The notes under the pieces are model-generated. The model was not told where the DNA came from. It saw only the letters and a program-made list of their open reading frames with translations, and did not search any database. DNA of 64,000 bases, taken from Roseateles koreensis (lineage in GTDB: Bacteria > Pseudomonadota > Gammaproteobacteria > Burkholderiales > Burkholderiaceae_C). The translations under genes and the position numbers were made by a program. Positions 1 through 64,000 of the stretch are shown here, in pieces (positions within the stretch are counted from its first letter, which is position 1; every line of letters begins with the position of its first letter). The DNA lies in assembly GCF_028595305.1 (NCBI RefSeq), contig NZ_JAQQXS010000001.1, positions 124,001 to 188,000 on the forward strand, written 5' to 3'.

Positions 1-1067
1 GCGTGTATTTCTTGGCCGCCGCCGCAGCCGCACACCACGGTCAGCGAGGGCAGAAACGTGCCGGGCGCGGTGACCTCTACCGGCCGCCGCATCAACTCCG
101 GACGCTGTGAATCGAATTCAGGTGTTTCATCGCCAGCAACGGTGATGTCGCCCAGCATGCTGCCGTAGACGCGCCCTGCGCCAGCGGCCAGTGCCGCACG
201 TGCGGCCAGCCGTGCTGCACCGCGCATGGCAGGTGCGCCGCCAATCACCCACACATCGCCGTGGCTGCCTTTGTGGCTCAAGGGGTGGGCAGGGCGTAGC
301 CAGTTCAGCAGGCTATCGTGGCCGATCAAGTCGGCATCGGCATCGGGGGTGATTCGGTTGATGGGCGCAATGTCGTTGGCTACGTTGCCTGAAAAATCAC
401 CACTCAAGCCCAGATCGTCAAACCAAATCTCTCCGCAATGCGCGGGGCCGTGGCCGGTGAATAGCCCAGGTTTGAGCGTGAGAAAAGTCAGGCAGTGGGT
501 GGCGTGAACGGCATCCGCATGAAGGCATTCGCCCGTCTCTACCGAAAGCCCACTGGGTACGTCAACGGCCAGGGTTGCAATGTCGCGGGCGCTAAGCGCA
601 TTGAGGCTGCGCAGCACCTGGTGCAGTGCTTGATCAGGAGAGTGATCTGGCTTGGTCGTGGCGCCGATGCCGAGCAGGGCGTCGATGGCCAGGGCGGTTC
701 TGGCCGGTGGGGTCAGGTCTTGCGTGATGCGTACGCCGGCTGCTTGCGCGGCCAACAGTGCAGCGTGGGCGTCCACGGAGCCGGCGCTTTGTCTGGTCGG
801 CAGCGAGGCAATAACTTGGCAGCCCTGTGCGTGGAGATGGCGTGCCGCCACCAGGCCGTCACCACCGTTATTGCCGGGCCCGCAGGCGATCCAGATGGGG
901 CGCTCTGCATGGTTGTGCAGGGCGAGGGCCAATTTGGCCACGGCAAGTCCGGCGCGCTCCATCAAGGCCTGTGGGGGCGTTGCAGCCAGGGCTTGTGTCT
1001 CCAGGGTGCGCGTGCCCGCGATGCCGTAGAGACTGAGTGTATGCAAAGGGTGTTGAATGCGGATCAC
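1..1067 (-). CDS. nnr: Bifunctional NAD(P)H-hydrate epimerase / ADP-dependent NAD(P)H-hydrate dehydratase (partial, C-terminus outside window)
   Basis: Repairs hydrated NADH/NADPH (NADHX, NADPHX) in the cytosol: the N-terminal YjeF epimerase interconverts R and S forms and the C-terminal ribokinase-like domain dehydrates the S form using ADP. Read on the minus strand, the frame is open from a GTG at 1067 to the left edge (about 355 codons). Visible motifs are GPGNNGGDGLVAARHL near residue 60, DALLGIGATTKP, VDVPSGLSVETG and LTLKPGLFTGHGP in the epimerase half, then HKGSHGDVWVIGG, a GAG-containing helix and VVCGCGGGQE in the dehydratase half. No ATG or good ribosome site is visible, so GTG is chosen as the only start shortly before the conserved N-terminus. 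It follows dadA by 97 nt in the same direction and may share its transcript. The last part of the dehydratase domain is missing from the window. Confidence 0.88.
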   Translation of the reverse strand, partial: MIRIQHPLHTLSLYGIAGTRTLETQALAATPPQALMERAGLAVAKLALALHNHAERPIWIACGPGNNGGDGLVAARHLHAQGCQVIASLPTRQSAGSVDAHAALLAAQAAGVRITQDLTPPARTALAIDALLGIGATTKPDHSPDQALHQVLRSLNALSARDIATLAVDVPSGLSVETGECLHADAVHATHCLTFLTLKPGLFTGHGPAHCGEIWFDDLGLSGDFSGNVANDIAPINRITPDADADLIGHDSLLNWLRPAHPLSHKGSHGDVWVIGGAPAMRGAARLAARAALAAGAGRVYGSMLGDITVAGDETPEFDSQRPELMRRPVEVTAPGTFLPSLTVVCGCGGGQEIH

Positions 1068-1091
1068 GTGTCGATTGTGAAGGCAATTTTC

Positions 1092-1137
1092 AAGCGCCCC
1101 AAGTGCCCCGAGTGCCCCAAGCATCCCAAGACGCCCC
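1092..1137. repeat. Five degenerate 9-bp tandem units between dadA and nnr
   Basis: On the plus strand the gap carries consecutive 9-bp units of the form RAGYRYCCC (aagcgcccc, aagtgcccc, gagtgcccc, aagcatccc, aagacgccc). It lies in the leader of nnr (minus strand). Function unknown; it looks like a slipped-strand microsatellite. Confidence 0.6.
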
Positions 1138-1163
1138 GTGCGCTCATTCCACTGCGGCTGCGA

Positions 1164-2480
1164 CTAGCCCAGGCGACCCATCGTCAGGTCGCTGATCTCA
1201 GGCAGGTCCGGGCCGGCCTGGTTGCCGCTGATCTGATGGCTCAATACGTTGGCTGCGCCGTTCGCCAGGGTCCAGCTCAGGAGGTTGCTGGGTTCAAGGG
1301 CCAGATTAAGCCAGATGCCCGCGTGGCCGCTTGTGCCCAGAATGGGCAGGCCGTCCGCCACGTGGGCATGTGTGCCGCGCCACTGTTGTAGTTGACCGTT
1401 CTGCATGGCGCCGGGAAACCAGTCGTTCAAGACCTTGTGCATGGCCGCGTGACTGTCTTTGGCGCTGCTCGGTGATCTGTTCCAGTGGCCGCTGATACTC
1501 AGCCGGACGCGTTGGCCGATGCGGCTGATGCTGATGCCGCTGGTTTGATCCACCAGGCCCGCGCGAGGCCCGAGGTCTGGGTGAGCTTCGAGTTGCCGCA
1601 ACGGCGCCGTCAGTGATTCACCCTGCAGCTGAACCATGGGCAGCTTGAAGCCCAGGGGCTGCAGCAGCGGGATGGCGCCCACGCCGGCGCAGACCACGAT
1701 GGCGTCAAAATTTTCATGTTGCGGCCCAGCGGGTGCGGGCTGGGTGTCGATGTTGTCTTTGGGCTCGCGGCTGTCACCCTGGCGTGTGCTGGGGCCGGGC
1801 CGCTCTTCTGGCGGCGTGTATTCGTGCACCAGCTGCGCTGGGCTGCCGGGTGTGATGCTGCGCACCGTGGTGTGAAAGCGGAACTGTGCGCCCAGGCGTT
1901 GCGCCTCCATGCGCAGCAAATGGGCGAATTGGCGGCAATTGCCGATCTCGGCCTGCGGCAAATAGATGCCGCCCAGCAGGGCTTGCTCGGGATTGAGTCC
2001 TGGCTCGATGCGCCGGCATTGCTCGGCGTCTAACGTTGTCGCACTCAGACCCATTTGGGCCAGTCGTTCGAGCCCGGGTTGAATCTGCTGGCGCTCGCGC
2101 TCGGTGCGCAAAAGCATCAGCAGGCCCTCTGTGCGCTCATAGTCCAGTTGCAGGCTGCGGCGCAGCGTCTGGAGGCGATCGAGGCTGAATTGAGCGAGCT
2201 TGAGCAGCTGCTCCTGCGCGGCGGGGTTGCTGGCTTTTGCGGCACGGCGCCGCTGCCATTGCCAACCCAGGCTGTGGCGCAGGCTCAGGTGCGGCCAGGG
2301 CTTGGCGGTCCAAGGCAAAATCATGGCCGGGGCGACGATGCCTGCATTGGCGAAGCTGCCTTCGGCGGCAACGCTGCCGCACCGATCAAAAACCGTGACT
2401 TGATGGCCTTGGGCGCTAAGTTCGTAGGCGGTGGTGACGCCGGCAATGCCGGCACCAATGATGGCGATCCGCATGCTCAA
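1164..2480 (-). CDS. dadA: FAD-dependent D-amino acid dehydrogenase (DadA/DAO family oxidoreductase)
   Basis: Predicted to oxidise D-amino acids to 2-oxo acids and ammonia, passing electrons to the membrane quinone pool. The 438-residue protein begins with the Rossmann FAD motif IIGAGIAGVTTAYEL at residues 7-21, continues with the DadA-typical GSFANAGIVAP at 41-51, and ends with GLPILGTS and a region typical of the family's FAD-closing segment. Length matches E. coli DadA (about 430). Odd feature: residues about 218-256 form a hydrophilic, proline/charge-rich insertion (PPEERPGPS, DSREPKDN) just before the FDAIVVCAG strand, not expected in the family core. DAO-family members differ in substrate, so D-amino acid specificity is inferred. 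Followed 97 nt later by nnr. Confidence 0.8.
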   Translation of the reverse strand: MSMRIAIIGAGIAGVTTAYELSAQGHQVTVFDRCGSVAAEGSFANAGIVAPAMILPWTAKPWPHLSLRHSLGWQWQRRRAAKASNPAAQEQLLKLAQFSLDRLQTLRRSLQLDYERTEGLLMLLRTERERQQIQPGLERLAQMGLSATTLDAEQCRRIEPGLNPEQALLGGIYLPQAEIGNCRQFAHLLRMEAQRLGAQFRFHTTVRSITPGSPAQLVHEYTPPEERPGPSTRQGDSREPKDNIDTQPAPAGPQHENFDAIVVCAGVGAIPLLQPLGFKLPMVQLQGESLTAPLRQLEAHPDLGPRAGLVDQTSGISISRIGQRVRLSISGHWNRSPSSAKDSHAAMHKVLNDWFPGAMQNGQLQQWRGTHAHVADGLPILGTSGHAGIWLNLALEPSNLLSWTLANGAANVLSHQISGNQAGPDLPEISDLTMGRLG

Positions 2481-2989
2481 TGCCCCTTGCAGCTGAGCGC
2501 TGCGTGACGGTTCAGGGCAGGTTGACGGGCGGGCTCAGGCTTGAAAACCACCTTGGAATTGAGGGAGGCACCGGGGAACTGCTGGGCTCCGATTCGGCCT
2601 TCTCGCAGGCGCTCAGGGGCGCTGCTCAGGTCGTTGTGCATAGATGTTGTATACTCTTTGGGTTTTGCCGTTGGCCGCGGGCTGAAATTTCAGTCCGGCA
2701 GCCTTGAAGTCGCTTTGAAAACTGCTGTGAATTCTCTACGAATTCAGCGTGGTTTCAGGTGGCGAGCAAGAGTTTTCATTGGGGGGCGAAGCTTAGCGAA
2801 GCTAAATCAGCCAAGTCCGATTCGACCCCATTGAGCAACGACAGATCAATCGCAAACCGGCTGTTCGAGAGGTGTTGCTGCTGCTCAGGTCTGGCACTCG
2901 GGTCCCATAAGGGGCGAGGGTGCGGGGCATCAGAAGTATTGCAGAGCAATTCGAGCCGGATTTAAGACACAACCTTCGGAGTAAAAATT
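2481..2989 (+). promoter_or_regulatory. rpsB promoter and long structured leader
   Basis: This 509-nt stretch holds no gene. A good -10 (TATACT, 2650-2655) precedes rpsB but with no clear -35. If transcription starts near 2662 the leader is about 330 nt. It contains a 10-bp hairpin at 2678-2697 around the palindrome CTGAAATTTCAG, a second hairpin at 2724-2748 (GAATTC arms, small bulge, loop TCTAC) and a short hairpin near 2791-2803 (TTAGC-GAA-GCTAA). S2 is known to autoregulate rpsB-tsf in other proteobacteria; a similar role here is inference. The ribosome site GGAG lies at 2978-2981. Confidence 0.45.
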
Positions 2990-3736
2990 ATGTCCGTTAC
3001 TATGCGCGAGATGCTGGAAGCCGGCGTCCACTTTGGTCACCAAACTCGTTTCTGGCATCCCAAGATGGCCCCGTACATCTACGGCCATCGCAACAAGATC
3101 CACATCATCAACCTCGAGAAGACGCTGCCTGCGTTCGAAGAGGCGATGAAGTTCGTCCGTAACCTCGCTTCCAAGCGCGGCACCATTCTGATGGTTGGCA
3201 CCAAGCGCCAAGCCCGTGAAGTCGTGGCCCTGGAAGCTCAGCGCGCTGGCATGCCTTATGTCGACCAGCGTTGGTTGGGCGGCATGATGACCAACTTCAA
3301 GACGGTCAAGACTTCGCTGAAGAACCTGAAGGACATGCAAGCGCAGGTCGACGCAGGCACCCAGCCTTCCATCAAGAAAGAAGCGCTGATGTTCCAGCGT
3401 GACTTGGCCAAGCTGGAAAAAGACATCGGCGGGATCCAAGACATGGCTGGCCTGCCTGACGCCATCTTCGTGATCGACGTGGGCTTCCACAAGATCGCCG
3501 TGGCTGAAGCCAAGAAGCTGGGCATCCCCGTGATCGGCGTGGTTGACACCAACCACTCGCCTGAAGGCATCGACTACGTGATCCCTGGCAACGACGACTC
3601 CGCCAAGGCTGTGGCGCTGTACGCCCGTGCCGTGGCTGACGCGGTGCTGGAAGGCCGTGCCAACGCCGGCAATGAAGTGGTGCACGCTCAAGCCCCCGCT
3701 GGTGACGAGTTCGTGGAAGTCAGCGAAGGCGCTTAA
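2990..3736 (+). CDS. rpsB: 30S ribosomal protein S2
   Basis: Small-subunit protein needed for S1 binding and translation initiation. The 248 residues show the S2 signature at the start ([20 protein letters not shown]) and the central segments [16 protein letters not shown] and [10 protein letters not shown], with VGVVDTN-type wording ([22 protein letters not shown]). Length is normal. Start ATG at 2990 has a GGAG ribosome site 8 nt upstream; an internal ATG at codon 5 is less likely. First gene of the rpsB-tsf pair, with a strong terminator hairpin directly after it, so tsf is reached by read-through or by its own promoter. Confidence 0.98.
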
Positions 3737-3754
3737 GCTCCTGACGCCAAGACC

Positions 3755-3783
3755 AAAGGGGCTGATTCAGCCCCTTTTTTTTA
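3755..3783 (+). terminator. Rho-independent terminator after rpsB
   Basis: GGGGCTG and CAGCCCC arms separated by ATT, followed by an 8-9 nt T run, 18 nt after the rpsB stop. May act as an attenuator between rpsB and tsf. Confidence 0.85.
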
Positions 3784-3864
3784 AAGAATTTTGCTGTCAA
3801 CGAGTCCGCGCCGCGTCGTCTTCTGTACGGGTGTGCGATTCAATCAAGAAACTGGAGAATCCAA

Positions 3865-4761
3865 ATGGCTGTGATTACCGCTAGCATGGTTGCCGAGCTG
3901 CGCGCTCGTACCGACGCTCCGATGATGGAGTGCAAGAAGGCCCTGACTGAAGCCGAAGGCGATCTGGGTCGCGCTGAAGAAATCCTGCGCGTCAAGCTGG
4001 GCAACAAAGCCGGCAAGGCCGCTTCGCGCGTGACCGCCGAAGGCGTGGTGGCATCGGCCGTCGTGGGCACCACCGGTGCTTTGCTGGAAGTGAATTGCGA
4101 AACCGACTTCGTTACCAAAAACGACGCGTTCCTGGCCTTCGCCAATGCCTGCGCCAAGGTGGCCGCAGAACATGCGGTGACTGAAGTCGAAGCACTGGCC
4201 GCTCTGCCGCTGAGCCAAGAAGGCTTCGGCCCGACGGTGGAAGATGTGCGCCGCGGCCTGATCGGCAAGATCGGCGAGAACATGAGCCTGCGCCGCATCA
4301 AACTGTACAACGCCGGTGCTCAGCTGGCTTCGTACCTGCACGGCACCCGCATCGGTGTGATGGTTGAGTTCGAGGGTGACGAAGTCGCCGCCAAGGACGT
4401 CGCCATGCACGTGGCCGCCATGAAGCCTGCCGCCTTGTCGTCGGCCGAAGTTGCTCCTGAGCTGGTCGAGAAAGAGCGCAAGATCGCCACCGAGAAGGCT
4501 GCCGAGTCTGGCAAGCCTGCCGAGATCGTCGCCAAGATGGTCGAGGGTTCGGTGCAGAAGTTCCTCAAAGAGGTGTCGCTGCTGGACCAAGTCTTCGTCA
4601 AGGCTGCCGATGGCAAGCAGACCGTGGCCGCCATGTTGAAAGACAAGGCCACCACCGTGAAGGGCTTCACCCTGTATGTGGTGGGTGAAGGCATTGAGAA
4701 GAAGGTGGACGACTTCGCTGCGGAGGTGGCTGCGCAAGTGGCTGCCGCAAAAGGGGCCTAA
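3865..4761 (+). CDS. tsf: Elongation factor Ts
   Basis: Guanine nucleotide exchange factor for EF-Tu. The 298-residue protein has the N-terminal UBA-like region with [19 protein letters not shown] (residues 11-29), the EF-Ts signature [15 protein letters not shown], and the core [13 protein letters not shown] that contacts EF-Tu. Length is typical for betaproteobacteria. The ribosome site GGAG sits 9 nt before the ATG. Lies between rpsB and pyrH, the standard arrangement. Confidence 0.98.
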
Positions 4762-4776
4762 GCCTCTGTAAAAAAT

Positions 4777-4799
4777 AAAGGGCGCCTCTGGCGCCCTTT
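4777..4799 (+). terminator. Terminator-like hairpin after tsf
   Basis: AAAGGGCGCC and GGCGCCCTTT arms with a TCT loop, 16 nt after the tsf stop. The T run is short (TTT), so termination may be partial, allowing expression of pyrH. Confidence 0.7.
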
Positions 4800-4912
4800 A
4801 CACTTATGCCCGCGCCGGTCGTTGCGCTGTCCCACAAGGGCGGCGGCACCCGGCGCGGTATTCCAAGATTTGTCCCGCAATCGCGGTCAACTGCAGCATT
4901 TAGAGGTCACAC

Positions 4913-5623
4913 ATGCCCGCGCTCAAACGCATCCTGCTCAAACTCTCTGGCGAAGCTCTGATGGGCGACGACGCCTTCGGCATCAACCGTGCGACCATTG
5001 TGCGCATGGTGCAGGAGATTCGCGAGGTCACTGAACTCGGGATTGAGGTTGCCGTCGTGATCGGTGGCGGCAATATTTTTCGCGGCGTAGCGGGTGGTTC
5101 GGTGGGTATGGACCGCGCCACCGCTGATTACATGGGCATGCTGGCCACGGTGATGAACTCACTCGCCCTGGCGGACACCATGCGCCAAGAAGGCATTACC
5201 GCCCGCGTGATGTCGGCCATCGGCATCGAGCAAGTGGTTGAGCCCTACGTGCGCCCCAAGGCGCTGCAGTATCTTGAAGAAGGCAAAGTGGTGGTGTTCG
5301 CAGCGGGCACCGGCAATCCCTTCTTCACCACTGATACAGCGGCCGCACTGCGCGGCGCGGAAATCGGTGCAGAAATCGTTCTCAAGGCCACCAAGGTTGA
5401 CGGCGTTTACACTGCCGACCCGAAAAAAGACCCCACCGCAACGCGCTATTCCCGCATTACTTTCGACGAGGCCATCACTCGCAATCTGCAGGTGTTGGAT
5501 GCCACCGCCTTTGCGCTGTGCCGTGACCAGAAGCTGCCGATCCGTGTGTTCAGCATTCTGAAGCCCGGCTCGCTGAAACGCGTGGTGATGGGTGAAGACG
5601 AAGGTACGCTGGTGCACGTCTGA
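4913..5623 (+). CDS. pyrH: Uridylate kinase
   Basis: Phosphorylates UMP to UDP in pyrimidine nucleotide synthesis; hexameric cytosolic amino-acid-kinase-fold enzyme. The 236 residues include [16 protein letters not shown] (residues 9-24), IGGGNIFRG (about 51-59), [12 protein letters not shown], and the uridine/phosphate region [18 protein letters not shown] with [13 protein letters not shown]. Length matches the family. ATG at 4913 follows AGAGG with a 7-nt gap. Upstream is the tsf terminator, downstream frr begins 46 nt later, so it may start a pyrH-frr-uppS transcription unit. Confidence 0.97.
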
Positions 5624-5669
5624 GGCGGGACGCCGCTTAAGTTCAGTTCAGGAAATATCGAGAAGCATC

Positions 5670-6230
5670 ATGAGCATTGCAGAAGTCAAGCAGAACGCCG
5701 AAGTGAAAATGGGCAAGTCGGTCGAAGCCCTCAAGGGTGAATTGCACAAGATCCGTACGGGCCGCGCTCACCCTGGCATCTTGGATCAGGTCAGTGTCGA
5801 TTACTACGGCTCCATGGTGCCGATCAGCCAGGTGGCCAATGTGAGCTTGCTGGACGCCCGCACCATCAGCGTGCAGCCCTGGGAAAAGGGCTTGGGCGCC
5901 AAGATCGAGAAGGCCATCCGTGAGTCCGACCTGGGCCTGAATCCTGCGTCCCAGGGCGATCTGATCCGCGTGCCGATGCCGCCGCTGAATGAAGAGCGCC
6001 GCCGCGACCTGACCAAGGTCGTGCGCAATGCCGGTGAAGACGCCAAGATTGCCGTGCGCAATCTGCGCCGTGAAGCCAATGAGCAGGCCAAGAAGCTCAC
6101 CAAAGACAAGCTGATCAGCGAAGACGACGAGCGCCGCAGCCTGGACGACGTGCAAAAGCTGACCGACCGCACCATCGCCGAGATCGAGCGTGTGGTCGCA
6201 GGCAAAGAAGCCGAAATTCTGGCGGTCTGA
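5670..6230 (+). CDS. frr: Ribosome recycling factor
   Basis: With EF-G, splits the post-termination ribosome. The frame is open further upstream, but the ATG at 5670 gives the canonical 186-residue protein and places the conserved helix-1 sequence ([21 protein letters not shown]) correctly; a longer start at 5592 would overlap pyrH and has no family support. Other conserved parts are [36 protein letters not shown] and [15 protein letters not shown]. Ends in an Asp/Glu/Lys-rich helix typical of domain I. Confidence 0.97.
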
Positions 6231-6245
6231 GCGGAATCGCTGCGC

Positions 6246-6980
6246 GTGAGTTCCGATCAAGCCGCCTTGGTTCCCCGCCATGTGGCCATCGTGATGGATG
6301 GCAATGGTCGTTGGGCGAAGAAGCGTTTTCTACCGCGATTTTTTGGCCACAAACAGGGAGTTGATGCCCTGGTCAAGGTTGTTCAAGCCTGTATTGACCG
6401 CAATATCGACTACCTGACGGTGTTCGCGTTTTCGTCAGAAAACTGGAAGCGTCCGTCGGATGAGGTGTCAGGCTTGATGGGCTTGGTGCTTGCTGCGGTG
6501 TCGCGTTACCTGGCGCGAATGGGCGCGATGGGTGTGCGCATTCGCATCGTGGGCGACCGCGATGCCGTGAGTCCCAAATTGCGCAACGCCTGGAACGAGG
6601 CGGAGGCTGCCACCGCGCACAACACCAAATTGACCTTGTCCGTGGCCTTCAATTACGGCGGGCGTTGGGACATCGTGCAGGCCTGCAAGTCGGCGATGCA
6701 GGCGGGCGTGTCGCCAGAGGCGCTCACCGAGTCGAAGCTGTCCGAGTTCATGGCAATGAGCTACGCACCTGATCCGGATTTATTCATTCGAACCGGCGGT
6801 GAGGTGCGCATCAGCAACTTCTTGCTGTGGCAGGTGGCGTATACCGAGTTTGTGTTTTCCGACTGCTTGTGGCCGGAGTTCGGCGAGGCGCAGTTGGATG
6901 CCGCGATTGAGGCCTTCCGTGAGCGCGACCGGCGGTTTGGTGGCGTCAAATCAACTCCCCCCACGGCTGTTGCGGCGTGA
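6246..6980 (+). CDS. uppS: Undecaprenyl diphosphate synthase (cis-prenyltransferase)
   Basis: Adds isopentenyl units to farnesyl diphosphate to make C55 undecaprenyl diphosphate, the lipid carrier for peptidoglycan and O-antigen. The 244-residue protein starts from a GTG at 6246 and carries HVAIVMDGNGRWAKKR (catalytic Asp in MDGNG, about residue 18), the GHKQG segment, FAFSSENWKRP and the substrate loop FIRTGGEVRISNFLLWQ near the C-terminus. Length is normal. 15 nt after frr and 25 nt before cdsA. Confidence 0.96.
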   Translation: MSSDQAALVPRHVAIVMDGNGRWAKKRFLPRFFGHKQGVDALVKVVQACIDRNIDYLTVFAFSSENWKRPSDEVSGLMGLVLAAVSRYLARMGAMGVRIRIVGDRDAVSPKLRNAWNEAEAATAHNTKLTLSVAFNYGGRWDIVQACKSAMQAGVSPEALTESKLSEFMAMSYAPDPDLFIRTGGEVRISNFLLWQVAYTEFVFSDCLWPEFGEAQLDAAIEAFRERDRRFGGVKSTPPTAVAA

Positions 6981-7005
6981 CCCACCCCGAATTGACGAGG
7001 TCGCC

Positions 7006-7893
7006 ATGCTGAAACAACGCGTTATCACCGCTTTGGTGTTGCTTGCCGTTTTGCTGCCTTGCCTGTTTGCAGCGTCCCCCTGGCCTTTTGCACTGCTGAC
7101 GCTGTTGATGATCGCTGCCGCAGGATGGGAGTGGGCCCGTTTGAATTCAAGCGCAGGCCCGGTGGATGGCGCCAGTACCCGTGCGGGGACAGCCGGGTTG
7201 ATGCCCTATGGCTTCGGCATCGGGGTGGCTGGCGTCTGCGCCGCCACGCTCTACGGCCTGGGCTTGCAAGCACCGCCGGTGTGGTGCTGGTGGTTGGCGG
7301 GTTTGATCTGGGTGTTGGGTGGGGTGTTTGCTCTGCGCGGCGGCCCGGCGGCATGGCCGCATGCCTCGCGGCCCTTGCGTTTGGTCTTGGGTGCTTTGGC
7401 GCTCTGGGCGGCATGGCTGGCGATGGTTCAGGCCAAGACCTTGGGTATTAATTTTCTGTTGTCGATTTTTTGCCTGGTGTGGGCCGCCGATGTTGCGGCC
7501 TACTTCGGGGGGCGGGCTTTCGGGCGCCGTAAATTGGCCCCGGCCATCAGCCCCGGCAAAAGCTGGGAAGGTGTGTGGTCTGGTATGGCGGCGGTGCTGG
7601 TGTTGGCGCTGGTCTGGAGTCAGGTGATCGATCGGCAATTGGCGGTTGACTCCCCCAGCCTGTACCAATTGCTGGCGCGGCAGGGGCTGTTTGTTGGGGT
7701 GTTGAGTGTGTTGATGCTCAGTGCCATGAGCGTCGTGGGCGATCTTTTTGAGTCTCTGATCAAACGGGCTGTGGGCGCCAAGGACAGCAGTCAGCTGTTA
7801 CCCGGCCACGGCGGTGTTTTGGATCGGGTGGATGCCCTGCTGCCGGTGTTTCCTTTGGCGATGGCTTTGAGTTCCCTCAGCTTGGCCGCCTGA
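7006..7893 (+). CDS. cdsA: Phosphatidate cytidylyltransferase
   Basis: Makes CDP-diacylglycerol from phosphatidate and CTP, the branch point of phospholipid synthesis, in the inner membrane. The frame is open upstream into uppS, but the ATG at 7006 gives a 295-residue protein beginning with a positively charged MLKQR and a first membrane helix. Several hydrophobic helices follow; the family signature lies near the C-terminus (VVGDLFESLIKR, then LLPGHGGVLDRVDALLP). Odd point: a serine replaces the usual glycine in the KDSG part of the signature (KDSS). Confidence 0.95.
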   Translation: MLKQRVITALVLLAVLLPCLFAASPWPFALLTLLMIAAAGWEWARLNSSAGPVDGASTRAGTAGLMPYGFGIGVAGVCAATLYGLGLQAPPVWCWWLAGLIWVLGGVFALRGGPAAWPHASRPLRLVLGALALWAAWLAMVQAKTLGINFLLSIFCLVWAADVAAYFGGRAFGRRKLAPAISPGKSWEGVWSGMAAVLVLALVWSQVIDRQLAVDSPSLYQLLARQGLFVGVLSVLMLSAMSVVGDLFESLIKRAVGAKDSSQLLPGHGGVLDRVDALLPVFPLAMALSSLSLAA

Positions 7894-7918
7894 GGCCGGG
7901 CCTTTTGAGTCTGTTGAC

Positions 7919-9118
7919 ATGACCGCATCTTTTCAACGCCAACGTATCAGTGTGTTGGGCTCCACGGGTTCCATCGGGGTCAACACGCTGGATGTGTTGT
8001 CTCGCCACCCCGATCGCTACGAGGTTTTTGCGCTGTCGGCGATGAGCCGCGTCGATGAATTGCTGGCCCAGTGTCTGCACTGGCAACCCCGTTTCGCGGT
8101 GATGCCCGATACCGCCGCGGCCGCCCGCTTGCGCGAGCGCTTGCGTGAGCAGGGCAGCCGGACCGAGGTACTCGACGGTGCCCCGGCCTTGTGCGACATC
8201 GCGGCCCATCCCGACGTTGACATGGTGATGGGTGCCATTGTCGGTGCAGCTGGGCTGGCCCCTTGCCTGGCGGCGGCCCGTGCGGGCAAGCGTTTGCTGC
8301 TGGCCAATAAAGAGGCCATCGTGGTGGGGGGGGCCTTGTTCATGCAGGCCGTGGCGGACGGTGGGGCGACCCTGCTGCCGATCGACAGCGAGCATTCCGC
8401 TATTTTCCAGTGCTTGCCGGAAGACCGCAGCACTTGGGCGCAGCGCATTGACCATATCGTGCTGACGGCCTCCGGCGGGCCCTTCCGCCAACGTGATCCG
8501 GCGACTTTGGCCGCCATCACCCCAGAGCAAGCCTGCGCGCACCCGAACTGGGTGATGGGGCGCAAGATTTCGGTGGACTCCGCCACGATGATGAACAAGG
8601 CGCTGGAGGTGATCGAAGCGCGTTGGTTGTTTGGCCTGGACCCGGCGAAAATTCGGGTGTTGATTCATCCGCAGAGCATCGTGCATTCGATGGTGGTTTG
8701 CCGCGACATGTCGGTGCTGGCGCAAATGGGCACGCCCGATATGCGGGTGCCCATCGCCTACGGCCTGTCTTTCCCCGCGCGCATCGATGCCGGCGCCAGC
8801 CGCCTTGAGTTGGAGAAGTTGTCGGCCTTGAGCTTTGAGGAGGCTGACGAGCGACGCTTCCCTGGCTTGTTCTTGTCGTGGCGTGCACTGCGTGCTGCGG
8901 AAGGTACAACGACCGTGTTAAACGCCGCCAATGAAGAGGCGGTGGACGCTTTCTTGAACCGCCGCCTGCGCTTTGATCAAATTCACCGACTCAATGTGCA
9001 ATGCTTGGACGAGTTGCTCCCGCAGGCCGGTGAGTGCAGCAGCGTTGAGGGCTTGTTGAGTTTGGACGCGCGGGTGCGACGCCACGCTCAGGCCTTGATC
9101 ACGAGCCTTGCTGCATGA
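7919..9118 (+). CDS. dxr: 1-deoxy-D-xylulose 5-phosphate reductoisomerase
   Basis: Second step of the MEP isoprenoid pathway: converts DXP to MEP with NADPH and a divalent metal. The 399 residues show the NADPH-binding GSTGSIGVNTLDVL (14-27), LLLANKEAIVVGG, the metal site PIDSEHSAIFQCL with its Asp and Glu, LTASGGPFR, and VDSATMMNKALEVIEARWLF. Length is normal. Its stop overlaps the rseP start by 4 nt (ATGA), implying translational coupling. With uppS upstream this forms an isoprenoid/undecaprenyl module. Confidence 0.97.
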   Translation: MTASFQRQRISVLGSTGSIGVNTLDVLSRHPDRYEVFALSAMSRVDELLAQCLHWQPRFAVMPDTAAAARLRERLREQGSRTEVLDGAPALCDIAAHPDVDMVMGAIVGAAGLAPCLAAARAGKRLLLANKEAIVVGGALFMQAVADGGATLLPIDSEHSAIFQCLPEDRSTWAQRIDHIVLTASGGPFRQRDPATLAAITPEQACAHPNWVMGRKISVDSATMMNKALEVIEARWLFGLDPAKIRVLIHPQSIVHSMVVCRDMSVLAQMGTPDMRVPIAYGLSFPARIDAGASRLELEKLSALSFEEADERRFPGLFLSWRALRAAEGTTTVLNAANEEAVDAFLNRRLRFDQIHRLNVQCLDELLPQAGECSSVEGLLSLDARVRRHAQALITSLAA

Positions 9119-10482
9119 CGACCTTGCTTGCATTTCTGGTCACGCTGGCCTTGCTGGTGGTCGTGCACGAGTACGGCCATTACCGTGTGGCGCGGGCTTG
9201 CGGGGTCAAGGTGCTGCGGTTTTCTGTCGGTTTCGGGCGCGTGATCTGGCGCCGGCAAGCACACCCTGACGCCACCGAGTTCACCCTGTGCGCCATCCCA
9301 TTGGGTGGTTATGTGCGCATGCTGGACGAGCGTGAGGCACCCGTTGAAGCGGGGCTGCGTGACCAGGCTTTCAACAACCGGCCCTTGCGCCAGCGTGTGG
9401 CGGTGGTGGCGGCTGGTCCCTTGGCCAATTTGGTTTTGGCGGTGCTCTTGTTTGGCGCCGCCAATTGGGTCGGCATGGAGGTGCCCAAGGCGCTGCTGGG
9501 TGCTCCCGTGGCGGGCTCCCTGGCTGAGCGTGCTGGCATGCAGTCGGGTGATTGGGTTCAGGCTGTGTCCGTTGACGGGCAAGAGTGGCGCGACATCGAT
9601 TCACTGCTCGACCTGCATGAGCAAGTCATGAACGCGGTGGCACAGCGTCAGCGATTGCACCTGAGTGTGAGCGATGCGCAAGGCCGGGGCCGGCGCGAGC
9701 TGACGCTGAGCACCGACGCCTTGGCCGCAACCGAGTTCGACGCCGCCTCGGCCGCCCAGTTGGGCCTTGGCAGTGCGTTCAGCGAACCCGTGTTGGGCCG
9801 GATTACCGCGGGCGGCGCGGCTGATCTTGCGGGCCTGCGTGAAGGCGACCGAGTGAGAGCCATTGATGCCACGCCCGTGGCGGATGCGGCCAGTTTGAGA
9901 GGCTTGATCCGCGCCTCGGCGTCCGATGGCCAGCAACACGCCATGGCGTGGCGGATCGAGCGGGCAGGGCAGCCGCTTGACATCGAGGTTAGCCCCAAGG
10001 TGGTCGATGACAATGGCCGCAAGATCGGCCGCATCGAGGCCTTGGTGGGTGGTGTGCCTCAGATGGTGCAGCAGCGCTATGGATTTCTGGATGGCCTGGT
10101 TCGCGGTGCACAGCGCACTTGGGAGCTCTCTTGGACCACCTTGAAGGTGTTTGGTCGCATGTTGGTTGGACAAGCCTCGCTGAAGAATCTCAGCGGCCCG
10201 CTTACCATCGCTGAATACGCCGGACAGTCCGCGCGCATGGGCCTCAGCCAATACCTGGGCTTTCTGGGGCTGGTCAGTGTCAGCCTCGGTATATTGAATC
10301 TGCTGCCACTGCCGATGCTGGATGGCGGACACCTGATGTATTATCTTTTTGAGGGTTTGAGCGGCCGCCCCATCTCGGAGTGGTGGCAAACGCAACTGCA
10401 GCGTGCAGGTGCGTTGATCCTGATGCTGATGATGGCTTTAGCCCTTTCCAACGACGTGGCCCGCTTGACGGGCCTGCATTGA
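9115..10482 (+). CDS. rseP: RIP metalloprotease RseP (site-2 protease)
   Basis: Inner-membrane zinc protease that in E. coli cleaves anti-sigma-E factor RseA after DegS. The 455-residue protein has the zinc motif HEYGH at residues 18-22 in the first membrane helix, two PDZ domains in the periplasmic loop (about 115-290, each with a GL/AG-type binding turn), and the second active-site motif LPLPMLDGGHLMYY in a C-terminal membrane helix, whose Asp completes zinc binding. Overlaps dxr by 4 nt and precedes bamA by 10 nt, linking envelope stress sensing with outer-membrane assembly genes. Confidence 0.96.
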   Translation: MTTLLAFLVTLALLVVVHEYGHYRVARACGVKVLRFSVGFGRVIWRRQAHPDATEFTLCAIPLGGYVRMLDEREAPVEAGLRDQAFNNRPLRQRVAVVAAGPLANLVLAVLLFGAANWVGMEVPKALLGAPVAGSLAERAGMQSGDWVQAVSVDGQEWRDIDSLLDLHEQVMNAVAQRQRLHLSVSDAQGRGRRELTLSTDALAATEFDAASAAQLGLGSAFSEPVLGRITAGGAADLAGLREGDRVRAIDATPVADAASLRGLIRASASDGQQHAMAWRIERAGQPLDIEVSPKVVDDNGRKIGRIEALVGGVPQMVQQRYGFLDGLVRGAQRTWELSWTTLKVFGRMLVGQASLKNLSGPLTIAEYAGQSARMGLSQYLGFLGLVSVSLGILNLLPLPMLDGGHLMYYLFEGLSGRPISEWWQTQLQRAGALILMLMMALALSNDVARLTGLH

Positions 10483-10492
10483 CTCTATCTGC

Positions 10493-12805
10493 ATGTCCTC
10501 ATTTCTAAGAACAGGTGCGCGCTTGCGCCCCTCAATCCTGACTTTGGCCATTGTGGCCACACTGCAGTCAGGCGTCGCCTGGGCGGTGGAACCCTTTGTG
10601 ATCAAGGACATTCGCGTCGAAGGTCTGAATCGCACCGACCCGGGTACAGTGTTCGCGAGTCTGCCTTTCCGCATTGGTGACACCTACAGCGACGACAAGG
10701 GCGCGGCAGCATTGCGTGCGCTGTTCGCCACCGGCTTGTTCAAGGACGTTCGCATCAACATTGACGGCACCTCCGCCGTGGTGGTGATCGAAGAACGCCC
10801 CATCATTGCCAACGTCAGCTTCACGGGTCTGAAGGAATTCGACACCGAAGCGTTGACCAAATCACTGAAAGATGTGGGCATTGGCGAAGGCAAGCCCTTC
10901 GACAAAGCCTTGGCCGACCGTGCCGAACAAGAACTCAAGCGCCAATACCTGACGCGCAGCCTCTACGGTGCCGAAGTCACGACCACCATCACGCCGCTGG
11001 AGCGCAATCGGGTCAACGTCAGCTTTGCCGTGACCGAAGGCGAGCCGGCCAAAATCAGTGAAGTGCGCATTCTGGGCAGCAAGGTCTTCTCGGAGAGCAC
11101 GCTGCTGGGCCTGATGGATCAAACCACCTCCGGCTGGTTAACTTGGTACACCAAGACAGACCGTTATTCGCGCTCCAAGCTGAATGCTGACCTGGAGACT
11201 TTGCGCTCTTATTACCTGAATCGCGGTTATCTGGAGTTTGCGGTCACCTCAACGCAGGTCACGATTTCACCTGACAAGCAAAGCATCAGCGTTGCCATTA
11301 CCGTGAATGAAGGGCAGCCCTACACGGTCACCGCGGTGAAGTTGGAGGGTGAATTCCTGGGCCGCGAAGAAGACTTCAAACGCCTGATCCAGCTCAAGCC
11401 CGGCCAGCCCTATCAGGGCGAAGCCGTGGCGCAGACCACGCGTGCGTTCTCCGACTATTACGGCACCTTCGGTTATGCCTTTGCACGTGTCGACAGCCGG
11501 CCTGAAATCGACAAAGCCACAGGCCAGGTGGTGGTCACGTTCACTGGTGACCCGCAGCGCCGGGTCTATGTGCGTCGCGTGATCATTGGCGGCAACACCC
11601 GCACGCGGGATGAAGTGATTCGCCGCGAGTTCCGCCAGTTCGAATCGGCTTGGTACGACGGCCAGCGCATCAAGGCCTCCAAGGACCGTGTGGAGCGCTT
11701 GGGTTACTTCAAGCAAGGTGAAGTCACCATCGACACCCAAGAGGTGCCGGGCACGCAAGACCAGGTCGATGTGCTGCTGACCGTGGTGGAGCGCCCCACC
11801 GGCAACATCATGGTGGGTGCGGGCTATTCGAGCCAGCAAAAACTTTCGCTGACCGGCTCTATCCAGCAGGACAATATTTTTGGTTCCGGCCATTCGCTGG
11901 GGATCTCGGTCAACACCGCATCCACCGGGCGGGCGCTGGTGCTCAGTGAAACCGATCCTTACTTCACCGTGGACGGTGTCTCCCGCTCTTTCGATGTGTT
12001 CTATCGCACGCAAAAGCCCATCAACACCTTGGGTGAGCAGTATGAGTTGATCACCCACGGCGGGTCGGTCCGCTTTGGTGTGCCGTTCTCTGAAATCGAC
12101 ACCGTGTTCTTCGGCCTCGGCTTTGCCCGCACGCGGATGAGCACGACCTCCGGCTTGCCTAACAGTTATCTTCTGTATGGTCGCCAGTTCGGCAAAGACA
12201 GCTCCGAGTACCCGCTGACCATCGGTTGGGCACGCGACAACCGCGACAGCGTCATCTCCCCCACCGTGGGCCGCTACGCCCGTGTCAATCTTGAAACCAG
12301 TGTGCTGGGCGATGCGCGTTATGCCCGGGCCAACTTGCAGTACCAGGAATACATTCCGGTTACCAACAAGATCACCCTGGGTTTGAACAGTGAACTGGGT
12401 TGGGGTGCGGGCTTGAATGGCCGCCCCTATCCGATCTTCAAGAATTTCTATGCTGGCGGCCTGGGTTCGGTGCGGGTGTTTGAAGCGGGCTCCTTGGGTC
12501 CGGTGGACGTCACGGGCTCCTACACCGGTGGCAATCGCAAGTTCAACGTCAATGCCGAGTTGTACTTGCCGGTGCCAGGGGGGGGCAATGACAAGACCTT
12601 CCGCTTCTTCGGCTTCCTTGACGCTGGCAATGTCTGGGGCCCGCAAGATCAGGTCACTTTTGACTCGATGCGCTCCTCGGCGGGTATCGGTTTAAGCTGG
12701 ATTTCCCCCATGGGGCCCCTGCGTTTGAGTTACGGTTCGCCTGTGCGTAAGAAACCCACAGATAGAATCGAGAAATTCCAATTCCAGATCGGGAATGCAT
12801 TCTGA
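10493..12805 (+). CDS. bamA: Outer membrane protein assembly factor BamA
   Basis: Essential Omp85 protein that folds beta-barrel proteins into the outer membrane. The 770-residue precursor has a signal peptide (cut after about GVAWA, residue 28), five POTRA domains (about 30-430; motifs such as FVIKDIRVEGLNR and GTVFASLPFRIGDTY), and a C-terminal barrel from about 435, ending with phenylalanine (FQIGNAF), the usual outer-membrane signature. The barrel lid region FFGFLDAGNVWG and the GPLRLSYGSP segment are typical. The stop overlaps the skp start (TGATG), so the barrel machine and its chaperone are co-translated. Confidence 0.97.
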   Translation: MSSFLRTGARLRPSILTLAIVATLQSGVAWAVEPFVIKDIRVEGLNRTDPGTVFASLPFRIGDTYSDDKGAAALRALFATGLFKDVRINIDGTSAVVVIEERPIIANVSFTGLKEFDTEALTKSLKDVGIGEGKPFDKALADRAEQELKRQYLTRSLYGAEVTTTITPLERNRVNVSFAVTEGEPAKISEVRILGSKVFSESTLLGLMDQTTSGWLTWYTKTDRYSRSKLNADLETLRSYYLNRGYLEFAVTSTQVTISPDKQSISVAITVNEGQPYTVTAVKLEGEFLGREEDFKRLIQLKPGQPYQGEAVAQTTRAFSDYYGTFGYAFARVDSRPEIDKATGQVVVTFTGDPQRRVYVRRVIIGGNTRTRDEVIRREFRQFESAWYDGQRIKASKDRVERLGYFKQGEVTIDTQEVPGTQDQVDVLLTVVERPTGNIMVGAGYSSQQKLSLTGSIQQDNIFGSGHSLGISVNTASTGRALVLSETDPYFTVDGVSRSFDVFYRTQKPINTLGEQYELITHGGSVRFGVPFSEIDTVFFGLGFARTRMSTTSGLPNSYLLYGRQFGKDSSEYPLTIGWARDNRDSVISPTVGRYARVNLETSVLGDARYARANLQYQEYIPVTNKITLGLNSELGWGAGLNGRPYPIFKNFYAGGLGSVRVFEAGSLGPVDVTGSYTGGNRKFNVNAELYLPVPGGGNDKTFRFFGFLDAGNVWGPQDQVTFDSMRSSAGIGLSWISPMGPLRLSYGSPVRKKPTDRIEKFQFQIGNAF

Positions 12806-13323
12806 TGAAAAGCTTGTCCATTAAAGCGGTGGCTCTGTCCGCCCTGTTGTCGGTTTCGGCCACTGCCGCTGTGTCTGCTCAGGCACAAGAATTGAAAATT
12901 GGCTACGTGAACAGCGAGCGGGTTTTGCGCGAAGCCAATGTGGCCAAGGCTGTGGGCTTGAAGCTGGAGTCAGAGTTCGGCAAGCGTGAAAAAGACTTGA
13001 AGGACGCCGAGCTGAAATTGCGTGGCGCCGCAGAAAAGCTTGAGAAAGATGCCCCCACGCTGAGCGAAGCCGAGCGCAATCGCCGTCAACGTGATCTGGT
13101 GGAGTCTGACCGCGAATTGCAGCGCAAGCGCCGCGAGTGGCAAGAAGATCTGACTCAGCGCAAACAAGAAGAAATGTCCGTCATCGTTGATCGGGCTAAC
13201 CGCGCCATCAAGCAGATCTTCGACACTGAAAAGTACGACCTGATCGTGCAGGACGCGATTTTCTCCAGCCCGCGCGTTGACATCACCAAGAAGGTGATCG
13301 ACTCGCTCAACGCCCAGAAGTGA
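12805..13323 (+). CDS. skp: Periplasmic chaperone Skp/OmpH
   Basis: Trimeric periplasmic holdase that carries unfolded outer-membrane proteins to BamA. The 172 residues comprise a signal peptide ([21 protein letters not shown], cleaved around AQAQ at residue 28), then [10 protein letters not shown], a long charged coiled-coil (about 55-125, rich in Glu, Lys, Arg and Leu) forming the tentacles, and a closing strand [19 protein letters not shown]. Length and layout match the family. Start overlaps the bamA stop by one base and the stop overlaps lpxD by 4 nt. Confidence 0.94.
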
Positions 13324-14375
13324 TTTCTCAGGTGACCCCCAAGGTTCACCTGGATGATCTGATCGCCGCCTTGGGCGGCGATCTTCATGGCGCGGGGCAA
13401 ACCTTGATTGCGCGGATCGCGCCATTGGACGAGGCCGATGCTGAGTCCATCAGCTTCCTGGCCAACCCGCGCTATCAAGCGCAACTGGGCCAGACCCAAG
13501 CCGCCTGCGTGATCGTGGCACCTGCCTTTGCAGAGGCCGCCGCAGCACGTGGCGCCGCCATCGTCACGCCGGACCCTTACCTCTACTTCGCACGCCTGAC
13601 GCAATGGTGGGCAGCGCAGACGCGGCCTCTGTCTCCTCCGCGCGTTCACCCCAGCGCAGTGATAGACCCCGGTGCCCACATCGGCGTTGGCGCTGACATC
13701 GGCCCGCTGGCCGTGATTGAGGCGCAAGCGCATATCGGTGACGGCGCGCGCATTGGCGCTCACTGCGTCATCGGGCACGGCGCGCGCGTGGGTGCGGATA
13801 CGCGTTTGAGTGCGCGGGTGGCGCTGGGATTCAACTGCCAGATCGGTGACCGGTGCATCTTGCATAGCGGTGTGGTCATCGGCGCTGACGGCTTTGGTTT
13901 TGCTGCCGATTTGAAGGGCGAAAACCCCGGATGGGTAAAGATCGAGCAACTGGGCAATGTCCGCATCGGCAATGACGTTGAAATTGGCGCCAACACCTGC
14001 ATCGACCGTGGCGCCTTGGCCGACACGGTGCTGGAGGACGGCGTCAAGCTCGACAATCAGATCCAGATTGGCCATAACGTTCATATTGGCCGGCATACCG
14101 CGATTGCAGGCTGCACGGCTGTGGCCGGCAGCACTCGCATCGGCGCCTTCTGTACCATCGGTGGAGCGGCCAACATCGTTGGCCATTTGACCCTGGCCGA
14201 CCATGTGCACGTGTCCGCTGCCACGCTGATCAGCCGCAGCATTGCAAAACCGGGGCTCTACAGCGGCGTTTATCCCTTCGAGGACAATGCCAGCTGGGAA
14301 AAGAATGCCGCCACCTTGAGACAACTGCACACACTGCGTACTCGCGTGCGTGACCTTGAAAAGAAAAAAGACTGA
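13320..14375 (+). CDS. lpxD: UDP-3-O-(3-hydroxyacyl)glucosamine N-acyltransferase
   Basis: Third step of lipid A synthesis: N-acylation of UDP-3-O-acylglucosamine from acyl-ACP. The 351-residue protein has an N-terminal uridine-binding domain (about 1-100, with ISFLANPRY) and a left-handed beta-helix of hexapeptide repeats from about 105 ([13 protein letters not shown] and so on), including the catalytic histidine region [24 protein letters not shown] at 13320 overlapping the skp stop is taken as start; another GTG at 13332 is possible. The C-terminal helix is charged, as usual. Confidence 0.95.
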
Positions 14376-14377
14376 CC

Positions 14378-14818
14378 ATGGACATCCATAGCATCCTGAA
14401 AAAGCTGCCGCACCGTTATCCGCTGTTGTTGGTGGATCGCGTGCTGGAGGTTGAAGCCGGCAAGCGCATTGTGGCGATCAAGAACGTCAGCATCAATGAG
14501 CCCTATTTCGTCGGCCATTTCCCGCACCGCCCGGTGATGCCGGGGGTGTTGATTCTGGAGTCTATGGCGCAGGTGGCAACGCTGCTCGCACTGGAAAGCT
14601 CGGACATCCAGCTCGACGACAGCACGGTGGTCTACTTTGCCGGTATCGATAACGCCCGTTTCAAGCGGCCCGTAGAGCCCGGCGACCAGCTGCGCCAAGA
14701 GGTGATACTGGACCGCGCCAAGGCGGGCATCTTCAAGTTCAGTGCCAAGGCGTTTGTGGGCGATGCACTGGCCGCCGAGGCGCAGCTGATCTGCACCATG
14801 CGCAAGATCGACGCCTGA
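14378..14818 (+). CDS. fabZ: 3-hydroxyacyl-ACP dehydratase FabZ
   Basis: Dehydrates 3-hydroxyacyl-ACP in fatty acid elongation and competes with LpxA/LpxD for the same acyl chains. The 146-residue hot-dog-fold protein shows [15 protein letters not shown], the catalytic histidine in [20 protein letters not shown] and the catalytic Glu in the LESMAQ helix. Standard length. Begins 2 nt after the lpxD stop and lies before lpxA, the conserved order. Confidence 0.97.
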
Positions 14819-14831
14819 GGCTTGGGCCGCC

Positions 14832-15620
14832 ATGAGCCTGATCCACCCCACTGCGATCATCGACCCTGCCGCTGAACTTGACAGTTCGGTTGCGGTGGGC
14901 GCCTACACGCTGATTGGCCCACACGTACGCATCGGCGCCGGCACGGTCATCGGGCCGCACTGCGTGGTGGAGGGGCGCACCACCCTGGGTGTCGACAACA
15001 AGATATTCCAGTTCAACTCCATCGGCGCAACCCCGCAGGACATGAAGTACGCGGGCGAGCCCACCGAGCTGGTGATTGGCGACCGCAACGCGATCCGTGA
15101 GTTCTGCACCTTGAACCTTGGCACCGCGCAGGACGAGGGTGTAACCCGGGTCGGGTCGGACAACTGGATCATGGCCTACGTCCACATTGCCCATGATGTT
15201 CGCCTTGGCAACCACACGGTGCTGGCCAATAACGCTACCCTTGCCGGGCATGTGCATGTGGGCGATTGGGCGACGATTGGTGGCCTGTCTGGCGTGCACC
15301 AGTTTGTCAAGATTGGGGCCCACGCCATGATCGGCTTTCAAGGGCATGTGGCCCAGGATGTGCCGCCCTTCATGACGGTGGACGGCAACCCTTTGGCGGC
15401 GCGTGCGGTCAATGTGGTGGGCCTTAAGCGGCGCGGCTACACGGCTGAACGCATCTCGGTGATTCGGCAGATCCACAAGCTGCTGTACCGATCGTCGTTG
15501 ACGCTGGGTCAGGCGGTCGAGGCGATTGCCGCGTTGCAAGGCCAGGTGCCAGAGGCAGATGCCGATGTGACGCTCATGCTGGATTTTCTGGCCGCCGCCA
15601 CGCGTGGCATTGTTCGCTAA
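14832..15620 (+). CDS. lpxA: UDP-N-acetylglucosamine O-acyltransferase
   Basis: First step of lipid A synthesis: 3-O-acylation of UDP-GlcNAc from 3-hydroxyacyl-ACP. The 262-residue trimeric enzyme starts [20 protein letters not shown] and is built of hexapeptide repeats up to about residue 180, with the catalytic histidine in [13 protein letters not shown] (near 125) and the C-terminal helical region after [17 protein letters not shown] ribosome site precedes the ATG. 13 nt after fabZ. Confidence 0.97.
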
Positions 15621-15623
15621 GTC

Positions 15624-16784
15624 ATGACATCAACCCCGCCTCGTTTTGGCATGGTGGCCGGCGAGGCCTCCGGTGACCTGTTGGCTGGCCTGCTGCTGCA
15701 AGGCATGCGCACGCGCTGGCCTGATCTGCAGGCCTGGGGCATTGGTGGGCCACGCATGGCCGCACAGGGCTTCACGGCTTGGTGGCCGCATGACAAGCTC
15801 TCCATCTTTGGCTATGTGGACGCATTGCTGAATTTGCGCGAGTTGCTGGGCTTGCGCAGGCAACTGGGCGATCGCCTGCTGGCCCTGCCTGAAGCTGAGC
15901 GCCCAGCCGCCTTCATTGGCATTGACGCGCCCGACTTCAACTTCGGCCTGGAGCAGCGCTTGCGTGAAGGCGGTATCAAGACGGTTCACTTCGTCTGCCC
16001 GTCCATCTGGGCTTGGCGGGCTGAGCGGGTAGAGAAGATCCGACGCTCGGCCGACCATGTGCTGTGCCTGTTTCCGTTTGAACCCGAGTTGCTTCAAAAG
16101 TCCGGTATCGCTGCCAGTTATGTCGGCCATCCCCTGGCTGATGCAATTCCCTTGGAGCCACCTCAACTTGAAAGCCGCGCTGCCTTGGGCTTGGGCGGGC
16201 AGGGGCCTGTGGTGGCTTTGCTGCCGGGCAGCCGCCGCAGCGAGATCAAGTACCTGGCCGAGCCTTTTTTGCGCGCCGCGTTGCTGATGCAGCAAGCCCG
16301 GCCTTACTTGCGCTTCGTGATGCCCGTGGCACCCGGTTTGCGTGGCTTGATCGAGCCCTTGGTGCAAGGCGTGGCGCCGACGCTGAATCTCACCTTGCTG
16401 GAGGGCCGCTCGCACGAAGCTCTGGCGGCCTGCGATGTCACCCTGGTGGCGAGCGGCACTGCCACCCTGGAGGCGGCCTTGTTCAAGCGCCCGATGGTGA
16501 TTGCCTACCGCATGCACTGGTTGAACTGGTGGCGCATGAAGGGCAAGAACTACCAGCCCTGGGTGGGTTTGCCCAATGTGTTGGCGCGCGAGTTCTTGGT
16601 GCCTGAATTGATTCAAGACCAATGCACGCCCGAAGCGTTGGCGCGTGAGGGCTTGGCATGGTTCGCTGAACCTGAGCGTTATACGCGGGTGCAAGCACGC
16701 TTCGCCGAACAACATCTACTGCTGCGCTGCAATACTGCGCAAAGGGCCAGCGATGCGATCGCGCAAGTCATTGGCCGAGCCTAA
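15624..16784 (+). CDS. lpxB: Lipid-A-disaccharide synthase
   Basis: Joins UDP-2,3-diacylglucosamine and lipid X to form the tetraacyl disaccharide; GT19 glycosyltransferase peripheral to the inner membrane. The 386 residues include [18 protein letters not shown] (8-25), [26 protein letters not shown] and the C-terminal nucleotide-binding stretch [15 protein letters not shown] with [19 protein letters not shown]. Length is normal. Its last 32 nt overlap rnhB in another frame. Confidence 0.97.
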
Positions 16785-17388
16785 GCAATTGGGGCTGTCT
16801 TGGGTGGGGCCGGGCTTGCTGGCTGGCGTGGATGAGGCCGGCCGAGGCCCCTTGGCCGGGCCCGTGGTGGCCGCTGCGGTGATTTTGGACGACGCGGCGC
16901 CCGTGCAGGGGCTGCGCGACTCCAAGATCCTGAGCGAGAAACGGCGCGAGCAGCTGTTCGATGAAATTCGCGCCAAGGCTTTGTGCTTTTGCATCGCCGA
17001 GGCCAGTGTCGAAGAAATTGACCGCCTGAACATTCTGCAAGCCACCTTGCTCGCCATGCGCCGCGCGGTGGAGGGCTTGCGCCTCAAGCCGGCCCTGGTG
17101 CAGGTGGATGGCAATCGCCTGCCGGTCTTGAAGGTTCCGGCGGAGGCCATCGTCAAGGGTGATAGCAAGGTGCAGGCAATTTCGGCCGCCTCCATCCTGG
17201 CCAAGGTACAGCGTGACCGGCAATGCATCGCCATGCACGAGGCCCATCCGGCGTATGGATTCGCCACCCATAAGGGCTACCCCACCGCTGAGCATCTGGC
17301 GGCCTTGCGCGCGCATGGGGTCACGCCCTGGCATCGCCGCACATTCGGCCCGGTGCGCGCGATTCTGGAATTGTCAGGCCCCCCATGA
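16753..17388 (+). CDS. rnhB: Ribonuclease HII
   Basis: Cleaves the RNA strand of RNA-DNA hybrids and starts removal of single ribonucleotides from DNA. The frame opens upstream inside lpxB, but ATG 16753 gives 211 residues, the normal size, with [19 protein letters not shown] containing the two acidic metal ligands, [19 protein letters not shown], a further metal-binding Asp in [10 protein letters not shown], and the [21 protein letters not shown] signature. The 32-nt overlap with lpxB suggests coupled translation. Confidence 0.95.
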
Positions 17389-18167
17389 GCCAGCTTCAAC
17401 ACATTACCTCTCGTGACAATCCGGTGCTCCAACGCCTGCGCAAACTCAGCCAGGACGGCGGCGCCTACCGCAAGCTGGGCAGTGTCTGGCTGGAGGGCGA
17501 CCATCTGGTGCGCGCTTGTCTGCAGCGCAACTATCCTGTTACTTTGGCGGTAATGACTGAGGCAGCGGCGCAAGATTCTGTCTTGCGTGCCTTGGCGGAC
17601 GCCGCGCCGCGCCAGTTGGTGGTACCGACCGCGTTGTTCAAAACCATCAGCGGTTTGGAGTCACCGGCGCAGATCGGCTTCGAGGTGCCGCATGACGCCG
17701 CGCAGCGCATCGATCCGGCCGTGGACACGGTGATCCTCGACCGGCTGCAAGACGCGGGCAACGTCGGCACCATTCTGCGCAGCGCTGGGGCCTTCGGGTT
17801 CAAACAGATTCTGGCCTTGAAGGGTACAGCGGCCCTTTGGTCGCCCAAAGTCTTGCGGGCTGGCATGGGAGCGCACTTCGGCTTGCGTTTGATCGAGGGG
17901 CTCGGCCCCGCTGATCTTGACGGTTTGCAATTGCCGCTGATTGCGACCAGCTCCTATGCCGAAAAGCAGCTTCATCAACTCAGCCTGCCCCGGCCCTGTG
18001 CCTGGGTGATGGGGCATGAGGGGCAGGGCGTTCAAGCCGAATTGATGCAACGCTGCCGCTTGACCGTAGGCATCCCACAACCGGGCGGCGAGGAGTCGCT
18101 CAATGTGGGCAGCGCTGCGGCGATCTGCCTGTATGAAAGCGCGCGGCAGCGACTGACGGTGGCGTAG
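17385..18167 (+). CDS. SpoU/TrmH-family RNA 2'-O-ribose methyltransferase
   Basis: SAM-dependent ribose methylation of rRNA or tRNA; the target is not clear from sequence. The 260-residue protein has an N-terminal substrate-binding region ([26 protein letters not shown]) and a C-terminal SPOUT knot with the three family motifs: [20 protein letters not shown] (motif 1), [11 protein letters not shown] (motif 2) and [22 protein letters not shown] (motif 3), which form the SAM pocket. Overlaps rnhB by 4 nt and appears to end the long plus-strand unit; ppsR converges 6 nt downstream. Resembles RNA methyltransferases of the RlmB/TsnR type. Confidence 0.9.
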
Positions 18168-18173
18168 CGCCGC

Positions 18174-18995
18174 TCAGTAAATCAGCCGATCCGGCCGCAG
18201 GTCGCGCAGGATGGTGGTGGCGATTTCTTCGATGGATTTGTGGGTCGACGACAACCAGGCGATGCCGTCTTTTTTCATCATCGCTTCGGCCTCATTGACC
18301 TCATAGCGGCAGTTCATCAGGTCGGCGTATTTGCTGCCGGGGCGGCGCTCGTTGCGGATCTGGCTGAGACGCTCGGGGTCGATGGTCAGGCCGAAGCATT
18401 TGCGCTTATGGGCGATCAGCATGGAGGGCAGCTTGCCGCGCTCGAAGTCTTCCGGAATGAGCGGGTAGTTCGCCGCCTTGATGCCGTGTTGCATGGCCAG
18501 GTACAGCGAGGTGGGGGTTTTACCGCTGCGAGAGACGCCGACCAAAATCACGTCCGCCACGTCCAGGTTCTTGGCGGATTGCCCGTCGTCATGCACCAAC
18601 GAGAAATTGATGGCTTCGATGCGGTCGTGATATTCCTGGCTGCGTGCCACGTCAGAGAAGCGCCCCACGCGGTGGTTGCTCTTGACCTCGAACTCTTCTT
18701 CCAGCGGTTCGATGAAGGTGCCGAACATGTCCATCACCCGGGCGTGGCAATGGTCGCGCACGATTTTCAGCACATCCCGGTCCACCAGGGTGGCGAAGAC
18801 GATAGCCCGAGCGCCCTCGCGGGTCGTGGTTTCATTGATTTCACGCACGACGGCATAGGCTTTTTCGGGCGAATCGATGAAGGGCCGGCGTACATGACGC
18901 GGCTTGATCGGAAATTGCGCCAGGATGGAGTTACCGAAAGTTTCAGCGGTAATCCCGGTGCCGTCCGAGACAAAGTACACGGTGCGATTGGGCAT
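18174..18995 (-). CDS. ppsR: PEP synthase regulatory protein (bifunctional kinase/pyrophosphorylase, DUF299)
   Basis: Switches PEP synthetase off by ADP-dependent threonine phosphorylation and on again by Pi-dependent removal. The 273-residue protein has the family start [20 protein letters not shown] and the P-loop-like [15 protein letters not shown] (about 152-166), then [20 protein letters not shown] near the C-terminus. Divergently transcribed from its target gene ppsA, the common arrangement. The long plus-strand frame over it is a shadow. Confidence 0.95.
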
Positions 18996-19201
18996 GGTGG
19001 GGTTGCTCTAAAGTCCTGCCCAATCATAGTGGGCTTGCCTTTAGAATCCGACGCAATCATCCCGTTCAGCAACATGACTGCCCCCAGCTCACAATCAGAA
19101 TCAAGAATCGCTGCGGTTACAGCCTGTGTCAGCCTGATGGATGGCGCCGCCGGCGGCGTCATTGCGGGAGCCCGGAATTTTTATCATCACGGAGCTTTCC
19201 C
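18996..19201. promoter_or_regulatory. Divergent ppsR/ppsA promoter region
   Basis: The 206-nt gap carries a plus-strand -10 candidate TAGAAT (19042-19047) for ppsA and a minus-strand -10 candidate TATGAT (19028-19023) for ppsR; neither has a clear -35. A GC-rich self-complementary stretch (GGCGCCGCCGGCGGCGTC) lies at about 19143-19160, in the ppsA leader. The ppsA ribosome site is GGAG near 19190. Confidence 0.4.
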
Positions 19202-21610
<2,409 letters not shown>

Positions 21611-21638
21611 GCCTTCAACGCTAAGCGTCAAAGCCTTG

Positions 21639-21670
21639 AACAGAAACAGCCCTGCGGGGCTGTTTCTGTT
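21639..21670 (+). terminator. Terminator hairpin after ppsA
   Basis: Perfect 14-bp arms (AACAGAAACAGCCC and its complement) with a TGCG loop, 29 nt after the ppsA stop. The arm is T-rich at its 3' end, so it may act in both directions. Confidence 0.75.
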
Positions 21671-21743
21671 GGTGGTAGTGCTTCGCCAGGGCGCGGGTTC
21701 CTTGCTATCGACAGGCCAGCCGGGCGGGGGGCATCATCCCTCC

Positions 21744-21759
21744 TTTGAGTGACTCAAGG
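21744..21759. promoter_or_regulatory. Palindrome before the symporter gene
   Basis: TTGAGT-G-ACTCAA, a perfect 6+6 inverted repeat, lies 13 nt before the symporter ATG. It could be an operator or an mRNA hairpin limiting initiation; no promoter was clear enough to decide. Confidence 0.35.
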
Positions 21760-21770
21760 TTTCGGCTCCC

Positions 21771-23849
21771 ATGACTTTGTCCGCTATGCGTGCCTTGCGC
21801 ACCCGTTTGCACCGTATCTACGCTTGGTACACCCTGGGCTTCGTCGCTTTCGTGCTGGGCCTGGCATTGTGCGAGCGGCTTGGACTGCCCAAAATCTGGA
21901 TTGGCTCTTGTTTTCTGGTAGCCACCGTGGGTGTATACGCGGTGATCGGCCTGATCAGCCGCACCACCGATGCCGACGAGTATTACGTGGCCGGACGCCG
22001 CGTGCCCGCGATTTACAACGGCATGGCCGCGGGTGCAGATTGGATGAGTGCAGCCTCTTTCATTGGGCTGGCGGGCACCCTCTATTTGGCGGGTTATGCC
22101 GGCTTGGCCTACGTATTGGGCTGGACAGGCGGGTTTTGCTTGGTGGCGCTGTGCCTTGCCCCGTATCTGCGGCGCCTGGGGCAATACACCATTCCCGATT
22201 TCCTGGCGGCGCGCTACGGCGGTTACGCGCCGCGGCTGCTGGGTGCGGGGGCGGCGGTGCTGGTGTCTTTCATCTATGTGGTGGCCCAAATCTATGCCGT
22301 GGGTTTGATCACCTCACGCTTGACGGGGTTGACCTTTGAGATCGGCGTTTTTGTCGGTCTGGGCGGCGTGCTGGTGTGCTCGTTTCTGGGGGGCATGCGG
22401 GCGGTTACGTGGACGCAGGTGGCGCAATACATCGTGTTGCTGATCGCCTATTTGGTGCCTGTCGTGTGGTTGTGTGTCAAGCAGACCGGCGTGCCGCTCC
22501 CGCAGTTGATGGTCGGCGTGCAACTGCACAAACTTACCCAGCGTGAGCAGCAGTTGATGGGCGACCCCAAAGAGCTGCAAGTGCGCGGGCTCTATGCGCG
22601 GGAGGCAGAAGGTTACGCCCGCAAATTGCAGGACGTGCCCACGGCCCTGGCGCAGGAGCGCCTGCGGGCGTCGCAGCAGGTGGCGCGTTTAAAGGCGCAT
22701 GACGCCCCTCTGGCGGAAGTGCAGGCCGCTGAAAAGCGCCGTGCCGCTTTGCCCAAGACCACCGTGGACGCTACCGAGCAATGGGAGCGGGCCCGGCAGG
22801 CCAACGAGTTGCGGGCCATGCCACTCGGCGGGATGCCCAGGCAGGCCCAGGTGTTCGCCGGAGACCCCAAGGGGACGCCGAACGAGCAGCAGCAATTCAC
22901 CGAGTCGCGGCGTAATTTTTTGGCCCTGATGTTTTGCCTGATGGTGGGCACGGCGGGCCTGCCCCATCTGTTGACCCGCTTCTACACCACACCCACGGTG
23001 CGGGAGGCGCGCCAGTCGGTGGCGTGGTCTTTGTTCTTCATCGCCTTGCTGTACTTCACTGCGCCGGCTTTGGCGGTGATGGTCAAGTACGAGGTGTTCA
23101 CGGAATTGGTGGGGCGCTCGTTCACGGAGTTGCCTGCCTGGATCGGGCAATGGAGCCGAGTGGACCCGAGCTTGTTGTCGGTGACCGACATCAACCAGGA
23201 TGGCATCTTGCAGTTGGGAGAAATGCGCATCAGCAGCGACATCGTTATGTTGATGACCCCGGAGCTGGCGGGCTTGCCGTTTGTGGTGTCTTGCATGGTT
23301 GCCGCCGGCGGCTTGGCCGCGGCATTGTCGACCGCTGATGGCCTGCTGTTGACCATTTCAGCCGCGCTGTCCCACGACGTGTACTTCCGCACGGTGAACC
23401 CCGACGCACTCATGACGCGCCGAGTCACGCTTTCCAAGGCTTTGCTGTTGGTGACGGCCCTGGCGGCCGCGGCAATCGCAGCACAGCGCCCGGCCGACAT
23501 TCTGTTTTTGGTGGCTGCTGCTTTTTCGGTTGCGGGGGCCACGTTCTTTCCTGCGCTGGCGCTGGGCATTTTTTGGCAGCGTGCCAATCGGCAGGGCGCG
23601 GTGGCGGGCATGTTGATGGGGTTTGGGGTGACGGCGTACTATCTTGCCGTGGCCACGCCCTGGTTGCGTACCGCGCTCGGTTTACAGGGGCAGCCGCAAC
23701 TGTGGTGGGGTATTCAACCGGTGTCGGCTGGCTTGTTTGGTGTAGCGGCGGGATTTGTGGCGGTATGGTGGGGCAGCCTGCTGACACCGGCACCGACAAG
23801 CGAGCAAGCCGACATGGTTGCGCGGCTGCACAGCCCGCCCGCGCCCTGA
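21771..23849 (+). CDS. Sodium:solute symporter, VC_2705-like large subunit
   Basis: Inner-membrane SSS-family transporter; relatives (ActP-like) carry acetate or other monocarboxylates with sodium, but the substrate here is unknown. The 692-residue protein has the family hallmark GADWMSAASFIGLAGTLYL (88-106) and about 13 hydrophobic helices. Two unusual parts: a 140-residue, charged, coiled-coil-prone insertion (about 240-380) after helix VLLIAYLVPVVWLCV, and a canonical EF-hand loop DINQDGILQLGE at 473-484 before helix LAGLPFVVSC. Members of this subfamily often follow a small DUF4212 subunit, which is absent upstream (only 160 nt to ppsA). Position behind ppsA fits organic acid use. Confidence 0.85.
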   Translation: MTLSAMRALRTRLHRIYAWYTLGFVAFVLGLALCERLGLPKIWIGSCFLVATVGVYAVIGLISRTTDADEYYVAGRRVPAIYNGMAAGADWMSAASFIGLAGTLYLAGYAGLAYVLGWTGGFCLVALCLAPYLRRLGQYTIPDFLAARYGGYAPRLLGAGAAVLVSFIYVVAQIYAVGLITSRLTGLTFEIGVFVGLGGVLVCSFLGGMRAVTWTQVAQYIVLLIAYLVPVVWLCVKQTGVPLPQLMVGVQLHKLTQREQQLMGDPKELQVRGLYAREAEGYARKLQDVPTALAQERLRASQQVARLKAHDAPLAEVQAAEKRRAALPKTTVDATEQWERARQANELRAMPLGGMPRQAQVFAGDPKGTPNEQQQFTESRRNFLALMFCLMVGTAGLPHLLTRFYTTPTVREARQSVAWSLFFIALLYFTAPALAVMVKYEVFTELVGRSFTELPAWIGQWSRVDPSLLSVTDINQDGILQLGEMRISSDIVMLMTPELAGLPFVVSCMVAAGGLAAALSTADGLLLTISAALSHDVYFRTVNPDALMTRRVTLSKALLLVTALAAAAIAAQRPADILFLVAAAFSVAGATFFPALALGIFWQRANRQGAVAGMLMGFGVTAYYLAVATPWLRTALGLQGQPQLWWGIQPVSAGLFGVAAGFVAVWWGSLLTPAPTSEQADMVARLHSPPAP

Positions 23850-23997
23850 AGCGCGAGCTGACCCGTCGCCGCGGCAGGGATTCAACGCAACCTAGCGTGG
23901 GGCGGATTTGGGGCCAAACGGCGTATGCCTATCACGCGGCTTCTATTGCATACTGGGTGGCAAGTCAGGATCTGTGGCGTTGAAGGGGAGTGCAGTC

Positions 23998-24894
23998 TTG
24001 CAAGCGCGTTTTTCAGCATGGGTCATTGGATTGTTGATGTCAGGTGCTGTGCCTGCGCTCGCGGCGCCGGTGAACGACATGACGTGGTCAGTGCCGGATT
24101 GGCCGCCGTTTTTCATCCTCCAGCAGGGCCGGGAGCCGCAAGCCCTGGCTGAATTGGGGCGCGGCTCGCTGGACAACTTGATCTCAGGCTTAGCGCGGGA
24201 GATGCCCGAGCGGATGCATAAATTCAAAGTGCTCAACTCACGGCGCTTCTGGCGCGCCATAGAGGCGGGTGAGCCGATTTGCTCGGTGGCCGCGATCCGT
24301 ACACCGGAGCGATCCAAGCTTGCGTATTTCGCGCCCTTGATACTCTTGCCGCCGGTTCATTTGATTGTTCGAGCCGACGAGGTCGAAAAATTTGGCACCA
24401 CCCGTGACGGCGTGGCATTGCCGCTGTTGCTTTTGAAGTCTGATGTGGTGGGTTTGCTTGAAGCGGGTCGCAGCTACGGTGCGGGGCTGGACAAGGTGTT
24501 GGATCAGGCCACCACCACGGGACTGCGCCGGGAATCCATGTCCCGGGCGGGGCAATCTGCACGCTTGGTGGCACAGGGACGGGTTGATTTTTCTATCGAC
24601 TATCCCGGTGTGGCTGAATACATCAACCAAAACGACAATTTGAAAGCCAAGTTGGCAGCGCTGCCCATTCAGGGAAGTTCCGCCTGGATTGAGTCTCAGG
24701 CGGCATGTCCGCGGACGCCTTGGGGACTGGACACTATCACCGCCATCGACAAAGCGATGCGACGCGTGGCGGCCGACTCAACGGTGCGCAACGCTATTGT
24801 CGATTGGCAGCCTCATGGCTTGAAACCCGAAGCCCTGCAAAAGACCCGCAGTTATCTTGATGAACGGATGAAGCTCGACGTGATATTGGACTGA
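23998..24894 (+). CDS. Periplasmic solute-binding-like protein (SBP family 3-like / TIGR02285-like)
   Basis: Function unknown. The TTG at 23998 gives 298 residues and is supported by GGGAG 7-8 nt upstream; it starts directly before a signal peptide (FSAWVIGLLMSGAVPALA). GTG 23974 and an upstream start at 23908 would add a hydrophilic leader and are less likely. The mature part reads as an amino-acid-binding-type fold: WSVPDWPPFFI, LNSRRFWRAIEAGEPIC, RSKLAYFAPLILLPPVHLIVR, a GQSARLVAQGRVDFSIDYPG segment, and two cysteines that may pair. No transporter partner adjoins it. In this family such proteins are often orphan sensors or binding proteins. Confidence 0.7.
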   Translation: MQARFSAWVIGLLMSGAVPALAAPVNDMTWSVPDWPPFFILQQGREPQALAELGRGSLDNLISGLAREMPERMHKFKVLNSRRFWRAIEAGEPICSVAAIRTPERSKLAYFAPLILLPPVHLIVRADEVEKFGTTRDGVALPLLLLKSDVVGLLEAGRSYGAGLDKVLDQATTTGLRRESMSRAGQSARLVAQGRVDFSIDYPGVAEYINQNDNLKAKLAALPIQGSSAWIESQAACPRTPWGLDTITAIDKAMRRVAADSTVRNAIVDWQPHGLKPEALQKTRSYLDERMKLDVILD

Positions 24895-25043
24895 ATCGGG
24901 GGCTGCCCACTATCGGCTAGCGCATCGCAGCAGGCCGCGCAAATCCCCTGCTTATCGGACCCCGGACGCCAAGGTGTGTTGCCCATGGCAACCGATGGCG
25001 CGCTGATTTGCAGCGCAGACTAGGCAAGTTTCCCAAAGTGCGC

Positions 25044-25175
25044 TAGAATCGCAGGTTCCCCCTTGCCGTGAACACGTCAATCGACGCCGTGCCACGGCTT
25101 CTACAGTCCTGAAGTTAAAGCCTGAAGCTTGTCAAGACGGCAGCACGGCGGGACTGGAATCCACAAGGAGTACTT
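25044..25175 (+). promoter_or_regulatory. rpsF promoter and structured leader (possible S6:S18 autoregulatory RNA)
   Basis: A -10 candidate TAGAAT sits at 25044-25049. The leader that follows can close a long-range 7-bp stem (GCCGTGC at 25086-25092 with GCACGGC at 25143-25149) around internal GCTTC/GAAGC pairing. S6:S18 leaders are known before rpsF in many bacteria; I cannot confirm the consensus here. The rpsF ribosome site AAGGAG is near 25165. Confidence 0.35.
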
Positions 25176-25538
25176 ATGCGTCATTATGAAATCGTTCTGC
25201 TGATCCATCCGGATCAAAGCGAACAAGTTCCGGCCATGCTGGAGCGTTACAAGAGCCTGATCACCACCGGTGGTGGCGCAGTGCATCGCGTCGAAGATTG
25301 GGGCCGCCGCCAAATGGCTTACCTGATCCAGAAGCTGGCCAAGGCTCACTATCTGTGCGTCAACATCGAGTGCAACATCGAAACGCTGCGTGAACTCGAA
25401 ACCGGTTTCCGTTTCAACGACGCCGTGTTGCGTCACCTGACCGTTGTCAAGCCCAAGGCTGAGACCACTCCGTCGGTGATGATGAAGACCGTAGAACGCG
25501 AAGACGCTCGCAAGGCGCCTCAAGTCGCGACGGCCTAA
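25176..25538 (+). CDS. rpsF: 30S ribosomal protein S6
   Basis: Small-subunit protein that pairs with S18 on the platform. The 120 residues begin [19 protein letters not shown], continue with [24 protein letters not shown], and end with a tail rich in Lys and Glu. Length is typical. ATG 25176 has AAGGAG 6 nt upstream. First gene of the rpsF-priB-rpsR-rplI operon. Confidence 0.97.
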
Positions 25539-25575
25539 TCAGGCCAAGCCTGTTGTTTGAAGAGATGGCGCTCGT

Positions 25576-25881
25576 TTGAACCGATTGGTTTTACAAGCGC
25601 AGCTGCTCGAAGTAGGGCTTGTTCGTTACACACCGGCCGGTTTGATGGCCTTGGACTGCAGCTTGAAGCATGAGTCCCAGGTTCAGGAAGCTGGCAGACC
25701 CCGCAAAGTCTCCATGGAGATCAAAGCGGTGGTAATCGGTGATGGCGTCAAGCGTCTGCAGAGTTTGGGTGTTGGCGCAATGGCCTTGTTTACGGGCTTT
25801 CTCACCACCCAGCGCAATGGTCGCGGTGTGATATTTCACATCACGGGCATTGAAGGTAGCAGCAACAGCATCGCTTCTTGA
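25576..25881 (+). CDS. priB: Primosomal replication protein N (PriB)
   Basis: Single-strand DNA-binding OB-fold dimer that helps PriA reload DnaB at stalled forks. The 101-residue protein starts from a TTG at 25576; an overlapping ATG 11 nt upstream is out of frame and stops after four codons. Diagnostic pieces are RYTPAGLMALDCSLKHESQV, the SMEIKAVVIGDG strand and FTGFLTTQRNGRGVIFHITGIE. Lies between rpsF and rpsR as in most betaproteobacteria; a weak start in a strong operon would keep its level below the ribosomal proteins. Confidence 0.9.
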   Translation: MNRLVLQAQLLEVGLVRYTPAGLMALDCSLKHESQVQEAGRPRKVSMEIKAVVIGDGVKRLQSLGVGAMALFTGFLTTQRNGRGVIFHITGIEGSSNSIAS

Positions 25882-25925
25882 ACACGGCACTGTTCGTATC
25901 CGGATTAAATTAAAGAGGTCACAAA

Positions 25926-26216
25926 ATGGCACCACCACGTGGCAAGGGTCGCTTCTCCAAAGACAAGAAGCCCAAGCGCAATACCCAATCTCTGTTGTTC
26001 CGTCGCAAGCGCTTCTGCCGCTTCACCGTTACTGGTGTTGAGCAGATCGACTACAAGGACATCGACACCCTGCGCGATTTCATCGGCGAAAACGGCAAGA
26101 TCACGCCTGCCCGTTTGACCGGCACGCGCGCTTTCTTCCAGCGTCAACTGACTGTGGCGATCAAGCGTGCGCGTTTCCTCGCCATGCTGCCCTACAGCGA
26201 CCAGCACAAGGTTTGA
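25926..26216 (+). CDS. rpsR: 30S ribosomal protein S18
   Basis: Binds S6 and 16S rRNA on the platform. The 96 residues contain a basic N-terminus ([17 protein letters not shown]) and the S18 signature [24 protein letters not shown], with [23 protein letters not shown] precedes the ATG by 7 nt. Confidence 0.97.
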
Positions 26217-26229
26217 GGAGTAGCCCACC

Positions 26230-26685
26230 ATGCAAATTATTCTGCTTGAAAAAGTGGCCAACCTGGGCAACCTGGGCGACGTCGTCACGGTCAAGAACGG
26301 CTACGCACGCAACTTCCTGATCCCGACCCGCCAGGCACGTCGTGCCACCGAGTCCGCCATCAAGGAATTCGAAGCCCGCCGCGCTGAGCTGGAAAAAGCT
26401 GCTGCCGAGAAGCTGGCCGTGGCCGTTGCTCTGGGCGAAAGCCTGGCTGGCAAGACGGTTCTGGTTCGCCAAAAGGCTGGCGTGGACGGCCGTTTGTTCG
26501 GCTCGGTCACCAACGCTGACATCGCTGAAGCCTTGGTCAAGATGGGCTTTGCTTCCATCGTCAAGTCGCAGGTTCGTCTGCCCTTGGGCCCCCTGAAGGC
26601 CGTGGGTGAGTTCTCCGTGAACGTGGCTCCGCATACCGACGTGGTGGTGGAAGTCTCGGTCAAGGTGGACCGCGAAGCTGAGTAA
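26230..26685 (+). CDS. rplI: 50S ribosomal protein L9
   Basis: Elongated large-subunit protein at the base of the L1 stalk. The 151 residues start [21 protein letters not shown], followed by [18 protein letters not shown], a long alpha-helix (about 40-75) linking two globular domains, and a C-terminal domain with [16 protein letters not shown]. Ribosome site GAGGAG precedes it. Last gene of the operon, with a strong terminator. Confidence 0.97.
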
Positions 26686-26756
26686 TCAGCCTGCCTTGCA
26701 TCGACAGGACATTTTTCCTGTCATGTATGGAACCTGCTGACTCACTGGGTTAGCAT

Positions 26757-26794
26757 GCAAAAAGCCGACAGCAATCATGCCGTCGGCTTTTTGC
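26757..26794 (+). terminator. Rho-independent terminator after rplI
   Basis: GCAAAAAGCCGAC arm pairs with GTCGGCTTTTTGC around a short loop, then more T. A smaller hairpin (GACAGGA / TCCTGTC, about 26703-26722) lies just upstream. Confidence 0.85.
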
Positions 26795-26844
26795 TTTTTT
26801 GCTGCATCAGTTTGTCCCGGGTTATCCCGCTGCCGTCCACAGAC

Positions 26845-26853
26845 TTATCCACA
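26845..26853 (+). promoter_or_regulatory. Perfect DnaA box upstream of dnaB
   Basis: TTATCCACA, an exact match to the consensus DnaA box, 67 nt before the dnaB ATG; a partial box (GTTATCC) lies 25 nt upstream of it. This suggests DnaA control of dnaB transcription; it is not an origin, since no box cluster or AT-rich element surrounds it. Confidence 0.6.
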
Positions 26854-26919
26854 TGTGATCTTGCCAATGTCGGGCGCATCTTGCGTCAGACCCATTGAAA
26901 GCATCCGCTCAGTTCTCCG

Positions 26920-28356
26920 ATGAGTGCCACCTTTAATCCTCCTTCTCTGCCGGGTTCGAACGGCGCCGAAAAACGTGATGACGAAGTGGCGCGCCTGCGT
27001 GTGCCGCCGCACTCCATTGAGGCCGAGCAAAGTGTGCTGGGCGGGTTGCTGATCGACAACTCGGCCTGGGACCGGGCGGGTGATCTGTTGACCGAAAGCG
27101 ATTTCTATCGCTTCGAGCACAAGCAGATCTTCGCGGCCACGGGCAAGTTGATCAATGCAGGCAAGCCAGCCGACGTGGTGACCGTATTTGAAGAGCTCAC
27201 CTCCATCGGCAAGGCCGAAGAGTGTGGTGGGTTGGCCTATTTGAACGCCTTGGCGCAGAGCGTGCCCAGTGCCGCAAATTTGCGCCGTTATGCCGAAATC
27301 GTGCGCGAGCGCGCGATTCTGCGCAAGCTGGTCACCGCCAGCGACGAAATCGCCACGGCGGCCCTGGCACCGCAAGGTCGGGCTGTGACGCAAATTCTTG
27401 ACGAGGCGGAAGGCAAGATTTTCCGCATCGGCGAGGAGGGCTCACGCAGCCGGCAGGGCTTTCAGAGCATGGACAACCTCGTGGTTGCGCTGATCGACCG
27501 CGTCAACGAGTTGGCCGAGAACGGTGCCGAAGACGTCACCGGCGTGCGCACCGGCTTCTTCGACCTTGACCGCATGACCGCCGGATTCCAGCCTGGTGAC
27601 CTCATTATTCTGGCCGCGCGCCCCTCCATGGGCAAGACCGCCTTTGTGGTCAATATCGGCGAGAACGTGGCCATCAACGAAGGCCTGCCGGTCGTCATCT
27701 ATTCGATGGAAATGGGCGCTGCCCAATTGGCCATGCGTATGGTGGGTTCGATCGGGCGCATTGACCAGAGCCATCTGCGCACCGGCCGCTTGGCAGACGA
27801 TGAATGGGGCCGCCTTTCAGAGGCGGTGGACAAACTCGGCAAGGCCAGCATCTTCATTGACGAGAGCCCCGGCCTGAGCCCCTCCGAAGTGCGTGCCCGT
27901 GCACGCCGCCAAGCCCGTATCTGCGGCAAGTTAGGGCTGATCATCATCGACTACTTGCAGTTGATGAGCGGCAATGGCGGCAATGAAGAAAACCGGGCCA
28001 CGGTGATTGGTGAAATCTCGCGGGGGCTGAAAGCCTTGGCCAAAGAGTTGCAATGCCCCGTGATTGCGCTGTCTCAGCTGAACCGAAGCGTTGAGCAACG
28101 CCCCGACAAGCGCCCGATGATGTCGGACCTGCGGGAGTCTGGCGCCATCGAGCAAGACGCCGACATCATCATGTTCATTTACCGTGACGAGTACTACACC
28201 AAAGAAGAGTGCAAGGAACCCGGGGTCGCGGAGATCATCATTGCCAAGCAGCGTAATGGCCCGGTGGGCACGGTGAAGCTGTTCTTCCAACGCATGCATA
28301 CCAAGTTCGAGAACCTGGCCCCGGGCTATGTCAGCCCGGGGGGCGATGACTACTGA
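26920..28356 (+). CDS. dnaB: Replicative DNA helicase DnaB
   Basis: Hexameric 5'-3' fork helicase that binds primase. The 478-residue protein has the N-terminal domain (PPHSIEAEQSVLGGLLIDN at about 27-45), a linker helix, and the RecA-like C-terminal domain with Walker A ARPSMGKTAF, Walker B LIIIDYLQLMSG, and the DNA-loop segment SQLNRSVEQRPDKRPMMSDLRESGAIEQDAD. Length is normal. Start ATG 26920; a closer TTG or GTG is not needed. Has its own promoter region with a DnaA box after the rplI terminator. Confidence 0.97.
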   Translation: MSATFNPPSLPGSNGAEKRDDEVARLRVPPHSIEAEQSVLGGLLIDNSAWDRAGDLLTESDFYRFEHKQIFAATGKLINAGKPADVVTVFEELTSIGKAEECGGLAYLNALAQSVPSAANLRRYAEIVRERAILRKLVTASDEIATAALAPQGRAVTQILDEAEGKIFRIGEEGSRSRQGFQSMDNLVVALIDRVNELAENGAEDVTGVRTGFFDLDRMTAGFQPGDLIILAARPSMGKTAFVVNIGENVAINEGLPVVIYSMEMGAAQLAMRMVGSIGRIDQSHLRTGRLADDEWGRLSEAVDKLGKASIFIDESPGLSPSEVRARARRQARICGKLGLIIIDYLQLMSGNGGNEENRATVIGEISRGLKALAKELQCPVIALSQLNRSVEQRPDKRPMMSDLRESGAIEQDADIIMFIYRDEYYTKEECKEPGVAEIIIAKQRNGPVGTVKLFFQRMHTKFENLAPGYVSPGGDDY

Positions 28357-28379
28357 TTTTCGATCAGCACCCAAACGAG

Positions 28380-28409
28380 CCATCCGGACTGACCGGGTGG
28401 TTTTTTTTT
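28380..28409 (+). terminator. Rho-independent terminator after dnaB
   Basis: CCATCCGG pairs with CCGGGTGG (one T-G wobble) around ACTGA, followed by nine Ts. The T run overlaps a TTGACA that could serve the next gene. Confidence 0.85.
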
Positions 28410-28437
28410 GACAATGAATTCTTGAATGTTGCTCAAA

Positions 28438-28457
28438 TACTGTATAAAAATACAGTA
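28438..28457 (+). promoter_or_regulatory. LexA (SOS) box at the start of the radical SAM gene
   Basis: CTGTATAAAAATACAG (28440-28455) is a CTG-N10-CAG palindrome, a full match to the gamma/betaproteobacterial LexA operator. It ends 1 nt before the ATG at 28457, so LexA would block initiation of transcription. Candidate promoter hexamers around it are TTGAAT (28422-28427) and an AT-rich -10 inside the box, which would place the start of the transcript at or next to the ATG. Confidence 0.8.
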
Positions 28458-29572
28458 TGAAAATTGCAAACAAACGCCAACTAACTCATGACTCGCACGG
28501 CACGGTACTGAAAGGGCGAGGCACTGCCTGGGTGTTGCCGCACCGGTTCGAGACGGCAGGGCGCGAGGCCTTTGACGATGGTTGGGGCTCGACGCAACAA
28601 GGCGTTGAAGAGCAATTATTGCCACCCAAGACTGAGATCATCGAGGAGCAGGCGCGCAGCATCCTCACCGCCAACAACTCGCCTGACATCCCTTTCGATC
28701 AGTCCATCAATCCTTACCGGGGCTGTGAGCATGGTTGCGTATATTGCTTTGCCCGCCCCACCCACAGTTACCTGAACATGTCGCCGGGGCTGGACTTTGA
28801 GACCCGCATCGTTGCCAAGGTTAACGCGGCTGAGCTTTTGTCGGCCACCTTTGCGAAGGCTGGCTATCAGGCCCGGCAGATTTGTTTGGGCGCCGCGACC
28901 GATGCCTATCAACCTGTGGAGCGGCGCCTGCGCATCACCCGGGGATTGATCGAGGTCTTGCATGCCCATGCGCACCCATTTTCAGTGGTGACGAAATCAG
29001 CGGGCATTGAGCGGGATCTGGATTTGATTGGCCCCATGGCACAAGGCCGGTTGGTTTCGGTGTACGTGTCGGTCACCACCTTGGATGCCGGCCTGGCGCG
29101 CCGCTTGGAGCCGCGTGCGGCCTCGCCTCAGCGCCGCCTGGCGCTCATCAAAACGCTGGCACAGGCGGGTGTACCGGTGGGGGTGAGCGTCTCGCCTTTG
29201 ATCCCCTTTCTCAACGAGCCTGAGCTGGAGCAGATTCTCGAGGCCGCGGCACACGCCGGGGCGCGCAGCGCCTTCAGTATTGCGCTGCGCCTGCCTTGGG
29301 AGGTGAATCCCTTGTTTCAGGACTGGCTTGCGCAGCATGTGCCTGAGCGTGCCGCTCGCATCATGGCGCGCCTGCGCGATATGCGGGGTGGACGCGAGAA
29401 CGACGCCCGGTTTGGCAAGCGCATGACCGGTGAGGGCTTGTGGGCTGAGTTGACACGGCAGCGTCTGCACAAGTGCTGCGCCCGCCTGGGGCTGAACCGG
29501 GAGCGCTTTGTGCTGGAGACAGGCCAGTTTCGGCGCCCCATTGCTGCGGGCGCGCAAGGTCAGTTGTTTTAG
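28457..29572 (+). CDS. PA0069-family radical SAM protein (SplB-like, predicted SOS gene)
   Basis: Radical SAM enzyme of unknown reaction, related to spore photoproduct lyase (COG1533). The 371 residues carry the cluster motif RGCEHGCVYCFARPTHSYL with Cys90, Cys94 and Cys97 (CxxxCxxC), the family N-terminal KGRGTAW, QICLGAATDAYQPVERRLRITRG, and VSVSPLIPFLNEPELE. The first 80 residues are a family-specific cap. ATG 28457 directly follows the LexA box and has no ribosome site, so the mRNA may be leaderless. The homologue PA0069 in Pseudomonas belongs, as I recall, to the LexA regulon, which fits DNA repair. Its stop overlaps the converging receiver-TPR gene. Confidence 0.88.
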   Translation: MKIANKRQLTHDSHGTVLKGRGTAWVLPHRFETAGREAFDDGWGSTQQGVEEQLLPPKTEIIEEQARSILTANNSPDIPFDQSINPYRGCEHGCVYCFARPTHSYLNMSPGLDFETRIVAKVNAAELLSATFAKAGYQARQICLGAATDAYQPVERRLRITRGLIEVLHAHAHPFSVVTKSAGIERDLDLIGPMAQGRLVSVYVSVTTLDAGLARRLEPRAASPQRRLALIKTLAQAGVPVGVSVSPLIPFLNEPELEQILEAAAHAGARSAFSIALRLPWEVNPLFQDWLAQHVPERAARIMARLRDMRGGRENDARFGKRMTGEGLWAELTRQRLHKCCARLGLNRERFVLETGQFRRPIAAGAQGQLF

Positions 29573-31188
29573 GTGCGCAGCGCCAAGCCGCCAGCTGCAC
29601 GGCTGCGGCTGTTGGAAATGCCCAGTGGCAGAACGTAGAGGTTTTGCAACTGCGAGATGCGCTCGGCCAAGGCGGGCGCATCTTCGATTTTCTCTGCATG
29701 TCGCTTGAGCACCAAGGCCGCCATGTCGATCAGTTTTGCGTTGCGGGTCGCTTCACCTTGTTGAATCAATAGCTCCACGCCGGTACGGGCTGAGCCTCGC
29801 ATGGAGTGGCGCATGGCGGTTTCGGCCACTTCAAAGATCTTGGTGTGGCAACGGCGAAATTCTTCGGCAACCGCGAGATTGTTTTCGGTCATGGATACCA
29901 GCAGTTCGGTGCTGGCTTTGGAGGTGCAAAAACGCAATCCAACCCGCTGCATCAAGACGTCCATTTCGTCGAGTTGAATCTCTTGGCTGGCCAACCGCAC
30001 CCACAGCCCCACCAACACGGTTGCGGCCTCAAGGTTGAAGTCTTCATTGTCGATTTCGGTGGCGAATTGGCGCGAAATTTCGAGCGCGTCTCCGATCTTG
30101 CGTTCCTGCAATTTACGCAACGCGTGGAAGACCAGGTCGAAACGCTGAAGCCGTTTGGTACCAGGCTTGCGTTCAAGCTCTTGCAGCAAGGCGTCTTGCG
30201 CGTACTTAAGACCTTTGCTGTCTTTGTTGTCGAAGCGCATGAAGCCCACCAGCATCAGGCTGAGCATGTCAAAGAGCTTGGACCGCAGGCCTTGGGCCAT
30301 GGTGCGTTCCAGCATCTTGATGGCTTCGCCACGCTGCCCGGCATAGAAGGCCAGGCTGCCACAACTTTGCTGACGCAGCAGACAGCCGGGCGTGAGCGTG
30401 GCGGCCATGCGGTAGGTGCGCAGCGCCCCTTCGATTTCGCCTTGTTCCATCTGCACCCGGCCCATCACGTCGTAGGAGTCGGCATAGTCCGGAATCTCGC
30501 CGATCAGCGTTTCCAGAGTGCGGCGTGCTGCGATGGCATTGCCCGCAGCCAGTTCGGTGCGTGCGACGCCAAGGCGCGCCCAGGGCACGGTGCGCGCATC
30601 GATGATGGCGTTGTAGAGCTTTTGCGCCTCGTCGTGGCGGGCGAGCCGGAGCAAGAGTTCGGCGCCGATGCGCGCGGCGTAGAGCCAGAACTCAGCACGC
30701 GCATTGAAGCGGGCGAGGCAGTGGTTGGCCGCGCTTTCGAAGTCTTGTTTTTCAATCGCCTCGAAAATTTCCTTGAGTATCCGCTTGCGATGCCGGGCAT
30801 GGCTGAGCCGCTCAGATAACGAAGCACTTGTATAGGGCTTAATCAGATAGGCGTCCAGAGCGGCCTCTGCGGCCTCTGCTACCTTGGCATAGGTGGCCTC
30901 GCCGGTGACCATCACGAAAACGGTGGAGTAGGGCAGCAATTGCTCGCGGCGCAATTCGTCGAGCAAATCCTGGCCGGACATTTCTGTGCCGTCGAAGTGG
31001 TAGTCGCACAGCACGATGTCGTAGGCCTTGTGCTCCAGGATCATGCGTGCGTCGTGAATGCGTGTGGCCTGCCGCACCGTTTGGACACCCAGATCACGCA
31101 GTTGTGCTGACAACAGGCTGCGCGAAGTGGCGTTGCTGTCGATGATCAGGGCGCTGGCGCTCTGGATGCTGTTGTCTAGCAGTGCCAT
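29569..31188 (-). CDS. Response regulator with N-terminal receiver and C-terminal TPR-like repeats
   Basis: Likely a phosphorylation-controlled adaptor with no DNA-binding or enzymatic output. Residues 10-125 form a receiver: Asp17 (IIDSN, only one acidic residue where two are usual), phospho-acceptor Asp62 in VLCDYHFDG, Thr95 in VMVTGEAT and Lys117 in LIKPYT. Residues about 140-520 are helical, TPR-like (for example LGVARTELAAGNAIAARRTL, DVMGRVQMEQGEIEGALRTY). 539 residues in all. A sigma-28 promoter lies 55 nt upstream, linking it to flagella/chemotaxis, though no flagellar genes are in the window. The 3' end overlaps the stop of the opposite radical SAM gene. Confidence 0.85.
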   Translation of the reverse strand: MALLDNSIQSASALIIDSNATSRSLLSAQLRDLGVQTVRQATRIHDARMILEHKAYDIVLCDYHFDGTEMSGQDLLDELRREQLLPYSTVFVMVTGEATYAKVAEAAEAALDAYLIKPYTSASLSERLSHARHRKRILKEIFEAIEKQDFESAANHCLARFNARAEFWLYAARIGAELLLRLARHDEAQKLYNAIIDARTVPWARLGVARTELAAGNAIAARRTLETLIGEIPDYADSYDVMGRVQMEQGEIEGALRTYRMAATLTPGCLLRQQSCGSLAFYAGQRGEAIKMLERTMAQGLRSKLFDMLSLMLVGFMRFDNKDSKGLKYAQDALLQELERKPGTKRLQRFDLVFHALRKLQERKIGDALEISRQFATEIDNEDFNLEAATVLVGLWVRLASQEIQLDEMDVLMQRVGLRFCTSKASTELLVSMTENNLAVAEEFRRCHTKIFEVAETAMRHSMRGSARTGVELLIQQGEATRNAKLIDMAALVLKRHAEKIEDAPALAERISQLQNLYVLPLGISNSRSRAAGGLALRT

Positions 31189-31242
31189 GGGTACGCGGGT
31201 TGGACCGCAGCCGCCGGGGATTTTGGATTTATCACCTCTGTC

Positions 31243-31269
31243 TTATCGGCCTTTGTACCGCCGACTTGA
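31243..31269 (-). promoter_or_regulatory. Sigma-28 (FliA) promoter of the receiver-TPR gene
   Basis: Read on the minus strand: TCAAGTCG, 11 nt, GCCGATAA. The -10 is a perfect FliA match and the -35 (TCAAG core) and spacing also fit. Transcription would start about 48 nt before the gene. Confidence 0.75.
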
Positions 31270-31295
31270 ATGGGGGCAATCCCTGGTACCTCGCA

Positions 31296-31329
31296 TGAAA
31301 AACGCCCTGCAGACACAAGGTTGCAGGGC
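31296..31329 (-). terminator. Rho-independent terminator after dnaJ
   Basis: On the minus strand GCCCTGCA pairs with TGCAGGGC over a 10-nt loop, then GTTTTTC. Lies 48 nt beyond the dnaJ stop. Confidence 0.8.
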
Positions 31330-31377
31330 GAGCAGAGTAACGCTTTGCGCGCAGAGGACAGGTGTCGAAACCCGGGC

Positions 31378-32523
31378 TTACTTGAAGATGTCCTTCACCC
31401 GGTCGGTCCAGCTCTTGGCGTTGGGGGAATGGCGCTCGCCGCCGTCGCGAAACGATTTGTCCAACTCTTTCATCAGCTTACGCTGGTGCTCGGTCAGTTT
31501 GACCGGAGTTTCCACGCTGATGTGACAGTACAAGTCGCCAGGGTAGCTGCTGCGCACGCCTTTGATGCCTTTGCCCCGGAGGCGGAAGGTTTTGCCGTGC
31601 TGCGTGCCTTCGGGCAATTCAATCTCTGCTTTACCGCCCAGGGTGGGCACCTCGATGCCGCCGCCCAAGGCTGCCGTGGTCAGACCCACGGGCATGGTGC
31701 AGTGCAGGTCATCACCGTCGCGCTCAAAAATATCGTGTTGCTTGATGCGGATCTCGATGTAGAGGTCACCCGCCGGGCCGCCGTTCACGCCCGGTTCACC
31801 GTTGCCGGCAGAGCGGATGCGCATGCCTTCGTTGATGCCGGCGGGAATCTTGACTTCCAGCGTCTTGCTCTTCTTCACCTTGCCCTGGCCATTGCAGGCC
31901 GTGCAGGGGTCGGGGATGATCTTGCCCGTGCCGTGGCAGTGCGGGCAAGTCTGCTGCACCGAGAAGAAGCCCTGGCGCATATGTACCGTGCCCGAGCCAT
32001 TGCAGGAGCCGCAACTCTTGGCGCTGGTGCCGGGCTTGGCACCAGTGCCGCTGCAGACTTCGCAGCCTTCCCAGCTGGGGATGCGGATTTGCGACTCTTT
32101 GCCGCGCGCCGCTTCTTCCAGCGTGATCTCCATGGCGTAGCTGAGATCGTTGCCACGGTAGACCTGCTGGCCACCGCCGCGCCGGCCACCGCCGCCCCCG
32201 CCGTTGAAGATGTCGCCGAAGATATCGCCGAAGGCTTCGGCGAAGCCACCAAAGCCTTCTGCGCCCGGCCCGCCACGGCCGCCCATGTTCGGGTCCACGC
32301 CGGCATGGCCGTACTGGTCGTAGGCGGCGCGTTTTTGCGGGTCGGAGAGCATCTCGTAGGCCTCTTTGACCTCCTTGAATTGCTCTTCGGCCTTCTTGGC
32401 ACCCTCGCCCTGATTGCGGTCAGGGTGGTGCTTCATGGCCATCTTGCGATAGGCCTTCTTGATCTCTTCCTCGGTGGCGGTCTTCGCGACACCAAGGGCT
32501 TCGTAATAGTCACGCTTTGCCAT
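31378..32523 (-). CDS. dnaJ: Chaperone protein DnaJ (Hsp40)
   Basis: Co-chaperone that delivers substrates to DnaK and stimulates its ATPase. The 381 residues show the J domain ([13 protein letters not shown] at about 33-35), a Gly/Phe-rich linker (about 78-120), four zinc-binding CxxCxGxG repeats ([32 protein letters not shown]; about 145-215), and two C-terminal beta domains. Length is normal. 131 nt downstream of dnaK on the same strand. Confidence 0.97.
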
Positions 32524-32654
32524 GGGCAGGATCCGTGCAGTTCAAACAACAGCGCCGCGACGAGCTCTAAGGGTTAAAAACCCGAGGCTGCGACGCGGCG
32601 GCGAGATGACGGCCAAGTCCTTGCGTACGGAGGGACTTGGCGCGCCAGAGCGGT

Positions 32655-34604
<1,950 letters not shown>

Positions 34605-34707
34605 GTGTCTATCTCCTGAAATTTGTGGGGTTCAACGCTGCTGGCGGTTCAGCGAGCAGCGGGGTCTCGAATTGGTGAATCAAGCAGCCGTTTGGCGCAT
34701 GGCTCTC

Positions 34708-34735
34708 AACTGCGGGCCGCACAGCGACTTTCAAG
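34708..34735 (-). promoter_or_regulatory. Weak sigma-32-like promoter before dnaK
   Basis: Minus strand: CTTGAA, 14 nt, CCGCAGTT. The -35 is exact; the -10 matches CCCCATNT at five of seven defined positions. Would give dnaK-dnaJ a promoter of their own. Confidence 0.3.
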
Positions 34736-34793
34736 GGGCTTTATGAGGTTTTTGCCAAAAATGAGCCAAAAACGTCGATTTCCCCCTGAAAAC

Positions 34794-35336
34794 TCAGCGC
34801 GGTGCGGAAACGGTGATCAGTGCCGGTCGCAAGACGCGGTCGGCAATGGTGTAGCCTTTTTGCAGTACGGCCACCACGGTGTTCGGCTCCTGTTCAGCCG
34901 GCACCATTGAGATGGCCTGATGTTGATGCGGGTCGAATTTCACGCCGGCTGCTGGGTTGATCTCCAGCACCTTGTTGCGCTCCAGCGCGGCGGCCAATTG
35001 CCGCTTGGTGGCATGCACGCCTTCCAGCACGGTTTCCACCTTGGCATCGGGCATGGCAATGGCAGCTTCCATGCTGTCCATCACGGGCAAGAGGGCTTCG
35101 GCAAATGACTCCACGGCGAATTTGCGCGCCTTGGACATTTCGTCCTCTGAGCGGCGGCGAATGTTCTCCACCTCGGCCTTGGCGCGCAAGTAAGCGTCCG
35201 ACATTTCAGCCAGGCGGCTTTCCACTTCAGCCAATTTGGCCTCGGCAGGATGCGCGGCTGCACCGTCTGCGCCCACATCAGCGGCTGCGGCCTGGTCAGA
35301 GGAGAGGTCAGGTTGGGGTGTTTGAGCTGTGGTCAT
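34794..35336 (-). CDS. grpE: Nucleotide exchange factor GrpE
   Basis: Releases ADP from DnaK. ATG 35336 gives 180 residues; 16 extra upstream codons are open but lack family support. The N-terminal third is acidic and Ala-rich, residues about 28-85 form the long coiled-coil ([33 protein letters not shown]), and the C-terminal beta domain has [37 protein letters not shown]. Preceded by a good sigma-32 promoter. Confidence 0.96.
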
Positions 35337-35349
35337 GATGCAAAAAAGA

Positions 35350-35379
35350 GGCAATGGCGCCCATATGGAGCCCATTGCC
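35350..35379. promoter_or_regulatory. 30-bp imperfect palindrome over the grpE start site
   Basis: GGCAATGG (35350-35357) is mirrored exactly by CCATTGCC (35372-35379) around CGCC-CATATG-GAGC; 12 of 15 positions pair. It covers the sigma-32 -10 and the likely transcription start. Possible repressor site or 5'-end RNA hairpin; it is not a CIRCE sequence. Confidence 0.45.
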
Positions 35380-35390
35380 CACAATTCAAG
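35363..35390 (-). promoter_or_regulatory. Sigma-32 (RpoH) promoter of grpE
   Basis: Minus strand: CTTGAA (35390-35385), 14 nt, CTCCATAT (35370-35363), close to the CTTGAA-N14-CCCCATNT heat-shock consensus. Start would be about 20 nt before the grpE ATG. Confidence 0.7.
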
Positions 35391-35456
35391 AGGGGGAAAG
35401 GGCGATTATCGATGCAAAGTGAAGTGCTGTGAGTCGCGGCGGCTCGCGCCGCACGC

Positions 35457-35873
35457 TTACTCGCCGTCCTGATCGGCGCTCCAGCGATTCCAATCGTGGA
35501 GTTTGCGCCGGTCTTGCTTGGTGGGGCGGCCTTGGCTGATGGATTGGGCGGGCTCGGGGGCTAGGCGGCGCTGCTCCGCCGCATGCTCGCGCTGGGCGAT
35601 GCTTTCAGGGGTTTCTTCGTACAGGGTCTGGGCTTGCACTGCTGGCCCGCGGGCGTGGCTCAGGCCGCGCACCCAGACTTCGCGCCAGACCACGCCTTGG
35701 CGCAGCCGCACCAGATCGCCCAACTTCATGTCGCGCGAGGCCTTGGCCACCTGTCCATTGATTTGAACCCGACCGTTGCCGATTTCGTCAGCCGCCAAGG
35801 CGCGGGTTTTGAAAAAACGCGCGGCCCACAGCCATTTGTCCAGCCTGAGTCCGGCGGCGCTGCCCGTTTTCAA
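35457..35873 (-). CDS. hslR: Heat shock protein Hsp15 (S4-domain ribosome-rescue factor)
   Basis: Binds free 50S subunits carrying peptidyl-tRNA and helps recycle stalled large subunits. The 138-residue protein has an N-terminal S4 RNA-binding domain (RLDKWLWAARFFKTRALA, then GRVQINGQVAKASRDMKLGD, about 9-70) and a basic C-terminal tail (RRLAPEPAQS, PTKQDRRKLHDWNRW). Overlaps the hemH stop by 4 nt (ATGA), so both are co-translated. Confidence 0.92.
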   Translation of the reverse strand: MKTGSAAGLRLDKWLWAARFFKTRALAADEIGNGRVQINGQVAKASRDMKLGDLVRLRQGVVWREVWVRGLSHARGPAVQAQTLYEETPESIAQREHAAEQRRLAPEPAQSISQGRPTKQDRRKLHDWNRWSADQDGE

Positions 35874-36964
35874 TGCTTTGCACCCAGGGCTTGGGCGCGT
35901 GCCAATTGGCCTTTGAGGGCCGCAGCGTCCGGCGCTTCTTGGGTGGGCCAGCCTTGCAAATGGCGTTCCGTCAAATCGGCCAGTGCGCGCATGCCGGCAG
36001 GGGCATCGTTGAGACAGGGGATGTAGTCAAACCGCTGGCCGCCCGCCTGCAGGAAGGTGTTGCGCGCTTCGATGGCGATTTCTTCCAGCGTCTCAAGGCA
36101 ATCGGCGCTGAAGCCGGGGCAGATGACCGCCACATGTTTGACACCCTCTGCTGCAATCTTCTTGAGGGTCGGTTCGGTATAGGGCTCCAGCCATTTGGCC
36201 TTGCCGAAGCGGCTTTGAAAAGTGACTTGATAGTCTTGCTGGGTCAGCCCCAGTTGTTCGGCCAGCAGGCGACCAGTTTTGAGGCATTCGCAGTGATAGG
36301 GGTCGCCCAACGCCAGTGTGCGTGCTGGCATGCCGTGGAAGCTCATCACCAGCCGGTCGGGCCGGCCATGCTCGGCCCAATGCTGACGCACGTTGGTCGC
36401 CAGCGCGGCGATATACGCAGCATCGTCATGGTAGTGGTTGATGAAGCGCAGTTCGGGCAAGTGACGGGTTTGCAGTGCCCAGCGTGCCACATCGTCCACC
36501 ACGCTGGCGGTGGTGGCGCCGGAGTATTGCGGATAGGCCGGCAACACCAGCACGCGGGTGGCCCCTTCGGCGCGCAAGGCATCGAGCGTGGCACCGATGG
36601 CGGGCGCGCCGTAGCGCATGGCGTAGCGCACGGTCACCCGATGCCCCCGCTCGCCCAACAGGCCCTGCAAGAGTTTGGCCTGTTTGTCGGTCCAGACTTT
36701 GAGGGGTGAGCCTTCAGAGGTCCAGACCTTGGCGTATTTCTGCGCCGATTTGGCGGGCCGTACACGCAAGATGATGCCGTGGAGGATGAACATCCAGATC
36801 AGGCGCGGAATTTCCACCACACGCGGATCGCTCAGAAACTGAGCGAGATAACGTCTCAACGCAGCGGGTGTCGGGGCGTCAGGCGTGCCGAGGTTGCAGA
36901 AGAGGATGGCGGTCTTGGGCGCACTGCCGTGGACGTAAGGCGCTTCGGTTTTTGGGGGGCTCAT
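35870..36964 (-). CDS. hemH: Ferrochelatase
   Basis: Inserts Fe2+ into protoporphyrin IX in the last step of heme synthesis. With ATG 36964 it has 364 residues; an ATG at 36973 or a TTG at 36982 would add 3 or 6 codons, and none has a clear ribosome site. Family features: AILFCNLGTPDAPTPAALRRYL, the catalytic His in VMSFHGMPARTLALGDPYHCE, and the active-site Glu in GFSADCLETLEEIAIEAR. Paired with hslR and upstream of grpE, a common betaproteobacterial cluster in which hrcA often lies upstream; hrcA is not here. Confidence 0.94.
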   Translation of the reverse strand: MSPPKTEAPYVHGSAPKTAILFCNLGTPDAPTPAALRRYLAQFLSDPRVVEIPRLIWMFILHGIILRVRPAKSAQKYAKVWTSEGSPLKVWTDKQAKLLQGLLGERGHRVTVRYAMRYGAPAIGATLDALRAEGATRVLVLPAYPQYSGATTASVVDDVARWALQTRHLPELRFINHYHDDAAYIAALATNVRQHWAEHGRPDRLVMSFHGMPARTLALGDPYHCECLKTGRLLAEQLGLTQQDYQVTFQSRFGKAKWLEPYTEPTLKKIAAEGVKHVAVICPGFSADCLETLEEIAIEARNTFLQAGGQRFDYIPCLNDAPAGMRALADLTERHLQGWPTQEAPDAAALKGQLARAQALGAKH

Positions 36965-36997
36965 GCGCGGCATTGTCGCCAAATTGACGGCACTTGC

Positions 36998-37966
36998 TTA
37001 AATTCTGGGGTGATGCAGGCCCAATCCCTGGGGTTCGGTGTCGGCGAAATGCAGCACTTCGAAGCGCACGGTCGGTGAGGTGGCATCAATCGGTGGGCTG
37101 CCCAGGCCGATCACGCCGCTGCCATGCAAGGTGCAACTGCCGCGCTTCAAACTGACAATTTCGGCGTCATCGCTGAAGCGAACAAAGGTGCCGTTGTAGC
37201 TGAGGTCGGTGACTGAGAAGCTGCCGCCATGCCAGTCAATGCGCGCATGCGAGCGCGATACGCGACCATCGGTGATGCAGTAGGTGGCTTGCACGCTGCG
37301 GCCCAGCACAATGGGCATGCTTTCGATGTCAAACACCCGGTCGAGGTCCATCCATTGCAGGCGGATGCCGTCGGGTTCAATGGCCTGCACCACCTCGCCG
37401 AATTGCGTTGCTGCGGCGATATCGCCATGATGGGCTTGATTCAACACGTGCACATGAACCGGTTCGGCGCGTCCGCGCACGGCGATCAGGTCTAGGCTTC
37501 GAAACCGCGAGGTTTGCGCGCTGGGCAATCCGAGCAGAACTTCCTCGGTGATCAAGGTTTCGTTGTCGCCGGCATGGTCCAACAGCCGGGCCGCGACATT
37601 GACGGCATCGCCGAAACAGTCGCCATTCATCTCCACCACTTCCCCCCGCGCCAGTGCCACTTGCATGCGCAAGGCCCGTAAGCCTGACGACGCACCGTGT
37701 TGCCGGCCCATGGCGGCCACACGCTCAAGCAACTCATGCATGCGGATGGCTGCGTGAACGCCATCGCGTGGCGCATCGAAAACGGCCATCAGGCCATCCC
37801 CCAAGGTCTTGATCAGGCGGCCATGGCACTCGCTGACGGCCTGCGCCACCCGATTGACGGTGTGGGTCACGACTGAAGTGGCTTCGGCATTGCCCAGGGT
37901 TTCGAAAAGCGCCGTGCTGCCGCGTAAATCGGCAAACAAGACGGTGCGCTCCCGAATTTGGGTCAT
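36998..37966 (-). CDS. Adenylate cyclase (class III) fused to an FHA domain
   Basis: Predicted cytosolic cAMP synthase with a phosphothreonine-binding module. The cyclase domain (about 5-165) keeps both metal aspartates (Asp13 in LFADLRGST, Asp57 in KTLGDGLMAVF), the adenine-selecting Lys53 and Asp120, and transition-state Asn123/Arg127 in GDCFGDAVNVAARLLD. The FHA domain (about 225-310) has VLGRSVQATYC, RVSRSHARI and LSYNGTF, the Gly-Arg, Ser-x-x-His and Asn-Gly contacts. No membrane helix. 33 nt upstream of hemH, downstream of the rpoD terminator. An FHA partner would be a Thr-phosphorylated protein; a kinase gene lies at 55194. Confidence 0.85.
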   Translation of the reverse strand: MTQIRERTVLFADLRGSTALFETLGNAEATSVVTHTVNRVAQAVSECHGRLIKTLGDGLMAVFDAPRDGVHAAIRMHELLERVAAMGRQHGASSGLRALRMQVALARGEVVEMNGDCFGDAVNVAARLLDHAGDNETLITEEVLLGLPSAQTSRFRSLDLIAVRGRAEPVHVHVLNQAHHGDIAAATQFGEVVQAIEPDGIRLQWMDLDRVFDIESMPIVLGRSVQATYCITDGRVSRSHARIDWHGGSFSVTDLSYNGTFVRFSDDAEIVSLKRGSCTLHGSGVIGLGSPPIDATSPTVRFEVLHFADTEPQGLGLHHPRI

Positions 37967-38052
37967 GGTGAGTTGAAAAAGCCTGGCTGGGTGGATAAAT
38001 TTTTCCGCAGTTTAGTCGTTGAATCAGGCCTCCATTGCTTGAAAAGCCCATG

Positions 38053-38081
38053 AAAAAGGGCTGGATTGCTCCAGCCCTTTT
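38053..38081 (-). terminator. Rho-independent terminator after rpoD
   Basis: AAAAGGGCTGGA and TCCAGCCCTTTT arms with a four-base loop and T runs on both sides, 30 nt beyond the rpoD stop. Confidence 0.9.
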
Positions 38082-38110
38082 GACTACGGCAAGGTATCAG
38101 ACCAACCCGA

Positions 38111-40342
<2,232 letters not shown>

Positions 40343-40748
40343 GCAAATCCTCGAGTGGATGGGGGCGGGCGGGCCAGAAACGGTTTCTTTGCAAAATCGG
40401 CAAAAAACTTCGCAAAAACTTCGAAAAAAACCGTTCGAACAATGCAGTAGCCACCTGGGGGCGTTTACTACGCTTTTCAAGGCGGAGCTCGTCCCAGGTG
40501 GCTTTCGGACAGTTTGGGTCTTTCCTGTAGAAACAAGAAAAGCCCGAACCGTGGCGCATACAAGTTAGCGTGAGCCTTTGTCAATGCAGCGCTTGGCGGA
40601 TAAGGTGGCCTTGATGCCTCAAGGGGCGCCCAGTGTCGCTGGGTGGCCGGGTCCGGCAAATCGCTGCGGCCACTCTTGGCTGCGCGCGAAAACCCTTAAT
40701 TATCGGTCAATTGCAGGCCAAGGTCAAAAAGAGCGTTGTTTGAAGGTG
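40343..40748 (-). promoter_or_regulatory. rpoD promoter region with long structured leader
   Basis: No gene fits in this 406-nt gap. Minus strand: TTGACC (40727-40722), 17 nt, GATAAT (40704-40699) is a strong sigma-70 match giving a leader of about 350 nt. A second, weaker set (TTGACA at 40584-40579, TATGCG 18 nt on) lies downstream. The leader holds a perfect 10-bp inverted repeat, GCCACCTGGG at 40450-40459 and CCCAGGTGGC at 40493-40502, and a CGGTTT/AAACCG pair around A-rich direct repeats (aaaacttcg) at 40381-40434. Confidence 0.6.
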
Positions 40749-42776
40749 TCATGGCGCGGGCGGAGTCGACGCTTCCAGGGCCCGGATTTGCTCCAGCACC
40801 TGTTTGAAGCGCTCAAAGTCCGCCCCTTGCGGGTTCGACGCAGCCAGGCGTCCTGATTCCGCTTTCAGGCGCACCAGCCAGAGGCCTTTGATCAGGGACT
40901 GGAAGTCTTCGAAGGCCATCTCGTCTTCGCTGTACAACTCGCCCGTCAGCGCACGCGCTTGCGTTAGCAGATCGTCTTCGGCCAAAGCGGCCTCAAGCAC
41001 CGACCAGGGGCAGGCGCCATGGTTGACCATATAGCGTTCCAGCCAAGCCACCAACTCGCCATGGACGCCGGGCAATTCATGCAGCAATTGATGGTCGTCC
41101 GGGCTCAGCCGTGCCCACCAATCACTGTTGAGTAGCAGCATGCGCACGGCATGGTCGGCTTTGGCGGCAGGTTGGCGGCGCGGGGTGCCAATGGTTTCAT
41201 CCTCGGGCTCGCCGCGGCGCTTCCAATTGCCGCTGGGCTTCCAGTCCTTTTTCCATTCCTTCTTTTTCCAGGATTTGGCTTGGCCGCCGGAGTCGCTGCT
41301 GCTGCCGCTGCCGCTATTGGCATCGTGGTGATGCGGTGGCGGTTCGGGGCTTTCATCCCCGCGCTGGGCGTCCCGTTCATCGGCGCGGCGCGTGTGGCTG
41401 GCTGGACTGGGGTTGACTTGCCAAAGCGCCAGCAATTCCTGGTCGGGCAATTGGGAGCGGCGCGCCAGATCGCCCAGCAATTGGCGTTTGAGCAGGCCAG
41501 CGGGCAGGGCGTTCCACAAAGGCTTGGCGTTGGCGAGCAGGCGGGCGCGGCCCTCCGCCACGGCCAAGTCGCAGCCTTCGGCGGCGGACTCAATCACCTG
41601 GCGGGACAGTGGTATCGCATCGGTCACGCACCGCTCAAAAGCCTCTGGTCCGAATTCACGCACATAGCTGTCGGGATCATGCTCGGCCGGCAGAAACAAG
41701 AATTTGACCGACCTCACATCCGTGGCGTAGGGCAAGGCGGCCTCCAGCGCGCGTCCTGCGGCACGCCGTCCTGCGGCGTCACCGTCAAAGCTGAACACCA
41801 CGGTCTCGGTGAAGCGAAACAGCTTTTGCACGTGCTCAGCGGTACAGGCCGTGCCCAGCGTCGCCACGGCGTTGTTGAAGCCGCTTTGCGCCAGCGCCAC
41901 CACGTCCATATAGCCCTCAACCACCAAGGCGTAGCCGCGTTGGCGCAGTCCGGCCCGGGCTTCGAACAGGCCATAGAGCTCGCGGCCTTTGCTGAACACC
42001 GGCGTTTCGGGCGAGTTGAGATATTTGGGCTCGCCCTTGTCGAGCACGCGCCCGCCGAAGCCGATGGTTTCACCCTGCACATTGCGGATCGGGAACATGA
42101 TGCGGTCGCGGAAGCGGTCGTAGCGTTTGGCTTCTCTTGTGCCGCTGTTGCTCGCGGTGTTATCCGTGCTGGTACCTACCGCCGCGTCACCCGCTTCTTT
42201 TTCATCAGCAGGGTGACTGATCACCATGCCGCACTCGGTCAGCAGCGGATCGTCGTAGGAGGGGAATGCACTAGCTAGGCTGCGCCAACCTTCGGGGGCG
42301 AAGCCCAGGCCGAAATGGGCGGCGATTTGTCCGGTGAGCCCGCGCTTTTTGAGATAGTCGATGGCCCGGGGGGACTTTTTCAGCTGCACGCGGTAGTGCT
42401 TGGCCGCGCGTTCAAGCACTTCGGTCAAGGTCGCTTGGCGTTGCTTTTGCTGGGCGGCACGTTCACGCTCTTCGGCGGAGCGCTCGTCCTCGGGCACCAC
42501 CATGCCGACTTGCTGCGCCAGGTCTTGTACGGCCTCGACAAAGCCCAGGCCGCTGTACTCCATCAAAAAACCCACCGCGTTGCCGTGCACACCGCAGCCA
42601 AAGCAGTGGTAGGTTTGCCGTGTAGGGCTGACGATAAAGCTGGGTGACTTTTCGCCGTGGAAGGGGCACAGGCCCTTGTGGTTGATGCCCGCCTTTTTGA
42701 GCTCGACATGGCGGCCCACCACCTCGACGATGTCGGTGCGGGCGAGTAGGTCTTGGATAAAGCCAGGAGGAATCAC
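40749..42776 (-). CDS. dnaG: DNA primase DnaG
   Basis: Makes RNA primers at the replication fork and binds DnaB. The 675 residues comprise a CHC2 zinc finger (Cys37, His40, Cys58, Cys61), the RNA-polymerase core with TOPRIM motifs (VVEGYMDVVALAQSG and FDGDAAGRRAAGRAL), and a C-terminal helicase-binding domain. Between core and C-terminus runs a low-complexity linker of about 90 residues, Ser/Gly-rich then Lys/Trp-rich (SGSGSSSDSGG; KKKEWKKDWK). A second insertion follows VISHPADEKEAG. Start is a GTG at 42776, only 9 nt after the stop of the c-di-GMP gene and without a ribosome site, so coupled translation is likely. Confidence 0.95.
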   Translation of the reverse strand: MIPPGFIQDLLARTDIVEVVGRHVELKKAGINHKGLCPFHGEKSPSFIVSPTRQTYHCFGCGVHGNAVGFLMEYSGLGFVEAVQDLAQQVGMVVPEDERSAEERERAAQQKQRQATLTEVLERAAKHYRVQLKKSPRAIDYLKKRGLTGQIAAHFGLGFAPEGWRSLASAFPSYDDPLLTECGMVISHPADEKEAGDAAVGTSTDNTASNSGTREAKRYDRFRDRIMFPIRNVQGETIGFGGRVLDKGEPKYLNSPETPVFSKGRELYGLFEARAGLRQRGYALVVEGYMDVVALAQSGFNNAVATLGTACTAEHVQKLFRFTETVVFSFDGDAAGRRAAGRALEAALPYATDVRSVKFLFLPAEHDPDSYVREFGPEAFERCVTDAIPLSRQVIESAAEGCDLAVAEGRARLLANAKPLWNALPAGLLKRQLLGDLARRSQLPDQELLALWQVNPSPASHTRRADERDAQRGDESPEPPPHHHDANSGSGSSSDSGGQAKSWKKKEWKKDWKPSGNWKRRGEPEDETIGTPRRQPAAKADHAVRMLLLNSDWWARLSPDDHQLLHELPGVHGELVAWLERYMVNHGACPWSVLEAALAEDDLLTQARALTGELYSEDEMAFEDFQSLIKGLWLVRLKAESGRLAASNPQGADFERFKQVLEQIRALEASTPPAP

Positions 42777-42785
42777 CGCGGGAGT

Positions 42786-45700
42786 CTAAGCCAAGCCTTG
42801 TTCCCGGCTGAACATCTTGCCCGTCCAGGCTGATTGCGCAAAGCTTTCCACCCAGCCGCGCACTTCATGGGCCGGCATGGCGGCGGCGATGCCATTGCCC
42901 TGGCCCAGTTGGCATCCCATGCGCAGCAAGGCTCGGGCGTGGGCTGTGGACTCCACCCCCTCAGCCACCACCTTGCAGCCAAAAGTGTTGGCCAGCCCGA
43001 TGACGCCGTCCACCAGGGCGCGGTCCTGGGCGTCAACCAGCAGGTTGCGTACAAACGAACGGTCGATCTTCAATTCATCCACCGGGAGGCGCTTGAGGTA
43101 GGTGAGCGTCGAGTAGCCTGTGCCGAAGTCGTCCAGCGCGAAGCGCAGGCCGAACGCACGGCAGCGTTGGATCAGGACATGAGTGGCGTCCACGTCCGCC
43201 AGCGCGGCGGACTCCAGCACTTCGAGGCACAGATGTTGGGCCACCGGCTCGGGGTGCCGGTGAATCAACTCCAGCAGCCGCAGTGAAAAGTCGGGCAATT
43301 GAAGCTGGCGGGGTGTGACGTTGACGCTGACGTTCAGGGTTAGCCCCTCAGCCAGCCACTGCGCACTTTGTTTGAGCGCTTGCTCGATGACCCAGTCACC
43401 AATTTGCAAGACCAGTCCGGTCGATTCGATCAGGGGCAAGAAATGCAAAGGCGGCAGCAGCCCGCGATCCGGGTGCTGCCAGCGAAGCAAGGCTTCTACG
43501 CCCTGAACCGCCCCGGTTTGCATATTGATCTTGGGTTGGTAGTAGAGGCGCAATTCATTGGCGTCGAGCGCTTGTTGAACCCGCGCCAAGGCGATCAAAC
43601 TGGCTTCGTCCCGCAGGCGTTTGGCGGTGTCGAACAATTGGTGGGCATTGCGGCCGCTGTGTTTCACACGGTAGAGCGCGTGGCCAGCGTGGCGCAGCAG
43701 GGTTTCGGGGTCCGAGGCGTCTTGGGGGAACACCGTGGCGCCGATGCTAGCAGTCAGCATCAGCGGTATTTTGCCCTGTGTATCTGGCTCGCCGCCCAAG
43801 GCTGTCAGTCCATCGAAATCATTGAGTGGGGCACCTTGCGCCGGGTCTTGCGAGCCACCAGCAGGCTGCAGCCAATACGGCGCGGACAAGACCTTGAGCA
43901 GGCGCTCCAGCGCCAACTGTGTTTCTTCGGGGCCGCTGGTGCGGATCAGTAGTGCGAACTCATCGCCACTGAGCCGAGCAACGGTGTCTGACCACTGCGG
44001 CGCACTGCGCAGGGACGCACGCAGGCGATGCGCCACGTCTTGCAGCACGGCATCGGCCTGGGCGTGCCCATAGCGTTCGTTGATCTGCTTGAAATGGTCC
44101 AAATCCACGCGGCACACACTCAGGCGAAAGCCTTCTTTGTCGGCCTGTGTGACACCCTCATGCAGACGTCGCATGAATTCGTGTTGATTGGGTAGCTGCG
44201 TCAGGGCATCAAATCGCGTCTGCCGATCAAGCAGCAACTGCTGCTGCCAAACCGTTGTGACATCAGTCACCGTGATAACGCGGTAACGCGCAGGCCCAGC
44301 GGGTTCTGGGAGGGCCGATACCGTCAGTTGCAACTGGCAGGACACCCCATCGGCGCGGTTGAGCTGAACCCGGGCGTGGACATAACCCTGGGCCTGCAGG
44401 TCTTGGTCCAACCGCACGGGGTCGTAGCCGGCCTGGCGCAAGGTCTGCTCGGCCAAGGGCTGGGCACTGTGCCCGATCAAGGCGTCGCGAGGGGCGGCCA
44501 TCATTTGGCAGTACGCCGGGTTGACGTCCAGAACGCGGTGCTCCAGATCGGTCACGATCAACCCTTCTTGCAAATGCGCATACAGCGCAATGCTCAGGCG
44601 TTGACGCTCTTCCGCCGTGTGCCGCCAATCGGCATCAGCCAGCGTGCAATGTATGCGACGAACCTTGCCGCGGCGCAACCCTTGGCGCTGGCGGTCAAGC
44701 ACCAGGACGCGTAGCTCAAACCAGCGCCATCCTTTGCCTGGAACGAGCAGCCGCAGGTTTTCCTCGCAATGCCCCGGGCCATGCGCGTCGAGCAAGGCGG
44801 CCATGGACCGGCGCACCTGGTCCTTGTCGAGCGGGTGCATGGCCTCCTGCCATTCGGAATAGGCGTAGCCGCGGCCTTCGTCCAAGCCCAGATAGGCCTT
44901 CCACATGGGGCTGGCGTAGATCAAATGCGCACCGCGGGCGTTGAATTGCCAGACGGCTTGTGCGAGTTCAGCGTGTTGGAGGATTTGGGCTGTCTCTTTA
45001 TTGTGTCGGCGCAGCGAGGACTGCACCACACTGCTGAAACCGGCGATGGCGCTCAAACTGGTGATGAAGCCCCACAGCGGCAATATCTCCGTCCAATCCT
45101 GCAGCGGCGCAGCCTGAACCGTCGCGAAGGGCCCCAACCCGAGTTGACTGCCCCACAAAGCCAAGCCCTGGATCAGCACAATGGCAGCAAGCAGCAACCG
45201 ACGGGGCGCCCCCAGCGCGGCGCATCCCAACAGCAGTTGCAGGGCAAACAAGCTGGTAATTGCGCTCAAACCTGAGCTTGCCATGGCGATGGCAGCGTCG
45301 GTCGGGGTGAAAAACAAGGCGCCGGCGCCGGCCATCGCCACAAGGAGGGTGCTGCCAGCCACCCATTGCTGCCGCAGCACGCGTTGCCAGCCCTCGTTGG
45401 ACCGCGGGGTACGGCGCTCACGGGGGGATGCGGCATGGGCGATCAGGAGCAGTCCAGGGCTGAACATCAACACCGCCATCGATTGTTGACCCCAGTGCAG
45501 CGCAAAAGCTTGCCAACTGAATGCCTGCCGCGCAGCGTGTAACAGAGGCCAGAGGCTTGCCGTCACAGTGCTCAGCAGTGGCCCGAGCAGCACGCCCAGT
45601 GCCAACAACAGCATCAGGTCGCGGCGTCGATCAAGTGCCGGGGAAAAATCGCACCGTAGCAACAAAAATGCAGCCAAGGCTGGGCCGACCAACTCGCTCG

Positions 45701-46025
45701 CGCTTTGGCCCATTGTCCAAAGCTCAGCGTTCCAGCGCGTCATGCCCTCGGCGTTCATTGACAGCCATTGAAAGACCGCGACCCCCAACAAAAGCCCCGG
45801 CCAAGCACGGGTACGCCCCACAAAGAAGCCGAGCAACGCGATCGCGGCCGGCGGCCAAATCAGGGGCGTCAGGGGACTGACGTGCGCCGCAGCTTGCAGG
45901 CCGAGCCCGGCGGCCAGAACGTAGGCGCCCACCCATTGCAAATCACGCAGTAAGTCGCTCCATTGGAATTCGACCGCCCGAGAAGTTGTGGGGGCCGGGT
46001 TGGTTCGACTGTTTGAGACGTTCAC
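42786..46025 (-). CDS. MASE1-PAS-GGDEF-EAL cyclic di-GMP signalling protein
   Basis: Membrane protein that makes or degrades c-di-GMP, the sessile/motile switch. The 1079 residues comprise an N-terminal MASE1-type sensor with about eight hydrophobic helices (to about 320, LTPLIWPPAAIALL typical), two PAS domains (about 355-470 and 475-590), a GGDEF domain with variant motif SGDEF near 687, and an EAL domain from about 815 with EALLRW, NVSVNVTPRQL, LEVLESA, DDFGTGYS, LKIDRSFV. All EAL metal residues appear kept, so phosphodiesterase activity is likely; the GGDEF core carries a 35-residue insertion after SAPYWLQ. Directly abuts dnaG. Confidence 0.88.
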   Translation of the reverse strand: MNVSNSRTNPAPTTSRAVEFQWSDLLRDLQWVGAYVLAAGLGLQAAAHVSPLTPLIWPPAAIALLGFFVGRTRAWPGLLLGVAVFQWLSMNAEGMTRWNAELWTMGQSASELVGPALAAFLLLRCDFSPALDRRRDLMLLLALGVLLGPLLSTVTASLWPLLHAARQAFSWQAFALHWGQQSMAVLMFSPGLLLIAHAASPRERRTPRSNEGWQRVLRQQWVAGSTLLVAMAGAGALFFTPTDAAIAMASSGLSAITSLFALQLLLGCAALGAPRRLLLAAIVLIQGLALWGSQLGLGPFATVQAAPLQDWTEILPLWGFITSLSAIAGFSSVVQSSLRRHNKETAQILQHAELAQAVWQFNARGAHLIYASPMWKAYLGLDEGRGYAYSEWQEAMHPLDKDQVRRSMAALLDAHGPGHCEENLRLLVPGKGWRWFELRVLVLDRQRQGLRRGKVRRIHCTLADADWRHTAEERQRLSIALYAHLQEGLIVTDLEHRVLDVNPAYCQMMAAPRDALIGHSAQPLAEQTLRQAGYDPVRLDQDLQAQGYVHARVQLNRADGVSCQLQLTVSALPEPAGPARYRVITVTDVTTVWQQQLLLDRQTRFDALTQLPNQHEFMRRLHEGVTQADKEGFRLSVCRVDLDHFKQINERYGHAQADAVLQDVAHRLRASLRSAPQWSDTVARLSGDEFALLIRTSGPEETQLALERLLKVLSAPYWLQPAGGSQDPAQGAPLNDFDGLTALGGEPDTQGKIPLMLTASIGATVFPQDASDPETLLRHAGHALYRVKHSGRNAHQLFDTAKRLRDEASLIALARVQQALDANELRLYYQPKINMQTGAVQGVEALLRWQHPDRGLLPPLHFLPLIESTGLVLQIGDWVIEQALKQSAQWLAEGLTLNVSVNVTPRQLQLPDFSLRLLELIHRHPEPVAQHLCLEVLESAALADVDATHVLIQRCRAFGLRFALDDFGTGYSTLTYLKRLPVDELKIDRSFVRNLLVDAQDRALVDGVIGLANTFGCKVVAEGVESTAHARALLRMGCQLGQGNGIAAAMPAHEVRGWVESFAQSAWTGKMFSREQGLA

Positions 46026-46520
46026 AAAGGTGCTTTGTAGTGGTCTTGCTGCGCAGGCAGCGGGTGGTGGATGACAGCGGGGTCGGGCCGATGGTCAAAG
46101 AATGTCAAAAGCAATGGAAAAACAAGATTGAAAGTATTTGTTTATGCAAACCGGTTTGCCCACAGCGGCGTCCTGATGCCCTACAACTGATTCATCGGAG
46201 CATCGGTTTTGATTCATTTGCCGCCCGTGCGGTTCGAAGAAACCGCGTGCCATCAACTTGAAATCAATCCCGGTTGCTGCGCATAACGTTTGGCCTACGG
46301 GAATGCCGTGGGCTGGAACAAGCCCGGCGGAATCCTAGCAGTTGTGCACGGAGGGCCCATGGCAACGGCCCCTCTATTCGAGTGGGTGGGAAAACCTTGT
46401 AAATCCCGGCGGGTAGAAGGGAAAGAAAAAGGCAACAAGCACGAAGAGAACGAAAAAAAACCACCGTCGAAGGTGGCTTTTTGTTGGGGCATTTTTACGT
46501 TGCCCTGGGCCTGCACGCTA
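46026..46520. promoter_or_regulatory. Intergenic region with a 14-bp perfect palindrome
   Basis: No gene is supported in this 495-nt stretch. It contains GCAAACCGGTTTGC (46146-46159), a perfect palindrome with a central CG like LacI/PurR-type operators, about 120 nt before the c-di-GMP gene (minus), and a TTGACA (minus, about 46109) without a good -10. A hairpin GCGGTT/AACCGC lies near 46230. The far side holds the terminator of the H-NS-like gene. Confidence 0.4.
46453..46476 (-). terminator. Terminator of the H-NS-like gene
   Basis: Minus strand: CCACC-TTCGAC-GGTGG hairpin then eight Ts, 44 nt beyond the stop. Confidence 0.85.
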
Positions 46521-46817
46521 TTAAACGTGGAAATCAGCCAAGTTTGCGCCAGCCAAAATGGCTGCTTTCAGCCACTTGGGTTGCAAGCCACGGCCACTCC
46601 AAGTTTCACCCGTTGCTTGGTTGCGATACTTGACCGCAACTTTGGAGACTTTGGCTTGTTTGGGCGCACGTGCACTCAGGTCAGCAGCGGTCAAACCGTA
46701 ATCGGCCATCAGCGACTTGACCTTTGCAATCGCGTCAGCCCGTTCGCGATCTTTGGTTTGGGAGATTTGCTCGTCCAGTGCCGCACGTTGGGCCAGGAGA
46801 TCTTTAAGTGTTGACAT
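46521..46817 (-). CDS. H-NS family nucleoid-associated protein
   Basis: Small DNA-binding protein expected to bind AT-rich DNA and silence genes. The 98 residues have an N-terminal coiled-coil for dimerisation (LKDLLAQRAALDEQISQTKDRERADAIAKVK broken here as residues 4-34) and a C-terminal DNA-binding core, VKYRNQATGETWSGRGLQPK (about 63-82), the family signature. Length is normal. A sigma-70 promoter and GAGG ribosome site lie upstream. Several paralogues are usual in this family of bacteria. Confidence 0.9.
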   Translation of the reverse strand: MSTLKDLLAQRAALDEQISQTKDRERADAIAKVKSLMADYGLTAADLSARAPKQAKVSKVAVKYRNQATGETWSGRGLQPKWLKAAILAGANLADFHV

Positions 46818-46862
46818 TTTGAAACCTCGCGAGATATGGGGAAGTCGAAGCTGGTGCGGGCC

Positions 46863-46892
46863 ATTATAGACACGATCTAAAAAAAATATCCA
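46863..46892 (-). promoter_or_regulatory. Sigma-70 promoter of the H-NS-like gene
   Basis: Minus strand: TGGATA (46892-46887), 18 nt, perfect TATAAT (46868-46863), with an AT-rich tract between. Start would lie about 40 nt before the ATG. Confidence 0.6.
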
Positions 46893-47289
46893 CCCCCTAT
46901 ATTTGGCCCATGTAATACCCGAGTGAGCTTGGTGCCCACAAGAACTTAGGGGCTAGTGTGGGTATCAGCGCAGGTCTTTATAAGTTCAAGGTGCCTGCAC
47001 AGCAGGCTTCTTGATTCTGTGCACTTGCGTGAAGATTTGTAGCAAAAAATATGCAGTAGAAAGCTGCACTTGAACACGAGGGAATGTTGTGGGGCGAATC
47101 TCTCCGAAATTCAACCGGGGCGCGCTGTGTTTGGCTCGCCTGGGGTCGAGGGCGGTGCCTTGTGCGGCCGAACAGGGCCTCATCTGGTACCCATGAGTCA
47201 GAGCACGGTGTAGCGCAGGCGGCAACGTGCATTGGCTGGCTGAATATCACCTGGCAATCGCCTCGTGTGGTTGAGTTATTTGCAAGAAT
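46893..47289. other. Gap without a supported gene
   Basis: About 400 nt. Small open frames here have no family features. A GCCTGC-ACA-GCAGGC hairpin sits at 46993-47007. I see no RNA gene. Confidence 0.5.
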
Positions 47290-47321
47290 AAAAAAAGCGG
47301 CCCCAAAGTGGCTGGGGCCGC
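47290..47321 (-). terminator. Terminator of the yggX gene
   Basis: Minus strand: GCGGCCCCA pairs with TGGGGCCGC over AGCCACTT-type loop bases, then seven Ts. Lies 62 nt beyond the stop. Confidence 0.9.
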
Positions 47322-47382
47322 CGATTCAGTGCATCTAGCTTCTATCTAGACATCATGGTCAGCCGGTCATGCCGGCGTCTGC

Positions 47383-47655
47383 TCATGGTGATGGTGGAAC
47401 ATACCCGGCAACGGCTTCGGCGCCGGAGCCAAAAAAGAATTGCTCCATTTGGCGGGCCAGATATTGGCGCGCCCGCTGATCGGCCAGATTCAGGCGGTTT
47501 TCGTTCACCAGCATGGTTTGGTGCTTCATCCAGAGCGCCCAGGCTTCTTTGCTGACCTCTTGATAGATGCGCTTGCCCAAATCGCCCGGATAGGGGGCGA
47601 AGTCCATGCCTTCACCTTCTTTTTTCAAATAAACACATTGCACGGTGCGAGCCAT
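47383..47655 (-). CDS. yggX: Probable Fe(2+)-trafficking protein
   Basis: Small protein that protects Fe-S proteins against oxidative damage. ATG 47655 gives 90 residues beginning [19 protein letters not shown], with the single family Cys7 and the segments [18 protein letters not shown] and [20 protein letters not shown]; a start 12 codons upstream lacks support. Ribosome site AAGAGG precedes it. 102 nt downstream of argA on the same strand. Confidence 0.95.
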
Positions 47656-47757
47656 GGAAAACCTCTTGAATTTCAAATTGACGGTGACCACACTTTAGCG
47701 TGGCATGAATAACCAGGGGGCCTACAAGCACTTCGGCGCGCTTGAATGGACATCCGG

Positions 47758-49098
47758 TCAGCTCAACTTTTTGACCAGCACCTGAGAGCGGCGGTCCCAG
47801 TTGTATTTGCGTTTTCGTTCTTCGGGCAACCACTCGGGGTCGACCTGGGCAAAACCCCGTTTGATGAACCAATGCATAGTGCGGGTGGTCAGCACAAAAA
47901 TACTCGACAGGCCCATGGCCTTGGCGCGTTGTTCCACGCGTTTGAGGATACGGTCGCCATCACCCTGGCCTTGCACATTGGGGGAAACGGTGAGCGCGGC
48001 CATTTCAGCCGTCTTGGCCTCGACATACGGATACAGCGCCGCGCAACCGAATATGACGCCGTCGTGTTCGATGACGGTATATACCTCGATGTCGCGCTCA
48101 ATTTCAGTGCGATCGCGCTTGATCAAGGTGCCATCGCGCTCAAAGGGTTCAATCAGGGCAATGATGCCGGCAACGTCGTCCGAGCTGGCCTCGCGCAGGC
48201 TTTCGAGTTTTTCGTCGACCACCATGGTGCCAATGCCATCGTGGGTATAAACCTCTTGCAGCAAGGCGCCGTCAACCGCCAACGGCAGGATATGTGAGCG
48301 CTCAACGCCGCCCAGGCAGGCGCGCACGCAGTGCTGCAGGTAAAAGCCTACGTCTAGAGGTGAGGTTGGTTTGGGTTGGGCGGCCAGCATGCGCTGCGCG
48401 TCAATAACGGCCAACTCGGTGTCGATGGGGCTGTCCGGGTCGCTCGGGTTTTCCGGCACGCCGGACACTTCGCAGACAAACAGCAGCTTGTCGGCCTGCA
48501 GGGCAATGGCGGTGCTCGTGGCCACGTCTTCCATGCTCAGATTGAAGGCCTCGCCGGTGGGCGAGAAACCAAAAGGCGAGAGCAGCACGATGGCGCCGAT
48601 GTCGATGGCCTTCTGGATGGCGGTGGCGTCGACTTTTCGGACCACGCCGCTGTGCACGAAGTCCACGCCATCGACGATGCCGACAGGGCGCGCCGTTAGG
48701 AAGTTGCCCGAAACCACCCGTACCGCAGCGTTTGCCATGGGCGTGTTGGGTAAACCTTGCGAGAAGGCGGCTTCGATTTCGAAACGCAGTTGGCCGGCGG
48801 CCTCTTGGGCGCAATCCAGGGTCACGGCGTCCGTGATGCGCATGCCTTGGGCATAGCGCTCGGGGTGGCCTTTGGCTGCTAACTGTTCATTCACCTGAGG
48901 CCTAAAGCCATGTACCAGCACGATCTTGATGCCCATGGCGTGCAAGATGGCGAGGTCTTGCACAAAGGCATTGAGCTTGCCGGCAGCAACCAACTCCCCG
49001 GTCATGCCGACCACGAAGGTTTCACCCCGGTAGGCGTGAATATAGGGCGCAACGGCGCGAAACCAGGGGACGAAGGTGTGGGGGAAAACCAGGCTCAT
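47758..49098 (-). CDS. argA: Amino-acid N-acetyltransferase (N-acetylglutamate synthase)
   Basis: First step of arginine synthesis: acetylates glutamate with acetyl-CoA. ATG 49098 gives 446 residues; an open frame runs upstream into the divergent hrpA gene but lacks support. The N-terminal amino-acid-kinase-like domain (about 1-290: VLVHGFRPQVNEQLA, VRKVDATAIQKAID) regulates a C-terminal GNAT domain (about 300-446: MAALTVSPNVQGQGDGDRIL, the acetyl-CoA loop). Length is normal. Divergent from hrpA with a 72-nt gap. Confidence 0.95.
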   Translation of the reverse strand: MSLVFPHTFVPWFRAVAPYIHAYRGETFVVGMTGELVAAGKLNAFVQDLAILHAMGIKIVLVHGFRPQVNEQLAAKGHPERYAQGMRITDAVTLDCAQEAAGQLRFEIEAAFSQGLPNTPMANAAVRVVSGNFLTARPVGIVDGVDFVHSGVVRKVDATAIQKAIDIGAIVLLSPFGFSPTGEAFNLSMEDVATSTAIALQADKLLFVCEVSGVPENPSDPDSPIDTELAVIDAQRMLAAQPKPTSPLDVGFYLQHCVRACLGGVERSHILPLAVDGALLQEVYTHDGIGTMVVDEKLESLREASSDDVAGIIALIEPFERDGTLIKRDRTEIERDIEVYTVIEHDGVIFGCAALYPYVEAKTAEMAALTVSPNVQGQGDGDRILKRVEQRAKAMGLSSIFVLTTRTMHWFIKRGFAQVDPEWLPEERKRKYNWDRRSQVLVKKLS

Positions 49099-49170
49099 GC
49101 CAGGATTGTGCCGCAGTGATTCGGTCTCTTGTGCAGACTGTGTCGCTGGAGCACGGATAATCCGCGCCTC

Positions 49171-52100
49171 GTGAACGATCAGACCCCCACACCCAAACCG
49201 CCCGCAGCGCGCCGCCCCAGGCCCCAACAAGAGGCCCGAATCCAGTCGGCCAATCCGCTGCCGCCCATCACCTTCCCCGAGTCGCTGCCCGTCTCCAGTC
49301 GGCGCGAGGACATCGCCCGGGCGCTCGCTGAGCATCAGGTCATCATCGTCTGTGGTGAAACCGGCTCGGGCAAGACCACGCAGTTGCCCAAGATCGCCTT
49401 GGCCCTCGGGCGGGGGCGCGCCAATACGGGCAAGTTGATTGGCCACACTCAGCCGCGGCGCATTGCCGCCAGCAGCGTGGCCAAGCGCATTGCCGAGGAG
49501 CTGAAGACGCCACTGGGCGAGATCGTGGGCTACAAGGTGCGATTCCAGGACCGATTGCAGCCCGGTGCCAGCGTCAAGCTGATGACGGACGGCATTTTGT
49601 TGGCCGAGACGCAGACTGACCCGCTGCTCAAGGCCTACGACACCCTCATCATCGACGAGGCCCATGAGCGTTCGCTGAACATCGATTTTCTGCTCGGTTA
49701 TTTGCGCGAGGTGTTGCCGCGCCGGCCTGACCTGAAGCTAATTGTCACCTCGGCCACCATCGATGCCGATCGATTCGCCAAGCATTTCGAATCAGCCAAG
49801 GGGCCGGCGCCGGTGCTGATGGTTTCCGGTCGTACCTTTCCGGTCGAGCAGCGTTACCGTCCTTTTGAGGAGTCACGCGAGTACGACCTGAACAACGCCA
49901 TCTGCGACGCGGTGGACGAACTTTGGCGCGAGGGTGGTGGCGACGTGCTGGTGTTCTTGCCTGGCGAGCGTGAAATCCGCGAGGCGGCGGAGGCCTTGCG
50001 CAAACACCACCCGCCGGGTGTGGAGGTGCTGCCCTTGTTTGCGCGCTTGTCGCAGCAGGAGCAGGACAAGGTGTTCGAGCCGCATGGCCAGCGCCGCATC
50101 GTGCTGGCGACCAACGTCGCTGAAACCTCTCTGACCGTACCCGGCATCCGTTATGTGATCGATCCCGGCACCGCTCGGGTCAAGCGTTACAGCTATCGCA
50201 ACAAGGTTGAGCAGTTGCAGATCGAGGCGGTCAGCCAGAGCTCGGCCAACCAGCGTGCGGGCCGCTGTGGCCGGGTGGCTAACGGCATTTGCATACGGCT
50301 TTACGACGAGAAGGACTTTCTCGCGCGCCCGCGCTTCACCGACCCTGAAATTTTGCGCAGCTCGCTCGCCGGCGTGATCTTGCGCATGAAGTCGCTGGGC
50401 CTGGGGCAGGTGGATGAGTTTCCCTTCATTGAGCCGCCGCCGCGCAAGGCTGTGGCTGACGGCTACCAACTGTTGCAAGAGTTGGGCGCAACGGACGAGC
50501 TCAACGACTTGACGGCCTTGGGCAAAGAGCTCTCGCGCCTGCCCCTGGACCCGCGCGTGGGCCGCATGATTTTGGAGGCGCGCAATCGCGAGGCGCTGAA
50601 CGAGGTGCTGATCATCGCCAGCGCGCTCTCGGGGCAGGACGTGCGCGACCGCCCCATGGAGCAGCAACAAGCGGCCGACGAAAAGCACAAGAAATTCGAC
50701 GACGATAAGAGCGAGTTCCTGGGTTACTTGAAGATCTGGAAATGGATCGAAGAAGCCAAGGGCGGGCACGGCGAACATAAACTTTCAAACCGGCGGTACG
50801 AGGCCCTGCTGCGTGAAAATTTTGTCAGCCCGCGCCGTGTGCGCGAGTGGAAAGATATCTACTCCCAACTGCACACCGTGGTGGCTGAACAGGGCTGGCG
50901 CCTGAATGGCAGCCCGGCCACCTACGAGCAGCTTCACCTCAGCATGCTGGCCGGCCTGCTGGGCAATCTGGGCTGTAAAAGCGATGAAGACGAGTGGTAC
51001 CTCGGCGCGCGCGGCATCAAGTTCTGGCGTCATCCTGGCGCCCACCTGAGCAAAAAGCCGGGGCGCTGGATTGTGGCTGCCGAGTTGGTGGACACCACGC
51101 GCTTGTTCGGCCGTGGCATCGCTAACATCGAACCTCAGTGGCTGCCCGGCATCGCCGGCCATTTGATCAAGACCCAGTTGCTGGAGCCGCACTGGGAGAA
51201 AAAGGCGGCTGAGGTGATTGCGCTGGAGCGGGCCACGCTCTACGGCATCGTCATCTACAGCAACCGCCGCGTCAACTTTGGCAATGTGGATGCCAAGGCC
51301 GCCCGTGAAATTTTTATCCGCGAGGCCCTGGTGAATGGCGAATGGGAAAGCCGTTTGCCCTTCATCGCTCACAACCAGAAGCAGATCGCCAAGGTTGAAG
51401 AGCTGGAGCACAAATCGCGCCGCCAGGACGTGCTGGTGGATGATGAGTTGATCTTTGCCTACTACGACAGCCAGTTGCCGCCCGAGGTGTGCTCGGGGGC
51501 GACGCTGGAGCGTTGGTACCGCCACGCCTCAAGAGCTGAGCCCAAGTTGCTGCATCTGAGCCGCGAAGAGCTGATGCGACATGAGGCGGCTGGAGTCACC
51601 AGCAACGCCTTCCCCAAGATGGTTCGGCTGGGCGGCGTGGACTGCGCGGCGGAGTATTTGCACGCACCTGGCGATGCCCGTGATGGCGTGACGGTGACGG
51701 TGCCCATCTACGCCTTGAACCAGGTCAGCGAAGAACGTGCCGAGTGGCTGGTGCCCGGCATGCTGGATGCCAAGGTCCTGGCCTTGCTGAAGAGCCTGCA
51801 TCAACGCCCGCGTTCGCGCCTGGTGCCGCTGCCGGACTTCGTCAAAGAGTTCGCCGCGACTCAAGGTTTTGCGCAGGGAGCATTGATTGAGGTCTTGCTC
51901 AAGGCCGTGAAGGAGCGCACTCAGCTGGCCGTGCAGCGCAATGATTTCAAGCTGGAGCAGTTGCAGCCTCATCTGTTCATGAACTTCCGCATCGTGGATG
52001 AGCATGGGCGGCAATTGGGGCAGGGCAGAAATCTGGCAGCGCTGAAGTCTGAGTTGGGCGGGCAAGCGCGCTCGGCCTTTCAGGCGTTGGCGGCGTTGAA

Positions 52101-53076
52101 GATGCCGGCTGTGTCTGAGGGGGCAAAGCCAGCCGCGCTGCCGCCGGTTGCTGCGGGCGGCATTCGTGCTGAAGTGCGTGCGCCCGCCGGGGCGCTAAAG
52201 CAGGGGGCATCCATCCCGCCCAAGGCAGCGTCGAGCTACACGGCTTGGACCTTCGGCGAGTTGCCCGAGTTGATGGAAGTGAGCCGTGGGGCGCAAAGTC
52301 TGATCGGCTTCCCGGCCCTGCTGGACCGTGGCACGCATGTGGAAATCGAGGTGTTTGACGAGCCCGAGGTGGCCGCCGCCAAGCACCGCCTGGGCCTGCG
52401 CCGGTTGTTGGCCTTGCAGCTCAAGGAACCGCTCAAGTTTCTGGAAAAAAACATTCCCGATCTGCAAAAAATGTCGGTGCTGTTCATGGGGCTGGGCACT
52501 GCGGAGGAGTTGCGCGACCAGGTCATCGGCGTGGCCCTGGACCGTGCCTTCCTGGTTGAGCCCTTGCCCAAAGATGAGTTTCAGTTCAAAGCAAGGCTGG
52601 AAGAAGGGCGCTCGCGCCTGAATCTGATTGCCCAGGAAGTGGCGCGTCAGACCGGCGTGGTGCTGCAGGAGTACACCGCTGCTTCTCGCAAGCTCAAGGA
52701 CGCGCGCGCGGCCAAGGAGGTGGCGGAGGACGTCACTGCTCAGTTGCAACGTCTGGTGCCCAAGAACTTCGTCACCGGCACACCCTGGGCACAGCTCCAG
52801 CATTTACCGCGTTACCTGAAGGCCATCACCGCCCGCCTGGACAAACTGCGGGCCGATGCGGCGCGTGATGCCAAGCTCTTGGCTGAGTTGCGCCCCCTGG
52901 AGCAGCGATACCTGCGCCGCGTGATTGAGCTGAAAGGGCAGGCGGATGCCCGATTGACTGATTTTCGGTGGCAGTTGGAGGAGTTGCGGGTCAGCCTGTT
53001 CGCCCAGGAGTTGCGGACGCCGCAGCCCGTCAGCGTCAAACGTTTGGAGAAGGTTTGGGCGCAAATTTCGGCCTGA
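49171..53076 (+). CDS. hrpA: ATP-dependent RNA helicase HrpA (DEAH box)
   Basis: Large helicase; the E. coli enzyme resolves stalled ribosomes. GTG 49171 gives 1301 residues; a TTG at 49129 is possible, and neither has a clear ribosome site. Motifs: IIVCGETGSGKTTQLPK (Walker A), TQPRRIAA, DEAHERSLN, TSATID and QRAGRCGRV in the helicase core (about 45-390), then HA2/OB-fold regions and the long C-terminal DUF3418 domain. Size fits HrpA, not the shorter HrpB. Cytosolic. Confidence 0.95.
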   Translation: MNDQTPTPKPPAARRPRPQQEARIQSANPLPPITFPESLPVSSRREDIARALAEHQVIIVCGETGSGKTTQLPKIALALGRGRANTGKLIGHTQPRRIAASSVAKRIAEELKTPLGEIVGYKVRFQDRLQPGASVKLMTDGILLAETQTDPLLKAYDTLIIDEAHERSLNIDFLLGYLREVLPRRPDLKLIVTSATIDADRFAKHFESAKGPAPVLMVSGRTFPVEQRYRPFEESREYDLNNAICDAVDELWREGGGDVLVFLPGEREIREAAEALRKHHPPGVEVLPLFARLSQQEQDKVFEPHGQRRIVLATNVAETSLTVPGIRYVIDPGTARVKRYSYRNKVEQLQIEAVSQSSANQRAGRCGRVANGICIRLYDEKDFLARPRFTDPEILRSSLAGVILRMKSLGLGQVDEFPFIEPPPRKAVADGYQLLQELGATDELNDLTALGKELSRLPLDPRVGRMILEARNREALNEVLIIASALSGQDVRDRPMEQQQAADEKHKKFDDDKSEFLGYLKIWKWIEEAKGGHGEHKLSNRRYEALLRENFVSPRRVREWKDIYSQLHTVVAEQGWRLNGSPATYEQLHLSMLAGLLGNLGCKSDEDEWYLGARGIKFWRHPGAHLSKKPGRWIVAAELVDTTRLFGRGIANIEPQWLPGIAGHLIKTQLLEPHWEKKAAEVIALERATLYGIVIYSNRRVNFGNVDAKAAREIFIREALVNGEWESRLPFIAHNQKQIAKVEELEHKSRRQDVLVDDELIFAYYDSQLPPEVCSGATLERWYRHASRAEPKLLHLSREELMRHEAAGVTSNAFPKMVRLGGVDCAAEYLHAPGDARDGVTVTVPIYALNQVSEERAEWLVPGMLDAKVLALLKSLHQRPRSRLVPLPDFVKEFAATQGFAQGALIEVLLKAVKERTQLAVQRNDFKLEQLQPHLFMNFRIVDEHGRQLGQGRNLAALKSELGGQARSAFQALAALKMPAVSEGAKPAALPPVAAGGIRAEVRAPAGALKQGASIPPKAASSYTAWTFGELPELMEVSRGAQSLIGFPALLDRGTHVEIEVFDEPEVAAAKHRLGLRRLLALQLKEPLKFLEKNIPDLQKMSVLFMGLGTAEELRDQVIGVALDRAFLVEPLPKDEFQFKARLEEGRSRLNLIAQEVARQTGVVLQEYTAASRKLKDARAAKEVAEDVTAQLQRLVPKNFVTGTPWAQLQHLPRYLKAITARLDKLRADAARDAKLLAELRPLEQRYLRRVIELKGQADARLTDFRWQLEELRVSLFAQELRTPQPVSVKRLEKVWAQISA

Positions 53077-53100
53077 TGGTTGGGCGGCCATTCAAATCAC

Positions 53101-53134
53101 GGGGCCAAAGCCCACTTGTTTTCGATTTGGCCCC
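53101..53134 (+). other. Hairpin between hrpA and the pseudokinase gene
   Basis: GGGGCCAAA pairs with TTTGGCCCC over a 16-nt loop, 25 nt after the hrpA stop. No T run follows, so its role as terminator is uncertain. Confidence 0.5.
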
Positions 53135-53235
53135 GGAATGGCAGGCAGCTTGGCCTTTTGGCAAGGACCGCTTTGTGTCCAATAGAGTGGTCAACAACAA
53201 GACGTCAAATGCCGTCTGGCTGAGCCATTAGTTCC

Positions 53236-55185
53236 ATGTCAGCATCTGAGAATCCGCAGTCCCCCACTGGTGCAGCGTCCAAGCCTGCGCCCATGCGGCG
53301 CTTTGGGCGTTTTGAGTTGCGTGCCTTGCTCAGCAAGAGCGCGCGCAGCATGCTGTGGCTGGTGTTTGACCCGCGACTGGGTCAGGAGCTGATTCTGTGC
53401 TTGCCGCGTACAGCGCCCAACAGCCCAGGGGCACTGGCGCACTGGTTGAAGATGGCCAATGGTGTGGCGCGCATCCAGCATCCCAATATTGCCCATGTGA
53501 TTGAAGTCGGGCAGGTTGAACAATGGCCCTTTATCGCCTACGACCGCGCGTTGGGCGAAACCTTGGATGAGCGTCTGGCCCGCCAAACCGCTCCCTTGCC
53601 TGTGGAGGCCGCCGACTGGGTGTGCCAATTCCTGGAGGGGCTGGCCTTCGCGCATGAGGCCGCACACGCGCATCGCGACATCCAATGCGCCAGCTTGGTG
53701 ATCAGTTCCACCAACCAGGTCCGGGTGCTCGGCCTGGAGGTGGCGCAAGAGGTGTTCCCGGCCACGCTTGATTTCAATGCTGTGACTCGTCGTGCGGTGC
53801 GGGAGTCGGCTGAAGAGGACGTGTTGTGTGTGGGCTTGTTGCTGCACCGCATCCTGAGTGGGCGGCAAGTGCTGGAGCAGGCCGACCTGCAAGCCGTGGT
53901 TCAGCAGATGCAGCCCCTGGGCCGTGAGTTGGTTCGTATGGGGTGGGAAACGCCGCACCCCATCCCCGAGCCCTTGCGTGCCATTTGCAATCGTGCGACC
54001 GATCGGCAGACGCGCCAGCGCTATCACATGGCCCGCAGCTTCTTACGGGCGCTGGACGGCTGGCGCACCGCTGTGGCGCAGGACCAAGGCGGGCCGATCG
54101 CTTTGTTGATGGATAAGTTGCAGCGCATTGGCCATTTACCCAGTACCAGCACGGCCTTGCTGCGCGTGGGGCAGTCTTCGGCGATGGAGCGGCAGCACAC
54201 CAGTGCCTTGTCGGGTCTGGTGTTGCAAGACATGGCGCTGAGCCTGGAGTTGCTGCGGCGCGTGAACAACTCGCTCCAGCAGCAGGGATCGGCGCGTGAT
54301 GGCACGGTGCTGAACATGCAGCGGGCCATCGCCATGCTGGGTTTGGAGGGGGTGCAGCAGGCAGCCCGGGCGCTCAAGCCCTGGCCCGGTCCGCTGAGCC
54401 CGGTGCAGGCGGAGTTGCTCAAAAGCTTGATGAAGCGTGTTCAACATGCCGGGCAGATCGCGCAGGGCCTGCGTCCCGCAGGCTATGACGCGGAGGTGGT
54501 CTACCTGATCACCGTGATGCAAAACCTGGGCCGATTGCTGTTGCAATACCACTTTCCGGATGACGCACAGCAAATCCGTCAACTGATGCTTCCGCCGGAG
54601 CCCACCGCTGACAACCCGCACCCAGCGTGCATGAGCGAGCAGGCGGCAGCCTTCGCAGTTCTGGGTTGCGATCTTGACAGCCTGGGCGCGGCGGTGGCGC
54701 GGCATTGGAGCTTGGGTGATGAGTTGCTCCACATGATCCGCCGCCAGTCGCCGGAGGCCCCCGTTCGCAGCACCGATAGCGATGCTGACCTGCTGCGGCT
54801 CACCTGCAGCCTGGCCAATGAGTTGGTTGATGCCTTGCAATACCCTGAACCGCGCCGTCAGGCCAGCATTGAAGCTGCGACCCGGCGGTACGCGCGCCCC
54901 TTGGGTGTGGGTTTGCGTGAAATCTACAACGCTGTGCATCCCGCCGCCCCTCAAGCGGAGGACGAGGTAAGCGCCCCCCCCGATCATTTGACTGGCCGCG
55001 AAGGTGGCGATGACGCCATGCCTGTCGGCCCAATGGCGGCAGCTCAAAAAGACGCTCAAAAAGCTGAAGCAGATGTGTCACATACAGCGCCTGCGGTTGC
55101 AGGTAGCGTTCCCGCGCCCAAGGCGTCTGCATTGCGCGGGCGGCTGGCGTCTCTTCCATCCTCGGGCCGCAGTGGCGGTCAATAA
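53236..55185 (+). CDS. Pseudokinase-HDOD domain protein
   Basis: No known function. The 649 residues start with a protein-kinase-like domain (about 24-275) that has lost key residues: no VAxK lysine (ELILCLPRT instead), no glycine loop (LLSKSARSML), the catalytic loop is HRDIQCASLVI (Lys and Asn of HRDLKPxN changed), and DFG is replaced by LGLE. It is therefore probably a pseudokinase. An HDOD domain follows (about 285-500; RIGHLPSTSTALLRVG, LVLQDMALSLELLRRVNNS). The tail (about 570-649) is Ala/Asp-rich and disordered. It ends 8 nt before the related kinase gene, with which it shares HDOD sequence (NLGRLLLQYHFPDDAQQIR). Confidence 0.82.
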   Translation: MSASENPQSPTGAASKPAPMRRFGRFELRALLSKSARSMLWLVFDPRLGQELILCLPRTAPNSPGALAHWLKMANGVARIQHPNIAHVIEVGQVEQWPFIAYDRALGETLDERLARQTAPLPVEAADWVCQFLEGLAFAHEAAHAHRDIQCASLVISSTNQVRVLGLEVAQEVFPATLDFNAVTRRAVRESAEEDVLCVGLLLHRILSGRQVLEQADLQAVVQQMQPLGRELVRMGWETPHPIPEPLRAICNRATDRQTRQRYHMARSFLRALDGWRTAVAQDQGGPIALLMDKLQRIGHLPSTSTALLRVGQSSAMERQHTSALSGLVLQDMALSLELLRRVNNSLQQQGSARDGTVLNMQRAIAMLGLEGVQQAARALKPWPGPLSPVQAELLKSLMKRVQHAGQIAQGLRPAGYDAEVVYLITVMQNLGRLLLQYHFPDDAQQIRQLMLPPEPTADNPHPACMSEQAAAFAVLGCDLDSLGAAVARHWSLGDELLHMIRRQSPEAPVRSTDSDADLLRLTCSLANELVDALQYPEPRRQASIEAATRRYARPLGVGLREIYNAVHPAAPQAEDEVSAPPDHLTGREGGDDAMPVGPMAAAQKDAQKAEADVSHTAPAVAGSVPAPKASALRGRLASLPSSGRSGGQ

Positions 55186-55193
55186 GGGCCTCT

Positions 55194-57659
55194 TTGACTC
55201 ACGTGCCACCTCGTCCCCCATCGATGTCCGTTGCCGGAGGCATTGATGTTTTGCCTCAATTGGGGCGCTTTCGCCTGTTGCGACGATTGGGCGAAGGCGC
55301 GCAGGCCACCGTTTGGCTGGCACACGACTCCCGTTTGGACCGCGAAGTTGCGCTGAAGGTACTTCGCCCCGGCACCGACCCGGGCAGTGTGGGTGAATGG
55401 TTGCACGAGGCGCGTGCCGTGAGCCGCTTGACACACCCCTTCATCGTGCCGATTTTTGAAGCCGACACCCAGGGCGGCCAGTCCTATATGGTGTTTGAGT
55501 ATGTGCCGGGGGGCACCTTGACCGATCACCTGCGTGCGCACAAAAATTTGCCTGCCCGCTCAGTTGTGGAGTTATGTATGGATGTCCTGGATGGACTTCA
55601 CGCGGCACACCAGGCCGGCGTTGTCCATCGGGACTTGAAACCCAGCAATATCCTCATCGATGCCAAGGGCCGCGCCCGGGTCATGGACTTTGGCATTGCG
55701 GGTCGTGTGGTCAGCGATGCGAGCCCCGCAGCGCAGGCGCATCGCAGCGAGCGCATCGTGGGCACGCCGGGCTACCTCTCGCCGGAAGCGGCGCGTGGCG
55801 CAGCACCCAGTCCGCAGATGGACGTGTTTGCGGTCGCCATCATGATGGTCGAAATGCTCAGTGGCAAGCGCCTCAACTACGACCCTGACCCCTGGCGGGC
55901 GGTGCAGCGCGTGATTGATGAAGATTTGCAAATTCCGACCCACCTTGGCCCTGATGTGGATGACGCCTTGCGTGCCATTTTGCAGCGCGGCCTGGCACGT
56001 GACCCCATGCAGCGCTGGCCGGACGCACGCGCCATGCATGACGCTTTGGCAGTGTGGTTGAACCCCAGCCAGGCTGAAGACGCGGGCGGCGCGGCTGAAG
56101 GCGCGGCCTTGGAGTTCTTGCTTCGGCGGATGCAGCATCAAGGCGACTTCCCGGCGATGTCCGACGCGGTCGGGCGAATTCAGCGCCTGACGATGTCGGA
56201 GAGCGAGAGCCTCAGCAGCCTGTCCAATGAGATATTAAAGGACGTGGCCCTGACGCAAAAGCTGCTGCGCTTGGTCAATACTGTTCGGTTCAGCCATGCA
56301 GGGGCGGGCGGCATCACGACGATTTCACGGGCCGTGGCTTTGGTGGGGTTTGGTGGCATCCGCAATCTGGCTTTGTCTCTGATCTTGCTGGAACGCATGG
56401 AGAACAAGACCCATGCCCAGCAATTGCGGGAGGAATTTCTTCGTTCTTTGATGGCTGCATCGCTCGCACGCGAGCTGTGTCTCGATGCACAGGGGGGTGA
56501 GGAGGCATTTCTTTGTGCCATGTTCCATAACCTCGGGCGTGCACTGACCGAGTTCTATTTTCCGGATGAAGCTCGGCAAATTCGTCGCATCACCCGCCCC
56601 GAGCGAGACATACTCATGGGCAAGGACGCGCCAGCGCCGGTGTCTGAATCGGTGGCCTCCACGCGGGTACTGGGGATGAGCTATGAGCGGCTGGGCATTG
56701 GGGTTGCGCGCAAATGGGGGTTGCCTGAGAGCTTGCAGCTCAGCATGCGGCGCCCAGAGGGCGAGCCGCCGGTGCGTCAGCTTGCCAATACGGATGAACG
56801 CCAACGTTGGTTGGCGCATGCCGCCAACGATGTGGCCGACGTGATTTTGCGAACGGAGCCTGCCCAGGCGCATGCGCGAGTGCACGCTATGGCGCAGCGT
56901 TATGCCCGGTGCCTTGGCGTCAGTGCTGAGGTGTTTGACCATGCGGCGGATCAAGCACGCCAACGCCTGGCTCAAATGACGGCGGCAATGGATTTGTCAT
57001 TGCCCAAAAATTCACCGGCCCTGCGCTTGTTGGCCCCGCTTACACCTTCGGCTGACGATTCTTTGTCAGCCCTCCAGTTGCAGGCCACTCAGGTGATTGA
57101 GCCGCCTTCCGGCCAGAGCCAGCAGCAGCAAAGTCGGGAGCATGCGGTCGAGATTTTGGCTGCCGGCATTCAAGACGTGAGCAACGCCATGGTGGAGAAC
57201 TTCAAGCTCAATGAAGTGCTGCGCATGATTCTGGAGTCCATCTTTCGGGCCTTGGGTTTTCGGCGCGTGGTGTTTTGCCTGCGTGATCCCAAGCAAGACT
57301 GCCTGACGGGGCGCTTCGGATTGGGGCAAGACGTCGAAACCGTGGTGCCTTTCTTCAAGATTGCCCTGGCGCCTTCCACGCGCGCCAATTTGTTTGAGGC
57401 GGTCTGCCAGCGTGCGGCCGACACCTTGATTGCCGACGCCTCGGCTGAGAAAATCGCCCAGCGACTGCCCGCTTGGTACAGCGGCGCGGTCAGTGCTCGC
57501 AGCTTCTTGTTATTACCCCTGGCCCTGAAAGGCAAGACCTTTGCCTTGATTTATGCCGACAGAGATCATGCCGGTGAACTGGATTTGGGTGAGAAAGAAC
57601 TCTCGCTGCTGCGCACCTTACGCAATCAGGCCGTGATGGCCTTCCGGCAGCCTCAGTAG
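55194..57659 (+). CDS. Serine/threonine kinase-HDOD-GAF domain protein
   Basis: Predicted active Hanks-type kinase with two further modules. In the 821 residues, the kinase domain (about 24-290) has LGEGAQATVWLA, Lys55, Glu72, VVHRDLKPSNILID (Asp147, Asn152), Asp165-Phe-Gly and GTPGYLSPEA. An HDOD domain lies at about 305-520 (MFHNLGRALTEFYFPDEARQ) and a GAF-like domain at about 655-815 (VNEVLRM-type helix, FRRVVFCLRDP, FALIYADRDHAGELDLGEKE). No membrane helix, so cytosolic. The start is a TTG at 55194 or an ATG at 55224 (MSVAGG); the weak site leaves this open. Gap to the upstream pseudokinase gene is 8 nt, so they form an operon. Confidence 0.85.
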   Translation: MTHVPPRPPSMSVAGGIDVLPQLGRFRLLRRLGEGAQATVWLAHDSRLDREVALKVLRPGTDPGSVGEWLHEARAVSRLTHPFIVPIFEADTQGGQSYMVFEYVPGGTLTDHLRAHKNLPARSVVELCMDVLDGLHAAHQAGVVHRDLKPSNILIDAKGRARVMDFGIAGRVVSDASPAAQAHRSERIVGTPGYLSPEAARGAAPSPQMDVFAVAIMMVEMLSGKRLNYDPDPWRAVQRVIDEDLQIPTHLGPDVDDALRAILQRGLARDPMQRWPDARAMHDALAVWLNPSQAEDAGGAAEGAALEFLLRRMQHQGDFPAMSDAVGRIQRLTMSESESLSSLSNEILKDVALTQKLLRLVNTVRFSHAGAGGITTISRAVALVGFGGIRNLALSLILLERMENKTHAQQLREEFLRSLMAASLARELCLDAQGGEEAFLCAMFHNLGRALTEFYFPDEARQIRRITRPERDILMGKDAPAPVSESVASTRVLGMSYERLGIGVARKWGLPESLQLSMRRPEGEPPVRQLANTDERQRWLAHAANDVADVILRTEPAQAHARVHAMAQRYARCLGVSAEVFDHAADQARQRLAQMTAAMDLSLPKNSPALRLLAPLTPSADDSLSALQLQATQVIEPPSGQSQQQQSREHAVEILAAGIQDVSNAMVENFKLNEVLRMILESIFRALGFRRVVFCLRDPKQDCLTGRFGLGQDVETVVPFFKIALAPSTRANLFEAVCQRAADTLIADASAEKIAQRLPAWYSGAVSARSFLLLPLALKGKTFALIYADRDHAGELDLGEKELSLLRTLRNQAVMAFRQPQ

Positions 57660-57690
57660 TCCATTGAGATCGTCAACGCTTTCTTAAGCG

Positions 57691-57710
57691 CCCCCAACGG
57701 GTGTTGGGGG
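57691..57710 (+). other. GC-rich hairpin after the kinase gene
   Basis: CCCCCAAC-GGGT-GTTGGGGG, 31 nt beyond the stop, without a T run. Possible weak terminator. Confidence 0.45.
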
Positions 57711-57787
57711 AGTTGCGGGTGTGTTGCGCCGGTCATTTGTCGTGTGACAGCGCTGCCAGCCCTCATTCACGGGTGACATGTAAGCAC

Positions 57788-57816
57788 TTGTGAATTTATG
57801 ATTGCTGGTTTGTAAA
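57788..57816 (+). promoter_or_regulatory. Candidate promoter of the GT39-like gene
   Basis: TTGTGA, 17 nt, TGTAAA, matching the sigma-70 elements at four of six positions each. Start would lie about 120 nt before the gene. Confidence 0.35.
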
Positions 57817-57943
57817 GCCGTTTCGCGTCGCTCTTTTGGGGGGCGTCTGCGACAATTGTGGGAGCCGGTAGACGCTCTGCAGGTGTTTGCAATGCGGGTT
57901 TGGTGCAGTTTGCTGGCGAGAGTTCGCCTGCTAAGGGGTTTCA

Positions 57944-59620
57944 ATGGACAGGACAGAAGGGCTCACCGTGGCCGAGCCCGGTGCGGCTTCGTACGCGCTG
58001 GGCGCTCAAAATTTGCTGCCATCGACGCCCAAGTTGTGGCGTATCGATTGCTCCGACGCCAAGCATATGGCGTGGCTGACCTATGCGTATCTGGGGTTTC
58101 ACCTGTTCTTGTGGACCCTGCTCGCCACATTGAGTCACCGCGCACCGCCCTGGGACAATATTGAACAATTGGTGTGGATGCAGTCTCTGGAGTGGGGCTA
58201 CTACAAACACCCGCCATTCCCGACTTGGTGGGTGCATGGCTGGACCGAGTTGCTCGGTCGTTCGATGTGGGTGACCTTCTTCTCCGCACAAATGAGTGTG
58301 GTGTTGATGCAACTATTTGTCTGGCGAATTGCGTTGCTGGTCACTTCGCCAGCGCGTGCGTTTGCCTCGGTGGTATTGAGCAGCTTGCTCATCTATCACG
58401 GTGTCCACGGCATCATGGCCAATCACAACACCTTGCAATTGATGCCGGTGGGTTTGCTGCTCTGGCTGTCTTTGCTGGCGGTGCGTGAAGGGCAGATGTG
58501 GCGGTGGGCCTTGGTGGGCTGCGCGGCGGCGCTTTGCTTGTTGTCAAAATACAGTGCCTTGATTTGGCTGGCCATTCTGGGCGTGTGGATGCTGCAGGAC
58601 AAGCGCATGCGTTCCTGGCGCGCCTGGGGCGGGGTGACGCTGGCGGTGGCAATCTGCGCCATTTTGGTGTCGCCCCATATCAGCTGGCTGTTGCATGACG
58701 GCTCACCCGGTTTGAACTACGCCAGCAAGGCCATTCAAGGGCAGAACGACCCGGACTCGATTGGCCACTGGGGGCGCTTGGGGAAATTTTGGCTGATTCA
58801 GTTCGCCCGGGTGCTGCCCATGCTGCTGGGCCTGGGTCTGGTCAACTGGCTCTTGCTCCGGGCGAACAAGCGCGATTTGCTGGCGCAGGGCGGTGCCGGG
58901 GTATCTGGCGCCCTACAGGCTGACGGACGGGATCAGTTGTCGGCCAGCCCTGAATGGCGGTTCGTTTTGTTCATGGGCCTCGGTCCCATGCTGCTCACGA
59001 CTGTGCTGGGTGTTGTGGGCGTTCGACTCGGCGCAGCCTGGGCCGCCACCTATTTTGTGATGGGCGGTATCTTGGCTCTGGTGAGCTTGCCGATGAAGCC
59101 GCCGGCCGCGACGCCGCAGTTTGTACGCAGCGTGTTGTGGGCGGGCATTGCCATGGAGTTGTTGCTGGCCATCGGCATGGCCTTGGGCAGTGGCTGGTTG
59201 GCTGATGTGGCGGGGCGGGCCGCGCGGTCGAATTTTCCGGCCGCGAAATTGGCCCATCAATTGGACGAGGTCTGGGACGCGCATGGCGCGACGCCCATGC
59301 GTGTTGTGGTGGGTGAAACCTGGCTGGCCGGCAATGTTTCAGTGCGTTCCAAATACCAGCCTTTGGTGTACATCGACGCCGACGCGCAGAAGTCACCGTG
59401 GATCAAGCCCCATATGCTGGAAGACTGTGGCGCCCTGATCGTGGTTGACCGGCGTGACATGAATGTGCCCCTGTCGCCGTCCTTGCAGCAGTTGGTGGCG
59501 CAGGCGCAATTCACGGGTGATGTGAAGATGCATTGGACCCGGTTTGCCAACAGCGGCCCAGAGTTGGATGTGATGTGGGCGATCTTGCCGGCACACAACC
59601 CGGCGGCTTGCCCGCGTTGA
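57944..59620 (+). CDS. GT39/PMT-like membrane glycosyltransferase (ArnT-type fold)
   Basis: Integral membrane protein with about 11-12 hydrophobic helices; relatives transfer sugars from undecaprenyl phosphate to lipids or proteins in the periplasm. The 558 residues hold the first-loop acidic motif (WDNIEQLVWMQSLEWGYYKH, with Asp and Glu near 70) and PPFPTWWVHGW, both typical, and the family helices ANHNTLQLMPVGLLLWL. The C-terminal 150 residues form a soluble region (VVVGETWLAGNVSVR, YIDADAQKSPWIKP). Acceptor and donor unknown. Starts at ATG 57944 without a strong ribosome site; lies alone between the kinase gene and mrp. Confidence 0.78.
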   Translation: MDRTEGLTVAEPGAASYALGAQNLLPSTPKLWRIDCSDAKHMAWLTYAYLGFHLFLWTLLATLSHRAPPWDNIEQLVWMQSLEWGYYKHPPFPTWWVHGWTELLGRSMWVTFFSAQMSVVLMQLFVWRIALLVTSPARAFASVVLSSLLIYHGVHGIMANHNTLQLMPVGLLLWLSLLAVREGQMWRWALVGCAAALCLLSKYSALIWLAILGVWMLQDKRMRSWRAWGGVTLAVAICAILVSPHISWLLHDGSPGLNYASKAIQGQNDPDSIGHWGRLGKFWLIQFARVLPMLLGLGLVNWLLLRANKRDLLAQGGAGVSGALQADGRDQLSASPEWRFVLFMGLGPMLLTTVLGVVGVRLGAAWAATYFVMGGILALVSLPMKPPAATPQFVRSVLWAGIAMELLLAIGMALGSGWLADVAGRAARSNFPAAKLAHQLDEVWDAHGATPMRVVVGETWLAGNVSVRSKYQPLVYIDADAQKSPWIKPHMLEDCGALIVVDRRDMNVPLSPSLQQLVAQAQFTGDVKMHWTRFANSGPELDVMWAILPAHNPAACPR

Positions 59621-59744
59621 AGTCCGGCGGGTTGTTCTTCGGCCAAACTAGACACGACGACGACAGCGACAGCGAAGGCGAAGGGCGCAAAGCTACAACG
59701 CCTTCTTGGCCCTCCATCGGGCAGGGCTTCCAGGGCGTGGGCTA

Positions 59745-59769
59745 GACTTTGCATCCGTGCTGCAAAGTC
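59745..59769. promoter_or_regulatory. 9-bp inverted repeat upstream of the mrp gene
   Basis: GACTTTGCA and TGCAAAGTC separated by 7 nt, 54 nt before the ATG. May be an operator for a dimeric regulator or a 5'-end hairpin. A degenerate cgacag/gcgaag repeat lies nearby at about 59653-59684. Confidence 0.45.
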
Positions 59770-59823
59770 CTCCCACGCTGTTCGGGCCGCTTGGCCTGAA
59801 TTGGCTCACTATCGTTTTCGCTC

Positions 59824-60918
59824 ATGTCCATTCTTGAAGAAACCGTCCTCCTGCAGGCCTTGCAGACAGTTGTCGACCCCCAGACCGCCCAAGACTTTGT
59901 CAGCACCCGGCAATTGAAACAGTTGCGCATCGACGGCGCCGATGTGTCCTTTGAGGTCGAATTGGGCTATCCCGCGCTGAGCCAAATGCCTGAGCTGCGG
60001 CGCCAGTTGGTGGCTGCAGCGCGCACGGTGCCGGGTGTGGGCAATGTCAGCGTGCATCTGCAAAGCAAGATCACGGCGCATGCCGTGCAGCGCGGCGTGC
60101 AACTGCTGCCCGGGGTGAAGAACATCATCGCCGTGGCGTCCGGCAAGGGTGGGGTAGGCAAAAGCACGACCGCCGCCAATCTGGCGCTGGCGTTGGCGGC
60201 TGAAGGCGCCCGGGTGGGTATTTTGGATGCTGACATCTACGGCCCCAGCCTGCCGCTGATGTTGGGTGTTAGCGGTAAACCGGAGAGCCAGGATGGGCAG
60301 ACCATGGAGCCGCTGCAAGCGCATGGCCTGCAGGTGATGTCCATCGGCTTTCTCGTTGAACAAGATCAGGCCATGATCTGGCGCGGCCCGATGGCCACGC
60401 AGGCGCTGGAGCAGTTGTTGCGGCAGACGCGCTGGCATGACCTCGACTACCTGGTGGTCGACATGCCGCCGGGTACGGGGGACATTCAGCTGACCCTGTC
60501 ACAGCGTGTGCCGGTCACTGGCGCGGTGATCGTGACGACCCCGCAAGACATTGCGCTGATTGATGCGAAGAAGGGCTTGAAAATGTTCGAGAAGGTCGGC
60601 GTGCCCATTCTCGGCATCGTGGAAAACATGGCTGTACATGTCTGTGCGAACTGCGGCCATGCCGAACACATCTTCGGCGCGGATGGCGGCCGCAAGATGG
60701 CGGCGCAATATCAGCTCGACTATCTCGCCGGCCTGCCTTTGGCCATGTCCATCCGTGCGCAGGCCGACGCTGGCCAACCCACTGTGGCGGCGGAGCCCGA
60801 GGGTGACATCGCGGCCCTCTACAAGGCCCTGGCCCGCAAGGTGGCCGTCAAGATCGCATCGCAGGCCAAGGACTATTCCGCCAAGTTTCCGACCATTTCG
60901 ATTTCAAAGAACAGCTGA
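59824..60918 (+). CDS. apbC: Iron-sulfur cluster carrier protein Mrp/ApbC
   Basis: P-loop ATPase that binds and passes on [4Fe-4S] clusters. The 364 residues comprise an N-terminal DUF59/MIP18-like domain (about 1-85) and an ATPase domain with ASGKGGVGKSTTAANLA (Walker A, about 105-120), VDMPPGTGDIQLTL (Walker B region) and the cluster-binding CANC in VHVCANCGHAEHIFG. Length is normal. Located 329 nt upstream of a formate dehydrogenase that needs Fe-S clusters, a neighbourhood that may be coincidence. Confidence 0.95.
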   Translation: MSILEETVLLQALQTVVDPQTAQDFVSTRQLKQLRIDGADVSFEVELGYPALSQMPELRRQLVAAARTVPGVGNVSVHLQSKITAHAVQRGVQLLPGVKNIIAVASGKGGVGKSTTAANLALALAAEGARVGILDADIYGPSLPLMLGVSGKPESQDGQTMEPLQAHGLQVMSIGFLVEQDQAMIWRGPMATQALEQLLRQTRWHDLDYLVVDMPPGTGDIQLTLSQRVPVTGAVIVTTPQDIALIDAKKGLKMFEKVGVPILGIVENMAVHVCANCGHAEHIFGADGGRKMAAQYQLDYLAGLPLAMSIRAQADAGQPTVAAEPEGDIAALYKALARKVAVKIASQAKDYSAKFPTISISKNS

Positions 60919-61247
60919 AATCGGTGGGCGGCTCCTTGGCGCCTTGACGCCGTGCCTCCTTGCATCCTTTGCAATCTCCATGTAAGTTTCAGATTCGAAG
61001 ATTAAAAGTTAACCCGCCGGAGCGATGATGCGCTGGTGCGGTATTGCATACTCAGGACAGCAGGGGGGGCCTTTTGTGCCAGGGCCCATAGTTGCCTGAT
61101 ATGAGTGGCAATACTGATGACGTTGGTCGGTGGAATATGTCCCACTGCCAAGATCGCGGTAAGCGTTTTTTTCGAAGTTTCAGGGCGTTCGCGAAGGCGC
61201 CTGGACGACTGGGAATCTTGGGTTGATACCCACAGGAGGCACATACC
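60919..61247 (+). promoter_or_regulatory. Upstream region of the formate dehydrogenase gene
   Basis: No gene is supported in these 329 nt. The last part holds a TGGGT-TGAT-ACCCA hairpin (61219-61232) directly before a full AGGAGG ribosome site (61234-61239), 8 nt from the ATG. No FNR or sigma-54 site is convincing. Confidence 0.4.
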
Positions 61248-64000
61248 ATGGATATGAACCGGAGGCATTTCTTCCGGGTGAGTGGGGCGGGGCTGTTGGG
61301 CTCCAGCTTGGTGGCCTTGGGCTTTTCGCCCACGCAGGCCTTGGCCGAGGCGAGAAACTTCAAGCTCGCCCGCGCTACCGAAACCCGCAGCACCTGTCCC
61401 TATTGCTCCGTCGGTTGCGGCATCCTGATGTACAGCTTGGGCGACAAGGCCAAGAACGTCGTCAGCGAGATCATGCACATCGAGGGCGACCCCGATCACC
61501 CTGTCAACCGCGGCACGCTGTGCCCCAAGGGCGCCGGTCTGCTGGACTTTGTGCACAGCAAGAACCGCCTGAAGTGGCCCGAGATTCGCGAGCCTGGCGC
61601 CACTGAATGGAAGCGTGTCAGCTGGGATGAAGCGATGGATCGTCTGGTCCGGCTGATGAAGGCCGACCGCGACGCCAACTTTGTCGCTCAAAACGCGGAC
61701 GGCAAGACCGTCAACCGCTGGCTCACCACCGGCATGCTGTGTGCTTCAGCGTCCTCCAACGAAGCGGGCTACATCACCCACAAGGCGATGCGCTCGATGG
61801 GGATGCTGGTCTTCGACAACCAGGCGCGCGTTTGACACGCCCCGACGGTGGCCAGTCTGGCCCCGACGTTTGGGCGCGGTGCGATGACCAACCATTGGGT
61901 GGACATCAAGAACGCCGATCTCGTTTTGATCATGGGCGGCAATGCCGCCGAGGCCCACCCCTGCGGCTTCAAATGGGTGATTGAGGCCAAGCACAAGAAC
62001 AAGGCCAAGCTGCTGGTGATCGACCCGCGTTTCACGCGTTCGGCTGCCATGAGCGATTACTACGCACCGATCCGCTCGGGGTCTGACATTGCCTTTTTGG
62101 GTGGGGTCATTCACTACCTGTTGTCTAACGACAAGATCCAGCACGAGTACGTCAGCAAGTACACCAACGCCAGCTTCATCATCAATGAAGGCTTTGGCTT
62201 CGAAGATGGCCTGTTCTCGGGCTACGACGAAGCCAAGCGCAAGTACGACCCGGCCAGCTGGGCGTATGAGCTCGACGACAAAGGCTTTGCCAAGGTCGAT
62301 GAGACCCTGCAGCATCCGCGCTGCGTGCTCAACGTGATGAAGCGCCACTACGAGCGCTACACACCTGAGGTGGTCAGCAACATCACCGGCACCCCCAAGG
62401 ACAAGTTCCTCAAGTGCTGCGAGATGATCAGCGAGACGGCCAAGCCGGGCAAGGTCATGACCGTCATGTACGCCTTGGGCTGGACCCAGCACAGCTACGG
62501 CGCTCAGATGATTCGCACCGGGGCCATCATGCAGCTGTTGCTGGGCAATATCGGCCTGGCGGGCGGCGGCATGAATGCGCTGCGCGGTCACTCCAACATC
62601 CAGGGCCTCACCGACCTGGGTCTGCTCTCGACCTCGTTGCCGGGTTATATGACCCTGCCGCGCGAGACTGAGCAGGATCTGGAGACTTACTACAAACCGC
62701 GCGCCACCAAGCCCTTGCGCCCTGGCCAGATGAGCTTCTGGCAGAACTACCCCAAGTTCTTCGTCAGCCTGCAGAAGTCCTGGTGGGGCAAGGCCGCCAC
62801 CGCTGAGAACGAGTGGGCCTATCACTACCTGCCCAAATGGGATAAGGCCTACGACGTGCTGCAGGCCTTCGAGATGATGGGGCAGGGCAAGCTCAACGGT
62901 TACATCTGCCAGGGCTTCAACCCGGTGGGTTCCTTCCCGAATAAGAAGAAGATCATCGCCGGGCTGTCCAAGCTCAAGTATCTGGTCATCATTGATCCGC
63001 TCAACACCGAGACGGCTGAGTTCTGGAAAAACTTCGGCGAGCACAACGACGTCAAGAGCGAAGAGATCCAGACCACGGTGTTCCGTTTCCCCAGCACCTG
63101 CTTTGCCGAGGAGGAGGGCTCCATCACCAACTCCGGCCGTTGGCTGCAGTGGCACTGGCAGGGCGCCGAGCCTCCCGGCGAAGCCAAGGGCGACCCGGAA
63201 ATCATCGCCGAGCTCTTCACCCGCATGAAGGCCGCGTACCAGAAAGAGGGCGGCGCCTTCCCGGACGCCATGCTCAACCTGACCTGGCCCTATTTGATTC
63301 CCAACGCGCCCTCAGCCGAAGAATTGGCCAAGGAAGCCAATGGCCGTGCACTGGCCGATTTGCAAGACCCCAAGGACCCCAACAAGCTCCTGGCCAAGGC
63401 TGGCGAGTTGCTGCCGGGCTTTGCTCTGCTGCGCGATGACGGCTCCACCGCCAGCGGCTGCTGGATCTTTGCGGGCAGCTGGACACAGGCGGGCAATCAA
63501 ATGGCCCGGCGCGATAACAGCGACCCCTACGGCATCGGCCAGACCCTCAACTGGGCCTGGGCGTGGCCGGCCAACCGGCGGGTGCTCTACAACGCCGCGT
63601 CCTGCGATTCGACGGGCAAGCCCTGGAATCCCAAGCGGCGCCTGATCGGTTGGAACGGTGAGCGTTGGACGGGCTCCGACATCCCTGACATCCGACCCGA
63701 TGCCAACCCAAACGACCCGGATCGCGTCAACCCCTTCATCATGACCGCCGAAGGGGTGGCCCGTTTGTTCGCGCCCACCGGCTTGGTCGACGGTCCCTTG
63801 CCGGAGCACTACGAGCCCTTCGAGTCGCCCCTGCCCAACAACCCCATGCACCCCAAGAACGACAAGGCGCGGGCCAATCCCGCGGCACGTGTGTTCAAGG
63901 GCGATATGGAGGCTTTCGGCAAGCCCAAAGACTTCCCTTATGTGGCGACCAGCTACCGGCTGACCGAGCATTTCCACTACTGGACCAAGAACTGCGAAAG
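61248..64000 (+). CDS. fdnG: Formate dehydrogenase-N/O alpha subunit, selenoprotein (partial, C-terminus outside window)
   Basis: Periplasmic molybdopterin-selenoenzyme that oxidises formate and feeds electrons to the quinone pool. The first 195 codons end at an in-frame UGA (61833-61835); read as selenocysteine, the frame stays open to the window end (about 917 residues, of roughly 1015 in the family). Support: Tat signal (RRHFFRVSG), the [4Fe-4S] motif CPYCSVGCG with LCPKGAG, the context NQARV-Sec-HAPTVASLAPTFGRG, and strong similarity after the UGA (MGGNAAEAHP, RGHSNIQGLTDLGLLSTSLP, YRLTEHFHYWTK). Codon 196 is the same position as Sec in E. coli FdnG, as I recall. A bSECIS hairpin follows. 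The fdnH, fdnI and sel genes are presumably beyond the edge. Confidence 0.95.
61833..61868 (+). promoter_or_regulatory. Bacterial SECIS element with Sec UGA codon in fdnG
   Basis: UGA at 61833-61835, then a hairpin: GG (61847-61848), bulged U (61849), GGCC stem (61850-61853), loop AGUCU (61854-61858), GGCC (61859-61862), CC. The bulged U (14th nt after UGA) and loop GU (20th-21st) sit at the same spacing as in E. coli fdhF, from memory. Confidence 0.85.

Follow-up and report, generated by a model that had tools for sequence, protein, structure and literature searches.

Results

Organization of the locus

The window, i.e. the whole 64,000-nucleotide stretch of Roseateles koreensis DNA that was analysed, carries two adjacent open reading frames on its forward strand (53236-57659), and both were located where an earlier note, made from the sequence alone, had placed them. 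The first frame (53236..55185) encodes P0001, a protein of 649 aa with Pfam Pkinase and HDOD matches that is described below as a pseudokinase-HDOD protein. The second (55194..57659) encodes P0002, an active-type kinase-HDOD-GAF protein as judged from its frame, its Pfam matches and a comparison of starts, with a length of 821 aa when counted from a TTG codon. The 8-nt gap previously proposed between the two genes holds if translation of P0002 begins at this TTG (55194), which is preceded by a Shine-Dalgarno sequence that looks passable by eye. Nevertheless, the ATG at 55224 is the more likely start, since many of the first 25 P0002 orthologues compared begin some 8-20 residues before the LGRF motif, one of them as MSVAAAID; the gap would then be 38 nt.

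The pair is flanked by a large ORF (49129-53076), recognised by its sequence and presumably encoding an hrpA-type helicase, and by a PMT_2 glycosyltransferase-like gene (57944-59620). This PMT_2-type neighbour is uncommon, being present in 4 of 200 genomes of the order at 1e-25. Two ORFs further downstream on the reverse strand, 61002-61691 and 61746-63155, have no Pfam match at E 0.01 and may not be genes. Named relatives at 81-85% identity place the host, a bacterium of freshwater or soil type, near Paucibacter and Roseateles. Across the loci that carry the pair or the first gene, the neighbours are, as far as we recognise them from sequence, hrpA, addAB, trxA-rho-rpmE and dnaX-ybaB-recR, together with argA, which has Pfam AA_kinase and GNAT matches. 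Since these look like housekeeping genes, the neighbourhood provides no guilt by association. A defence system (PADLOC PD-T4-6, mad6) was considered and rejected: the best stretches listed end by residue 350 in both P0001 and P0002 and cover the kinase domain plus the linker that follows, i.e. they are generic kinase-domain matches.

The first protein combines a degenerate kinase domain with HDOD

The degenerate kinase domain of P0001 spans approximately residues 23-281 (53302..54078, forward strand), as delimited by the alignment to PknB, the orthologue columns and the AlphaFold blocks; the Pfam Pkinase match itself (E=2.8e-10) covers residues 77-265. It is followed by the HDOD domain at residues 301-504 (54136..54747; PF08668, E=1.7e-14) and by a C-terminal tail, residues 571-649 (54946..55182), whose pLDDT under 50 indicates that it is probably disordered. 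When P0001 is aligned to PknB and P0002, the VAIK lysine is replaced by Cys55, the HRD-loop Asn by Ser153 and the DFG motif by Gly-Leu-Glu (166-168); its glycine loop has degenerated, its HRD has not.

These losses are shared by the orthologues. In the close set of 60 sequences (59 named loci and the window, with L149, a Brevibacterium locus with generic kinases, left out), the lysine is lost in all 60, being replaced by Cys in 39, Met in 13, Ser in four, Val in three and Ala in one. The DFG Asp is likewise lost in 60/60 (59 Gly, one Arg) and the DFG Gly is Glu in 60/60; the HRD-loop Asn is kept in two and the HRD Asp in 57 of the 60. The divergent set consists of 33 first-gene rows from 33 genomes, one of them gapped at the catalytic sites, and here the lysine and the DFG Asp are kept in 0/32, the Asn in 5/32, the DFG Gly in 10/32 and the HRD Asp in 31/32. 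The helix-F Asp is retained in 59/59 close and 32/33 divergent orthologues. The activation segment, measured from the DFG position up to the helix-F Asp, counts 30 residues in P0001 vs 46 in P0002, and 29-38 (median 30) vs 38-64 (median 42) among their respective orthologues (59 rows each). P0001 lacks a GAF domain and keeps the skeleton of the kinase fold, namely the HRD His, the HRD Asp and the helix-F Asp.

The AlphaFold2 model of P0001, built on a 45-row alignment with a mean pLDDT of 72, has a kinase fold. Its kinase blocks reach pLDDT 77-94, except for 171-190 (60-72) and 221-240 (57-63), and block values in the HDOD part range from 41 to 93. Its fold matches include PknA and PknB (Z 21-22, rmsd 3.8-5.1). 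Residue 55 lies in the same strand (50-57) in the P0001 and P0002 models, and the strand ahead of the DFG position occupies 162-164 in P0001 and 161-163 in P0002. A check for restored catalytic residues accordingly found none in the sequence alignments, and the models agree at the level of strands and residue ranges. The proposal that the first protein had lost the catalytic Lys, Asn and DFG is thereby confirmed by the alignments, and the sequence comparisons support the view that P0001 is a pseudokinase, deeply conserved as such. With a maximum 19-residue hydropathy of 1.5, P0001 has no membrane-like stretch.

The two proteins share 30% identity across P0001 residues 19-574 (E=1.5e-58), far beyond chance. 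Both HDOD domains pass the curated PF08668 cut-off of 22.9 bits, with scores of 54.2 bits in P0001 and 99.1 bits in P0002. The HDOD motif NLGR.L..Y.FPD.A.QIR that had been noticed as common to the two genes is present in both, with one deviation: P0002 has Phe where the motif has Tyr. Trp491 of P0001 and Trp508 of P0002 are invariant within their own orthologue alignments, the former in 59/59 close and 33/33 divergent orthologues.

The second protein is an intact kinase-HDOD-GAF protein

P0002 is composed of a kinase domain (55272..56027; Pfam Pkinase, E=1e-45), an HDOD domain at residues 320-519 (56151..56750; PF08668, E=2.9e-28) and a GAF domain at residues 672-816 (57207..57641; PF01590, E=4.5e-5), the latter modelled as an alpha/beta fold with pLDDT 83-94. 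Its catalytic residues are intact: K55, E72, HRD 145-147, N152, DFG 165-167 and E198. Among 59 orthologue rows with letters, window included (a 60th row is gapped), the first two loop Gly, the Lys, the helix-C Glu, the HRD Asp, the Asn and the D, F and G of DFG are kept in 59/59 and the HRD Arg in 58/59. The claim that the second protein keeps all catalytic residues and adds a GAF domain therefore stands. Its best PDB sequence matches are StkP, PknB and PknA. One locus from a MAG (L093, 7123-9711) has its active gene in two separate frames, possibly through an assembly error.

Origin by duplication

To place the two genes relative to each other, a kinase-domain tree of 90 rows was rooted on eight other kinases of the same genome; the truncated second gene of L165 (L165_P1) and the duplicate L158 were left out. 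The 29 first-gene rows form one clade (100/100). Together with the active genes of the family and two other dead copies they make up a group of 50 rows (100/99), which is nested inside an order-wide radiation of kinase-HDOD-GAF genes. By this topology the gene was duplicated in or close to the family's stem and catalysis was then lost once, and the duplication suspected from the shared architecture is thus borne out. P0001 descends from a duplicate of a kinase-HDOD-GAF gene and lost its ATP- and metal-handling residues once. Within its own genome, only P0002 matches P0001 at 1e-10 among the best 6 of 26 candidates. A phylogeny of the HDOD domains, suggested as a further check, also recovers the first-gene rows as one clade (97/88; 31 first-gene rows, with L165_P1 entering as a truncated second gene), but the HDOD tree alone leaves the duplication unsettled, as its outgroup failed to root it and two of the four other HDODs of the host genome, on very long branches, fall in an unresolved fork with both groups.

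The first gene appears to be confined to the family. A P0001-type gene outside it was sought in the order sample (200 genomes, five of them from the host's family; at most the best six candidates per genome) and rejected: the best outside match among those listed has E=9.1e-51 and 27% identity, and 28/28 outside-family loci fetched (L003-L030) score higher against P0002 than against P0001. Genes of the second type are spread more widely, with 75 of 200 genomes in the order sample at 1e-60, some of them kinase-less or partial, and 17 of 229 in the class sample at 1e-80, including the window's own and one more of the family.

Other copies in this line have decayed as well. In G415 (L156, 4206-6521) and G485 (L159, 579-2906), the active gene is immediately followed by a second, degenerate kinase-HDOD-GAF copy; these two copies lost their catalytic motifs in another way and form their own clade (100/100), a separate decay. 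In another family, a tandem kinase-HDOD copy (L171, 3436-5232, genome G122) has Asn-Phe-Gly in place of Asp-Phe-Gly and keeps the Lys and the HRD-loop Asn. Kinase-less HDOD-GAF proteins occur too, for instance at L187, L202 and L203. A Roseateles-type pair at 71% identity was also encountered in a MAG titled Methylotenera (L148), perhaps on a mis-binned contig.

Occurrence with and without the active gene

The distribution of both genes was assessed in 299 genomes of the family, using a 1e-60 threshold and the best four candidates per genome, so that the counts are lower bounds for both genes. P0001 matched 116 genomes, 13 of which were excluded because a second-type gene had been cross-hit (in twelve the match sits where P0002 matches too, and G457 was inferred from its weak E-value of 6.8e-61); G381 was counted as first-type from a reading of its locus. 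The first gene is thus present in 103 genomes and a kinase-bearing second-type gene, called by match start and not by each active site, in 105: the two occur together in 76 genomes, the first alone in 27, the second alone in 29 and neither in 167. The odds ratio for co-occurrence is 16, uncorrected for phylogeny. Where both genes are present, they are adjacent on one strand with the pseudokinase gene first in 75/76 genomes and in 59/59 named loci; in the sole exception, G476, they lie at the ends of two contigs. An operon-like unit is therefore supported wherever the two coexist. Co-occurrence, which the earlier note had put forward as a check across Burkholderiales, holds within the family for these 76 genomes but not for the 27 of 103 in which the first gene has no kinase-bearing partner.

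Absence of the partner was examined more closely. In 24 of the 27 genomes every candidate was scored and no full-length partner was found, only the pseudokinase gene and other kinases; four of the 24 (G366, G251, G443 and G272) carry a kinase-less HDOD-GAF gene or part of one. The remaining three (G231, G355 and G436) carry a kinase-less HDOD-GAF gene elsewhere. Completeness of at least 90% with at most 5% contamination applies to 22 of the 27 (19 of the 24, and G231, G355 and G436). Neither do the flanks of 18 partner-less loci contain a partner; three of these loci, L199, L206 and L207, run into a contig end 0.9 to 1.8 kb downstream. Of 24 partner-less loci examined, 13 have the pseudokinase gene behind a gene that we take to be addA-like and that also precedes it in two distant pairs, L168 and L169; in the other 11 it lies elsewhere. 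The shared upstream gene suggests in-situ loss of the partner.

Selective constraint and rate covariation

Pairwise Nei-Gojobori dN/dS was calculated for 17 close loci, whose pairs are not independent. The dead kinase domain has a median of 0.149 (136 pairs) and the active one of 0.217 (133 pairs), with 0.184 for the P0001 HDOD and 0.178 for both the HDOD and the GAF of P0002. The dead kinase domain is under purifying selection in these close relatives. In four same-genus pairs of partner-less loci, it gives 0.073 (L154/L162), 0.142 (L192/L196), 0.274 (L151/L152) and 0.432 (L198/L206). All four stay below 1; the two higher values, which mean weaker constraint than in the pair-bearing group, leave room for relaxation in partner-less species. 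Between partner-less genera, the values (eight lowest-dS pairs per domain) climb as high as 0.82 in the kinase and 1.14 in HDOD, but saturation makes them unreliable.

Both domains of P0001 covary in rate with the P0002 HDOD at partial r 0.62-0.63 when HrpA is the sole control (53 loci). Under the same control ArgA, a gene without reason to covary, gives 0.41-0.55, and with HrpA and ArgA together the values drop to 0.46-0.49 (43 loci), hardly above the control-gene baseline.

Association with flagellin

Flagellin_N was found in 234 of the 299 family genomes, namely in 101 of the 103 with the pseudokinase gene vs 133 of the 196 without it, uncorrected for phylogeny and genome size. The two exceptions are G302 and G367, which are 76% and 83% complete. 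All 27 partner-less genomes have flagellin. In the order sample, flagellin occurs in 68/75 genomes with second-type genes vs 66/125 without, again uncorrected for shared ancestry and genome size; seven of the 75 genomes with a kinase-HDOD-GAF-type gene thus lack it. Among the 125, it is present in 22 of 38 with other P0001 matches (mostly Ser/Thr kinases) and in 44 of 87 without any match. With its 4 of 200 genomes, the PMT_2-type neighbour was too rare to serve as a control for this association. At two loci of one family (L230 and L231, genomes G047 and G091), a flagellin gene and what is presumably a fliD-fliS-like cluster precede the kinase-HDOD-GAF gene by about 8-9 kb; the genes in between would include an mfd-like one.

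Discussion

Comparison with known systems

Fusions of known domains and partnerships of dead and active kinases are already known kinds. Searches of open-licence PMC text turned up no account of a pseudokinase-HDOD family. The 2025 review of the field (PMC12599244), the available parts of which present bacterial pseudokinases as largely unexplored experimentally, does not contain the term HDOD in its text. It reports that PknB phosphorylates the tail of the MviN pseudokinase, whereupon FhaA is recruited, and that MviN and some active PknB-type kinases dimerise back to back.

MviN (Rv3910 of Mycobacterium tuberculosis, ActPs3) is the closest pseudokinase to P0001 among the fold matches listed (Z 21, rmsd 2.8-2.9). 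Both have a kinase fold without the ATP and Mg residues and a shortened activation loop, and both are paired with a PknB-type kinase, which for MviN is its partner according to the available text of PMC12599244. MviN, as portrayed there, is a membrane protein of cell-wall synthesis that acts via FhaA and has a degraded HRD, whereas P0001 is fused to HDOD, keeps its HRD, has no membrane-like stretch and descends from kinase-HDOD-GAF genes. Hence, the activation-loop deletion that is a hallmark of ActPs3 is seen in P0001 (30 vs 46 residues), but the complete degradation of motifs including HRD is not (HRD Asp in 57/60). The DLHK pseudokinases of proteobacteria, in the part of O'Boyle et al. 2025 available, resemble P0001 in keeping the HRD Asp, in their degraded Lys and DFG and in having no membrane span; they differ in keeping the HRD-loop Asn and in being most often linked to helicase domains, whereas the P0001 type has this Asn in 2/60 and HDOD instead. 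This distinction was drawn from their description, the kinase tree containing no DLHK sequence. As for P0002, its catalytic motifs are as in the Hanks-type kinases PknB, PknA and StkP, but its C-terminus is HDOD-GAF, with no PASTA match in Pfam.

HDOD is a non-catalytic, HD-related output domain. The claim that HDOD proteins elsewhere act in motility agrees with the literature, as far as its text was available: effects on motility or attachment are reported for SadB, GsmR and HdpA (PMC6543031), for PSPTO_4229 (PMC11813219), for two Pf-5 genes and Cj0248 (PMC11004494) and for I2285, for which a conserved Trp and a Tyr matter (PMC9040570), and the phenotypes of SadB, GsmR, HdpA, I2285 and Cj0248 concern motility, attachment or biofilm. 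A conserved HDOD Trp is required by GsmR as well. In the same portions of the literature on these five proteins, a kinase or pseudokinase fused to HDOD is not described.

Possible roles of the two proteins

The reading that we favour, with a confidence just short of even, is that P0001 is a non-catalytic docking adaptor whose HDOD is the output, which belongs to the same pathway as the kinase in genomes that have the two and which may be linked to motility. A partner protein would dock on the kinase fold of P0001, and the output would come from the HDOD. Where both genes exist (76 of 103 genomes), P0001 and P0002 would belong to one pathway and presumably to one operon. The GAF of P0002 may sense a small-molecule or redox cue that changes the state of the active kinase, and P0002 could then engage or phosphorylate P0001, much as mycobacterial PknB phosphorylates MviN. 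In species that have lost the active gene, P0001 would keep working with other inputs. Flagellar motility, or some behaviour connected with it, would be the likeliest output. Since about a quarter of the species with the pseudokinase gene lack the active one, P0001 probably has a job of its own, and this job is perhaps linked to swimming.

The earlier note had seen in the pair an arrangement for allosteric control of the kinase by the pseudokinase, for instance with P0001 as a dedicated subunit that switches P0002 on or off in a PknB-type kinase-kinase heterodimer. Adjacency in 75/76 genomes, the odds ratio of 16 (phylogeny uncorrected), the PknB-like fold of the P0001 model and the back-to-back dimers of MviN and some active kinases (available text of PMC12599244) all speak for it. 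The main result against an allosteric-only model is the occurrence of the first gene without a kinase-bearing partner in 27 of 103 genomes, as a subunit controlling only its neighbour should not so often occur alone; the 13 of 24 partner-less loci behind the addA-like gene, with their suggestion of partner loss in place, point the same way. P0001 is thus unlikely to serve solely as an allosteric subunit of P0002, and we give the dedicated subunit roughly one chance in five. A somewhat lower probability attaches to P0001 as a substrate and phospho-scaffold, in which P0002 would phosphorylate its tail or activation remnant to recruit a third protein, as PknB does with MviN. This model would draw on the MviN precedent (PMC12599244, in the text available), on MviN being the closest pseudokinase among the fold matches listed and on the long, probably disordered tail with its Ser and Thr; against it, the activation remnant of the divergent L168 has no Thr when read by eye, and partner-less species have no P0002-type kinase.

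It is improbable that the kinase domain of P0001 is vestigial, at least in partner-less species, and that only HDOD matters. A relic of this kind would be in line with the 11 of 116 family genomes with a second-type match that hold only a kinase-less HDOD-GAF, and with the dN/dS of 0.27 and 0.43 in two of the four same-genus partner-less pairs; yet among close relatives constraint on the dead domain is no weaker than on the active one (0.149 vs 0.217), and the fold-critical residues are retained in divergent relatives too. Kinase-like proteins such as SelO and SidJ have non-canonical catalytic activity. That P0001 acquired a new activity of this sort seems very improbable: the HRD Asp is indeed kept in 57/60 and 31/32, but no row with letters at these sites has the Lys or the DFG Asp, and the replacement of the DFG Gly is not one acidic residue family-wide.

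Returning to the docking adaptor, a broader and decidedly tentative view, in which we place less confidence, extends it to the whole kinase-HDOD line. HDOD would be the output of this line and the kinase would be dispensable: tandem copies turned into pseudokinases at least twice, a third copy, in another family, is partly degenerate, and some proteins are kinase-less. The oldest and most widespread dead copy, i.e. P0001, would then be an independent, non-catalytic regulator of flagellar behaviour, which in many lineages persisted after its active parent had disappeared.

The pseudokinase P0001 is datable, since a single duplication in a family's stem gave rise to it, has a matched control next door in its active parent, has relatives with and without this parent, and comes with a candidate phenotype. 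Since these features come together, the role of a kinase fold without catalysis is testable here. The function of P0001 would also bear on how HDOD works as an output domain, the mechanism of which, according to the available text of PMC6543031, is not yet established.
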